Positions 1 to 40,799 of a stretch of 40,799 nt of DNA are shown piece after piece. The DNA comes from a virus. Made by a program: the position numbers and the translations under genes. The notes below the pieces were generated by a model, which saw only the letters and a list, made by a program, of their open reading frames with translations, ran no database searches and was not told the origin of the DNA. The stretch lies in the IMG/VR virus record IMGVR_UViG_3300042691_023248, positions 1 through 40,799 of that record, one strand, 5' to 3'. The stretch's first letter is position 1, and each line of letters begins with the position of its first letter.

Positions 1-2642
1 CGGAAACAAATGTATTTGAAGTTCCTTCAGTTTCTTTAGATGATACTGATTTAACATCACCATTTAATGATCCTTGGTATTACGCATTGTTTGATAATAA
101 CGGTGGTGGGGCTTATAGTGGGTTTTCATTTTTTACATTTGTTAGTGGTTTAACATTAACTAACCCAATTACTACAACAACAACTACATTAGCACCAACA
201 CCTACACCAACTCCGGTTAATCCTTGTGTAACACCGGTACCAGTTATAACACCAACACCAACACCAACTCCGGTTAAAGTTGATTGTTATTCTGGTCAAG
301 TTATTGGTAAAATTTACTACTATACTGGTACTTCATATACAGATTATGATGATTTAGTAATTGCAACATTAAGATCAAGAGGTATTGCAACTTATGCCGA
401 TTCAAATAACCCAGTTTATGAAATTAGTGATTTTAATAACGTAACATTAAATATGAGTGGTGAATATTCTGGCGTTAGTAAAAATCCATATTTACCATTT
501 GCTATTAATGCAACAAATGATGCTGGTGTTGATTTCACATTTGAAACTTCATTTAGTATAAACGATTCACAATACATCTCAAAAGTATTTGGAACTAGTA
601 ATTTTGGTAAACCAAGAAATGTAAACCCATTATTTTTGGAAGAAAGATTCCAGTCATTATTAAACTATGCTTGGAGGAAAGGATATATTAGAGGTTTATC
701 ATCTCAAATTGTTGCTCTTGATTCTGCACAAAGTGGTGAAAGTGATTCAATTGGTTGGTATTTAGATAGATACCAAACACCATCATCACCTTGGGTTGTA
801 TCCGAGTTAAGAGGTTCAAAAGTATTTAACTTATTTAAGTTCTATACAATATCTGATGGTAATTCAGCAAACACAGAAGTTAAAATTTCAATTTCTGATA
901 TTTCATTTGCAAACGAAACATTTACAGTTTTAGTTAGAGATTATTTTGATACAGATTCAAATCCAATTGTTATTGAGAAATTTACAAATTGTTCTATGAA
1001 TCCTTCAGAAAATAGTTTTATAGCTAAAAAAATTGGAACATTAGATGGTGAATATGAATTGAAATCTAAATACATTATGGTTGAAATGAATGAGGATGCA
1101 CCAGTTGATGCACTACCTTGTGGATTTGACGGTTTTGTTACTAGACAATATGATGGTGTTGTTTCGCCATTCCCAATTTATAAAACTAAATATGATTTCC
1201 CAGGTGAAATTATCTACAATCCACCGTTTGGTTTCTCAACAGGTGGTGATGATGCTTTAGTTTCTGGTGGTGATAATATTAGAAGAACATATTTAGGTCT
1301 AGGTTCATTCTGGGGATTTGATTCAAGCTTCTTTGAATACAAAGGAAAAAGAAATCCAATCTCTACTTGTGATATAGATGGTTTTGACTGGAACACAAAA
1401 ACAAGAGGTTTCCATATGGATAAAAATGCAAGTGGAATTACAATTAGTGGTCCATTTACAACAAGTGGTACTCCAAGATTCTACGTTGGTAATGCACCAT
1501 TTAGTTCTGAACCAGTTCTTGACTCAAACCCATATTATAGATTATTTGCTCGTAAATTTACTTTATTTGTTCAAGGTGGATTTGATGGATGGGATATTTA
1601 TAGAGAATATAGAACTAATGGTGATAAATATGCGCTAGGTCGTCAAGGATTCCTTAATGGTGCTTGTCCTAGTGATAGATACCCAAATGCTACTGGATGG
1701 GGTGCATTTAAACAAATTGCGCTTGGTGATGGTACAAGAGATTGGGGTAATACCGATTACTATGCTTATCTATTAGGTATTAGATCATTTGCAAACCCAG
1801 AAGCGGTAAATATCAATGTATTTGTATCACCTGGTATTGATGTTCAAAACAACTCTGATTTAGTTGAGAATACAATTGATATGATTGAAAACGAAAGAGC
1901 TGACTCATTGTATATCACAACACTACCGGATTATCAATTGTTCTCACCAACAACAACTGGTGGTGACGGTTTAATTTATCCACAAGAAGCTGTTGATATA
2001 TTGGAAGAAACAGGAATTGATTCTAACTATACTGCAACATACTACCCTTGGGTATTAACAAGAGATAGTGTAAATAATACACAAATCTATATTCCAGCAA
2101 CAGCTGAGGTTACAAGAAACTTAGCACTTACTGATAATATAGCATTCCCTTGGTTCGCAGCTGCTGGTTATACTCGTGGTATTGTAAATGCGGTTAAAGC
2201 CCGTAAGAAGTTGACACAAGAAGATAGAGACGTTCTTTATATTGGTAGAGTCAACCCAATTGCAACATTTGCCGATGTAGGTACTGTAATCTGGGGTAAT
2301 AAAACTCTACAAGTAAGAGAATCTGCTCTTGATAGAATTAACGTAAGAAGATTGTTATTACAAGCAAGAAAATTAATTTCTGCTGTTTCTGTAAGATTGT
2401 TATTTGATCAAAACGATGAACAAGTAAGACAAGACTTCTTAAATGCTGTTAATCCAATCTTGGATGCTATTAGAAGAGATAGAGGTTTATATGATTTCCG
2501 AGTAACTGTTTCAAGTGATACGGAAGATTTAGATAAAAACCAATTAGTTGGTAAAATCTATATTAAACCTACTCGTTCGTTAGAATTTATTGACATTACA
2601 TTCTACATTACACCAACCGGTGCTTCGTTTGAAGATGTGTGA
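1..2642 (+). CDS. Tail sheath protein (gp18-like), 5' end missing
   Basis: Contractile tail sheath subunit, which polymerises around the tail tube and contracts at infection. The frame is open from the first complete codon (base 3), so the gene starts before the window; the TTG at 87 is internal. About 880 residues are visible, already longer than T4 gp18 (659). The last ~130 residues carry the typical sheath C-terminal domain: WGNKTLQ, then RINVRRLLLQARKLI, and a closing strand region (KIYIKPTRSLEFIDITFYI) that in the family links neighbouring subunits. Near the visible N-terminus (bases about 165-285) is a Thr/Pro-rich stretch, TTTTTTLAPTPTPTP and a second PTPTPTP run, probably a flexible linker before an inserted domain. 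The gene is followed by a hairpin terminator, and the tube gene lies two genes downstream, as expected for a sheath-tube module interrupted by other genes. Confidence 0.93.
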   Translation, partial: ETNVFEVPSVSLDDTDLTSPFNDPWYYALFDNNGGGAYSGFSFFTFVSGLTLTNPITTTTTTLAPTPTPTPVNPCVTPVPVITPTPTPTPVKVDCYSGQVIGKIYYYTGTSYTDYDDLVIATLRSRGIATYADSNNPVYEISDFNNVTLNMSGEYSGVSKNPYLPFAINATNDAGVDFTFETSFSINDSQYISKVFGTSNFGKPRNVNPLFLEERFQSLLNYAWRKGYIRGLSSQIVALDSAQSGESDSIGWYLDRYQTPSSPWVVSELRGSKVFNLFKFYTISDGNSANTEVKISISDISFANETFTVLVRDYFDTDSNPIVIEKFTNCSMNPSENSFIAKKIGTLDGEYELKSKYIMVEMNEDAPVDALPCGFDGFVTRQYDGVVSPFPIYKTKYDFPGEIIYNPPFGFSTGGDDALVSGGDNIRRTYLGLGSFWGFDSSFFEYKGKRNPISTCDIDGFDWNTKTRGFHMDKNASGITISGPFTTSGTPRFYVGNAPFSSEPVLDSNPYYRLFARKFTLFVQGGFDGWDIYREYRTNGDKYALGRQGFLNGACPSDRYPNATGWGAFKQIALGDGTRDWGNTDYYAYLLGIRSFANPEAVNINVFVSPGIDVQNNSDLVENTIDMIENERADSLYITTLPDYQLFSPTTTGGDGLIYPQEAVDILEETGIDSNYTATYYPWVLTRDSVNNTQIYIPATAEVTRNLALTDNIAFPWFAAAGYTRGIVNAVKARKKLTQEDRDVLYIGRVNPIATFADVGTVIWGNKTLQVRESALDRINVRRLLLQARKLISAVSVRLLFDQNDEQVRQDFLNAVNPILDAIRRDRGLYDFRVTVSSDTEDLDKNQLVGKIYIKPTRSLEFIDITFYITPTGASFEDV
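165..285 (+). repeat. Thr/Pro-rich low-complexity repeat inside the sheath gene
   Basis: ACA/ACC-CCA-type codons repeat imperfectly: two blocks ending in ACACCAACTCCGGTTA (near 203 and 259) encode PTPTPTPV. The protein segment is Thr-run, then PT repeats, one Cys, then PT repeats. It is a likely extended linker and also a place where slippage could change copy number. Confidence 0.7.
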
Positions 2643-2660
2643 TAAAATAAATAAATTAAA

Positions 2661-2692
2661 GAAAATGGGGGTCATTGATCCCCATTTTTTAT
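2661..2692. terminator. Terminator hairpin between converging sheath and endonuclease genes
   Basis: AAAATGGGG (2662-2670) pairs with CCCCATTTT (2680-2688) around a 9-nt loop, followed by a T-run on the plus strand. It lies between convergent genes and overlaps the stop codon of the minus-strand endonuclease (2672-2674). The minus strand also ends in a T-rich run, so it may work both ways. Confidence 0.85.
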
Positions 2693-4207
2693 TTCTAATT
2701 CAAATTTTAAAGACCCACAATCCCAAATTCGATCAAAATTTTTAATCTGCATTATTTCCCATTCAGTTTGGTCATTACTATAACCTTCTTTAATTAAAAC
2801 ATCTTTACGGTAGTTAAATCTATGATGTCTCTTTAAAAAATGTTTCGTATCTAAATACCAATAATTTGGTGTTGTTAGTTTAATGAAATTAAAACCATTT
2901 TTAGAATATACTGTATTATTTGGGTTTATACCGGACCATCTAGCATCAGCAAATGTAATGATTTTTTTTACTTTCATTTTTTTTACAAAAAAATTGAGAA
3001 GTTTTGAAAACCCACCTACAATATTTAATCCCAGTTTGGTACAGAACCTAACTAATTCATATTCATTTTCATCCTTTTTAGTATTACCAAGAACTTTTCT
3101 TTTATTAGCAAATGTCATCACACCAACTAACTCATTTTGATAAAACAATCCATATCTAAATTTATCAACAGTATCACTTTGTATATGATTTATATTGATA
3201 AACTCTTTGGATTCTTTTTTTGTAATTTCTTTTAATTCACACTTTCTAGCGTAAATAGATTTGTTAAGTCCAATTAAATTTGAAATTCTTGAAATAACAA
3301 TTTCTTTTTTTTGTAGGATTTCATCTTCAAATATCTGTAATAACTTTATCCCTTTTTGATCTGCAAGTTTTGTTTTATTTATATGGTAAACTTTGTCCTT
3401 ACGGCCATTTATTTCGGAATGGTAGTAATGACCATTTATTTCAATCCCAATGTTGTGTTCCGGTAAATAAATATCAATTTCACCACCACATAATAATTTT
3501 CTAACATTATCAATATGTGAAATATTATTTTTATTTAAAAAATCTTTTAAAACAAGTTCTAATGATGAATTTTTATCGATTGGGTTACATTTCCTACAAA
3601 TTGGGGTTTTACCCGAACCTAATAATGTACTTGTAAATATATGGTTACACTTCAAACATTTAAAATTATATGATAATGAAGTATTTTTATTTTTATTGAC
3701 AGTATAGTCATCAAGTAGTTCTAAATCATATCCATTAAGTTTTGGTAATAAATTTTTTAAATGTTTATCTCTAAAAGTTTTTTTTAATTTATCAACAAAT
3801 TCTTTTTTGTGCATAGGGAACTCAACACCATATTTTTTTAAAAAAATTTCTTTCTTCTTGTTTTGGAACTCTTGAGTTTTAAATATACTATCAACACCGT
3901 ATTTTTTAATCATTGATTTTTTACTTTGGTTAATTCGATGATTAATGTTTTTATCCATATTATTCCAGATTTTACGACATTCATCTGAACAAATTTTTTT
4001 TTGATGTTTAATTCTTTCATTAAAAATTTTATTACATACCAAACAAGTCCTATCTTCTCTAACCGATAGGTCTTTTTGTTTACCAATAGTTTTATTTTTT
4101 TTTGCATTAGCAAAATAACAAGTCCTACCACAAAATTTCTTGTCCCTATGTTTGAAATCTGCGGCAAATAATTTTTTACATTCTCGACATTCTAATTCAA
4201 TCTTCAT
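2672..4207 (-). CDS. Homing endonuclease, Vsr/EDxHD-like, with N-terminal zinc fingers
   Basis: Probable free-standing homing endonuclease of 511 residues. I chose the ATG at 4205-4207 because the protein then begins MKIELECRECKKLF, directly at a Cys-pair finger; an upstream in-frame start would add 21 residues lacking that character and would run through the regulatory repeat. The N-terminal region has several CxxC pairs, followed by KKYGV-type segments. At residues ~240-262 the motif GGEIDIYLP then IGIEINGHYYHSE resembles the catalytic core of Vsr-like endonucleases (family of I-Bth0305I). A conserved C-terminal half (YARKC, RFCTKLGLNIVGGFSKLL, PNYWYLD, WDCGSLKFELEI) is shared with the gene at 5826-7409. 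It is the only gene on the minus strand and sits between the sheath and the HAD gene, as expected for a mobile insertion. The exact nuclease class is inferred from motifs. Confidence 0.8.
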   Translation of the reverse strand: MKIELECRECKKLFAADFKHRDKKFCGRTCYFANAKKNKTIGKQKDLSVREDRTCLVCNKIFNERIKHQKKICSDECRKIWNNMDKNINHRINQSKKSMIKKYGVDSIFKTQEFQNKKKEIFLKKYGVEFPMHKKEFVDKLKKTFRDKHLKNLLPKLNGYDLELLDDYTVNKNKNTSLSYNFKCLKCNHIFTSTLLGSGKTPICRKCNPIDKNSSLELVLKDFLNKNNISHIDNVRKLLCGGEIDIYLPEHNIGIEINGHYYHSEINGRKDKVYHINKTKLADQKGIKLLQIFEDEILQKKEIVISRISNLIGLNKSIYARKCELKEITKKESKEFININHIQSDTVDKFRYGLFYQNELVGVMTFANKRKVLGNTKKDENEYELVRFCTKLGLNIVGGFSKLLNFFVKKMKVKKIITFADARWSGINPNNTVYSKNGFNFIKLTTPNYWYLDTKHFLKRHHRFNYRKDVLIKEGYSNDQTEWEIMQIKNFDRIWDCGSLKFELEIKNGDQ

Positions 4208-4289
4208 TGGAAAAATATATATGTTAATAACCAAGTGGTCTCTACAATATAAATATAATATAAATTTCAAAAATACAAAATATTTTCCA
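4205..4289 (-). promoter_or_regulatory. Promoter-like motif flanked by an inverted repeat ahead of the minus-strand endonuclease
   Basis: Read on the minus strand, TGGAAAATAT (4289-4280) and ATATTTTTCCA (4218-4208) can pair with one bulge, and the second arm directly abuts the ATG. The loop holds ATATTTATA (4256-4248), the same element found upstream of other genes here, in the gene's own orientation. On the plus strand the same site reads TATAAATA, the T4 late-promoter consensus, so its direction is ambiguous. This is the weakest of the four endonuclease hairpins. Confidence 0.4.
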
Positions 4290-4304
4290 TTTTTTATTTA
4301 CGAT

Positions 4305-4313
4305 ATATTTATT
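4305..4313 (+). promoter_or_regulatory. ATATTTATT element before the HAD gene
   Basis: ATATTTATT lies only 3 nt upstream of the ATG at 4317. If it is a -10-type element the mRNA would be nearly leaderless. No Shine-Dalgarno sequence is seen. Confidence 0.35.
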
Positions 4314-4316
4314 ATT

Positions 4317-5204
4317 ATGAATTACAAAAATTTAGTAAAACGAATTGTTGAAGAAGTCCAAAGTAATGATTACGGATTAAAATATTACGCATTTGATTGG
4401 GATGATAATTTAATGAAAATGCCAACTGAAATTATTTTACTTAATGAAGATGGTAATGAGGTTGGTATGTCAACAGAAGATTTTGCCGAATATAGGACTG
4501 AAATTGGAAAAGAACCATTTAATTATAATGGAGAAATGATTGTTGGTTTTGCAGAAGATCCTTTTAGATATTTTAGAACATTAGGTGATAAAAAATTTAT
4601 GAAGGACATTGAAACGGCTCCACTTGTTAGAGGACCCTGGAATGATTTTGTGGAAGCGATAAATTCCGGATCAATATTTTCAATTATCACAGCAAGAGGA
4701 CATCATCCAAATACACTTAAAAAGGGTGTATATAAATTAATTAAAATGGGTAGGGGTGGTCTTAATATGAATAAATTAATTAATCGTCTAATGGAATATA
4801 GAAGACAAATGGGACTTAAATCAGTAAATGATCCGGAATGGTTAATTAAAGATTATCTTGATAGATGTAGATTTTATCCTGTATCATATGGTGAGGGCTC
4901 GGCCACAAATCCTGAAGAAGGAAAAATTAAAGCGATGGAAGAATTTATAAGTTATGTGAAAAAGATTTCATTAAGACTTCAAAAGAAAAATTACAAATTC
5001 ATAAATGATGTTAGTAACAACTTTGTTCCTTTTACTCCAATGGTTGGTTTTTCAGATGATGATATAAGAAATGTAATATCTATGAAAAAACACTTTGAAA
5101 AGAAAGATGATAATATTTTAAAAACTTATCATACAAAAGATGATGAGAAATATATGTTTGAACAATTAGTTAATAGGATTTTAAAGAAAATTAAATCAAA
5201 GTAA
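4317..5204 (+). CDS. HAD-fold phosphatase-like protein
   Basis: 295 residues, haloacid-dehalogenase-like. Motif I is FDWDDN (D27 as probable nucleophile, D29 as general acid/base); motif II is SIITARG near residue 120; the acidic motif IV is GFSDDDIRN near residue 240. These are the residues expected for a Mg-dependent phosphohydrolase. The ATG at 4317 is preferred over a longer in-frame opening from 4140, because the extra 59 residues would be coded across the promoter and start region of the divergent endonuclease. It sits between sheath and tube genes and shows no tail-like sequence, so it may act on nucleotides, RNA ends or a protein; the substrate cannot be told. No signal peptide or membrane segment is present. 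Confidence 0.8.
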   Translation: MNYKNLVKRIVEEVQSNDYGLKYYAFDWDDNLMKMPTEIILLNEDGNEVGMSTEDFAEYRTEIGKEPFNYNGEMIVGFAEDPFRYFRTLGDKKFMKDIETAPLVRGPWNDFVEAINSGSIFSIITARGHHPNTLKKGVYKLIKMGRGGLNMNKLINRLMEYRRQMGLKSVNDPEWLIKDYLDRCRFYPVSYGEGSATNPEEGKIKAMEEFISYVKKISLRLQKKNYKFINDVSNNFVPFTPMVGFSDDDIRNVISMKKHFEKKDDNILKTYHTKDDEKYMFEQLVNRILKKIKSK

Positions 5205-5227
5205 ATAGAAAAATTTTTATAAAGCTA

Positions 5228-5235
5228 ATATTTAT
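5228..5235 (+). promoter_or_regulatory. ATATTTAT element upstream of the tail tube gene
   Basis: ATATTTAT followed by AATAAA, 41 nt before the tube ATG. It matches the element seen before other structural genes. The flanks are pure A/T, so chance occurrence is possible. Confidence 0.4.
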
Positions 5236-5276
5236 AATAAAAACAAAAATAAAATAAAAAATTAAAAACTGAAATT

Positions 5277-5765
5277 ATGGCTGATTTGTTAATGAAAATG
5301 CCTATACCTTACGAACCGAAAAGGGAGAACCGTTGGATTTTGAGATTTCCATCGTCATTAGGAATAAATGAGTGGTATGTTGAGAGTACCTCAAGACCTA
5401 AATTAAAAATTGCAACAACTGAAATACCATTTTTAAATACCTCAACTTATGTTGCTGGTAGATTTAACTGGGAAGAAATTTCAGTTAAGTTTAGAGACCC
5501 AATTGGTCCGTCAGCGTCACAAGCGGTTATGGAATGGATTCGTTTATGTGCTGAGTCCGTAACTGGTCGTATGGGTTATGCCGCTGGATATAAGAAAAAT
5601 GTTGATCTTGAAATGCTTGACCCAACCGGTGTTGTTGTTGAGAAGTGGATATTAGAAGGGGCTTTCTTAACTGGATATGATGGAGGTTCATTGGATTATT
5701 CAAGCGATAAAATCGCTGGAATTTCTTCAAACATCCGTATGGATCGTTGTATATTAGTTTATTAA
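5277..5765 (+). CDS. Tail tube protein (gp19-like)
   Basis: 162 residues, close to the T4 gp19 length (163). Tube subunits stack as rings inside the sheath and form the DNA channel. The sequence shows the family pattern: MPIPYEPKRENRWILRFP at the start, IPFLNTSTYVAGRFNWEEISVKFRDP in the middle, and a closing segment with ILEGAFLTGYDGGSLDYSS. The start is clear: an ATG preceded by an A-rich leader without Shine-Dalgarno. Neighbours are the sheath (upstream, separated by two other genes) and the gp26-like chaperone (downstream, separated by an endonuclease), so the order sheath, tube, chaperone, tape measure is kept despite the insertions. Confidence 0.93.
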   Translation: MADLLMKMPIPYEPKRENRWILRFPSSLGINEWYVESTSRPKLKIATTEIPFLNTSTYVAGRFNWEEISVKFRDPIGPSASQAVMEWIRLCAESVTGRMGYAAGYKKNVDLEMLDPTGVVVEKWILEGAFLTGYDGGSLDYSSDKIAGISSNIRMDRCILVY

Positions 5766-5795
5766 TTTTTTACATACCCTTTACAACCAAAATTT

Positions 5796-5833
5796 AAATC
5801 CATATATTTATTATAAAATAGATATATGGATTT
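5796..5833 (+). promoter_or_regulatory. 17-bp hairpin with embedded promoter-like motif; start codon in the stem
   Basis: Bases 5796-5812 pair with 5817-5833 around an ATAA loop, with one G-T pair (5808/5821) and no mismatch. The left arm contains ATATTTATT (5804-5812); the right arm contains the ATG (5826-5828) of the endonuclease. A transcript from upstream would fold the start codon into the stem. A transcript started about 6-8 nt after the motif would lack the left arm and leave the start free. This is the arrangement known for T4 I-TevI, e and soc; the function here is inferred. Confidence 0.7.
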
Positions 5834-7409
5834 TTCTTTTTTTACAACTGATAATAAATCTGGTTATAAAACCAATGAAAAATGGTTAGAAAAAAATCAA
5901 CCGGAACTCTATAATAAAATTATTAGTAATTCAAATTCAACACAACCAGATATAAATTTCAAAGAAAAAATATATTTTTATTTTCATAACTTAACCGAAA
6001 GACCAAAATGTTTAAAATGTGGTACCGAAGTTAAATTTAGAAATAGATTTGATAAACCATATGGTGATTTCTGTTCATTAACTTGTGCTAACAACAATAA
6101 GGAAGAACTAGTTAAACGACAAAAAGAAACATTCAATAAAAAATACGGTGTTGATTTCTATCCACAACATAAGGAATTTATTTTCAAACAGAAAAAAACA
6201 AAATTGTTAAATTATGGTAATGAAAATTACAATAATACAGAAAAAAATAAAAAAACAAGATTGGAAAAATATGGTAATGAAAATTACAATAACATAGAAA
6301 AACAAAAACAAACTTGTTTAGTTAAATATGGTGAAGACAATTATAGTAAATCAAACAATTACCAAAATAAAATTACAAAAAAATTTAAGGAACTATACCC
6401 GGATATTTTATTCAATGAGATTAAAAAAAATTCGGTAATAATAGATTGTCAAAAATGTAGGACATCTTGTGAATTAACAAAACAATTACTATATGAAAGA
6501 TATAAAAGAAAATATGATGTTTGTTTAAATTGTAACCCACTCGGATTTAAACAAAGAAGTGGTTATGAAGATGAGTTATCAAATTTTTTAGATCAACTAA
6601 ATGTTAAATATTTAACAAATTATAAATTACCAAAAACAAAATTAGAAATTGATATTTTTATTCCGGACCACAATTTAGGGATTGAATTTAATGGACTATA
6701 TTGGCATAATGAATTATTTAAAACACCAACATATCATTTAGAAAAAACAAATAAATGTAATGAAAATGGTATTAGTTTAATTCACATTTTTGAAGACGAA
6801 TGGGTATATAATTGTGAAATTGTTAAATCAGTTATTAAGAACAAATTAAATATTTCTAGTGGTAGTGTTTACGCTAGAAAATGTGTTATAAAAGAAGTTA
6901 ATCCACTCACATCAAAAAAATTCCTTGAAGACAATCATATACAAGGTAATGTTAACTCAAAAGTAAGATTGGGATTATTTTATAATAATGAACTTATATC
7001 TTTAATGACCTTTTCCAAAGGTAGAATTATTATGGGTGGAAAAAAAGATGAGTGGGAATTAAATAGATTTTGTAATAAATTAAACACCAATGTTGTTGGT
7101 GCCGCCTCAAGGTTGTTGAAAAATTTTATAAAAAATTACAACCCTAATAAAATTATTTCATATTCTGATGTTAGAATTTTTGATGGACAAATGTACGGTA
7201 AATTAAATTTTAAAAAAATATTACAATCAAAACCAAATTATTGGTATGTTATTGGAAATAAAAGACATTATAGATTCAATTTTAACAAATCAAATTTAAT
7301 TAAAAAAGGTTATAACCCAAGTAAAACCGAAAAAGAAATTATGTTTGAAAGGAAAATTTATAGAATATATGATTGTGGAAATGTTAGGTGGGAATTAACT
7401 ATTGATTAA
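5826..7409 (+). CDS. Homing endonuclease, Vsr/EDxHD-like, with 19-residue repeats
   Basis: 527 residues, homologous to the minus-strand endonuclease at 2672-4207 over the second half. An N-terminal zinc-finger-like region (CLKCGTEV, then CSLTCAN) is followed by NKKYGVDFY and three 19-residue repeats built on KYGNENYNN (DNA about 6213-6370), a probable DNA-reading array. The catalytic-core-like motif LEIDIFIP then LGIEFNGLYWHNE is at residues ~273-297, followed by LIHIFEDEW. The C-terminal half has YARKC, WELNRFCNKLNTNVVGAASR, PNYWYV and YDCGNVRWEL. It is inserted between tail tube and tail chaperone. The start is the ATG in the hairpin at 5796-5833, so translation is probably limited to transcripts beginning inside that hairpin. 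Codon use is like its neighbours. Confidence 0.82.
   Translation: MDFSFFTTDNKSGYKTNEKWLEKNQPELYNKIISNSNSTQPDINFKEKIYFYFHNLTERPKCLKCGTEVKFRNRFDKPYGDFCSLTCANNNKEELVKRQKETFNKKYGVDFYPQHKEFIFKQKKTKLLNYGNENYNNTEKNKKTRLEKYGNENYNNIEKQKQTCLVKYGEDNYSKSNNYQNKITKKFKELYPDILFNEIKKNSVIIDCQKCRTSCELTKQLLYERYKRKYDVCLNCNPLGFKQRSGYEDELSNFLDQLNVKYLTNYKLPKTKLEIDIFIPDHNLGIEFNGLYWHNELFKTPTYHLEKTNKCNENGISLIHIFEDEWVYNCEIVKSVIKNKLNISSGSVYARKCVIKEVNPLTSKKFLEDNHIQGNVNSKVRLGLFYNNELISLMTFSKGRIIMGGKKDEWELNRFCNKLNTNVVGAASRLLKNFIKNYNPNKIISYSDVRIFDGQMYGKLNFKKILQSKPNYWYVIGNKRHYRFNFNKSNLIKKGYNPSKTEKEIMFERKIYRIYDCGNVRWELTID
6213..6383 (+). repeat. Three 57-bp tandem repeats in the endonuclease gene
   Basis: TATGGTAATGAAAATTACAA begins at 6213 and again at 6270; a diverged third copy (TATGGTGAAGACAATTATAG) begins at 6327. 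The spacing of 57 nt gives a 19-residue protein unit (KYGNENYNN core). Confidence 0.75.
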
Positions 7410-7444
7410 AACAAAATTTATTTTATTTTATAATAAAAAAGATT

Positions 7445-8209
7445 ATGGAAATGAATGAATATCAAATAGGACAACAAGACTTTAATTTACCACATGACAT
7501 AGTTCCATTACCTAGTGGTGGGATTTTTTATAAATCAAAAAAGAAATCAATTAAAGTTGGTTATTTAACGGCATCCGATGAAAATCTTTTATTAAATGCT
7601 AATGTTAGAAGAAGTGTTAGAGAATCATTAATTTTACCATTATTAAGATCCAAAATTTACGAAAAAGATTTAAGACCAGAAGAACTATTAGAAGGTGATA
7701 TTGAAGCAATACTTTTGTTTTTAAGAAACACGTCTTTTGGACCGGAGTATAACGTTTCACTTATTGATCCAATTACAGACAAACAATTTGTAACTTCAAT
7801 ATTATTGGACGAATTGAATATTAAGAAAACAGTTGAAAAACCAGACGAAAATGGTGTATTCACAATAACATTACCAAAATCAAAAAATACTTTAAAATTA
7901 AAACTTTTGTCTTTAACAGAACAAATGGAAATTGACAAAATGATTGATTCTTATCCGGAAAATAGAATTCCACCAACAGTTACTTGGAAATTAGCAAAAA
8001 GTATTATTGAACTTAATGGTGATTCCGATAGGGGAAAAATTGCATTATTTTCAGAAAATATGCCAATAGCTGATTCTAAATTTATTAGAACTTTCTTAAG
8101 AGAAAATGAACCAAGATTAGATTTAACAAAAGAAGTAATAGCCCCGTCTGGAGAAAAAGTAGTAGCCAATATTACTTTTGGGGTTGAATTTTTTCGGCCT
8201 TTCTTCTAA
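7445..8209 (+). CDS. gp26-like baseplate hub / tail assembly chaperone
   Basis: 254 residues, matching the T4 base plate protein family of gp26/gp51 type: LPHDIVPLPSGGIFY at the N-terminus, VGYLTASDENLLLN, VRESLILPLLRSKI, LRNTSFGPEYNV, and the end ITFGVEFFRPFF. Family members are baseplate-hub assembly factors or tail assembly chaperones rather than long-lived parts of the particle. It lies directly before the tape measure gene, the usual place for such chaperones. The last codons (TTT TTT CGG CCT TTC TTC TAA) overlap another open frame (8166-8351) in the +1 phase, which suggests that part of the product is extended by frameshifting (see 8189-8197). The start is the ATG at 7445; MNEY four codons later (7451) cannot be ruled out. 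Confidence 0.85.
   Translation: MEMNEYQIGQQDFNLPHDIVPLPSGGIFYKSKKKSIKVGYLTASDENLLLNANVRRSVRESLILPLLRSKIYEKDLRPEELLEGDIEAILLFLRNTSFGPEYNVSLIDPITDKQFVTSILLDELNIKKTVEKPDENGVFTITLPKSKNTLKLKLLSLTEQMEIDKMIDSYPENRIPPTVTWKLAKSIIELNGDSDRGKIALFSENMPIADSKFIRTFLRENEPRLDLTKEVIAPSGEKVVANITFGVEFFRPFF
8189..8197 (+). other. Candidate +1 ribosomal frameshift site (TTT TTT CGG)
   Basis: In the gp26-like frame the codons are TTT (8189-8191), TTT (8192-8194), CGG (8195-8197). A peptidyl-tRNA-Phe on the second TTT can shift +1 onto TTC, its better match, while the ribosome waits at the CGG codon, which looks rare in this AGA-rich genome. The new frame reads GGC CTT TCT and continues to 8351. A -2 shift on the T-run would give the same frame. 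Confidence 0.55.
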
Positions 8210-8351
8210 TTATTCTGTATATATGTTGGATGAATTTTATATTCTATCCAAAATCATTAGAATGCAATATTCCGAATTTCTAAAAATTCCCACTTACGTT
8301 AGAAAATATTTAATAGAAAAGATAATTGAGGAACAAAAACCCAAAACATAA
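8193..8351 (+). CDS. Downstream (+1 frame) part of the tail chaperone, or small separate gene
   Basis: This frame is open from 8166 to the stop at 8349-8351. As a frameshift product it adds about 52 residues to the gp26-like protein: FGLSSNYSVY, then MLDEFYILSKIIRMQYSEF and LKIPTYVRKYLIEKII. The pattern of a helix, an aromatic-x-x-F segment, a short proline step (KIP) and Y-V-R-K-Y-L resembles the second half of tail chaperones made by frameshifting (G-GT type) and the small gp51-like ORFs of marine T4-like phages. It could instead start at its own ATG (8223, 42 residues), but no ribosome-binding signal is seen there. The two possibilities are not exclusive. Confidence 0.55.
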   Translation, partial: FGLSSNYSVYMLDEFYILSKIIRMQYSEFLKIPTYVRKYLIEKIIEEQKPKT

Positions 8352-8357
8352 AATTAA

Positions 8358-8366
8358 ATATTTATT
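8358..8366 (+). promoter_or_regulatory. ATATTTATT element upstream of the tape measure gene
   Basis: The element is 14 nt before the GTG start at 8381. It forms part of the near-perfect AT palindrome TATTTATTAAATAAATA (8359-8375). Confidence 0.45.
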
Positions 8367-8380
8367 AAATAAATAGGTTA

Positions 8381-10333
8381 GTGGCAAAAAAACAAATTAG
8401 TATCGACAAACGAAGCCGGATTCAAATCAATGATCAGGTTTATACATATGATGATTGGCAAAGTTATGTGTCCGCTGAAGTTGCAAAAAATCAAAGTCAA
8501 ACACAAACAGCCACTGATGGCGGTATTAACCAATTAGATGATAGTAGTAAAAAATTTAATGGTAATATATTTGATTTAACCGCAACTGTTAATGGTTATA
8601 AAGATGCTGTTGCTGGGGCAATGGGAACAATTGGTAGTACCTTAATAAAATTAGATAATAGTGGTACTCAAATTATGAATTCACTTGGTACCACTAGATC
8701 AAGATTAGGTGAATTTAAAGCGGTATACGCTGAATCAATTTCTAAATTTACTGAAATGGATCTTGGTGATCCAGCCGAAGTATATGGTAAAATTTCTGAA
8801 GCTTTAGGTAAAGCATCTAGTCTTGGTGTTCAGGCATTAACTGAAGTTAAGGCAACAGCTAAAGTAACAGGAACTGAAGCTGGTGATTTAGCCGATAGAT
8901 TTGATAGTGTTGGTGTTTCCATTTACGATGTTGGGGATTCAATGAAAGAAGTTGTTAATTACACAAGATCTGTTGGTGGTAATGTAACTGGGGTTAGTAA
9001 ATTAGTTCTTAGCAATCTTGAAAAGATGAATGTCTACAATTTTAGTAATGGTGTTATGGGTCTTACTAAAATGGCAGCTGAAGCTAGTAGACTTGGAATA
9101 AATATGGATAAAGTATTTGCAAAATCCGAAGAATTATTAAATCCAGAAAATGCAATAGAAATGGCATCATCATTACAAGCTTTAGGTGTTGCAAATTCAG
9201 AAATGTTAGATCCGTTACGACTTATGGATATGGGTCTTAATGGTCCTGACGAACTTATGAAAGGAATGAAAGATGTAACAAAAGAATTTGTACAATTAAA
9301 TGAAAAGGGTCAATTTGAGATTATGCCTGGCGCCAAGAGGAGAATGAGAGAAGTGGCTCAAGCTATGGGTATGAATGCTGATGAATTTGCAAGAATGGCA
9401 CTTAAATCCGCAGATTTTGATAGAAAATTAAAAGAAATTAGAATGCCTGATTTTGTTGGTAGTGAAGAAACTAAAGAAATGATTGCATCTATGGCCCAAA
9501 TGAAAGATGGTAAAGCCGTTATTACTGTTAAGGATGCTAAAACCGGAATTGCCAAAGAAAAAGAAGTTGATCAATTAACACCAGAAGATATTACTAATTT
9601 AAAATTAAGTCAGGAAGAAAGTGCAAAAACTATGGAAGAACTTGCAGTTGATCAATTAGGTGTTCAAAAAAGAATTTTATTAGCACAAGAAGCTGTAGCT
9701 GAAAGATTTGGTTATTCAATAGCAGCTGCCGCTCCAACACAAAGAGCTTTTGATACATTTGCTGGAATACAAACACAAACGGCAAAAGAAACATTATCTG
9801 AAGGGGGACCTGTAGATTTTAAATTTTTAACAAAAAATTTTAGTGAACTTGGTGTTACACTAGAACAAGTTGCACTTTCTTTAACAAACGGAAAATTTGA
9901 AGAAAACCTTGGCGGTTTAGTGGGTAATCTTGATAGTTTTGCAACTGAAATAACAAGTAGAATGGACACAATGTTTAATAACATTAAAAACCAAGCTCAA
10001 CAACAATTCCAAACTACATATGGAATTAGTACACCAACCACAACTGGTGGTACAAAAACACAGACAACAAAACCGGTAACAACAACACCGACAACAACAC
10101 CAACAACACTACCACCATTAACAACTCAAAACAAAAATTTAACCGAAGTAATTACAAGTTCTGATGTCAGAGTAAATGTTGTTGTAAGTGCCGATTCAAG
10201 TTTAGCTACAGCTTCAGTTAACCAACAAGAATTAAATACTGCTATAACAAATTACTTTAAAGATTATGACAACCTCCAAAAAATATTTAATATAGACCCA
10301 AATACTGGGTTAGTAAAAGGAAAACAATACTAA
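8381..10333 (+). CDS. Probable tail tape measure protein (gp29-like)
   Basis: 650 residues, close to T4 gp29 (590), in the position directly after the tail chaperone. It is rich in Ala, Met, Lys and long helical stretches (for example MTKMAAEASRLG-like and REVAQAMGMNADEFARMA segments) with few aromatics and no enzyme motif, as in tape measures that set tail length inside the tube. Residues ~550-585 are Thr/Pro-rich (TTTPTTTPTTLPPL), a probable linker to a small C-terminal domain that would sit in the hub. The start is GTG at 8381; no other nearby start fits the leader. Assignment rests on position, length and composition, not on a recognised catalytic motif. Confidence 0.65.
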   Translation: MAKKQISIDKRSRIQINDQVYTYDDWQSYVSAEVAKNQSQTQTATDGGINQLDDSSKKFNGNIFDLTATVNGYKDAVAGAMGTIGSTLIKLDNSGTQIMNSLGTTRSRLGEFKAVYAESISKFTEMDLGDPAEVYGKISEALGKASSLGVQALTEVKATAKVTGTEAGDLADRFDSVGVSIYDVGDSMKEVVNYTRSVGGNVTGVSKLVLSNLEKMNVYNFSNGVMGLTKMAAEASRLGINMDKVFAKSEELLNPENAIEMASSLQALGVANSEMLDPLRLMDMGLNGPDELMKGMKDVTKEFVQLNEKGQFEIMPGAKRRMREVAQAMGMNADEFARMALKSADFDRKLKEIRMPDFVGSEETKEMIASMAQMKDGKAVITVKDAKTGIAKEKEVDQLTPEDITNLKLSQEESAKTMEELAVDQLGVQKRILLAQEAVAERFGYSIAAAAPTQRAFDTFAGIQTQTAKETLSEGGPVDFKFLTKNFSELGVTLEQVALSLTNGKFEENLGGLVGNLDSFATEITSRMDTMFNNIKNQAQQQFQTTYGISTPTTTGGTKTQTTKPVTTTPTTTPTTLPPLTTQNKNLTEVITSSDVRVNVVVSADSSLATASVNQQELNTAITNYFKDYDNLQKIFNIDPNTGLVKGKQY

Positions 10334-10352
10334 ATAAAAATACCCACATCAA

Positions 10353-10361
10353 ATATTTATT
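10353..10361 (+). promoter_or_regulatory. ATATTTATT element upstream of the 1633-residue baseplate gene
   Basis: The element is 14 nt before the ATG at 10376, the same spacing as at the tape measure gene. Confidence 0.45.
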
Positions 10362-10375
10362 TTTAAAGTAACATT

Positions 10376-13300
10376 ATGTCAGATAGTTTTTTGTCATTTA
10401 CATCATCAGCATCATTTAGAAATTCTTTAATTGCTAGAAATTTAGCACCATATAGTGTACAAGGAACTTTTTCACCACAAGTAAGTAATATTAATTATGA
10501 AACAAATTTATCTGTTGCAAATGTTATTGATTCACCAAACAATCTTGTAAGTACAAACACACAAGCAAATGGTTTATATCCATTAAATGAGTATGGACCA
10601 GATGGTGGTTTTGGACAACCAATAAACTTAGCTGGGCCACCATTACCGGTTGATTCAAATAAAGGGCCGTATGACCCAAATGATACTGTAATTGATTTAG
10701 TTAATGAATTTTTTATTGATGCGGCTTACGTACAAAATAATTATGGACCAGAAGGTGGGTTTACAAATTTAGTAACAATTACAGATATTGTAACAAATGG
10801 AAAAATTTCGTTACCGTATTGGGACCCACAAGTATTTGTTCCATCATCTTATAACCCATATGAAATTCTATCAAGCTCAAATCCAAATGGAAGTAATGGT
10901 AGTTTATCACAAGATTCATATATTATACAATTAGGATCAAGTGTCTTAAAAAACTTATTATTACAAAATCAAAATTTTTACACACAACAAAGTTTACAGA
11001 ATCAAAACTCAATAAACTTTAGTATAACAGTTGATGATGTAAACGATAATTATTTAAGTCGATTAGGTGGGTCATATACTCCGTTTTCTCCAATACCCGG
11101 TGATTATTTTTTAGACGGTACTACAAGTAGAACAACCGATACAGTTGGTGAAGCAATAAATTTAATCGCCGGTAGAAGTACTTTATTTGGTGGTGCGTTA
11201 AATGGAGGATTAACAAGAGCTGTTAATCAATCACAATTATTTTTAGAAAATACCAATGACGGACAAAAAGGTATTATGTTTGCAAATATTTCTAAAAACA
11301 TATACAGACCGGCTTATGGTGGTTCACTTTTGGCGGGCATTGGTACAAATTTAATAACAACAGGAATAAATAGTTTAATTGACGGCTTTGGTGTACAATT
11401 ACCAGGTGCGTATTATGTTGGTTCCACTTTATCAGAACCCGCATATTTGGAATCACCTATTGATGCTGTACCAACAGATGTTTTTGGTAGAGACACCCAA
11501 GCAATTGTTTTTGGTCCGGATGTATTAGGTAACGAATATGAAAAAAATCAAGAAAAAATTAATTTTGGGTTAAAAGCTAAATCATATACAAATAGTGGAA
11601 GTATTGATGGTGAGTTTATTTGGACATCACCAAAATATAAAGATAATGCCGGTTTTTATGTATCACCTGGTGGGGCTCCAACATCACTTGACGATACATT
11701 TAACTTTGTTGAAGCAAACTACAATAAAAATTTATCAACAAATATTGATTTTAAACCCGGATCAATATTAGATGATACACAAAGGTTAATTAATTCTGCG
11801 GATAGTCTACAAGGTGAGGCTAGATTAAAACATGTTGGAAACGCGATAAACCAAGTTTCAAAAGTTTTTAACGACGGTTATAAAGAAATAACAAAAGGAT
11901 CACAAGTATTATCATACAAAGATCAAACAGATGGTTCGGAAGCTGGTATTGAATATTGTAGAGTTTTTACAAAAGATACACCATATTTAACATATGGTGA
12001 TTTACAAAAAACAGATGGTATAACAAAATCTGGTAGAAAATTTACATATTCAGTTTTTGATAGTACATATAATTTGAATATCGTACCAATGAAAGGTACA
12101 GATTCAACAAATATTATTGACAATAGGGTTAAAAAATACATGTTCTCAATTGAAAATTTAGCTTGGAGAACATCCGATAGACCGGGTTTTACATATGATG
12201 ATTTACCAAATTGTGAAAAAGGTCCTAATGGTGGTAGAATTATGTGGTTTCCACCCTATGATTTGACTTTTAGCGACAATTCAAAACCAGATTTTAACGG
12301 GACAAGTTTTCTTGGGAGACCAGAACCAATCTATACATATAAAAACACATCAAGAAGTGGAAGTTTAAAATGGAAAATCATTGTTGATAATCCGGGTTCA
12401 TTAAATACAATAATTGAAAAACAATTAGCTAACATACCAAAAGAAAGAATTGATTCAATAGTTGATTCATTTTTTGCTGGTTGTACAAAATATGATATTT
12501 ACGAATTAGGTATAAAATTTAATACAATACCAACAAGAGATTTATATACATATCAAGAAATTTTAAACAACCCAAGATTAACAGAAGAGGAACTAACAGA
12601 AGTATTAAAAGAAATACCGGTTGAAAACACAACAAACGGTTCACCAGAAAGTCCTGTTACGGCAACAAATCAAGGTGGTAATAATAACGCTGAAGCTAGT
12701 AATACGTTTGAAGATCCTTTTAAAAAATTAGAAGGATTGGGATTTTATTTTGCTAATAACCAACCAACTAATGTTGGTTCAACTACATCACAAATAGATT
12801 ATGAAGGATATTTTACAACATATAAAGATGTAGTATATCCAAACACTAAAGATTTAGCACCTCAAGTAGTTAAAGTTGGTGATAGTACTTTTAAAAAAGA
12901 AGACATACCAACTTTATGGGATAAAGTCATTAATGGTAATTTTGAAACATTAAAAAAAGAATTTTTATCTGCTATGGAGGAAGTTATTATTAAAAGAAAT
13001 GGTATTGTTAATTTAACTTTAGAGGGTACAAGTTCAGCTGTTGATGATGCGAATTATAACCAAGAATTATCAGAAAGAAGAATTGATTCTGTTATACAAT
13101 GGATTGAAAGACAAGTTTTTTCGGATGGTACAACCTATAAATCAAAAATACCATCTAAAATAACAATAACTAAAGTTCCACTTGGTGAAAAAGTAATAAT
13201 ACCAAAAGGTGAAGTTAGTTTTAGTGAAATTAATTGTGGTGTAATACCTATTGACGCCGCAACAAACCAAGCAACAAGTAATTCACAATTTAATTCATTA

Positions 13301-15277
13301 CCGGCTATGGCCTGTAGGAGAGTTATAATAAAAGCAGCAAAAGCTACTGTTTTACCAATGCCACAACAACAACCAACCAAACAACCAGTTAAAGAAACAC
13401 CACCAGCAACAGTAGACCAAAAAGTTGAACCGGTACCTTTAAAACCAATATCACAAGTTGACGTACAACAAAAAATTAAAGAAGGTATTTCAAAAAAAGT
13501 ATTAAGACAATTATTTTCAGAGTGTGATTATTTCCAAGTAATAAAGGAAAGTAATCCTATGATATACGATTCTTTTAAAGAAAAAATTAAATATTTTAGT
13601 CCGGCTTTTCACTCAATGACACCGGAAGGATTAAACTCAAGATTAACATTTCTTAATCAATGTACAAGACCTGGACAAACAATACCAGTAATTGGACCAG
13701 ACGGACGACCAAAATATAATGACGCACTAAACACTTCATTTGGTGCACCACCAGTTTTGGTGTTGAGAATTGGTGATTTTTACCACACTAAAATTATACC
13801 AACAAGTTTAGATATTTCATATGAACCGTTACTTTATGACTTAAATCCGGAAGGAATCGGTATTCAACCGATGATTGCAAATATTACAATGGCATTTAAT
13901 ATTATTGGTGGTATGGGACTTAAAGAACCAATTGATCAATTACAAAATGCACTTTCGTTCAATTATTATGCAAACACAGAAGTGTATGATGAAAGAGCAA
14001 CAGCAACTGAAGATACATCAGCTAAAGATAAGTATGTTGTTGAAAAAATATTAAATGCTCAACAACCAGTAAAAAGTAATACTATTGACAATCAAATACC
14101 GGTAAAAGGTGGTGATACAATTGGTAGTATATTAACAACAATTCTATCAGATAATGGTAATATTGAAAGTGGTGAAATAGAATATAATTCTTTATTTAAA
14201 GAACTTTCAGATAATACAAATAAACATTTCAAAACTATTAATAATCAATTAAGAACAATTCAGAACACCTCAAATTATGGAATGTTACAATTGGTTGGTT
14301 TTAAAAGAAAATATTCAGAAGGTGATTTATTTTTCTATAGTGTAAATAAATTTCCGGTTAAAATTTATGGAAAACCCGAAGATGTTGAAAATAGGGTAGA
14401 TTCACTAATAGGTAATGTTGTTGGTGATATTAAAGAGTATAAAGACCCAATAATGTCAAAAATAAAAAACGTTCCGAACATACCAAGTTCAGCATTTAGA
14501 CAAGTTAGCGACAAATTAAAGTCATTAACAAAAAATAAAAAAAACGAATTAAATCAAATTGTTATTGAACCAATTAATGAAATTACAAAATCACAAGAAA
14601 ACTATATACAAACTTTTAAAAAAGTTGATGCTGTTTTATATAGTACTAGTGGAACAACAAAAAGTGGTGTTGATGGCAAAAAATTGGAAACCGGAGATGT
14701 TAAAGTTTTTGATTTAACCGAAATAAGTGGTACAAGTGTTTTTAATGGTATGGTAGAACAGTATAAAAATAAAGTTGGGGATTCACTAAATAAATTTGAT
14801 GAACTTTTAATTTCTAAAAACATATCCAAAAAAGATAATTATCTTGAAGAAGAAACATCATTTGTACCAATTACAAATAAATTAATTGTTGATGAAAATT
14901 GTAGATTTTATATGGTATATGCAAATACATTTGTTAATGACGAAAAATATCAAACATTTTTTAATGAATTAGTTAATTTGGATTTAGTTAAGAAAAATAC
15001 AATTTTAGAAAATGAACTTAAAAAAGTATTAGGTGATTTAAAAGTTTTATTTAAAGAAGAGTTTGACGCTGAAATTAAAAATTTTGACGACTATGAAAAA
15101 AGTTCAGAATATCAAATTTATGACAAATTTGAACTTGATGCTATTGATACAAAAATGAATTATACTACAGATGTAACTGTTGATAAAAATGAAAAAAGAA
15201 GTATTATGAAAAGTGTGTATAGGACCGGAAATGAAAATTTTGATGATAAATTTAATAAAAAAGTTAAATTTAATTAA
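10376..15277 (+). CDS. Large baseplate/tube-end protein with an OmpA-like module
   Basis: 1633 residues, probably a baseplate or tube-cap protein. Two separated regions look like tube-fold domains: WFPPYDL then FLGRPEPIYTYKNTSRSGS (residues ~625-680), and FGAPPVLVLRIGDFYHTKI then SLDISYEPLLYDLNPEGIG (residues ~1120-1180). Between them, at residues ~874-983, NLTLEGTSS, NQELSERRIDSVIQWI and CRRVIIKA fit the OmpA-like peptidoglycan-binding pattern (N-x2-LS-x2-R-x3-V). The N-terminal third is Asn/Ser/Gly-rich without a recognised fold; the C-terminal 400 residues are Lys/Glu-rich and partly coiled-coil-like. It lies between the tape measure and the LysM/hub genes, where T4-type phages keep hub and tube-initiator proteins (gp27/gp48/gp54). 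Family assignment is by position and pattern only. Confidence 0.6.
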   Translation: MSDSFLSFTSSASFRNSLIARNLAPYSVQGTFSPQVSNINYETNLSVANVIDSPNNLVSTNTQANGLYPLNEYGPDGGFGQPINLAGPPLPVDSNKGPYDPNDTVIDLVNEFFIDAAYVQNNYGPEGGFTNLVTITDIVTNGKISLPYWDPQVFVPSSYNPYEILSSSNPNGSNGSLSQDSYIIQLGSSVLKNLLLQNQNFYTQQSLQNQNSINFSITVDDVNDNYLSRLGGSYTPFSPIPGDYFLDGTTSRTTDTVGEAINLIAGRSTLFGGALNGGLTRAVNQSQLFLENTNDGQKGIMFANISKNIYRPAYGGSLLAGIGTNLITTGINSLIDGFGVQLPGAYYVGSTLSEPAYLESPIDAVPTDVFGRDTQAIVFGPDVLGNEYEKNQEKINFGLKAKSYTNSGSIDGEFIWTSPKYKDNAGFYVSPGGAPTSLDDTFNFVEANYNKNLSTNIDFKPGSILDDTQRLINSADSLQGEARLKHVGNAINQVSKVFNDGYKEITKGSQVLSYKDQTDGSEAGIEYCRVFTKDTPYLTYGDLQKTDGITKSGRKFTYSVFDSTYNLNIVPMKGTDSTNIIDNRVKKYMFSIENLAWRTSDRPGFTYDDLPNCEKGPNGGRIMWFPPYDLTFSDNSKPDFNGTSFLGRPEPIYTYKNTSRSGSLKWKIIVDNPGSLNTIIEKQLANIPKERIDSIVDSFFAGCTKYDIYELGIKFNTIPTRDLYTYQEILNNPRLTEEELTEVLKEIPVENTTNGSPESPVTATNQGGNNNAEASNTFEDPFKKLEGLGFYFANNQPTNVGSTTSQIDYEGYFTTYKDVVYPNTKDLAPQVVKVGDSTFKKEDIPTLWDKVINGNFETLKKEFLSAMEEVIIKRNGIVNLTLEGTSSAVDDANYNQELSERRIDSVIQWIERQVFSDGTTYKSKIPSKITITKVPLGEKVIIPKGEVSFSEINCGVIPIDAATNQATSNSQFNSLPAMACRRVIIKAAKATVLPMPQQQPTKQPVKETPPATVDQKVEPVPLKPISQVDVQQKIKEGISKKVLRQLFSECDYFQVIKESNPMIYDSFKEKIKYFSPAFHSMTPEGLNSRLTFLNQCTRPGQTIPVIGPDGRPKYNDALNTSFGAPPVLVLRIGDFYHTKIIPTSLDISYEPLLYDLNPEGIGIQPMIANITMAFNIIGGMGLKEPIDQLQNALSFNYYANTEVYDERATATEDTSAKDKYVVEKILNAQQPVKSNTIDNQIPVKGGDTIGSILTTILSDNGNIESGEIEYNSLFKELSDNTNKHFKTINNQLRTIQNTSNYGMLQLVGFKRKYSEGDLFFYSVNKFPVKIYGKPEDVENRVDSLIGNVVGDIKEYKDPIMSKIKNVPNIPSSAFRQVSDKLKSLTKNKKNELNQIVIEPINEITKSQENYIQTFKKVDAVLYSTSGTTKSGVDGKKLETGDVKVFDLTEISGTSVFNGMVEQYKNKVGDSLNKFDELLISKNISKKDNYLEEETSFVPITNKLIVDENCRFYMVYANTFVNDEKYQTFFNELVNLDLVKKNTILENELKKVLGDLKVLFKEEFDAEIKNFDDYEKSSEYQIYDKFELDAIDTKMNYTTDVTVDKNEKRSIMKSVYRTGNENFDDKFNKKVKFN

Positions 15278-15279
15278 TA

Positions 15280-15606
15280 ATGTCAAATTTACAATATTAT
15301 AATAGATATAGCGATTTTTTAATAAATGGAAAACAAACTGTTGTTCCATATGTTACCTTACCAAGTAAGGGTACGGATAAAAATTATATCTATAAAATTG
15401 GACAGTCAAGACTTGATAAAATTTCACAACAATATTATGGTTCACCATTTTTTGGTTGGTTAATTTTACAAGCAAACCCAAGATTTTCTGGTCTTGAGAC
15501 AAACATTCCGGATGGATCTATTCTTACTGTACCATTTCCACTAGTTGCGTCTTTACAAGATTATAAAAATGAATTAGAAAACTACTTCTTTTATTATGGT
15601 AGATAA
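15280..15606 (+). CDS. LysM-like baseplate protein (gp53-like)
   Basis: 108 residues. The core YIYKIGQSRLDKISQQYYGSPF, then GWLILQANPRF and IPDGSILTVP, follows the LysM pattern (stable-entry step, W-x-I-x-x-AN, IPxGxxLxVP). In myoviruses this fold occurs in baseplate wedge gp53 and in small LysM proteins that bridge hub and tube. It is short for T4 gp53 (196). It begins 2 nt after the previous stop and its last 11 nt overlap the next gene, so the three are very probably one transcript with coupled translation. Confidence 0.75.
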   Translation: MSNLQYYNRYSDFLINGKQTVVPYVTLPSKGTDKNYIYKIGQSRLDKISQQYYGSPFFGWLILQANPRFSGLETNIPDGSILTVPFPLVASLQDYKNELENYFFYYGR

Positions 15607-18600
15607 TGGTGAAAACATTTTAGTAGAATTTGATTACGATAATATTTCAATAATTGACCCAAACAAAATAATAGATAGTGAGGGTAAACCACAAGAAAGA
15701 TTCGTTAAACAAGAAAATTTAGTATATTATGCTAACTTGGAATGTAGTGTATTGCCAAGAACTAAATTGGCTTTAGGTTCGGCACTTAATGATTCCGCTA
15801 GAACAATTTCTGTTGCAAAAATAAATTTTTTAAATCCGGGGGGTAAAACATTTCTTGAAAATTCATATACCGATGAAATAACTGGAAAAGATACATTAAA
15901 AGGAGAAGGTGTAAATCAACCAAAATTAAACGCCGTATCAAATCCAAATAAATCAAATGATTATTACATAACACAAAGTTTATATTCAAATGGAAACCCA
16001 GGAGCTGTAGATAATGGTTTATTAGGTATAACATCAATTAAAGTAACAATTAACACATCATTCCAACCAGTAATTGATGTTGATCTTGAGGATGTAAAAG
16101 GAAGAGCACTATTTGAGGGTGGTGATAATTCACCATACGCCTCTTTTTTCCAATTACCATATCCTATTTTTTATTTAACATTAAAAGGTTATTACGGTAA
16201 AGCTGTTAGGTACCCAATAATGCTTCAGAGTTTTACTTCAAACTTTGACCCCACAACACATAATTTTAAAATTAAATTAAGATTTTATGGTTACAAATAT
16301 ACCATAATGTCACACATAAGCTGGGGTGGCATGTTAGCAGTACCCCATATGTACGCATCAACATTAAAAGTACCAAGTCAATCAACAACAGCCGTTCAGA
16401 ACTCAACAACCCCGGTCAGTGAAAAAATCACAAGTAAGGGTTATGAAAAAATGAAAGAGCTTTATGCTAATTATAAATCTAAAGGTTTAATTTCAGATGA
16501 TTTCCCAGAAATTACAATTAATCAACTTAAAACTAGATTAGACACCTTTATAAGAGAAATTTTAGAAAAATTTGAAAAAGAAAATTTAGGTGTTTTGACC
16601 GATATTGGAAATTATACAACAACATTAAGTGATTATCAAAGAGATGTGTTTTTCTCAACATCTAGTTGGGCTAAAAAATATCTCAATACCGATTCACCAT
16701 TTGTTATGAATAACCCTGAAAAAACAAAAATCTATATATTTAAGGAATTAACTTTAGAAAAAAAAATATCAGCAATAAATGAGTTAAAAGATAAGTTAAT
16801 TGCACTTTACAATAAAATACTTTCAGAAAATTTAGTTTTTGGTAAAAATGGTAAATATGTTGTCAACGGAAAAGAAATTCCATCTGAAATACCAAATACA
16901 ATTACATATGAAACATTTATAAAAACAAATGATATAAAAACATTTCTTAATAGTGATATTGATATAAAACAAACATATATTGAAAGAAATCCAGGAAAAA
17001 CAATAAGTGGTCAGACAGTACTTGATGAATTTAAAGAAAAAATAATAAAAGAATTAACACCACTAAAAGATAATGCGGCAAATGGTTTTTGGTTTGAGGG
17101 TGTTGGTTCATTTGTTGACCAAATTAATAATATTGAAAAAAAAGTTTTAGAAATAAAAAAAATTATAGAAGAACAAATAACAAATTCTATACAACAAAAG
17201 TTTACAGAAAAAAATAATTCACTTGGTTTTATACCAACAATAAGAAACGTAATGGCTGTTTTCTTTGCCCAAGCAGAAGCATTTTTAAGACTTCTTGATG
17301 ATGTCCATACAGAAGCTTGGGAAGTAAGAGATAATAAATATAGAAAAGCAGCAATTTTTAATAAAAACACAACAGCACCTAGTGTTGATTATAAAAGTGT
17401 TGTTGAAAATGACACACCAGTATATCCTTGGCCACAATTAATTGTTGAATCGTTAGGTGAAAATAAGGAAGAAAAATTTGAAATCAAATACCCTGGAGAT
17501 ATAACAATAGCATCACAGTTTAAATCATTTGTTCCAGAAATCTGGCCAGAGGTTGAGTTTGTTGAACAATTTATTAAAGGTTATACCTTAAGAGATAAGG
17601 TAGAACCAACCCCAGACCCTCAAGGAAATATTGCGTTAAGACCTAATAGAATAAGTTTAAATGCACTAGATTTCCCGGTCTCAAATGAAGTTTTTCAAAA
17701 TGTCGAGGAGTTAAAGTTTTTTTATGAGATATATGAAAGAATTATTATGAATTCATTTTATAGTAAATTAAATAGAAAATCTGGATATGATTATGGTGTC
17801 TATACAGTTGAAGCTGAAGCCGAAAAAGAAAACATTATAAAAGCCTTGGGTGATGACAATCCCTTCTTATCAAAGAAATTAAAAAACTTTAATATAAACG
17901 CAAGTAACTTTTTAGCATTCCTTAGGCACATCTCAAATCAAGGGGAAGGAGAGAGTTGGCAAAAATTTATAAGAGGTGAGTTTACATGTTCTTATTTAAA
18001 AAATGAAATCCAAAACCCAACAACTTTTAAAAACCAATCAATTTTAAATAGTGATATATCTAAACCAGATGTTAGTGTGTCAAACGAAAGTAAATTAAAT
18101 GATTATCTTTCAAATATATCATCATCCAATACCTTTGAGTTTGGTGATTTGTACCCAATTGTAAATCTTAATTGGGATAAAAAATATTTAGCAGATGGAA
18201 AATCATTATCTAATTCTACTGATGCGTATAAAACAAGTGATGTTTTGTTATTTAATACCGATTACAAATCTATCTCTAATTTTTTAACAACAGACACAAA
18301 CGATATAAAAAGACCATTTACAAATTTTAATTTTAAAAGTGAGATTATTAATCAAACATTAGATTTAACTAATTTAAAAACATTCTACTCAAATAGGAAG
18401 ATAGAAAATCAATTTGTTACTGAAGGGAATTTAAACTATATAAATTATAGTGGTTCTTTAGTTTATAACCAAACAACATCTATGTTTAACACACCTTATT
18501 TTGTGACTGCAATACAAAAAGGTGTTGAAAATTATAGATATAATACAACAGATTTATCATCATATAAACTTGCAGCATTTTTATTTCTACATAGTTTACC

Positions 18601-21600
18601 GTTAGCAACTCTTAAAGAAAAATATAAAACATATAATGCCACAACAGATTTAAGTTATATTTTCTCAACAATAAAAAAGTTTGGGGCCATTCATAAATTA
18701 CCATATTCTTGGGTTTTAAAATATGGGTCAATATGGCATAGGTATAAAGTATGGAAGAATACAAATGTTGATATATTGGATAGTGTTTGGACTAATTTTG
18801 ACGCTAGATTAAATTATGATTATGCTAATCTGACAACAACAAAACAATATTCAATAACAGCCGATACAAATTCATATGATATTATTATGCAAAATAACAC
18901 ACCGACTGTTAATGGTACATATACAACAAATATAAATCTTGGGTTTTACCCAAAAACATTAGATGATTTTAATGTGTTTTATCAAGGATTAAAAATATTT
19001 TCAGGAGGAACACAATTAAATGGAATTTGTAAAATTACTGGGACAACTATGGAGGTCACATCTGTTTCCGATAGTATTTTGGGTCCCGGGCAACAATTAT
19101 TTGGAAATTCAATAGTAAGCGGTACAACAATAGTTAATCAAATATCTGGAACAACAGGTGGAATTGGTACTTACCAAATTAATATTTCACAACAAGTTCC
19201 TCAATTTACAGAGTTTGTTATACCGAATGCGCCTAAAACCGGAATATCATCAGCCGAAGTTCAATCTAAAATTGATAGTGGAAGTTTATATGTTTTACCA
19301 TCGGACGGTTCAAAAATAGTTAAATCCCAAGGTTTTGATTTAAATAATTTAAATAGAAGTTTAAACCTTAAAACTTGGTCTGTAGCTAGTTTAACTGCAA
19401 CAAAAAGTAATGTTTATTTGTTACCATCATTTGGGTCTAATGTAAACCAAATTGCTTCGGAATGTTTTAAAACAAACGGTAAATTAAATATTGAATTACT
19501 TGATAATCCTGCAATATATAATGGTTCGGTTAGATCATTTTGGTTAGCACCAAACTACGGATATTTTGACCATAGTAGATTATCAAAAACAAATCCAGAA
19601 CAATACTTAAAAGAAATTTTTAGTGATAAAAGAATACAACAAAATTTTTTAATTGATGGTGATACTAAAAATTATACTAAAATAGAAGAAATATTTACTA
19701 CTTTTGAAAAAGATATTTTGGATTTATTTGAAAATGAGTTTTTAAATTTTAGTAGGTCTTGTTATGATTTTAAATCAACACTAGAATCGGATGTAACGTC
19801 ACAAGGACCGACAGATTCTCAAACACAAAAAGATAATCAGAATTTCCAACTTCTGATGAGAAAATTAATGAAGGTTGCCAAACCAACACAAACAACACCA
19901 GATGCAATAATTACTGAATTAACAAACTTACAAAAAGATAATTTCATATCAATTATGGATAATTTTCTTAACTACAACGTTATTTTAAGAAACGGTAATC
20001 CATCAAACTTTGATAGAAGATTATTTTATACTTTCTCAAATCAATTTTTAGTTGACCCCATACCATATCAAGGATACAATGAAGGTTCACCCGGTTTATT
20101 ACCTTTTAGTGGTGGTAATATAACACTAGCACAATCAAAAGCTATTTATCCAGAGACTTGGAAAACTTTAGAAACATACGTTGGATTTTCAGAAATTCCT
20201 GAATTAAAATATAAAGATACTGGTTCATATATTACAGATTTTTTTATTGATGTTAATGTAAAATTTACTGAACAAAATGTAAAACAATTTTCACCTTTAA
20301 TTAAAATTTATGCAACAGAAAAATTAAAGGACTCAACACTTAATGGTCAGAAATTTTTTGATTTAATGAATCAATATTTAATTGACTCAAAAACATATAT
20401 TGATAATGTTATAAATGTTATGATGCCAGCTGTTAGAGGTGGAATCAAAGATGTTGATATTGTACAAACAGATACCGGTAAATCGGAATTATTTGGGGAA
20501 CAAACAAAGGTTGAACTATGGGAATTATTTAAATCAATAAATGATACATGGATTGCCGGTTATGATTTAAAAAGTAAAACATTATTTGAGGATGTATTAA
20601 TTTTTGATAGGGCAAGTAGAGATGTTGGGCAAAAGATATTACTTGATATTTTTCAAATAAAAGAATTAATTGATAAAAGACAATATGATAATAATTTTTT
20701 AGATATTATTAACACAATATTAACACAAAATAATTTTGTTTATTTTAATTTACCGTCATATGCTAATTTTTATAATGTACAAGATGCGGTTAAAAATCCA
20801 ATACCAAGAAATGAAGGAACATTAGAATTTGCGAATACTCTTTTTGGTACATTTTTAAATTTGGATTACAGAGAAACATCACCAAAATTACTTTGTTATT
20901 ATAGTAACAAACCAAGTGAGCACTTGGATATGAAAAATAATATTGATTATAGATTTAGAAATGATGCTTTTGATTTAAGAAGAACAAGTGATAATCCATT
21001 AATACAAAGTTTACAGAATAAAACAGATTGGGATAAATCAAATAAAATCGTCGGTTTTAATATTGACATAGGAAGACAAAATCAACAAATATTTAAAAGT
21101 TTTGATGTTTCACAAACTCCTGGTAAACCAACAGCAGAATCTTTAGAGGTTTTAAATCAAATGGCAAACATTGATAAAAATAGGAATTCATCAACACAAA
21201 ATAATTCACTTTATAATTTGTATAAAAATAGAAGTTACGCTTGCAGTGTTGATATGTTAGGTAACGCATTAATACAACCTATGATGTATTTTAATTTAAG
21301 AAATGTCCCAATGTTTAGTGGACCATATTTAATTACAAGTGTTAGTCATTCAATATCGGAAAATGGTTTTGATACAACATTTGAAGGTACAAGACAACCT
21401 TTTTACGCATTACCTAAAATAGAAAATTTTGTACAAGCGTTAAGTGTTAAAATACTAAAAACTATACAAGAAAAAATACAAGAAAAAACAAGACAAATTA
21501 AATTTTCAGAAGGAAACATACTAAAACAAAAAAGTATTGTTATTGATAATGTTTTCGGTGGTCAAGAAACATTATCAAAAGAACAAAATTGTGGTGATAA

Positions 21601-22189
21601 GTTAACACAAGCATATAAATCATATACAACGGTTGATAGTCCAAAAATTACAACTATTTCATTACAAGAAGCTAAACGAAAAATACAAGATAGGGTTTTA
21701 ACAACATTTCCTTCATTATCACAAGAAGCGGCTGGTGAGTTTTGTTTTTTTATATTTTCAGCAATGTATGTTGATTCTGGTTCTGCAAATGGATTTTCAG
21801 CATATGAACATAATTATTCTACAATCCCACTTGATGAACCGTATGGTGCTGTCGGAGCAAAATATTTCAACTCAAAATACTTTTGTGTTGATAAGGGTGA
21901 AAATATAAATAATGTCCCTTTAGCATCGTTTAATTCTTTTGATGACTTTTTAGATTTCTTTATAAATAAATTTGCTGGTAAATTATCACTTGTAAAAAAT
22001 GGTGATTCAAAGAAGTTTTCAGAAGTATATGTAACTAATTGGCCAACAGAACAACCACCAGATGTTTATAATAAATTGACAGAAGAGAATAAAAAACAAT
22101 TAGAAGAAAAATTTAATGAAGCATATAATGTGGTAGTATCATTAAATTCGCCATCATTATCTACACTAGGTGGAAAAAGTGGGGTATAA
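15596..22189 (+). CDS. Giant baseplate hub protein (2197 residues)
   Basis: The N-terminal ~230 residues (INTSFQPVIDVDLEDVKGRA, YPIFYLTLKGYYGKA, FKIKLRFYGYKYTI) and the segment at residues ~1815-1935 (NIDIGRQNQQIFKSFDV, GNALIQPMMYF, MFSGPYLITSVSHSI, TTFEGTRQPF) look like the two halves of a phage baseplate hub (gp27 / late-control type). About 1500 residues separate them. Within that insert, residues ~1137-1205 carry a module (ITGTTMEVTSVSDSILGPGQ, then GTTGGIGTYQINISQQV) common in phage surface proteins. After residue 2018 comes another domain (FIFSAMYVDSGSANGF, FDDFLDFFINKFAGKL) that could be a glycan hydrolase such as a glucosaminidase; this is tentative. The start ATG overlaps the LysM gene by 11 nt. 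Confidence 0.7.
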   Translation: MVDNGENILVEFDYDNISIIDPNKIIDSEGKPQERFVKQENLVYYANLECSVLPRTKLALGSALNDSARTISVAKINFLNPGGKTFLENSYTDEITGKDTLKGEGVNQPKLNAVSNPNKSNDYYITQSLYSNGNPGAVDNGLLGITSIKVTINTSFQPVIDVDLEDVKGRALFEGGDNSPYASFFQLPYPIFYLTLKGYYGKAVRYPIMLQSFTSNFDPTTHNFKIKLRFYGYKYTIMSHISWGGMLAVPHMYASTLKVPSQSTTAVQNSTTPVSEKITSKGYEKMKELYANYKSKGLISDDFPEITINQLKTRLDTFIREILEKFEKENLGVLTDIGNYTTTLSDYQRDVFFSTSSWAKKYLNTDSPFVMNNPEKTKIYIFKELTLEKKISAINELKDKLIALYNKILSENLVFGKNGKYVVNGKEIPSEIPNTITYETFIKTNDIKTFLNSDIDIKQTYIERNPGKTISGQTVLDEFKEKIIKELTPLKDNAANGFWFEGVGSFVDQINNIEKKVLEIKKIIEEQITNSIQQKFTEKNNSLGFIPTIRNVMAVFFAQAEAFLRLLDDVHTEAWEVRDNKYRKAAIFNKNTTAPSVDYKSVVENDTPVYPWPQLIVESLGENKEEKFEIKYPGDITIASQFKSFVPEIWPEVEFVEQFIKGYTLRDKVEPTPDPQGNIALRPNRISLNALDFPVSNEVFQNVEELKFFYEIYERIIMNSFYSKLNRKSGYDYGVYTVEAEAEKENIIKALGDDNPFLSKKLKNFNINASNFLAFLRHISNQGEGESWQKFIRGEFTCSYLKNEIQNPTTFKNQSILNSDISKPDVSVSNESKLNDYLSNISSSNTFEFGDLYPIVNLNWDKKYLADGKSLSNSTDAYKTSDVLLFNTDYKSISNFLTTDTNDIKRPFTNFNFKSEIINQTLDLTNLKTFYSNRKIENQFVTEGNLNYINYSGSLVYNQTTSMFNTPYFVTAIQKGVENYRYNTTDLSSYKLAAFLFLHSLPLATLKEKYKTYNATTDLSYIFSTIKKFGAIHKLPYSWVLKYGSIWHRYKVWKNTNVDILDSVWTNFDARLNYDYANLTTTKQYSITADTNSYDIIMQNNTPTVNGTYTTNINLGFYPKTLDDFNVFYQGLKIFSGGTQLNGICKITGTTMEVTSVSDSILGPGQQLFGNSIVSGTTIVNQISGTTGGIGTYQINISQQVPQFTEFVIPNAPKTGISSAEVQSKIDSGSLYVLPSDGSKIVKSQGFDLNNLNRSLNLKTWSVASLTATKSNVYLLPSFGSNVNQIASECFKTNGKLNIELLDNPAIYNGSVRSFWLAPNYGYFDHSRLSKTNPEQYLKEIFSDKRIQQNFLIDGDTKNYTKIEEIFTTFEKDILDLFENEFLNFSRSCYDFKSTLESDVTSQGPTDSQTQKDNQNFQLLMRKLMKVAKPTQTTPDAIITELTNLQKDNFISIMDNFLNYNVILRNGNPSNFDRRLFYTFSNQFLVDPIPYQGYNEGSPGLLPFSGGNITLAQSKAIYPETWKTLETYVGFSEIPELKYKDTGSYITDFFIDVNVKFTEQNVKQFSPLIKIYATEKLKDSTLNGQKFFDLMNQYLIDSKTYIDNVINVMMPAVRGGIKDVDIVQTDTGKSELFGEQTKVELWELFKSINDTWIAGYDLKSKTLFEDVLIFDRASRDVGQKILLDIFQIKELIDKRQYDNNFLDIINTILTQNNFVYFNLPSYANFYNVQDAVKNPIPRNEGTLEFANTLFGTFLNLDYRETSPKLLCYYSNKPSEHLDMKNNIDYRFRNDAFDLRRTSDNPLIQSLQNKTDWDKSNKIVGFNIDIGRQNQQIFKSFDVSQTPGKPTAESLEVLNQMANIDKNRNSSTQNNSLYNLYKNRSYACSVDMLGNALIQPMMYFNLRNVPMFSGPYLITSVSHSISENGFDTTFEGTRQPFYALPKIENFVQALSVKILKTIQEKIQEKTRQIKFSEGNILKQKSIVIDNVFGGQETLSKEQNCGDKLTQAYKSYTTVDSPKITTISLQEAKRKIQDRVLTTFPSLSQEAAGEFCFFIFSAMYVDSGSANGFSAYEHNYSTIPLDEPYGAVGAKYFNSKYFCVDKGENINNVPLASFNSFDDFLDFFINKFAGKLSLVKNGDSKKFSEVYVTNWPTEQPPDVYNKLTEENKKQLEEKFNEAYNVVVSLNSPSLSTLGGKSGV

Positions 22190-22219
22190 AAATAGATTTT
22201 AACTTTTTCATTAATAAAG

Positions 22220-22228
22220 ATATTTATT
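22220..22228 (+). promoter_or_regulatory. ATATTTATT element upstream of the 74-residue gene
   Basis: The element is 13 nt before the ATG at 22242 and overlaps an AT-only inverted repeat, ATTAATAAA (22210-22218) with TTTATTAAT (22223-22231). Confidence 0.45.
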
Positions 22229-22241
22229 AATAAAATATATT

Positions 22242-22466
22242 ATGAACACAAAATTAATTTTAGATAATTACCTTGGTAAAAATACCAGAACATCTGAAAA
22301 AGATATGGGTAATGGAATGAAACAAGTATGTGATTTAGATACTGGTGATTGTTATGTTGTAAAAGAAAAAGACGGATTGATCGAAAGAGTTGATAATACT
22401 ATGAGAACAAATAAAAAAATCCAGGTTGAAACAAAAACCGGAATAAAAACTTTATTAAACGGATAA
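22242..22466 (+). CDS. Small protein of unknown function
   Basis: 74 residues; I do not recognise it. It is charged, without membrane segment or signal peptide, and has two Cys in CDLDTGDCYVV, a C-x6-C arrangement on a probable beta hairpin. It follows the giant hub gene after 52 nt and precedes the Pro-rich gene by 4 nt, so those two are likely co-transcribed from the element at 22220. Confidence 0.65.
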   Translation: MNTKLILDNYLGKNTRTSEKDMGNGMKQVCDLDTGDCYVVKEKDGLIERVDNTMRTNKKIQVETKTGIKTLLNG

Positions 22467-22470
22467 TAAT

Positions 22471-23121
22471 ATGAGTATTGAACAAAAAATACTAGAAGAG
22501 ATTTATAGATACAAAAGTATTAATAAATATATAAACGAACAAGAAGTCCCACCTCCTCCGGGAGATATTCCTCCACCCCCAGGTGGTGATGTTCCCCCTC
22601 CTCCAGGTGGTGATGTTCCCCCTCCTCCAGTAGAAGGAGCTCCAGCTCCAGATGCGGCAGCAGTTCCAGCACCAGTTGATCCTGCAACAGACCCTGATGT
22701 TGAAGAAGTTGGAAAAGAAGATGATGAAACGGAAGAATTAGATATTACCGATTTAGTTAATTCTCAAAAAAATATTGAAACAAAACAAGAAGAGTATTTT
22801 GAAAATCTTTTTAATCAAATCCAAAGTTTAGAGGACAAATTAAAAGAGATGGATAATATTGTTTCATCATTAAACTCTTTAGAACAAAAGGTTGAGAAAT
22901 TTAGACCAAAAACAGCACAAGAAAAATTGGAGTTGAGAAGTTTAGATTCTGGACCGTTTAAACAAAAATTATCAGATTTTTTCGCGGACAAAAAAGAAGA
23001 AATGGAAAAAACTGGTAAGAATGAATATGTTTTAACAACTGATGATGTTGAAGACTATTCACCAAACGAAATTGAAGATACTTTCAATGTTTGGGAAGAC
23101 GACGAAACTTTTGGTAAGTAA
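22471..23121 (+). CDS. Proline-rich, acidic, coiled-coil protein of unknown function
   Basis: 216 residues. After a helical N-terminus (EQKILEEIYRYKSINKYI) come four PPPP blocks, three of them in GD(V/I)PPPP units, then an Ala/Pro stretch, an acidic segment (EEVGKEDDETEELDITDL), and a predicted coiled coil at residues ~100-150 (heptad-like FNQIQSLEDKLKEM, NSLEQKVEKF). The C-terminus is again acidic. This is a rod- or linker-like design, perhaps a minor virion or scaffold protein, but no family is recognised. PPPP runs stall ribosomes unless EF-P helps. It ends in a strong terminator and so closes the tail block. Confidence 0.7.
   Translation: MSIEQKILEEIYRYKSINKYINEQEVPPPPGDIPPPPGGDVPPPPGGDVPPPPVEGAPAPDAAAVPAPVDPATDPDVEEVGKEDDETEELDITDLVNSQKNIETKQEEYFENLFNQIQSLEDKLKEMDNIVSSLNSLEQKVEKFRPKTAQEKLELRSLDSGPFKQKLSDFFADKKEEMEKTGKNEYVLTTDDVEDYSPNEIEDTFNVWEDDETFGK
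22581..22628 (+). repeat. Two perfect 24-bp tandem repeats
   Basis: AGGTGGTGATGTTCCCCCTC plus CTCC occurs at 22581-22604 and again at 22605-22628, encoding GGDVPPPP twice. A diverged copy lies just upstream. The block is much more GC-rich than its surroundings. Confidence 0.85.
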
Positions 23122-23158
23122 TATTTAAGGTCGTATTTTTCGGCCTTAAATATTTTTT
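23120..23158 (+). terminator. Rho-independent terminator after the Pro-rich gene
   Basis: AATATTTAAGGTCG (23120-23133) pairs with CGGCCTTAAATATT (23141-23154), with one G-T pair and a 7-nt loop, followed by a T-run. It separates the tail block from the replication block. Confidence 0.92.
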
Positions 23159-23163
23159 ACATA

Positions 23164-23192
23164 TTGACTGCGACACTAATTTAACTTATATT
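23164..23192 (+). promoter_or_regulatory. Sigma70-like promoter upstream of the SSB gene
   Basis: TTGACT (23164-23169), a 17-bp spacer, then TATATT (23187-23192), 28 nt before the SSB ATG and just after a strong terminator. It differs from the ATATTTATT elements and would suit early expression by unmodified host polymerase. Confidence 0.6.
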
Positions 23193-23220
23193 TTCTATTG
23201 TAAACTTTTAATTAATATAT

Positions 23221-24087
23221 ATGGCGACAAACAATGTTTTAGATGCAGTTTTGGCTCAATATGAAAGCTCAAAACAAAGTGGTTCTTCTTCCACTGCAAA
23301 GATGTCACAAGAAGAAAGAATGAAAAAGTATTTTGCTGCAATACTTAAAGACAATGAAAAGCAAGCACAAAAGAAAATCCGTATTTTACCAACTCCAGAC
23401 GGATCTTCACCTTTTAAAGAGGTATGGTTCCACGAAATTCTTGTGGACGGAAAATGGCAGAAATTTTATGATCCAGGAAAAAATGACAATGAACGTTCAC
23501 CATTAAGTGAAGTTTATGATGTTCTTATGTCAACTGGTAAAGAATCTGACAAAGAATTAGCAAAACAATACAAACCTCGTAAGTTTTATATTGTTAAGGT
23601 AATTGACCGTGAGAATGAACAAGATGGACCAAAATTCTGGAGATTCAAACACAATTACAAACAAGAAGGTATTTTTGACAAAATTATTCCTATCTATAAG
23701 GCTAAAGGTGATGTTGCTGATGGTGAAAAAGGAAGAGACCTTATCTTGGAATTAACAAAAGCAAAAACCCCAAAAGGTGCGTTCTACACTGTAATCCAAA
23801 CAGTTATGTATGACGATCCATCTCCGGTTCACGAAGACGAAGAAACAATGACTTCTTGGTTGGAAGACGAACTTACTTGGGAAGATGTTTATTCTAAAAA
23901 ACCAGCAGAATACCTTGAAGCTATTGCTCGTGGTGAAACACCAAGATGGGATTCTGATGCTGGAAAATACATCTACAGTAATACATCCGAAGAAGAAATT
24001 TCAATGGGTGGTAGTAAATCAAAACCAGAAACAACAGTTGAAGACCCACAAGCTGGTGACGACGTTGATGAAGAATTACCGTTCTAA
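23221..24087 (+). CDS. Single-stranded DNA-binding protein (gp32-like)
   Basis: 288 residues, near T4 gp32 (301). It coats ssDNA at the phage fork and organises UvsX, helicase and polymerase. Recognisable parts are the basic N-terminus and QAQKKIRILPTPDGSSPFKEVWFHEI, then FYIVKVIDRENEQDGP, FWRFKHNYKQEGIF and YTVIQTVMYDDPSPVHEDEE, in the order of the gp32 core. There is no cysteine at all, so the zinc site of T4 gp32 is missing. The C-terminus is acidic and ends DDVDEELPF, which resembles the DDDIPF tip of bacterial SSBs. The gene opens the replication block, with its own sigma70-like promoter and its own terminator, suggesting high separate expression. Confidence 0.88.
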   Translation: MATNNVLDAVLAQYESSKQSGSSSTAKMSQEERMKKYFAAILKDNEKQAQKKIRILPTPDGSSPFKEVWFHEILVDGKWQKFYDPGKNDNERSPLSEVYDVLMSTGKESDKELAKQYKPRKFYIVKVIDRENEQDGPKFWRFKHNYKQEGIFDKIIPIYKAKGDVADGEKGRDLILELTKAKTPKGAFYTVIQTVMYDDPSPVHEDEETMTSWLEDELTWEDVYSKKPAEYLEAIARGETPRWDSDAGKYIYSNTSEEEISMGGSKSKPETTVEDPQAGDDVDEELPF

Positions 24088-24094
24088 TATTAAT

Positions 24095-24134
24095 AAACTT
24101 GGACACCTACTTAAACAAGGTGTCCAAGTTTTTA
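24095..24134 (+). terminator. Rho-independent terminator after SSB
   Basis: AAACTTGGACACCT (24095-24108) pairs perfectly with AGGTGTCCAAGTTT (24118-24131) around a 9-nt loop, followed by T residues. It lies just upstream of the glycosyltransferase ATG (24145). Confidence 0.93.
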
Positions 24135-24144
24135 AAATTCATTT

Positions 24145-24807
24145 ATGAATAAGAAAGTATTGTGTTTCACACCAAGTTATAAAAGATATAAAATGTTGAG
24201 AAGTTGTGTTCAAGATATTGCAACACAAAGCTATGAAAATATTTTTCATTCAATTAACATAACTTTAGATCAAAGAGAACTTAATCGTCACGGAGATTTT
24301 AAAAAATTAATTGATGATTTGAAAACTGAAAAAAATTCATTTATATTTTCAATGAATAACCATCAACACACAAATCATATGAAAGCAATACTTGCTGTTG
24401 AAGACTATGAAACTTATGATATTTTTGTAAAGATTGATGATGACGACATTTATAAAAAAGAATATATTAAAACTATAGTTGAATATTTTAATAATAATGA
24501 TGTTGATGTTTTATCATCTAAAATGAAATATCAGTTAAATGGTAGTTTATTAAGAAAAGGTGACTATGGTAGTTTAGGTGGTAATCCTGAAGGTTGTGAT
24601 TTTAAAATACCGTCAACATTCGCCTTCAATCTTAAAGCACTAAACCTAATAAAAGACATTAATACCATTTATGGATTTGAGGATAATATGTGGAGAGATA
24701 AGTGGTGTAATAAATGTAAAATAGCTGAAGTTGATAATACTGAAAATATAATTTGGTATATACACGGTAAAAACATATCAACTTCTGACTTTTTAATAAA
24801 AAATTAA
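24145..24807 (+). CDS. GT-A glycosyltransferase (family 2-like)
   Basis: 220 residues. The N-terminus KVLCFTPSYKRYKMLRSCV and the acidic motif FVKIDDDDIY (residues ~96-105, the DxD-type metal and sugar-nucleotide site) mark a GT-A nucleotide-sugar transferase. Later GFEDNMWRDKW could supply the catalytic acidic residue. It is short (family 2 enzymes are often 250-350) but looks complete. No membrane segment or signal is seen, so it is probably cytoplasmic. It lies between SSB and UvsX with only 4 nt to UvsX. The target could be DNA bases, a virion protein or a host glycan; the sequence does not decide. Confidence 0.75.
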   Translation: MNKKVLCFTPSYKRYKMLRSCVQDIATQSYENIFHSINITLDQRELNRHGDFKKLIDDLKTEKNSFIFSMNNHQHTNHMKAILAVEDYETYDIFVKIDDDDIYKKEYIKTIVEYFNNNDVDVLSSKMKYQLNGSLLRKGDYGSLGGNPEGCDFKIPSTFAFNLKALNLIKDINTIYGFEDNMWRDKWCNKCKIAEVDNTENIIWYIHGKNISTSDFLIKN

Positions 24808-24811
24808 AAAT

Positions 24812-25822
24812 ATGGCAATTAAGAAAAATGATTTTAGTTCGATAAAGAAAAAATTCTCTTCGGACGCAAAATACAAACCACAAAGATATTTTGATTTGGG
24901 ACCAGCATTTTTAGATGCGGTAGGACTTCCAGGTCCTGCTATGGGACATATTAATATGTTTTTGGGACACTCTGATACTGGTAAAACAACAGCACTTGTA
25001 AAAACAGCTGTTGATGCACAAAAGAAAGAAATATTACCGGTATTCATTATTACAGAACAAAAATGGTCTTTTGAACACTCAAAACTTATGGGGTTTGAAT
25101 GTGAAGAGGTTGTTGATGAAGAAACCGGTGAACTAACTTGGGATGGTTTCTTTTTATTTAATAATAATTTTAGTTATATTGAACAAATTACAGACTATAT
25201 TAATGAATTATTAGATGCACAAGAAAAAGGTGAATTAGATTATTCATTATGTATTATGTGGGATTCAGTTGGTTCAGTTCCTTGTAAAATGACATATGAA
25301 GGTAAAGGTGGTAAACAACATAACGCAAGTGTTTTGGCCGATAAAATTGGTATGGGTATTAACCAAAGAATTTCGGGATCAAGAAAAGCTGATTCAAAAT
25401 TTGAAAATACTTTAATTATTGTTAATCAACCTTGGGTTGAATTACCAGATAATCCATTTGGACAACCAAAAATTAAAGCAAAAGGTGGTGAAGCAATTTG
25501 GTTAAACTCATCTTTGGTATTTTTGTTTGGAAATCAAAAAGGCGCTGGTACAACAAAAATTACAGCAACAAAAGATAAGAGAACTGTTAAATTTGCATCA
25601 AGAACAAAAGTGTCTGTTATGAAAAACCATATCAATGGACTTGGTTTTGAAGATGGAAAAATTATTGTAACCCCACACGGATTTTTACCCGGAAAAGACG
25701 CGACAGAAGAAAAGAAGTCTATTGAGACTTACAAAAGTGAGTATGCCGAATATTGGAAAAATATTATTGGTGTAGATGGTGAATTTGATTTAAAAGAAGA
25801 AAAAGTATATGAACAAGAATAA
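24812..25822 (+). CDS. uvsX: UvsX/RecA-like recombinase
   Basis: 336 residues. It forms filaments on ssDNA and exchanges strands in recombination-dependent replication and repair. The P-loop is GHSDTGKTT (residues ~52-60), a phage variant of the RecA Walker A. The Walker B strand is YSLCIMWDSVGSV, followed by the region around GGKQHNASVLADKIGM. Later ENTLIIVNQPWVEL and KIKAKGGEAIWLNSSLVFLF match the loops that bind DNA and ATP across subunits. The last 14 nt overlap the methyltransferase start, which implies coupled translation. Confidence 0.92.
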   Translation: MAIKKNDFSSIKKKFSSDAKYKPQRYFDLGPAFLDAVGLPGPAMGHINMFLGHSDTGKTTALVKTAVDAQKKEILPVFIITEQKWSFEHSKLMGFECEEVVDEETGELTWDGFFLFNNNFSYIEQITDYINELLDAQEKGELDYSLCIMWDSVGSVPCKMTYEGKGGKQHNASVLADKIGMGINQRISGSRKADSKFENTLIIVNQPWVELPDNPFGQPKIKAKGGEAIWLNSSLVFLFGNQKGAGTTKITATKDKRTVKFASRTKVSVMKNHINGLGFEDGKIIVTPHGFLPGKDATEEKKSIETYKSEYAEYWKNIIGVDGEFDLKEEKVYEQE

Positions 25823-26831
25823 ATTAAAAGTTATTTCTTTATTTTCCGGATATGGAACACAAGAACTAGCATTAAAATATATTGGAGCTGATTATGAAGT
25901 TGTTGCAAATTGTGACAACTTCAAACAAGCAAATGAATGTTATGATGTTTTACATCAATCACAAATGGGTAATTTGGGTGATATTACAAAAGTTGATCAT
26001 AAAAATTTCCCAGAGTGCGATTTATTAACATATTCATTTCCTTGTCAAGACATTTCAATTTCTGGAGTTCAAAGAGGAATTAAAGAAGGAACAAGAAGTG
26101 GGTTATTATTTGATGTAGAAAGAATTTTATCAACAAATAGACCAAAGTATTTGTTAATGGAAAATGTTAAAAACCTAATCTCAAAAAACCATTATGAAAA
26201 TTTTAAAAAACATATCTACTTTTTAAGAGGTCTCGGTTACACATCATACTGGAAATTATTTAATGGTGCTGACTTTGGTTGTCCCCAAAATAGAGAGAGA
26301 GTATTTATGATTTCAGTTCTCGATGGCGACCACACAGATGTTGCAACAAGAATGGAAAATGTTGACAACTACAAAAAAACAAGAGTTCCAATGAGACCTT
26401 TTATTGAGGACACACAGGATCTGGAATTGTTTATTGATTGTCAATACACACCACACCAACCAAAAGGTAATTCTGTTTGTAAACTAATTGCCAGAAGAGA
26501 TGACATTAGTTATGACCAAGCAAGAAGAATTTATTCTATTGATGGTTGTTCTCCTTGTCTTACAACAAGTGGTTCACCACAGATTATGACTGAAGATGGT
26601 AGAGTAAGAAATATAACAGCAAGAGAAGGATATAGATTTATGGGTGTTCGTGATGAAGATATTGATTTATTATTAACAACATCACTATCAACAAAAGGAC
26701 ACGTATCTCTTGCCGGTAACTCAATTTGCGTTCCAGTAATGGAGGCAATATTTAGTGAATTCCTTGGTGATTACATTGTAGAAAAAGAACCAGTATTGTC
26801 AAACCAATCAAACGAAGAATTAAATGATTAA
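25809..26831 (+). CDS. DNA (cytosine-5) methyltransferase
   Basis: 340 residues with the ordered motifs of C5-cytosine methyltransferases: I KVISLFSGYGTQELAL (AdoMet binding), IV YSFPCQDIS with the catalytic Cys (residues ~76-82), VI MENVKNL, VIII NRERVFMIS, IX region RNITAREGYRFMG, and X SLAGNSICVPV. The segment between VIII and IX should read the target site. It transfers a methyl group from AdoMet to C5 of cytosine in a specific sequence. It overlaps uvsX by 14 nt and the exonuclease by 8 nt, so it is firmly part of the replication operon. No restriction gene is adjacent, which suggests self-protection or another epigenetic role. Confidence 0.92.
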   Translation: MNKNKLKVISLFSGYGTQELALKYIGADYEVVANCDNFKQANECYDVLHQSQMGNLGDITKVDHKNFPECDLLTYSFPCQDISISGVQRGIKEGTRSGLLFDVERILSTNRPKYLLMENVKNLISKNHYENFKKHIYFLRGLGYTSYWKLFNGADFGCPQNRERVFMISVLDGDHTDVATRMENVDNYKKTRVPMRPFIEDTQDLELFIDCQYTPHQPKGNSVCKLIARRDDISYDQARRIYSIDGCSPCLTTSGSPQIMTEDGRVRNITAREGYRFMGVRDEDIDLLLTTSLSTKGHVSLAGNSICVPVMEAIFSEFLGDYIVEKEPVLSNQSNEELND

Positions 26832-27840
26832 AACTTTATTGGTTGATGGTAATAACCTTCTAAAAATCGGTTTCCACGGTGTTAGAGACTTTTTTAACAA
26901 AGGTGAACACGTTGGTGGTACTTGGCATTTTTTAAACACTTTAAGACGGTTTTTAGAGGAAAATAACTACAATAAAGTTGTTGTCTGTTGGGATAGTGAT
27001 ACGGGTTCATCACAAAGAAGAATTATATATCCAAAATACAAATTAAATCGTAAACAAAAAGACGACGAAGATTTTAAAGAACAATCTTTTTTAAAACAAA
27101 AAGAAAGGGTAAAACAATACCTTGAAGAAATGTTTGTAAGACAATTGGAGGTACAACAATCAGAGGCCGATGATTTGATTGCTTACTATTGTCAAATATC
27201 CCAGGATGAAGATAAAACAATATTTTCTTCTGACCGGGACTTAACACAACTTATTTCTGATAGGGTCTCCATATACTCACCACAACATAAGAGATATTAT
27301 AAACTGGGGGATGGAATTAAGATGGATTCATCTGAAATCCCCCACTATAATGTTAAAACTTATAAAATATTAACCGGCGATAGTTCGGATAATATTGACG
27401 GTATTTTTTATTTGGGTGAGAAAACATTTCTCAAATTATTTCCAGAAATACTTGAAAGTGAAGTTAAATATACCGATATTTTAACAAAGGCTGAACAATT
27501 ATTAACAGAACAAAAAGGAAATGTGGCCTTACAAAATCTCCTTAGCGGAAAAACCAAAGAAGGGATTTTTGGAGAAGAGTTTTTTACCATAAATGAGAAA
27601 TTGGTGGACCTTGCAAACCCACTTATTTCAGATGAAGGAAAAGAATTGGTTAGTTTATATTACTCCGAGTCATTGGATCCAGACGGAAGGGGGCATAGAA
27701 ACTTAATTAGAATGATGATGGAAGACGGATTCTTCAAATTTCTACCAAAAGGTGATGATGCCTGGGTAAATTTTTTAAGACCATTTTTAAAACTATCAAG
27801 GAAAGAAAAAACAAATTTTAGAAACAAACCAAAAAAGTAA
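26824..27840 (+). CDS. 5'-3' exonuclease / RNase H (FEN-like, T4 rnh type)
   Basis: 338 residues (T4 RNase H has 305). It removes RNA primers and 5' flaps from Okazaki fragments. Acidic metal-site motifs are in order: LLVDGNNLL near the start, VVVCWDSDTGSSQRR, QSEADDLIAYYC, IFSSDRDLTQLI, and ILTGDSSDNIDGI (residues ~180-195), the last being the helix-hairpin-helix region that grips DNA. A Lys-rich tail (KLSRKEKTNFRNKPKK) may contact DNA or SSB. The start overlaps the methyltransferase end, and the next gene begins 4 nt after its stop. Confidence 0.9.
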   Translation: MIKTLLVDGNNLLKIGFHGVRDFFNKGEHVGGTWHFLNTLRRFLEENNYNKVVVCWDSDTGSSQRRIIYPKYKLNRKQKDDEDFKEQSFLKQKERVKQYLEEMFVRQLEVQQSEADDLIAYYCQISQDEDKTIFSSDRDLTQLISDRVSIYSPQHKRYYKLGDGIKMDSSEIPHYNVKTYKILTGDSSDNIDGIFYLGEKTFLKLFPEILESEVKYTDILTKAEQLLTEQKGNVALQNLLSGKTKEGIFGEEFFTINEKLVDLANPLISDEGKELVSLYYSESLDPDGRGHRNLIRMMMEDGFFKFLPKGDDAWVNFLRPFLKLSRKEKTNFRNKPKK

Positions 27841-27844
27841 AAAA

Positions 27845-28288
27845 ATGAGAGAACAGGATGTAACAAAAGTTGAATTTTTGTTAATGTGTAATGACAACAT
27901 TGTAGTACAAAGATTCTTCAATGTAAAAGGGTTTAATAAAAATGCCCACAAATCAGAAGAGTTTTATGACTATATTAGGTCGTTTTGTAACTCCCTACAA
28001 AATGATTTAAAGATGAGGTCCGTAGTTTATATGTTGGACAACCAATATGAGATTATGGAAAATCCGGATGTATTAAATACATCAATTACGGAGGGAGATG
28101 AAAATTTTAACCTTTATATTAAGGTAGAAAACCTGACAATTTGTCATAGATCATTTGACGCAAAAGTATACCCACCAAAGGTGAGATATACCGTAGACCT
28201 ACGCCCAAAGCTGAAAAGCATATTGTCGGAACTTACTGACATTTTTTCAGATAAAAAATTTAATTATTTTTATCCACAATTTATCTAA
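27845..28288 (+). CDS. Unknown protein in the replication operon
   Basis: 147 residues, not recognised. It has alternating strands and helices with several aromatics (VEFLLMCNDNIVVQRFFNVKG, YMLDNQYEIMENP, NFNLYIKVENLTICHRS) and no membrane segment, nucleotide motif or zinc pattern. It is co-directional and 4 nt from the exonuclease, and 40 nt before the helicase. A helicase loader or another small replication accessory is possible from position only; T4 gp59 is larger and shows no visible similarity. Confidence 0.7.
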   Translation: MREQDVTKVEFLLMCNDNIVVQRFFNVKGFNKNAHKSEEFYDYIRSFCNSLQNDLKMRSVVYMLDNQYEIMENPDVLNTSITEGDENFNLYIKVENLTICHRSFDAKVYPPKVRYTVDLRPKLKSILSELTDIFSDKKFNYFYPQFI

Positions 28289-28296
28289 ATTTAGTA

Positions 28297-28305
28297 GTAT
28301 TTATC
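28297..28305 (+). promoter_or_regulatory. GTATTTATC element upstream of the helicase gene
   Basis: A variant of the recurring element, 23 nt before the ATG and flanked by TTAGTA (28291-28296) and TACTAA (28308-28313). GGAAAG, 10 nt before the start, could be a weak ribosome-binding site. Confidence 0.35.
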
Positions 28306-28328
28306 ATTACTAACGGAAAGAAAAATAT

Positions 28329-29720
28329 ATGGCGACTAACAAAAACTTTGAGTATCTCGGAAACAATTTTCAAATTCAATTACTTAACCAAATTATTGTA
28401 GACAAAGAATTTTCACATTCAATCATTGATGTAATTGAGAATAATTATTTTGAAAACAAATATTTCAAAATTATAATTCAAATGATAAAGGAGTATTATA
28501 AAAAATACGATCATACACCATCATTTGATACTCTGGAACAAGTAGCCAAATCTGAATTACAACAGGAAACGGCTATTAAAGTTGTTCTTGATACAGTTAA
28601 GAAAATCAAGGATGCACCTATCGAGGGAGTAGATTTCGTACAAGAAAAGGCACTTAAATTCTGTAAACAACAAGAGTTACAGAAAGTGATGAAAAAGGCA
28701 CAAAAAATTATTGATGGGGGAGAGTTTGAAAACTACGACACCCTAGAAGAATTAGTAAGAGAGGCCTTATTGGTTGGTTCAAAAGACACAAGTGCAATGG
28801 ATGTCTTTTCAAACCTAGACCAAGTGCTAGATGACGACTACCGACACCCAATACCAATGGGAATACCAGGAATTGATAGGTTATTAAAAGGAGGATTGGC
28901 GAAAGGTGAAATTGGTGTAATACTTGCACCAACCGGAGTAGGGAAATCAACTCTAACAACAAAGATTGCAAACCACGCATTCAACCTTGGATTTAATGTT
29001 CTTCAAATCTTTTTTGAAGACAACCCAAAAGTGATACAAAGGAAACATTTTACTCTTTGGACAAAGATTCACCCTGACGAATTGTCAGACAAAAAAGATG
29101 AGGTGATGAAAAAAGTAAAAGAAATCAAGGAAACTATGCAAAACGAGTTGATTTTGAAAAAATTACCATCTGACACCAAAACAATGCTTCAGATTAAAAA
29201 TGAAATCAGAAAGATGATTGCTGACGGTATTAAGATTGATATGGTTATTTTGGACTACATTGATTGTGTTGTTCCGGATAAAAACCTAGGAGACGAATGG
29301 AAGAGTGAAGGTTCTGTTATGAGGGCGTTTGAAGCTATGTGTCACGAACTAAATATTGTTGGTTGGACCGCAACACAAGGTAATCGTTCATCAATATCGT
29401 CAGATGTTGTAACAACGGACCAAATGGGTGGATCAATTAAGAAAGCACAAGTAGGACACGTAATTATAACGGTTGCAAAATCATTACAACAAAAAGAAAT
29501 GAAGTTGGCCACAATAGCAATTACCAAATCTCGTATTGGAGATGACGGTGTGGTATTTGAAAATTGCAAATTTGATAATGCAATGCTTGATATTGATACA
29601 GAATCCACAACCACATTTTTAGGTTTAGAAGAACAAAAAGAAGAAAGACAACGACAAAGGGTTAAGGAATTGTTGGAAAAGAGACAACAAAAAGAGAACG
29701 AAAAAAAGAAATCAGAATAA
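28329..29720 (+). CDS. Replicative DNA helicase (DnaB/gp41-like)
   Basis: 463 residues, near T4 gp41 (475). A hexameric 5'-3' helicase that opens the fork and interacts with primase. The N-terminal domain (~170 residues) is helical. The RecA-like domain begins with PMGIPGIDRLLKGGLAKGEI; Walker A is APTGVGKST (residues ~200-208); FEDNPKVIQRKHF carries the post-P-loop acidic residue; Walker B is DMVILDYIDCV (residues ~303-313); the glutamine region is GWTATQGNRSS. The C-terminus is highly charged (EERQRQRVKELLEKRQQKE). No primase gene lies in the window. Confidence 0.93.
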   Translation: MATNKNFEYLGNNFQIQLLNQIIVDKEFSHSIIDVIENNYFENKYFKIIIQMIKEYYKKYDHTPSFDTLEQVAKSELQQETAIKVVLDTVKKIKDAPIEGVDFVQEKALKFCKQQELQKVMKKAQKIIDGGEFENYDTLEELVREALLVGSKDTSAMDVFSNLDQVLDDDYRHPIPMGIPGIDRLLKGGLAKGEIGVILAPTGVGKSTLTTKIANHAFNLGFNVLQIFFEDNPKVIQRKHFTLWTKIHPDELSDKKDEVMKKVKEIKETMQNELILKKLPSDTKTMLQIKNEIRKMIADGIKIDMVILDYIDCVVPDKNLGDEWKSEGSVMRAFEAMCHELNIVGWTATQGNRSSISSDVVTTDQMGGSIKKAQVGHVIITVAKSLQQKEMKLATIAITKSRIGDDGVVFENCKFDNAMLDIDTESTTTFLGLEEQKEERQRQRVKELLEKRQQKENEKKKSE

Positions 29721-29742
29721 TAAAATAATTAAATTTTAAACT

Positions 29743-31602
29743 ATGGATATTTCACAAAAAATATTAAGTGATATTACGGTGTATATGAAATACGCTAAAT
29801 TTGTCCCGGAATTAAATAGAAGGGAGACGTGGGAAGAATTGGTGACAAGAAACAAAGAAATGCACCAGAAAAAATACCCACACATTAAAGACGAAATTGA
29901 AAACGTCTATAAAATGGTATATGATAAGAAAATCTTACCATCAATGAGATCATTACAATTTGGTGGTAAACCAATTGAGATTTCACCAAACAGAGTTTAT
30001 AACTGTGCCTATTTACCAATAGACCACACAGACGCATTTTCTGAAACAATGTTTTTGTTATTAGGTGGAACCGGTGTTGGATTTTCAGTTCAAAAACATC
30101 ATGTAGATAAACTACCGGAAATTAAAAAACCAAACCCAACAAGGACAAGAAGATATTTAATTGGTGACTCTATTGAAGGATGGGCTGACGCGATTAAAGT
30201 TTTAATTGAGTCCTATATGGGTACAAAATCTTCAACACCGGTGTTTGATTTTTCAGACATTCGTCAAAAGGGAGCCCTTCTTGTTACATCAGGTGGAAAA
30301 GCACCAGGACCTCAACCATTAAAAGATTGTATTCATAACATTACAAAGGTGTTTGAAAACAAAAATGATAGTGAGAAATTAACACCAATTGAAACACACG
30401 ACATCGTTTGTCATATTGCTGATGCTGTACTTGCCGGTGGTATTCGTAGAGCTGCTTTAATTTCATTATTTTCGGCTGATGATGAGGAAATGATTTCTTG
30501 TAAATCCGGAAACTGGTGGGAACAAAACCCACAAAGAGGTAGAGCAAATAATTCTGCTGTTCTATTAAGACATAAAGTAACACAAGAGTATTTTATGGAT
30601 CTTTGGAAAAGAATTGAATTATCTGGAGCCGGAGAACCTGGAATCTATTTATCAAACGATAAAGATTGGGGAACAAATCCTTGTTGTGAGATTGCACTTC
30701 GTCCTTATCAATTCTGTAACTTATGTGAAGTGAATGCTTCAGATTTAGAATCTCAAGAAGATTTTGAAAATAGAGTTAGAGGAGCGGCTTTTATTGGAAC
30801 ACTACAAGCTGGTTATACCGATTTCCATTATTTAAGAGATGTTTGGAAAAGAACAACAGAAAAAGATGCACTTATTGGTGTTGGAATGACAGGAATTGGG
30901 TCCGGAGTTGTGTTAGGTTACGATATGAAAGCGGCCGCAAACGCTGTTAAAGAAGAAAATGAAAGAGTTGCTACACTTATTGGTATTAACAAATCGGCAA
31001 GAACAACAACTGTTAAACCATCTGGTACTTCATCATTAGTATTGGGAACATCATCTGGTATTCACGCTTGGCATAATGATTATTATTTAAGAAGAATCCG
31101 TGTTGGGAAGAATGAAGCAATATATTCATATCTTGCAATCAATCACCCGGAACTTGTTGAAGATGAATATTTTAGACCACACGATACTGCGGTAATCACA
31201 ATTCCACAAAAAGCACCAGAAGGATCAATTTTAAGATACGAATCCGTATTCCAAATGTTGGAACGAGTTAAAAAGGTATCACAAGAGTGGGTTAAATCTG
31301 GACACAGAACAGGTCAAAACACACACAATGTATCAGCAACAGTTTCAATCAAAGAAGATGAATGGGAGTTAGTTGGTGATTGGATGTGGAAAAATAGAAA
31401 GTTCTATAACGGATTATCAGTTTTACCCTTCAACGGAGGTACTTATACTCAGGCACCTTTTACCGATTGTACTAAAGAAGAGTATGAAAAATTAGTTAGA
31501 TCATTAACCAATATTGACTTAACTAAAGTAATTGAATTACAAGATAATACTGACTTGAGCGGTGAAATAGCATGCGGAGCTTCGGGATGTGAAATTGTTT
31601 AA
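29743..31602 (+). CDS. nrdJ: Class II (adenosylcobalamin-dependent) ribonucleotide reductase
   Basis: 619 residues, a monomeric-type reductase that makes deoxynucleotides for phage DNA. The pattern matches the B12-dependent triphosphate reductase type: the buried Cys in VYNCAYLPI (residue ~88), GGTGVGFSVQ, GGIRRAALISLF, NPCCEIAL then FCNLCEVN (residues ~311-330, with the thiyl-radical Cys-x-Glu pair), VKPSGTSSLVLGTSSGIHAW, and a C-terminal redox pair CGASGC four residues from the end. No small-subunit (radical) gene is present, consistent with class II. It is a little short for the family (often 700 or more). It is followed by a strong terminator and preceded by the helicase after 22 nt. Confidence 0.9.
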   Translation: MDISQKILSDITVYMKYAKFVPELNRRETWEELVTRNKEMHQKKYPHIKDEIENVYKMVYDKKILPSMRSLQFGGKPIEISPNRVYNCAYLPIDHTDAFSETMFLLLGGTGVGFSVQKHHVDKLPEIKKPNPTRTRRYLIGDSIEGWADAIKVLIESYMGTKSSTPVFDFSDIRQKGALLVTSGGKAPGPQPLKDCIHNITKVFENKNDSEKLTPIETHDIVCHIADAVLAGGIRRAALISLFSADDEEMISCKSGNWWEQNPQRGRANNSAVLLRHKVTQEYFMDLWKRIELSGAGEPGIYLSNDKDWGTNPCCEIALRPYQFCNLCEVNASDLESQEDFENRVRGAAFIGTLQAGYTDFHYLRDVWKRTTEKDALIGVGMTGIGSGVVLGYDMKAAANAVKEENERVATLIGINKSARTTTVKPSGTSSLVLGTSSGIHAWHNDYYLRRIRVGKNEAIYSYLAINHPELVEDEYFRPHDTAVITIPQKAPEGSILRYESVFQMLERVKKVSQEWVKSGHRTGQNTHNVSATVSIKEDEWELVGDWMWKNRKFYNGLSVLPFNGGTYTQAPFTDCTKEEYEKLVRSLTNIDLTKVIELQDNTDLSGEIACGASGCEIV

Positions 31603-31607
31603 TTATT

Positions 31608-31642
31608 AAAAAGTAAGGGTTTGAAAAAATCCTTACTTTTTT
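31608..31642 (+). terminator. Rho-independent terminator after the reductase
   Basis: AAAAAGTAAGG (31608-31618) pairs with CCTTACTTTTT (31631-31641), loop of 12 nt, ending in a T-run. It stands directly before the HNH gene's own control region. Confidence 0.92.
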
Positions 31643-31643
31643 C

Positions 31644-31686
31644 ATTTCACAAGATATTTATTGTAATAAAGAAATTGTTGTGAAAT
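31644..31686 (+). promoter_or_regulatory. Inverted repeat with promoter-like motif ahead of the HNH gene
   Basis: ATTTCACAA (31644-31652) pairs perfectly with TTGTGAAAT (31678-31686), whose last base is directly before the ATG at 31687. Inside lies ATATTTATT (31654-31662), itself part of a small hairpin TTTATT/AATAAA (31657-31670). A read-through mRNA would bury the region before the start codon; an mRNA started after the motif would lose the left arm. Confidence 0.6.
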
Positions 31687-32295
31687 ATGAAAAAAATTGA
31701 AATGATTGGAAAAAACTTCGGTGATTTAAAAGTAATTGAGGAAAGATTAAGAAACAAAAACGGTCATATAAAATATCTATGTGAATGTGTTTGTGGAAAT
31801 AAAACTGAAGTATTTGGAACACATTTAAGACGTGGAAATAGTACTTCTTGTGGTTGTAAAAATAAAATAAACAAAAATGGTGGTATAACTGGTGACTTGT
31901 GGTATAACATAACAAGTCATAAAACATCAAAAAGGGCTAGTAGAAAAAACCTTGAATTTGGTTTAACAAAAGAATATATTTATAATCTATTCATTGAACA
32001 AAATTCTAAATGTGCCTTGTCCGGAATTGTAATAACTTTACCAAAAAGATGGGACGATAAATCTTATACCGCATCATTAGATAGAATTGATAGTAAGAAA
32101 GGATATGTAATAGGTAATGTCCAATGGTTACATAAGCATATAAATGTTATGAAAAATATTTTTGAACAAGATATGTTCATTTTTTTATGTAATCAAATAA
32201 GTAATAATCACAAGATATGTGATTTTGATATTGAAAAAATTGATAAATTTAAATGGGGATTAAATACAAAACATTATGAAAATAACCTGGGGTAA
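31687..32295 (+). CDS. HNH homing endonuclease (1)
   Basis: 202 residues. The N-terminal part (GKNFGDLKVIEE, then CECVCGN and STSCGC) is a zinc-finger-like DNA-binding region. The HNH core is CALSGI, then YTASLDRIDSKKGYVIGNVQW and LHKHINVMKN (residues ~108-160), with the conserved D-R-I, N-V and H-K-x-x-N positions of HNH enzymes. It is similar along its length to the HNH protein at 32639-33244. It lies between the reductase and a short ORF, each with its own signals, as expected for a free-standing homing gene. The end overlaps a 26-codon ORF. Confidence 0.85.
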   Translation: MKKIEMIGKNFGDLKVIEERLRNKNGHIKYLCECVCGNKTEVFGTHLRRGNSTSCGCKNKINKNGGITGDLWYNITSHKTSKRASRKNLEFGLTKEYIYNLFIEQNSKCALSGIVITLPKRWDDKSYTASLDRIDSKKGYVIGNVQWLHKHINVMKNIFEQDMFIFLCNQISNNHKICDFDIEKIDKFKWGLNTKHYENNLG

Positions 32296-32356
32296 TGACA
32301 TAACACTAACATATCAAGTATTGTTAGCGTTTTATAACCAAAGAAAACAAAATTAA
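32276..32356 (+). CDS. Possible 26-residue peptide gene
   Basis: An ATG at 32276 opens 26 codons to a TAA at 32354-32356: MKITWGNDITLTYQV, then LLAFYNQRKQN. It overlaps the end of the HNH gene by 20 nt in another frame and stops 1 nt before the next ATG (32358), giving a TAAAATG junction typical of coupled genes. The mix of residues looks protein-like, but at this length chance cannot be excluded. It could be a separate small gene or the remnant of one split by the endonuclease insertion. Confidence 0.4.
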   Translation: MKITWGNDITLTYQVLLAFYNQRKQN

Positions 32357-32357
32357 A

Positions 32358-32576
32358 ATGACAGTAAACGCATCAAAAGATTGGATACAACAGTTATACG
32401 TTCAGGAGACAACAAAAAAAACTCCGGAACCAGATTTTTATAAAGATAAATTTGGGAATATTGTTATGACCGAATCTTTTCATATAAAACGTGGTAAGTG
32501 TTGTGGATCCGGATGTTTACATTGTTGTTATTGGCCACCATATATTAAGGGTAATGAAAAATTAAAAGAAAAATAA
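32358..32576 (+). CDS. DUF5522-like Cys-rich small protein
   Basis: 72 residues. The C-terminal motif VMTESFHIKRGKCCGSGCLHCCYWPP closely follows the pattern of DUF5522 proteins (a CCxxxCxxCP-type cluster after an R-G step), which occur in bacteria and have no known function. Five Cys fall within ten residues, as in a metal- or cluster-binding site; the usual CP after the cluster is CCY here. It is flanked by two HNH endonuclease genes and is a rare kind of protein to meet in a tailed phage. The family call is from memory of the motif. Confidence 0.65.
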   Translation: MTVNASKDWIQQLYVQETTKKTPEPDFYKDKFGNIVMTESFHIKRGKCCGSGCLHCCYWPPYIKGNEKLKEK

Positions 32577-32587
32577 ATAAAATTTTG

Positions 32588-32630
32588 TGTTGTGGTTTAT
32601 ATTTATATAAATAAATAATAAACCACAACA
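32588..32630 (+). promoter_or_regulatory. 19-bp hairpin with embedded promoter-like motif ahead of the second HNH gene
   Basis: TGTTGTGGTTTA (32588-32599) pairs with TAAACCACAACA (32619-32630), then after one bulged A (32618) TATTTAT (32600-32606) pairs with ATAAATA (32611-32617) around an ATAA loop. ATATTTATA (32599-32607) is in the left arm and TATAAATA (32606-32613), the T4 late-promoter consensus, spans the tip. The stem ends 8 nt before the ATG at 32639. It may also act as a terminator for the preceding gene. Confidence 0.65.
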
Positions 32631-32638
32631 TTTTAATT

Positions 32639-33244
32639 ATGCACTTTAATACTAAAAATTTAATTGGTCTGTCTTTTAATAAATTAACACCGATTAAAGT
32701 TGTTGAAAAACCAAAAGATAATAATAGTAAAAGAAGAGGAACTTTTTGGTTATGTCTATGTGAATGTGGAAATGAAAAAATAGTAATGTCATCAGATTTA
32801 ACACGAGGTGAAACTAAGTCGTGTGGGTGCAGTAATAAATTTGAAAATTCACATAACTATAAAGGTTTTGGAAAATTAGCACAGTCTAAATTTTCACATA
32901 TAGAATGGTCTGCAAAAAAAAGAGGACTTGAATTTTTAGTAACAAAAGAATTTCTTTGGGATTTATTTTTAAAACAAGATGGTAAATGTTACTACACACA
33001 ATTGGATATTGATTTAAATGTTAGAAATAAAACAATGACGGCATCTGTTGATAGAATCAATTCTAATCTTGGTTACACTGAAGGTAATGTTGTTTGGGTT
33101 CATAAAGATGTTAATATTATGAAAAATAAGTTTACCAAAGAATATTTTTTGATGTTATGTCAAAAAGTAACTGAAACAAATCATACCTACAAACCTTTAT
33201 ATGAGAAGGGTGGTACAAACTTAAAAGAATCCTTACGAAAGTAG
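32639..33244 (+). CDS. HNH homing endonuclease (2)
   Basis: 201 residues, related to the HNH protein at 31687-32295. It opens with IGLSFNKLTPIKVVEKP, then LCLCECGNEK and TKSCGCSNK (zinc-finger-like). The HNH core is CYYTQLDID, TASVDRINSNLGYTEGNVVW and VHKDVNIMKNKF (residues ~115-165). The C-terminal codons are part of a terminator hairpin, so gene and terminator form a compact unit, as often in mobile endonuclease genes. It separates the DUF5522-like gene from the gp25 baseplate gene. Confidence 0.85.
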   Translation: MHFNTKNLIGLSFNKLTPIKVVEKPKDNNSKRRGTFWLCLCECGNEKIVMSSDLTRGETKSCGCSNKFENSHNYKGFGKLAQSKFSHIEWSAKKRGLEFLVTKEFLWDLFLKQDGKCYYTQLDIDLNVRNKTMTASVDRINSNLGYTEGNVVWVHKDVNIMKNKFTKEYFLMLCQKVTETNHTYKPLYEKGGTNLKESLRK

Positions 33245-33254
33245 GGATTTTTTT
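33228..33254 (+). terminator. Terminator overlapping the end of HNH gene 2
   Basis: AATCCTTAC (33228-33236) pairs with GTAGGGATT (33241-33249), one G-T pair, GAAA tetraloop, then a T-run. The left arm and loop encode the last residues, and the stop codon (33242-33244) is in the right arm. Confidence 0.85.
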
Positions 33255-33278
33255 ATTTAGATAAAATTTACCAACACT

Positions 33279-33287
33279 ATATTTATT
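33279..33287 (+). promoter_or_regulatory. ATATTTATT element before the gp25 gene
   Basis: The element ends 4 nt before the ATG at 33292, after a terminator, so it begins a new transcript block if active; the mRNA would be nearly leaderless. Confidence 0.4.
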
Positions 33288-33291
33288 GAAT

Positions 33292-33750
33292 ATGGCAAAT
33301 GGTATTACTTATGGTATAAATTTTCCCTTTAGAGATTCTTTTGTTGGAAAATATTTAGACACTTCGGATACAAAATCTGAAGAAATAAGAAGTAATTTAA
33401 TTCATTTATTATTAACAAGAAAAGGTACAAGATACTTTTTACCAGATTTTGGTACAAGATTATATGAATATATATTTGAACCATTAGATGGACCAACATT
33501 TTCTGATATTGAATCCGAAATTAGAGATTCTGTTGAGAAGTATATTCCAAATCTTTTAATCACAAATATAAGTATTACAGATGCGTCACTTGAAGATGAA
33601 GACAAAGGAACATATGTCGATAGTAATGGTGAATTAGCATATAAAGTTCCTGGAATATCACAAAAAGAACATACGGCAAGAATAAAAATTGAATATAAAT
33701 CAACAAATGATGTTTTTGAAACGAGTGATTTTGTGATAATTAATATTTAA
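33292..33750 (+). CDS. Baseplate wedge protein (gp25-like)
   Basis: 152 residues (T4 gp25 has 132). It belongs to the gp25/GpW family, in which the protein joins wedge to sheath and nucleates sheath assembly. The signature is clear: FPFRDSFVGKYLDTSD, IRSNLIHLLLTRKGTRYFLP, DFGTRLYEYIFEPLD and SDIESEIRDSVEKYIP. The ATG at 33292 is chosen; a TTG two codons upstream lies inside the promoter-like element. It is the first gene of a baseplate block with 5-nt and 13-nt gaps to the next genes. Confidence 0.93.
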   Translation: MANGITYGINFPFRDSFVGKYLDTSDTKSEEIRSNLIHLLLTRKGTRYFLPDFGTRLYEYIFEPLDGPTFSDIESEIRDSVEKYIPNLLITNISITDASLEDEDKGTYVDSNGELAYKVPGISQKEHTARIKIEYKSTNDVFETSDFVIINI

Positions 33751-33755
33751 TATAT

Positions 33756-34865
33756 ATGAGTAATAAAAAAATTTCACAATTACAAAATGTTACAGCTTCT
33801 GGTGTAACACCATATGATTTACTTGCAATAGTAAATTATGATGTTTATTCCGGAACAACAAAAAATATAAGAATTCCTGATTTAAAAAGTTATATTAATT
33901 CAGGTAATACAGACACGTATGTAACAGGTTATACATATCAAGATAATACATTTACAATTAGTGATAGTTCTGGAAATACATTTAGTACAACAATAGATAC
34001 TGTAACTGGACTTACGGTAAATGGTATGCTAAGTGCCACAACACTAACTGTAATTAGTGGTGCCTCATTTAGTCAAATACCAGTAAGTACCACTGGTAAT
34101 ACATTAAGTGTTGACGAAAATGGTTTTTTAGTTATTGCAACAGGTGAGACAAAGTCTGGGACAGTTGCTGCTGAAGATGTTAAGGCAACTTATATAGAAT
34201 CTGTAGAAACGAGATCACAAATTATTTCAGCACAAACTATAAATACTTATAGTTTTTCAGCTCAAACCGCTAGTCTTAGTCGTATAAAATCATTCTCACC
34301 ATTAAATATAAATGATGGTGATGAAGGGTCAGTTTATTTTGGGTCAACAAGTGGTGTAACTGTTGATGTATTAAATAGTAGAATTGGTATTGGAACACAA
34401 ACCCCAACCAAAGAGTTAGATATTATCGGTGATACACAAATTAGTGGTTCATTATCAGCAACAACAATAAGTGGTACAACATTATATGGTGACGGTTCAA
34501 ATTTAACTGGTATTGAATTACCATATAAAGTATATGCTGCATTATTAACTCAAACAGGAACCGCTGATCCCGTTGTAACAATAGTTGAAAATACTCTTGG
34601 GACTGTTACAATTAATAGAGATAGTAATGGTAGATATTCAGTAAATTCCTCAAGTTTGTTCACATCAAATAAAACAATTGTTTACATAAACACCATAACA
34701 AGCCAAGCTGGCCCATATGGTGGTTATTCAAGTATTACCGCTGGTTCATCAAGTGTTTTTTGGATTGACACCACAAAAGTGATTGGTAGTGGGGGTTTGA
34801 TCCCAGGAACAGGAACAGATAATGTTTTATATAATACTTCATTTGAAATAAAAGTTTATAACTAA
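33756..34865 (+). CDS. Fibre-like structural protein
   Basis: 369 residues, rich in Thr, Ser, Gly and short beta repeats. It opens with MSNKKISQLQNVTAS, typical of phage appendage proteins, and has the segment SRIGIGTQTPTKELDIIGDT followed by SGSLSATTISGTTLYGDGSN and LTGI (residues ~210-250), a motif common in phage fibres and repeated beta shafts. The last ~110 residues look like a separate globular domain that could be the tip or the baseplate anchor. It is placed between gp25 and gp6, so it may be a short baseplate fibre rather than a long tail fibre. No chaperone or peptidase motif is seen. Confidence 0.65.
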   Translation: MSNKKISQLQNVTASGVTPYDLLAIVNYDVYSGTTKNIRIPDLKSYINSGNTDTYVTGYTYQDNTFTISDSSGNTFSTTIDTVTGLTVNGMLSATTLTVISGASFSQIPVSTTGNTLSVDENGFLVIATGETKSGTVAAEDVKATYIESVETRSQIISAQTINTYSFSAQTASLSRIKSFSPLNINDGDEGSVYFGSTSGVTVDVLNSRIGIGTQTPTKELDIIGDTQISGSLSATTISGTTLYGDGSNLTGIELPYKVYAALLTQTGTADPVVTIVENTLGTVTINRDSNGRYSVNSSSLFTSNKTIVYINTITSQAGPYGGYSSITAGSSSVFWIDTTKVIGSGGLIPGTGTDNVLYNTSFEIKVYN

Positions 34866-34878
34866 TTTATAAAACATT

Positions 34879-36717
34879 ATGGCAGAAAAAAAAATATCAT
34901 ATACAACAAGAGATTTCCAAGGGATTAGAACCGAGTTAATAAACTTTACAAGAACATATTATCCTGATTTAATTCAAAACTTTAATGATGCTGGAGTTTT
35001 TTCTGTTCTCTTGGATTTAAATGCTGCTGTAACAGACAATCTACAATTTCATATTGATAGAAGTATCCAAGAAACTGTATTACAGTATGCCCAACAAAAA
35101 TCCTCAATCTATAATATTGCAAGAACTTATGGTTTAAAAATACCGGGACAAAGACCATCGGTTGCTTTAGCTGATTTTTCAATTATTGTCCCAGCTTTTG
35201 GTGATAGAGAAGATTTAAGATATTGTGGTATTTTAAGAAGGGGATCCCAAGTTAGTGGTGCCGGACAACCATTTGAAACTGTTTATGATATTGATTTTTC
35301 ATCACCAATTAATTCCGAAGGTTCACCAAATAGATTAAAAGTCCCAAACTTTGATTCAAACGGTAAACTATTAAATTATACAATCACAAAGAGAGAAGTT
35401 GTTGTCAATGGTGTCACAAAAGTTTTTAAAAGAGCAATAACACCAAATGATGTTAAGCCATTTTTTGAATTGTTTTTACCGGAAAAAAATGTATTAGGAA
35501 TTACAAGTGTTCTTTTAAAAGATGGAACACAATATACAAATGTTCCACAACCACAAGAATTTTTAGGTCTTGATAATAGATGGTATGAAGTAAAAGCTCT
35601 AGCTGAAGATAGAGTTTTTATTGAAGACCCAACAAAAGTATCTGACCAACCAGGAATTAAAGTTGGAAAATATATCACAACAAATACAAAATTCATATCT
35701 GAATATACACCGGAAGGTTATTTAAAAATGACATTTGGTGGTGGAAATGTTTCGGCTGAAGAACAATTAAGAGATTTTGCAAGAAATGGGTATAGTATGG
35801 ATTTGAGTAAGTATTCAAACAATCTTGCATTAGGAGCCGCGCTCAAATCAAACTCAACACTATTTGTTCAATATAGAATTGGCGGAGGTCAAGGAACAAA
35901 TTTGGGTATTAACACAATAAATCAAGTTGGTACCGTTTCATTTTTTGTTAATGGTCCATCTGAATCTGTAAACACATCAGTTGTTAATTCATTAACCGTA
36001 AATAATGTAACAGCAGCAATCGGTGGAGCCGACGCTCCGACAACAGAAGAAGTAAGACAATATGTTTCATTTAACTTTGCAGCCCAAAATAGAGCTGTAA
36101 CAGTAAATGATTATGAATCCGTATTAAGAATGATGCCATCACAATTTGGCGCACCAGCAAAAGTATCAATAACAGAAGAAAACAACAAAATTAAAATCAA
36201 AATGTTGTCATACGATACAAGTGGTAATTTAACTGAAACAAATTCAAACACACTTAAAAACAATGTTGCAAACTATCTTTCAAATTTCAGAATGATAAAT
36301 GATTATATTTCTGTTGAAACAGCAAGTGTAATTGACCTTTCAGTTAATGTTGATGTTGTTTTGGATGCTAGTCAAAACCAAGGCGCTATCATTGGAAAAA
36401 TTATTGATATAATATCAGACTATTTCAACCCATTAACACAACAGTTAGGTAAAAATGTTTATGTATCTGAAATAAGAAGATTAATCCAAAATGAAAATGG
36501 CGTAATATCAATCTCCGATATTCAGTTTTTTAATAATGTTGGCGGACAATATTCATCATCACAAACATCACAAAGATATTCGGACCCAACAACAAGACAA
36601 ATTGAACTTGTGGCTGATACAATCTTTGCAGAACCAACACAAATCTATCAAATTAGGTTCCCAAACAAGGATATTAATGTTAGAGTGTTGAATTTCAAAA
36701 CAATCAATTTTTCTTGA
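34879..36717 (+). CDS. Baseplate wedge protein (gp6/GpJ-like)
   Basis: 612 residues (T4 gp6 has 660). It forms the inner ring of the baseplate and drives its change of shape. The N-terminus YTTRDFQGIRTELINFTRTYYPDL, then DAGVFSVLLDLNAAVTDNLQFHIDRS, is characteristic. Later, EEVRQYVSFNFAAQNRAVTVNDYESVL near residue 400 matches the conserved gp6/J core, and the C-terminal region (ISDYFNPLTQQLGKNVYVSEIRR) is also typical. It follows the fibre-like gene by 13 nt. Confidence 0.92.
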   Translation: MAEKKISYTTRDFQGIRTELINFTRTYYPDLIQNFNDAGVFSVLLDLNAAVTDNLQFHIDRSIQETVLQYAQQKSSIYNIARTYGLKIPGQRPSVALADFSIIVPAFGDREDLRYCGILRRGSQVSGAGQPFETVYDIDFSSPINSEGSPNRLKVPNFDSNGKLLNYTITKREVVVNGVTKVFKRAITPNDVKPFFELFLPEKNVLGITSVLLKDGTQYTNVPQPQEFLGLDNRWYEVKALAEDRVFIEDPTKVSDQPGIKVGKYITTNTKFISEYTPEGYLKMTFGGGNVSAEEQLRDFARNGYSMDLSKYSNNLALGAALKSNSTLFVQYRIGGGQGTNLGINTINQVGTVSFFVNGPSESVNTSVVNSLTVNNVTAAIGGADAPTTEEVRQYVSFNFAAQNRAVTVNDYESVLRMMPSQFGAPAKVSITEENNKIKIKMLSYDTSGNLTETNSNTLKNNVANYLSNFRMINDYISVETASVIDLSVNVDVVLDASQNQGAIIGKIIDIISDYFNPLTQQLGKNVYVSEIRRLIQNENGVISISDIQFFNNVGGQYSSSQTSQRYSDPTTRQIELVADTIFAEPTQIYQIRFPNKDINVRVLNFKTINFS

Positions 36718-36766
36718 TGATTTATTTTTTTTGTAATAGGATTATTTTTCTAAAATAGGAAATAAA

Positions 36767-36775
36767 CTATTTATC
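36767..36775 (+). promoter_or_regulatory. CTATTTATC element before the gp7-position gene
   Basis: A variant of the recurring element, 16 nt before the ATG at 36792, in the 74-nt gap after gp6. Confidence 0.35.
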
Positions 36776-36791
36776 AAAAAAGCGAAATTTA

Positions 36792-39700
36792 ATGCCAAAA
36801 TCATATAGAATAAGAACCCAAGTTGGTGTTGATAAACATATTGATGTAAAATTAGACCAAGATTTTGATTTTTTGGAAATTCTTTCTTTAAAAATTAATC
36901 AAAGTGACATTTATATTAGACCTTGTTCTGATTATGGCGTTATTGTAGGTCGTGTATCTGTTAATAACGGTTTTGGATTACCAAACGCAAAAGTATCTGT
37001 TTTTATTCCATTATCAAGTGAGGATGAAAATAATCCGGTAATCTCTGATTTATATCCGTATAAAACTTTATCTGATTTAAATGAAGATGGTTATAGATAC
37101 AATCTATTACCAAAAGAACAATCATACTCAACACATGCTGCAACAGGAACATTCCCAACAAAAGAAGAAATTTTAATTGATCAAACACAAATTGAAATTT
37201 ACGACAAGTATTATAAATTCACAGCAAAGACAAATGAGAGTGGTGACTATATGATTTTTGGTGTTCCGGTTGGTTCACAAACAGTTTTTATGGATATTGA
37301 TTTATCTGATATTGGTTGTTTTTCATTATCACCACAAGATTTAATACAAGCCGGGCTTGCAACCGAATCACAAGTAAGTGGGTCAAAATTTAAAAGTTCA
37401 TCAAATTTAAATGAATTACCACAACTTATAACATTAAACAGAATTATTGATGTGTCACCATTGTGGGGTGAACCAAATATTTGTTCTTTGGGTATTACAA
37501 GATGTGATTTTGACTTAACACAAAGTAATAATATAAATATCCAACCAACATCTGTTTTTATGGGATCAATCGTTTCAACAACAGATGACGACGCTTTAAA
37601 AAGAAATTGTAAACCAAAAAATAATACCGGAAATCTTTGTGAGTTAGTTGCCGGTGGCGGGTCAATTCAAGCAATAAGACAAACAATATTTCTTGACCAA
37701 CAAAACTTACCAATACTTGAAGAATATCAGCTCGAACAGAATGGTAATGTCATAGATGGAGATGGTTCTTATTTGGTTAATATCCCAATGAATTTGGATT
37801 ATGTTATAACAAATGAATTTGGACAACAAGTAATTTCAAATGACCCAACAAAAGGTATTCCAACAAAAGGTAGATATAGATTTAAATTTAAATGGAATAA
37901 TGAAGGTGGATTGCAAAATCAATTTTTAAGGGCAAACTTCCTTGTACCAAACGTAAGAGAACATGGATGGCAAAGTTCGGGTAATGACCCATTAGACCCA
38001 AATAGCTCCTCAACGTTTACATATACTATACCACAAGGTTCAACAAATGGTCCAATCACAACATTACCAGGAGCCGGTGGGTTAGTATTAGAAAACACAT
38101 CAAATGTTGAGGATTTTAACATTTATATAAATGGTGTCCTTTATCCCGGAGACCCAAATGTAATACCAATACCAGCCGGTACAATTCAAATTGATGCGAA
38201 CCCAACGGACCCAAACTTACCACAAAGTTTTAATTTTACATATTATCAATCTGATTATTTTGATTTATTAAGATCATATACATTTAGTTTGGATTGGGAT
38301 GATTATGTTGATCCATCATCAGCAATTAATTGTGATGATACATTTTATGAGTTTAATTACAATAAAGTATATACCACGTCACAATTTCTTGATAGATACA
38401 AAAAAGGAATTGGTAGGGCAAAACATTTAGGAATAAAAGAAATTGACAATAGAACTTGTAAATCAACCGTAAATACATTTCCAGTAAATGATATTATACG
38501 AAATTTTGATTTTATATTTTTTGTTTTTAACATACTAATAAACATATTAACAATCCCAATAATTGTTTTATTATTTGTTGCCCACTTAATTTTATTTATT
38601 TGGCCAATTTTAAAATATCTACTTATCGTTTTAGGTCTTTATTTTGCATATGATGCGGTAAGAGATGGTATTGATTTAGCAAACTCAATTATTGAAGGTA
38701 CTGCGTTTTCACCACTTGGTGGTCCTGTTGTAAATATTGGTTTGTACTTTAGGATTGCAGCACAAGCATTATCTGTCATATTTAGACTTGCACTCTCTGT
38801 TGCGTTTATTATTTTTACGGTAAAATATTTAATAAGGATTAAAAATTTCCCAAGGATTGGTCTCCCAATGATTTCATATCCGGACTGTACAACTTGTGAT
38901 TGTGATTGTAAAAATGCCTCACCAGATGATGATATTACAACACAGTCTGTTTCTGCTGAAATTGAAGCACAACAAAATTCAGGTCAAAATAGTGACAACA
39001 CTTTTATTTTATCACAATCAAATTCATTTTTAGCACCAATTGGAATTTCACAATCATATGAAATAGAACACCCAAATTATAAAAATCCGGACTATGTTAA
39101 TATTGATAGTAGTAGTGATGGTCCTTTTGGTGGTAGCGCCGGTGACCCAGATTATCCGACACCACCTTATTATGATTGTAGCGTTAAATCATTACTTGCT
39201 GCGGCCAGTTCTCAAGATATTGACGCACAAGTTGTTGCAAGAGCGTTAATTGATATTAAAAGACTTTTTTCTGGTTATGATGTTGAAAGCTCTACCGGTA
39301 CCGTTAATGAGGATTCTATTTTTTCTAATGAGGGTATATTAAGAAAAGCACCACAACAATTTATTTTTGCTGCAGAAGATAGTTTTGGTATTGATGATAG
39401 AGCGTGGGCATTCCCGTTAACAGACCCATTCCCACAAAAATTAAATGATTTTAATACAAGAGATAAATTTTTTAGTAATGTTAATAAAATAAGAACAACT
39501 ATTAACCCAACACTAAATTCCGGGTATTATGAAGATCAAGTTGTTGTGCTTTTTGCAAATCCAGGAACAAAAGATATTATTGGTAAAGGTAATTTAATCT
39601 CATTCCAAGAATGTTCACTATCTAATTGTAGTCCTAATTTAACCGGTGCAACTATAAATCAATTTAATAATAATGCAATAACTGGAACAACATTAACTGG

Positions 39701-40799
39701 AAATACAACTGTAAGTGTATCTTATGCTACATCACAAACTACAAATACAACAGTACCTTTTATAATTAGTGGTGGCACACAGGTAGACTCATTTTTACAA
39801 TACCCAATAGATATTGAATATTTCCAACTAATTGAAGGATTTACTGTTAGTGATTTTAATAATGTTGCAAATTTTAGTAACACATCTTTATTTCCAAAAG
39901 GGTATTTAAAACATGAGATTAAATTTTTATATTATTGTGGGTCTAGTACATATCAATTTCCATTAGGACCGGCAATTGATGTATTAACAAATTCCCAAAA
40001 TTATGAAGTTTTAATATTTGTAAGAGGTGTTGACCCAAACACACCAAAACAAACTGTTGAGTATGATATATCTAGAATTTTAGGAAATTCATTCGGTACT
40101 AATGTAGTAAGTGGCGAATACTATATGAACATACCAATCCAAGGAGTTGGGGTTAAACCACAATCACATTTTACACCCGATAATAGTAATACGAATTTAT
40201 ATTTTGATTCATACACCTTTACAATTGGTAATGATTTTACACCATTTACATCAACATTACCATATTATTATTTATCAACAGATGACGATTCTGTTGGGTC
40301 TCAATCTTATTCACCAAATCCGGGGTTTTTCCCACAAAGAGCGTCACAATCGTCAAATGGATATACAACAATTTCAGATACAAGACAATTACCTTACAAT
40401 TCAGTTGAATATTTTGGTGGAGGGTCATTTATAGCGTCAAATGTGTATAATGTAAACTCAAATTACCCTGTACTACCCTTAACGACATTCCAAACAGTTA
40501 CACCAGATAGTGGTGATCAAGGAAAAACACAAATTGGTTATACAACTAACAAATATTACGGTTGTTATTCACCATCCTATATTAGACAATCATTAGCACC
40601 GATAAACTTCTCAAACAAAAATAAAATTGTAATGAGAAGTGATAGATTACCAACATCAACAAAAGTTGAATTTGGTGTTGAAAATACAACATCATATGCC
40701 TTACATCAGAATAATAATTTTACTTATTTTTCTGCCTGTGGACAACAAACATCACCAACAACAGGTATTGCATCAGATTTACCAGGTGGTGAAAATGTT
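36792..40799 (+). CDS. Very large baseplate-region protein with membrane helices (gp7 position), 3' end missing
   Basis: The frame is open from ATG 36792 to the window end: 1336 residues, incomplete. It follows gp6 directly, the place of gp7 in T4 (1032 residues). Residues ~50-175 (GRVSVNNGFGLPNAKVSVFI, then FTAKTNESGDYMIFGVPVG) look like a carboxypeptidase-regulatory / transthyretin-type beta domain with an insertion. Residues ~563-621 and ~645-681 are strongly hydrophobic (IFFVFNILINILTIPIIVLL, HLILFIWPILKYLLIVLG, IFRLALSVAFIIFTVKYLI), about four membrane helices. A Cys cluster, PDCTTCDCDCKN, follows at ~697-708. The rest is Asn/Thr/Ser-rich beta-type sequence. Membrane helices are unexpected in a wedge protein; they could act in the host membrane at infection. 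No known family is assigned. Confidence 0.75.
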   Translation, partial: MPKSYRIRTQVGVDKHIDVKLDQDFDFLEILSLKINQSDIYIRPCSDYGVIVGRVSVNNGFGLPNAKVSVFIPLSSEDENNPVISDLYPYKTLSDLNEDGYRYNLLPKEQSYSTHAATGTFPTKEEILIDQTQIEIYDKYYKFTAKTNESGDYMIFGVPVGSQTVFMDIDLSDIGCFSLSPQDLIQAGLATESQVSGSKFKSSSNLNELPQLITLNRIIDVSPLWGEPNICSLGITRCDFDLTQSNNINIQPTSVFMGSIVSTTDDDALKRNCKPKNNTGNLCELVAGGGSIQAIRQTIFLDQQNLPILEEYQLEQNGNVIDGDGSYLVNIPMNLDYVITNEFGQQVISNDPTKGIPTKGRYRFKFKWNNEGGLQNQFLRANFLVPNVREHGWQSSGNDPLDPNSSSTFTYTIPQGSTNGPITTLPGAGGLVLENTSNVEDFNIYINGVLYPGDPNVIPIPAGTIQIDANPTDPNLPQSFNFTYYQSDYFDLLRSYTFSLDWDDYVDPSSAINCDDTFYEFNYNKVYTTSQFLDRYKKGIGRAKHLGIKEIDNRTCKSTVNTFPVNDIIRNFDFIFFVFNILINILTIPIIVLLFVAHLILFIWPILKYLLIVLGLYFAYDAVRDGIDLANSIIEGTAFSPLGGPVVNIGLYFRIAAQALSVIFRLALSVAFIIFTVKYLIRIKNFPRIGLPMISYPDCTTCDCDCKNASPDDDITTQSVSAEIEAQQNSGQNSDNTFILSQSNSFLAPIGISQSYEIEHPNYKNPDYVNIDSSSDGPFGGSAGDPDYPTPPYYDCSVKSLLAAASSQDIDAQVVARALIDIKRLFSGYDVESSTGTVNEDSIFSNEGILRKAPQQFIFAAEDSFGIDDRAWAFPLTDPFPQKLNDFNTRDKFFSNVNKIRTTINPTLNSGYYEDQVVVLFANPGTKDIIGKGNLISFQECSLSNCSPNLTGATINQFNNNAITGTTLTGNTTVSVSYATSQTTNTTVPFIISGGTQVDSFLQYPIDIEYFQLIEGFTVSDFNNVANFSNTSLFPKGYLKHEIKFLYYCGSSTYQFPLGPAIDVLTNSQNYEVLIFVRGVDPNTPKQTVEYDISRILGNSFGTNVVSGEYYMNIPIQGVGVKPQSHFTPDNSNTNLYFDSYTFTIGNDFTPFTSTLPYYYLSTDDDSVGSQSYSPNPGFFPQRASQSSNGYTTISDTRQLPYNSVEYFGGGSFIASNVYNVNSNYPVLPLTTFQTVTPDSGDQGKTQIGYTTNKYYGCYSPSYIRQSLAPINFSNKNKIVMRSDRLPTSTKVEFGVENTTSYALHQNNNFTYFSACGQQTSPTTGIASDLPGGENV

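Follow-up and report, generated by a model that had tools for sequence, protein, structure and literature searches.

What does a hairpin do that encloses the start codon of a homing endonuclease gene in one arm and a promoter-like element in the other, directly behind a structural gene? This question is raised by HEG2 in the window, that is, the whole 40,799-nt stretch analyzed. The DNA, taken from IMG/VR, is a fragment with 30% GC that derives from a T4-like phage; in it the tail sheath gene is followed by HEG1 on the minus strand, a 354-aa ORF listed at 4140-5204, the tail tube gene, HEG2, and the baseplate hub gene (Table 1). No near-identical phage records were found and a plasmid search gave no match, while a PHROG search at E ≤ 0.001 returned none for two large tail-region proteins (10376-15277, 1633 aa; 33756-34865, 369 aa). 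From sequence comparison and folding, we consider it likely that the hairpin acts as an insulating expression switch for HEG2 and most likely also as a replacement for the tail-tube terminator.

Table 1. Positions of the hairpin, promoter-like, terminator-like, and gene features discussed in the text.
Feature	Position	Strand	Evidence or remark
-35-like box TTTACA, 24 nt upstream of the left-arm motif	5780..5785	+	
Left arm, HEG2 hairpin	5796..5812	+	Folding, homologue comparison
Promoter-like ATATTTATT within left arm	5804..5812	+	Motif enrichment, homologous leaders
Right arm, HEG2 hairpin	5817..5833	+	Contains ATG 5826-5828 and codons 2-3
U-rich run, codons 2-7 (D-F-S-F-F), terminator-like tail	5831..5844	+	Directly 3′ of stem
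Tail tube protein gene (T4 gp19-like), upstream neighbour of HEG2	5277..5765	+	phrog_4542, E 3.8e-24
Promoter-like ATATTTAT of the tail tube gene	5228..5235	+	Sequence, motif enrichment
HEG2, free-standing homing endonuclease, DUF7487	5826..7409	+	phrog_3339, E 1.6e-120; Pfam PF24308
HEG1, superfamily of HEG2, antisense to neighbours	2672..4207	-	ATATTTAT about 4249-4256, 41-nt leader, no start lock
Terminator-like hairpin behind ribonucleotide reductase gene, separate from HEG3 lock	31608..31641	+	
HEG3 start lock, TTTCACAA / TTGTGAAA stem	31643..31687	+	ATATTTATT 31654-31662 in loop; ATG 31687 abuts right arm
HEG3, HNH/endonuclease VII-like	31687..32295	+	phrog_3322, E 5.1e-22
HEG4 leader hairpin, 13-bp perfect stem	32588..32630	+	ATATTTAT 32599-32606 closes left arm
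HEG4, HNH/endonuclease VII-like	32639..33244	+	phrog_3322, E 8.1e-26

The sequence-only reading of this DNA had paired the two arms around an ATAA loop and placed the element in the left arm and the ATG in the right, and all of this was borne out. The 17-bp stem and loop, 38 nt in total, fold stably as RNA with a minimum free energy of −16.7 kcal/mol (z = −6.3), none of 200 dinucleotide shuffles was as stable, and the hairpin is among the longest short-range inverted repeats of the window; an Rfam search gave no match. Overlooked by that reading, the right arm leads straight into the U-rich stretch GGAUUUUUCUUUUUUU, with eight T in the 10 nt 3′ of the stem. On the 5′ side of the hairpin (5776-5795) lies the block ACCCTTTACAACC, conserved at nearly all tail-tube-site endonuclease loci, which contains the -35-like TTKACA and whose remainder is without explanation.

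The element had been described as standing before many genes, and its enrichment was indeed strand-specific: ATATTTAT was the commonest 8-mer in 380 dereplicated non-endonuclease leaders of relatives, with 72 sense against 8 antisense copies at a mean position of −28. It precedes 26 genes in the near-complete relative G001 (159,868 bp), compared with seven for the antisense control, and occurs 31 times in sense and four times in antisense orientation in the distant Flavobacterium phage immuto, where copies lie just upstream of the annotated terminase, tail sheath, tail tube, baseplate, hub, and tail fibre genes and none was seen in the annotation immediately 5′ of ssDNA-binding, recombinase, helicase, or reductase genes. 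Ranking first among the sense-strand 8-mers before ordinary genes of the group, ATATTTAT is promoter-like, and a late-type promoter is suggested; no open-access literature on this element in Flavobacterium phages was found. The leaders of the group, like those of immuto, are A-rich and poor in Shine-Dalgarno sequences, with SD-like tetramers in only 1-6% of the group's leaders, which points to a Bacteroidota host. At most tail-tube-site endonuclease loci a TTGACA or TTTACA box was also found, and the promoters of HEG2 and the VSR-like genes have such a TTKACA box 24 nt upstream, as do only about 6% of ordinary motif genes. Because the tail-tube site conserves this box and other genes seldom have it, the timing of the HEG2/VSR promoter should not be assumed.

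To what extent the start is locked was quantified by a release energy, defined as the cost of opening −12 to +8 in the read-through RNA minus that in an RNA begun just past the motif. This measure was used because any long helix over the start was too loose a discriminator, passed by 114 of 562 ordinary genes and separating endonucleases from others only mildly (odds ratio 2.8). With leaders dereplicated at 80% identity, a release of ≥6 kcal/mol was reached by 29/52 endonuclease genes and 8/177 others (P = 1e-15, a value that overstates independence because family members are still related after dereplication), so that, by this measure, equally strong palindromes are not the rule at non-endonuclease starts. 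The median releases were 9.3 kcal/mol for HEG2 (n = 19), 14.3 for HEG3 (n = 7), 5.3 for HEG4 (n = 8), and 13.9 for the Vsr-like genes (n = 6), compared with 1.0 for HEG1 (n = 12) and 2.0 for other genes (n = 177). The result held wherever the start was assumed 2-10 nt past the motif; shuffling of the left flank weakened the lock in HEG2, HEG3, and VSR-like genes. The HEG4 lock is the weakest and covers the leader, not the AUG, its right arm stopping 8 nt short of the ATG at 32639. By computation, the HEG2 hairpin thus sequesters the translation start in upstream-initiated RNA, and the earlier proposal that RNA starting inside the hairpin releases it is supported by release energies far above those of ordinary motif genes.

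The lock also followed gene orientation. Endonuclease genes co-directional with the upstream gene had a median release of 13.4 kcal/mol (n = 21) and mostly possessed the lock, whereas those facing away, like HEG1, had a median of 2.1 (n = 9) and mostly lacked it (P = 5e-4, with the same reservation on relatedness). This dependence is what a block of read-through predicts, and it is partly confounded with the tail-tube site.

These data suggest how the hairpin could operate. RNA polymerase reading through from the tail tube gene would make the whole hairpin, in which the AUG and the region just upstream would be buried, and initiation at ATATTTATT inside the left arm would yield an RNA whose start is open because it lacks that arm. 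Access to the start region would matter since the group is without Shine-Dalgarno sequences. HEG2 is then probably translatable only from messages begun inside the hairpin; the endonuclease would be made from its own promoter alone, its amount uncoupled from that of a strongly expressed structural gene, and read-through RNA would be terminated or, failing that, untranslatable.

The sequence-only reading had instead invoked the T4 logic of I-TevI, e, and soc, in which the start is hidden in early read-through RNA and becomes accessible in RNA from a late promoter inside the hairpin. The geometry does equal that of the T4 cases (PMC2988022, PMC3014915), and an early/late switch is plausible for HEG3, whose upstream reductase gene in the window is without the motif, and would fit the reductase-site endonucleases. 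HEG2, however, probably does not lie behind early or middle genes. The gene read through is the tail tube, which carries the same ATATTTAT, so that read-through and internal RNAs probably belong to one class and the switch finds no support at this locus; the TTKACA box, rare among ordinary motif genes, likewise keeps the timing from being inferred. We therefore regard an early/late switch as unlikely, and insulation from read-through fits HEG2 better.

The start hairpin was present in 29/29 examined close homologues directly 3′ of the tail-tube gene. Across 32 distinct homologous leaders, located by means of a degenerate motif anchor in which one base could vary, the left-arm ATATTTA was invariant, while its right-arm partners drifted opposite U mostly from A to G, so that wobble pairs are retained, and coding changes from GAT to GAC or GAA were compensated in the left arm. 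Among 26 distinct arm pairs, 93.4% of cells were paired, five cells were changed on both sides compared with 0.4 in shuffles, and the covariation exceeded that in all 500 shuffles and in every slid register; the slid registers and the asymmetry of the arms carry the weight here, because related sequences can beat shuffles without any structure. The U-run is interrupted in some homologues (L092, L094), and the lock was absent in more divergent homologues at the same site (L125 and L126, 42% identity) and in copies directly behind another endonuclease (L117, L141). One HEG2 homologue (L114, 3001) has ATT in place of the hairpin ATG, with one G-C pair broken, a decayed or non-standard start.

The same substitutions bear on whether the palindrome acts as DNA, for example as an operator bound by the endonuclease, in autorepression like that of I-TevI, or by a regulator. 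Although the I-TevI operator overlaps its late promoter (PMC2988022), the A/G changes opposite U preserve RNA wobble pairing and break DNA symmetry, and the arm sequences differ among families while the layout stays constant, which makes a DNA-level role highly improbable.

The right arm with its U-rich tail has the look of a terminator, and the occupancy of this site is informative. Among endonuclease-free relatives, 39/40 have a hairpin and U-run terminator at the same place after the tail-tube stop, and in 29/29 examined endonuclease loci the start hairpin is there with essentially no other terminator. Since it is the sole hairpin left where the gene-free relatives terminate, the start hairpin probably also ends the tail-tube RNA at this site, and the U-run of this putative terminator is probably supplied by the first HEG2 codons (M-D-F-S-F-F). 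The hairpin and these codons would most likely replace the terminator lost when the endonuclease entered. The stem has two G-C pairs, below the ≥3 of the intrinsic (Rho-independent) terminator criterion, and a standard terminator scan did not call it. In the closest endonuclease-free relative (L003), whose tail-tube protein is identical, the terminator has a sequence of its own, GTCCTC...GGGGAUUUUUUU, which is also found just 5′ of the hub gene.

Would a plain terminator suffice, one that only ends the tail tube transcript and holds the ATG and the ATATTTAT match by chance? The terminators of the gene-free relatives and the U-run directly behind the stem agree with this, as does the persistence of hairpin and U-run after endonuclease loss in L022 and L049-L053; in L050 the ATG is lost and the pairing kept. 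(The sequences at L022 4490-4560 and behind the tail tube in L049-L053 are fossil starts, in which the ATATTTAT motif or the ATG has decayed.) A terminator alone, however, does not account for an ATATTTA that is invariant while its pairing partner varies, nor for locks elsewhere that have a separate upstream terminator and no U-run behind them (HEG3; L360, L386, L327, L329, L367). At the reductase site, too, ATGs lie within hairpins of 11 bp (L165) and about 22 bp (L150) without U-runs. A mere terminator is thus quite improbable, even more so than the early/late switch in our estimate, and a switch that insulates HEG2 and probably terminates as well remains the preferred reading.

How general is this layout? 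The sequence-only reading had assigned it to all four endonuclease genes in the window, which holds for HEG2, HEG3 (31687), and HEG4 (32639), that is, for three of the four endonuclease families; HEG1 was rejected as a fourth case, as its ATG at 4207 (minus strand) lies 41 nt past ATATTTAT and shows no extra occlusion. The listed TTG start of HEG1 at 4270 (minus strand) is probably wrong, the homologues favouring ATG 4207 (MKIEL...), and many relatives have a terminator upstream of their HEG1 homologue. A general rule for mobile genes, as had been proposed, therefore stands insofar as the layout recurs in several endonuclease families and fails at HEG1. A second endonuclease family at the tail-tube site (L083, L034, L141, L248-L305) shows the same layout with AAATTCCCATATATTTATATGTATGGGAATTTTT. 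An IMG/VR search with a pattern modelled on HEG2 found at least 25 ORFs with a strong hairpin start, some matches being duplicates; endonucleases make up 19/25 of the matches listed, two of them GIY-YIG and several HNH. Genes of other kinds have the layout as well, since a head maturation protease and structural-looking proteins are among the six remaining matches listed. The head maturation protease gene of L307 (minus strand) has a promoter-in-hairpin start behind a separate terminator, and the layout is therefore not confined to mobile genes.

Because phrog_3339 weakly matches both HEG2 and the VSR-like genes, the two are not treated as fully unrelated here; at the tail-tube site their leaders may descend from one ancestor, which makes them less than fully independent. 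In L083, L118, L141, L248, and L262 the tail tube gene has endonucleases on both flanks, the one behind it co-directional and the one before it divergent, and the divergent ones are mostly without a start hairpin. Endonucleases have landed repeatedly at the 3′ end of the phage ribonucleotide reductase gene (29743-32295 in the window, L165, L150), comparable to the position of mobE near nrdA/nrdB in T4-like phages. In its widest form, our proposal is that a single 38-nt hairpin would serve as promoter, start-codon lock, and terminator of the structural gene, with the first endonuclease codons as U-run, and that endonucleases of several unrelated folds in uncultivated T4-like phages acquired this portable insulator, either through common descent or through convergence; we give this an even chance. 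The layout appears to be a general means by which selfish genes stay quiet beside host genes. It yields a testable rule for how such genes enter essential operons without disturbance and makes them simple to find; for a large group of uncultivated phages it also indicates a likely promoter element.

Endonuclease genes regulated by hairpins are known from T4 (I-TevI, I-TevII, I-TevIII, and segB) and from Aeh1 (mobE) (PMC2988022). As in HEG2, a free-standing or intron endonuclease has its start sequestered in upstream-initiated RNA, and the promoter element, here a putative one, is positioned such that transcripts begun at it are without the 5′ arm. The nuclease families differ, however, as does the element (ATATTTAT here and TATAAATA there); HEG2 has no Shine-Dalgarno sequence and the AUG itself lies in the stem, and its upstream neighbour is a structural gene with the same element, the hairpin probably being a terminator too. 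In T4 e, read-through RNA likewise keeps the start closed and a late promoter lying in the 5′ arm opens it, and soc has been named alongside it (PMC3014915); these genes share the start lock and serve phage lysis or structure, whereas HEG2 is a mobile endonuclease. T4 mobE and segF resemble HEG2 in having an intrinsic terminator within the 5′ end of the coding region (PMC2988022), but there terminator and lock are not described as one hairpin, whereas here promoter, start, and terminator stem would all lie in one hairpin, a union of which we found no report in the open-access literature. Finally, the T4 cases are a handful of genes, whereas here at least three types of nuclease (phrog_3339/Vsr-like, HNH/endonuclease VII-like, and GIY-YIG) follow the same logic at several genomic sites, in phages without Shine-Dalgarno sequences and with a promoter element different from that of T4, and the lock follows gene orientation as expected of a read-through block.

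What the first reader, a model, noticed from the sequence alone, without database searches (positions are those of the whole stretch)
8166..8351. Probable +1 programmed frameshift in the gp26-like tail chaperone
The gene ends TTT TTT CGG CCT TTC TTC TAA while a second frame is open from 8166 to 8351. Slipping from TTT to TTC before a rare CGG codon is a textbook +1 setting. The added ~52 residues look like the second half of tail chaperones made by frameshift, which lie just before the tape measure gene, as here. Most known cases use -1 (or -2 in Mu-like phages), so +1 would be notable.
Basis: partly seen in the sequence, partly recalled or inferred. Interest (0 to 1): 0.75.

Follow-up and report, generated by a model that had tools for sequence, protein, structure and literature searches.

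The report
Tail chaperone made by ribosome frameshift
This virus of bacteria appears to make two versions of one tail-building helper protein by having some ribosomes skip one RNA letter, and related viruses make the same pair by slipping the opposite way, which links the T4 proteins gp26 and gp51 to a well-known tail-building system.

Summary
The gp26-like gene (7445-8209) ends GAA TTT TTT CGG CCT TTC TTC TAA, and a second frame is open from 8166 to 8351. All 64 of 64 relatives that could be read, plus the window, keep TTT TTT CGG/CGC and the second frame. The extension evolves as protein-coding DNA only in that frame (median dN/dS 0.40; controls 1.14 and 1.54). Best explanation: programmed +1 frameshifting, P-site tRNA-Phe slipping from UUU to UUC before a rare CGN codon. 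It yields a tail-assembly-chaperone pair, gp26 and gp26 plus 51 residues. The +1 direction rests on 11 of 88 sister clusters whose sites cannot pair after a -2 slip. Going further, T4-like and some jumbo-phage gp26 genes reach the homologous extension by -1 slipping at T TTT TTY (96 of 99 clusters). On the tree the direction changed at least twice. Phage T4 lacks the frameshift; its gp51 looks like a fused paralogue of gp26. Prior art limits novelty: +1 chaperone frameshifts are known or proposed, including TTT-CGC in HF1-group haloviruses. No product was observed; efficiency, stimulators and ratio are untested.

The parts
7445..8209 (+). gp26-like tail chaperone, normal (0-frame) product, 254 aa
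   Evidence: PF12322 T4_baseplate E 2.3e-7; phrog_150 E 2.9e-13; BFVD fold matches to baseplate hub proteins, e.g. Bacillus phage SP-15 E 6.9e-16
8189..8197 (+). shift site TTT TTT CGG (P-site TTT 8192-8194; base passed over C8195; A-site codon CGG)
   Evidence: TTT TTT CGG or CGC in 64 of 64 relatives with a stop plus the window; 37 of 37 unique contexts
8207..8209 (+). 0-frame stop TAA ending the short product
8166..8351 (+). whole open stretch of the +1 frame
   Evidence: open -41 to +142 around the 0-frame stop
8196..8351 (+). +1-frame extension (51 codons plus stop), homologous to the C-terminal part of T4 gp51 through intermediates
   Evidence: median dN/dS 0.398 in this frame, controls 1.14 and 1.54; HMM cross-matches between +1 and -1 extensions; pLDDT about 90 over residues 261-300 of the fused model
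8180..8182 (+). invariant GGG codon 9 nt 5' of the site (possible stimulator, unproven)
   Evidence: 37 of 37 unique contexts although GGG is 51 of 684 Gly codons in the window
5277..5765 (+). tail tube protein
   Evidence: phrog_4542 E 3.8e-24; PF06841 E 1.3e-5, below its cut-off
8381..10333 (+). possible tape measure protein (position only)
   Evidence: no family match; annotated tape measure genes follow gp26 in immuto, SP-15, LIS04 and Cr30

Best explanation
The gene is a tail assembly chaperone of the T4 gp26 family whose longer form is made by programmed +1 ribosomal frameshifting. Most ribosomes stop at 8207-8209 and make gp26 (254 aa). Some pause with tRNA-Phe on the second TTT in the P-site while the rare CGG waits in the A-site; the tRNA slips one base forward from UUU to UUC, and translation goes on GGC CTT TCT to give gp26 residues 1-250 (..EFF) joined to 51 new residues (GLSSNYS..KPKT). 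By analogy with lambda gpG/gpGT, the short form would coat the tape measure protein and the extended minority would recruit tube subunits. Shown by sequence: site, both frames, conservation, selection on the extension, homology. Inferred: that ribosomes shift, the step size in this very sequence, the amount, and the role in assembly.
For: Site kept in 64 of 64 readable relatives plus the window (66 loci given, 2 without a stop; a 67th, a 52-residue match, not used). Extension under purifying selection in its frame. +1-frame residues GL mostly follow the site in both the W and A3 groups although the 0-frame residue changes from R to W there. Across 88 +1 clusters the shift codon is TTT 83, CTT 3, CCC 2; PRFect (passage) reports that at the RF2 site the next most slippery codons after CUU are CCC and UUU. 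UUU_CGU was shown to be +1 by mass spectrometry in influenza PA-X, with the same UUU to UUC re-pairing (PMC3498833, passages). A -2 slip has no sensible re-pairing in 11 of 88 clusters (8 with TTC before TTT, 2 at AAT CCC AGT, 1 at AAC TTT CTA). The base before the Phe pair is T in 2 of 85 +1 clusters, while 96 of 99 -1 clusters have T TTT TTY. Fold: a T4-like gp26 model (L097) has as its top two PDB matches 3fgx (Z 8.6) and HK97 tail assembly chaperone 2ob9 (Z 7.1), next 2.9; that N-terminal region aligns by profile with the window's residues 14-134 (E 2e-7).
Against: No protein or ribosome data. In the window's own lineage the first Phe codon is always TTT (37 of 37 contexts), which plain +1 slipping on the second TTT does not need and which -2 would. 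The tape measure neighbour is not recognisable by sequence. The window model's own match to 2ob9 (Z 5.7, rmsd 3.9, 94 aligned) lies at residues 69-226, not the region matched by L097, so it does not corroborate. Foldseek alone found no PDB match at E <= 0.001. The role in assembly is by analogy only.
Confidence: 0.85

Rival explanations
1. The same frame is reached by a -2 shift on TTTTTT, as in phage Mu, giving one extra Phe (EFFFGLSS).
For: TTTTTTC allows tRNA-Phe to re-pair two bases back; the first codon is always TTT in this lineage; Mu uses -2 (PMC5009743, passage).
Against: 11 of 88 clusters that reach the same frame do so from sites where -2 has no pairing; CTT TGG sites (3 clusters) fit the known RF2 +1 site, although a -2 re-pairing there is not fully excluded.
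Confidence: 0.08
2. RNA polymerase slips on the T run and the longer protein comes from edited mRNA.
For: Runs of 6 or 7 T in the W and A3 groups.
Against: Sister clusters with TTC TTT C, CCC A and TTT CTA have no such run; six T is short for slippage (recalled).
Confidence: 0.03
3. The extension is a separate small gene started at ATG 8223 or TTG 8178, by re-initiation.
For: Start codons exist in the window; KVP40, P-SSM2, S-SM2, Mendera and Cr30 are annotated with such small genes.
Against: 21 of 88 +1 and 32 of 99 -1 clusters have no ATG, GTG or TTG in the frame before 30 nt past the stop (most have one, so this test is weak); five loci have TAG right before the site while the residues after it (FFGLSS or FFGFSS, then DE) are conserved; the heptamer is kept in 96 of 99 -1 clusters.
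Confidence: 0.03
4. Indel or assembly error, or a dying gene.
For: None found beyond one odd locus, L240.
Against: Same arrangement in 181 of 183 cluster representatives and purifying selection.
Confidence: 0.01

Closest known systems
Lambda gpG/gpGT and related frameshift tail assembly chaperones
   Same: Short chaperone plus a minority form extended in another frame; gene lies after the tail tube and, in annotated relatives, before the tape measure gene
   Different: +1 instead of -1; different protein family by sequence (PF12322)
HF1-group haloviruses (PMC7230728, passages)
   Same: Myovirus chaperone pair between tube and tape measure, +1 needed, TTT-CGC in a conserved stretch near the stop
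   Different: Archaeal hosts, six genomes aligned there, no family-wide test; homology to gp26 was not tested here
UUU_CGN +1 sites of influenza A PA-X and plant amalgaviruses (PMC3498833, PMC5052127, passages)
   Same: UUU in the P-site followed by CGN, +1 frame
   Different: RNA viruses of eukaryotes, unrelated proteins
T4-like gp26 with small 'gp51' (KVP40, P-SSM2, S-SM2, Ah1, S13, Mendera, Cr30)
   Same: Homologous chaperone and homologous extension
   Different: -1 frame at T TTT TTC or T TTT TTT
Phage T4 gp26 and gp51
   Same: Both match PF12322 (E 8.8e-64 and 3.9e-52); gp51 alone carries the extension (phrog_634)
   Different: Two separate genes, no frameshift; recalls the two-gene chaperone of phage 0305phi8-36 (PMC2147016, passages)

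Membership tests
Frameshift tail assembly chaperone pair (lambda G/GT type) | Second frame open across the end of the first gene | tested here: met
   181 of 183 cluster representatives against 89 of 410 control ORFs
Frameshift tail assembly chaperone pair (lambda G/GT type) | Conserved slip site at the junction | tested here: met
   64 of 64 relatives plus window
Frameshift tail assembly chaperone pair (lambda G/GT type) | Extension under selection as protein | tested here: met
   median dN/dS 0.398 against 1.14 and 1.54 in control frames
Frameshift tail assembly chaperone pair (lambda G/GT type) | Lies between tail tube gene and tape measure gene | tested here: inconclusive
   Tube upstream, with an endonuclease ORF between; downstream ORF not recognisable; annotated in relatives
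Frameshift tail assembly chaperone pair (lambda G/GT type) | Chaperone fold | tested here: inconclusive
   L097 model: 2ob9 Z 7.1, rmsd 3.1, 79 aligned; after 3fgx (8.6) the next row is 2.9; window model Z 5.7 in another region
Frameshift tail assembly chaperone pair (lambda G/GT type) | Both products made, in an unequal ratio, and absent from the virion | not testable with these tools
   No expression or proteome data
PF12322 T4_baseplate (gp26/gp51) | Profile score above the curated cut-off | tested here: met
   31.2 bits, cut-off 24.5
UUU_CGN +1 frameshift motif | UUU then CGN in the 0 frame inside the overlap, second product in the +1 frame | tested here: met
UUU_CGN +1 frameshift motif | Step of +1 proved by junction peptide | not testable with these tools
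   Needs mass spectrometry
Mu-type -2 frameshift | tRNA can re-pair two bases back | tested here: inconclusive
   Possible in the window; not possible in 11 of 88 sister clusters
T4 gp51 C-terminal extension (phrog_634) | Sequence homology | tested here: inconclusive
   Window extension alone: no phrog_634 match. Through intermediates: +1 HMM matches 91 of 99 -1 extensions, -1 HMM matches 75 of 88 +1 extensions and T4 gp51 at 4.5e-6; +1 HMM against gp51 only 0.023

The most novel reading that the evidence does not exclude
In one homologous chaperone gene the direction of programmed frameshifting has switched between -1 and +1 at least twice while the extension and the Phe-Phe junction stayed; the switch is written in the bases around UUU UUU (U before, for -1; not U before and mostly YGN after, for +1). 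[quoted passage not shown]
Probability: 0.65. Interest if true: 0.82.

Novelty: new variant of a known kind. Interest (0 to 1): 0.72.

Why it matters
It would bring the best-studied phage, T4, under the rule that tailed phages make two chaperone forms, give gp51 a testable role (the extended form), explain unannotated or separately annotated small ORFs next to gp26 in T4-like phages, and offer a natural series of homologous sites in which frameshift direction differs by few bases.

Tried and rejected
Rejected: separate small gene, transcript slippage and sequencing error (see rivals). RNA structure: folds around the site were only mildly stable (z -1.5, -1.6 and -2.26); no stimulator is claimed. 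A Shine-Dalgarno-like stimulator (invariant GGG) was considered: its distance from the P-site codon is not the short one of the RF2 site (recalled), the 20 window gene starts that I printed show no clear Shine-Dalgarno leader by eye, and GGG is not general in the A3 group; left open. PDB sequence search found no solved gp26 or gp51 (two zinc-finger chance hits). The four-letter code TTTC=F gave a second unwanted shift and was dropped. A first alignment for structure prediction misplaced the 0-frame ends and was redone with trimmed rows. BrxL_N, holin and similar weak matches were ignored as chance.

Dropped rows and hand choices: L067 (partial) was never parsed; 9 of 360 parsed loci had no stop before their contig end; 8 loci without an HMM hit were given their frame by hand from the open frame; the list of codons allowed after the +1 shift codon was made after inspecting the sites, so '88 of 88' describes rather than tests. 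The four phages were read singly and are not in the 187 clusters. In the careful tree 85 of 187 representatives were used; L072, L075, L240 and L359 were left out on purpose (long branches or odd) and the rest by quota. The larger quick tree (189 rows) needed 4 changes; L240, L359 and L075 stand as single odd rows in it.

Full report
WHAT IS THERE. The window is a 40,799-base virus record with tail sheath (PF17482), tail tube (5277-5765), a homing-endonuclease-like ORF (5826-7409), a gp26-like gene (7445-8209, PF12322 E 2.3e-7), the finding, and long ORFs after it. The gene ends GGG GTT GAA TTT TTT CGG CCT TTC TTC TAA; the other frame is open 8166-8351. Passing over C8195 joins ..GVEFF to GLSSNYSVYMLDEFYILSKIIRMQYSEFLKIPTYVRKYLIEKIIEEQKPKT.

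CONSERVATION. A search of viral contigs gave 67 relatives; of 66 read, 64 reach a stop, and all 64 and the window have GAR TTT TTT CGG or CGC and the extension. In 37 unique contexts TTT TTT CG is invariant, and so is a GGG codon 9 nt upstream. CGG is 4 and CGC 1 of 358 Arg codons in the window, TTT 464 of 559 Phe codons. Downstream of the 0-frame stop the extension has median dN/dS 0.398 in its own frame (42 unique sequences) against 1.14 and 1.54 in the two other frames; the gp26 frame itself gives 0.265. Five of the loci carry TAG in the second frame one codon before the TTT TTC, so that frame can be entered only at the site. A second frame this open is found after 89 of 410 other ORFs in the same loci but after 181 of 183 gp26 genes.

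FAMILY SURVEY. Phage-record searches with distant members and four more viral-contig scans (three of them capped at 80 loci) gave, with the first set, 360 parsed entries, 351 with a stop: 190 with the extension in the +1 frame and 161 in the -1 frame. At 70% identity these form 187 clusters, 88 and 99, none mixed. The extensions are homologous across classes: an HMM of +1 extensions matches 91 of 99 -1 extensions, the reverse 75 of 88, at E < 0.01 in these small sets.

TWO SLIP GRAMMARS. In the -1 class the first Phe-Phe codon pair in the overlap reads T TTT TTY in 96 of 99 clusters (2 have no pair, 1 another; the search did not ask for the T), the classical -1 heptamer shape. In the +1 class the slip codon is TTT (83), CTT (3) or CCC (2), mostly followed by TGG or CGN, and T precedes the pair in 2 of 85; where the codon before ends in T or C the counts are 2 T and 38 C. 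So synonymous choice (GAC, AAC, AGC against GAT, AAT, AGT) runs in opposite directions in the two classes. TTT, CTT and CCC are the codons reported as most prone to +1 slipping at the RF2 site (passage in PMC10885494; CUU_U and a minority of UUU_U in PMC5009743).

+1 OR -2. Both give the same frame. Among the 88 clusters, 8 have TTC before TTT, 2 slip at AAT CCC AGT and 1 at AAC TTT CTA; in these a tRNA cannot re-pair two bases back (pairing judged by me). The window's own site permits both. UUU_CGU was proved +1 by mass spectrometry for PA-X (PMC3498833, passages). I put +1 well ahead, but the step in this sequence is unproved; the always-TTT first codon is a point for -2.

TREE. On a careful tree of 85 clusters (the last 18 residues, with the junction, cut off) one well-supported split (98/93) parts 36 -1 rows from 49 rows holding all 44 +1 rows; a -1 clade of 5 (100/99; LR756511 and kin) sits inside the +1 side (95/86). 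Two changes are needed, and 0 of 200 bootstrap trees allow one. The quick tree of 189 rows needs 4, some from single odd rows. The root is unknown, so which direction is older is not known.

T4. T4 gp26 and gp51 both match PF12322 over the full profile, BLASTP E 2e-6 to each other; only gp51 has the C-terminal part matching phrog_634, the family of the small KVP40 and P-SSM2 'gp51'. KVP40, P-SSM2, S-SM2, Ah1, S13, Mendera and Cr30 all carry T TTT TTC or T TTT TTT at the end of gp26 with that part in the -1 frame; in Ah1 and S13 it is not annotated. T4 gp26 ends TTC TTT GAG TTA CTA TAA with no such extension. So T4-type phages seem to have replaced frameshifting by a duplicated, fused gene; relatives of T4 gp51 over at least 80% of its length occur in 1,334 of 1,339 matching records. 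A review lists gp26 and gp51 as hub assembly chaperones and calls gp51 essential and of unknown function (PMC3004832, passages). A list of genes shared by T4 relatives names 26; gp51 is not mentioned in that paper's text (PMC2993671, term count and passages). A two-gene substitute for G/GT is on record in phage 0305phi8-36 (PMC2147016, passages).

FOLD. The fused window protein is predicted well (pLDDT 86.3, pTM 0.81; extension helical). For a T4-like gp26 (L097, pLDDT 92.0) the two best of 407 PDB chains are 3fgx (Z 8.6) and HK97 tail assembly chaperone 2ob9 (Z 7.1, rmsd 3.1, 79 aligned), next 2.9. For the window model 2ob9 is also best of 995 (Z 5.7) but over residues 69-226, not the region homologous to L097 1-89 (window about 14-100). 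I read this as support for the family, not proof for the window.

PRIOR ART AND NOVELTY. Chaperone frameshifts of -1, -2 and +1 are known (PMC5009743, passages), and TTT-CGC +1 was proposed for HF1-group haloviruses (PMC7230728, passages). In nine searches of the library (listings and, for ten papers, passages only; open-licence papers only) I saw no report of frameshifting in the gp26 family, of a change of direction within one chaperone family, or of gp26/gp51 as a G/GT pair. Xu et al. 2004 was not read. Hence 'new variant of a known kind'.

Noticed in passing
window 5826-7409 (+) and 2672-4270 (-): Two homing-endonuclease-like ORFs sharing DUF7487 (PF24308) lie in the tail gene cluster; the second also has a Mom-family match.
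   Followed up: no
window 8180-8182: GGG codon invariant in 37 of 37 unique contexts 9 nt before the slip site although GGG is a minor Gly codon; meaning unknown.
   Followed up: partly
L240: Only A3-group locus with the extension in the -1 frame (AAT TTC TTC TGG); perhaps an indel or sequencing error.
   Followed up: partly
L363 and L364 (Aeromonas phage Ah1, Cronobacter phage S13): Extension of gp26 in the -1 frame is not annotated in either record.
   Followed up: yes
L186, L189, L191, L192: Sub-lineage where the Phe site gives way to AAT CCC AGT, a different +1-prone codon.
   Followed up: partly
window 23221-24087: gp32-like single-strand DNA-binding protein (PF08804 E 7.9e-9), fitting a T4-like genome.
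   Followed up: no
window 13116-13124: A second TTTTTTCGG, out of the reading frame of ORF 10376-15277.
   Followed up: yes
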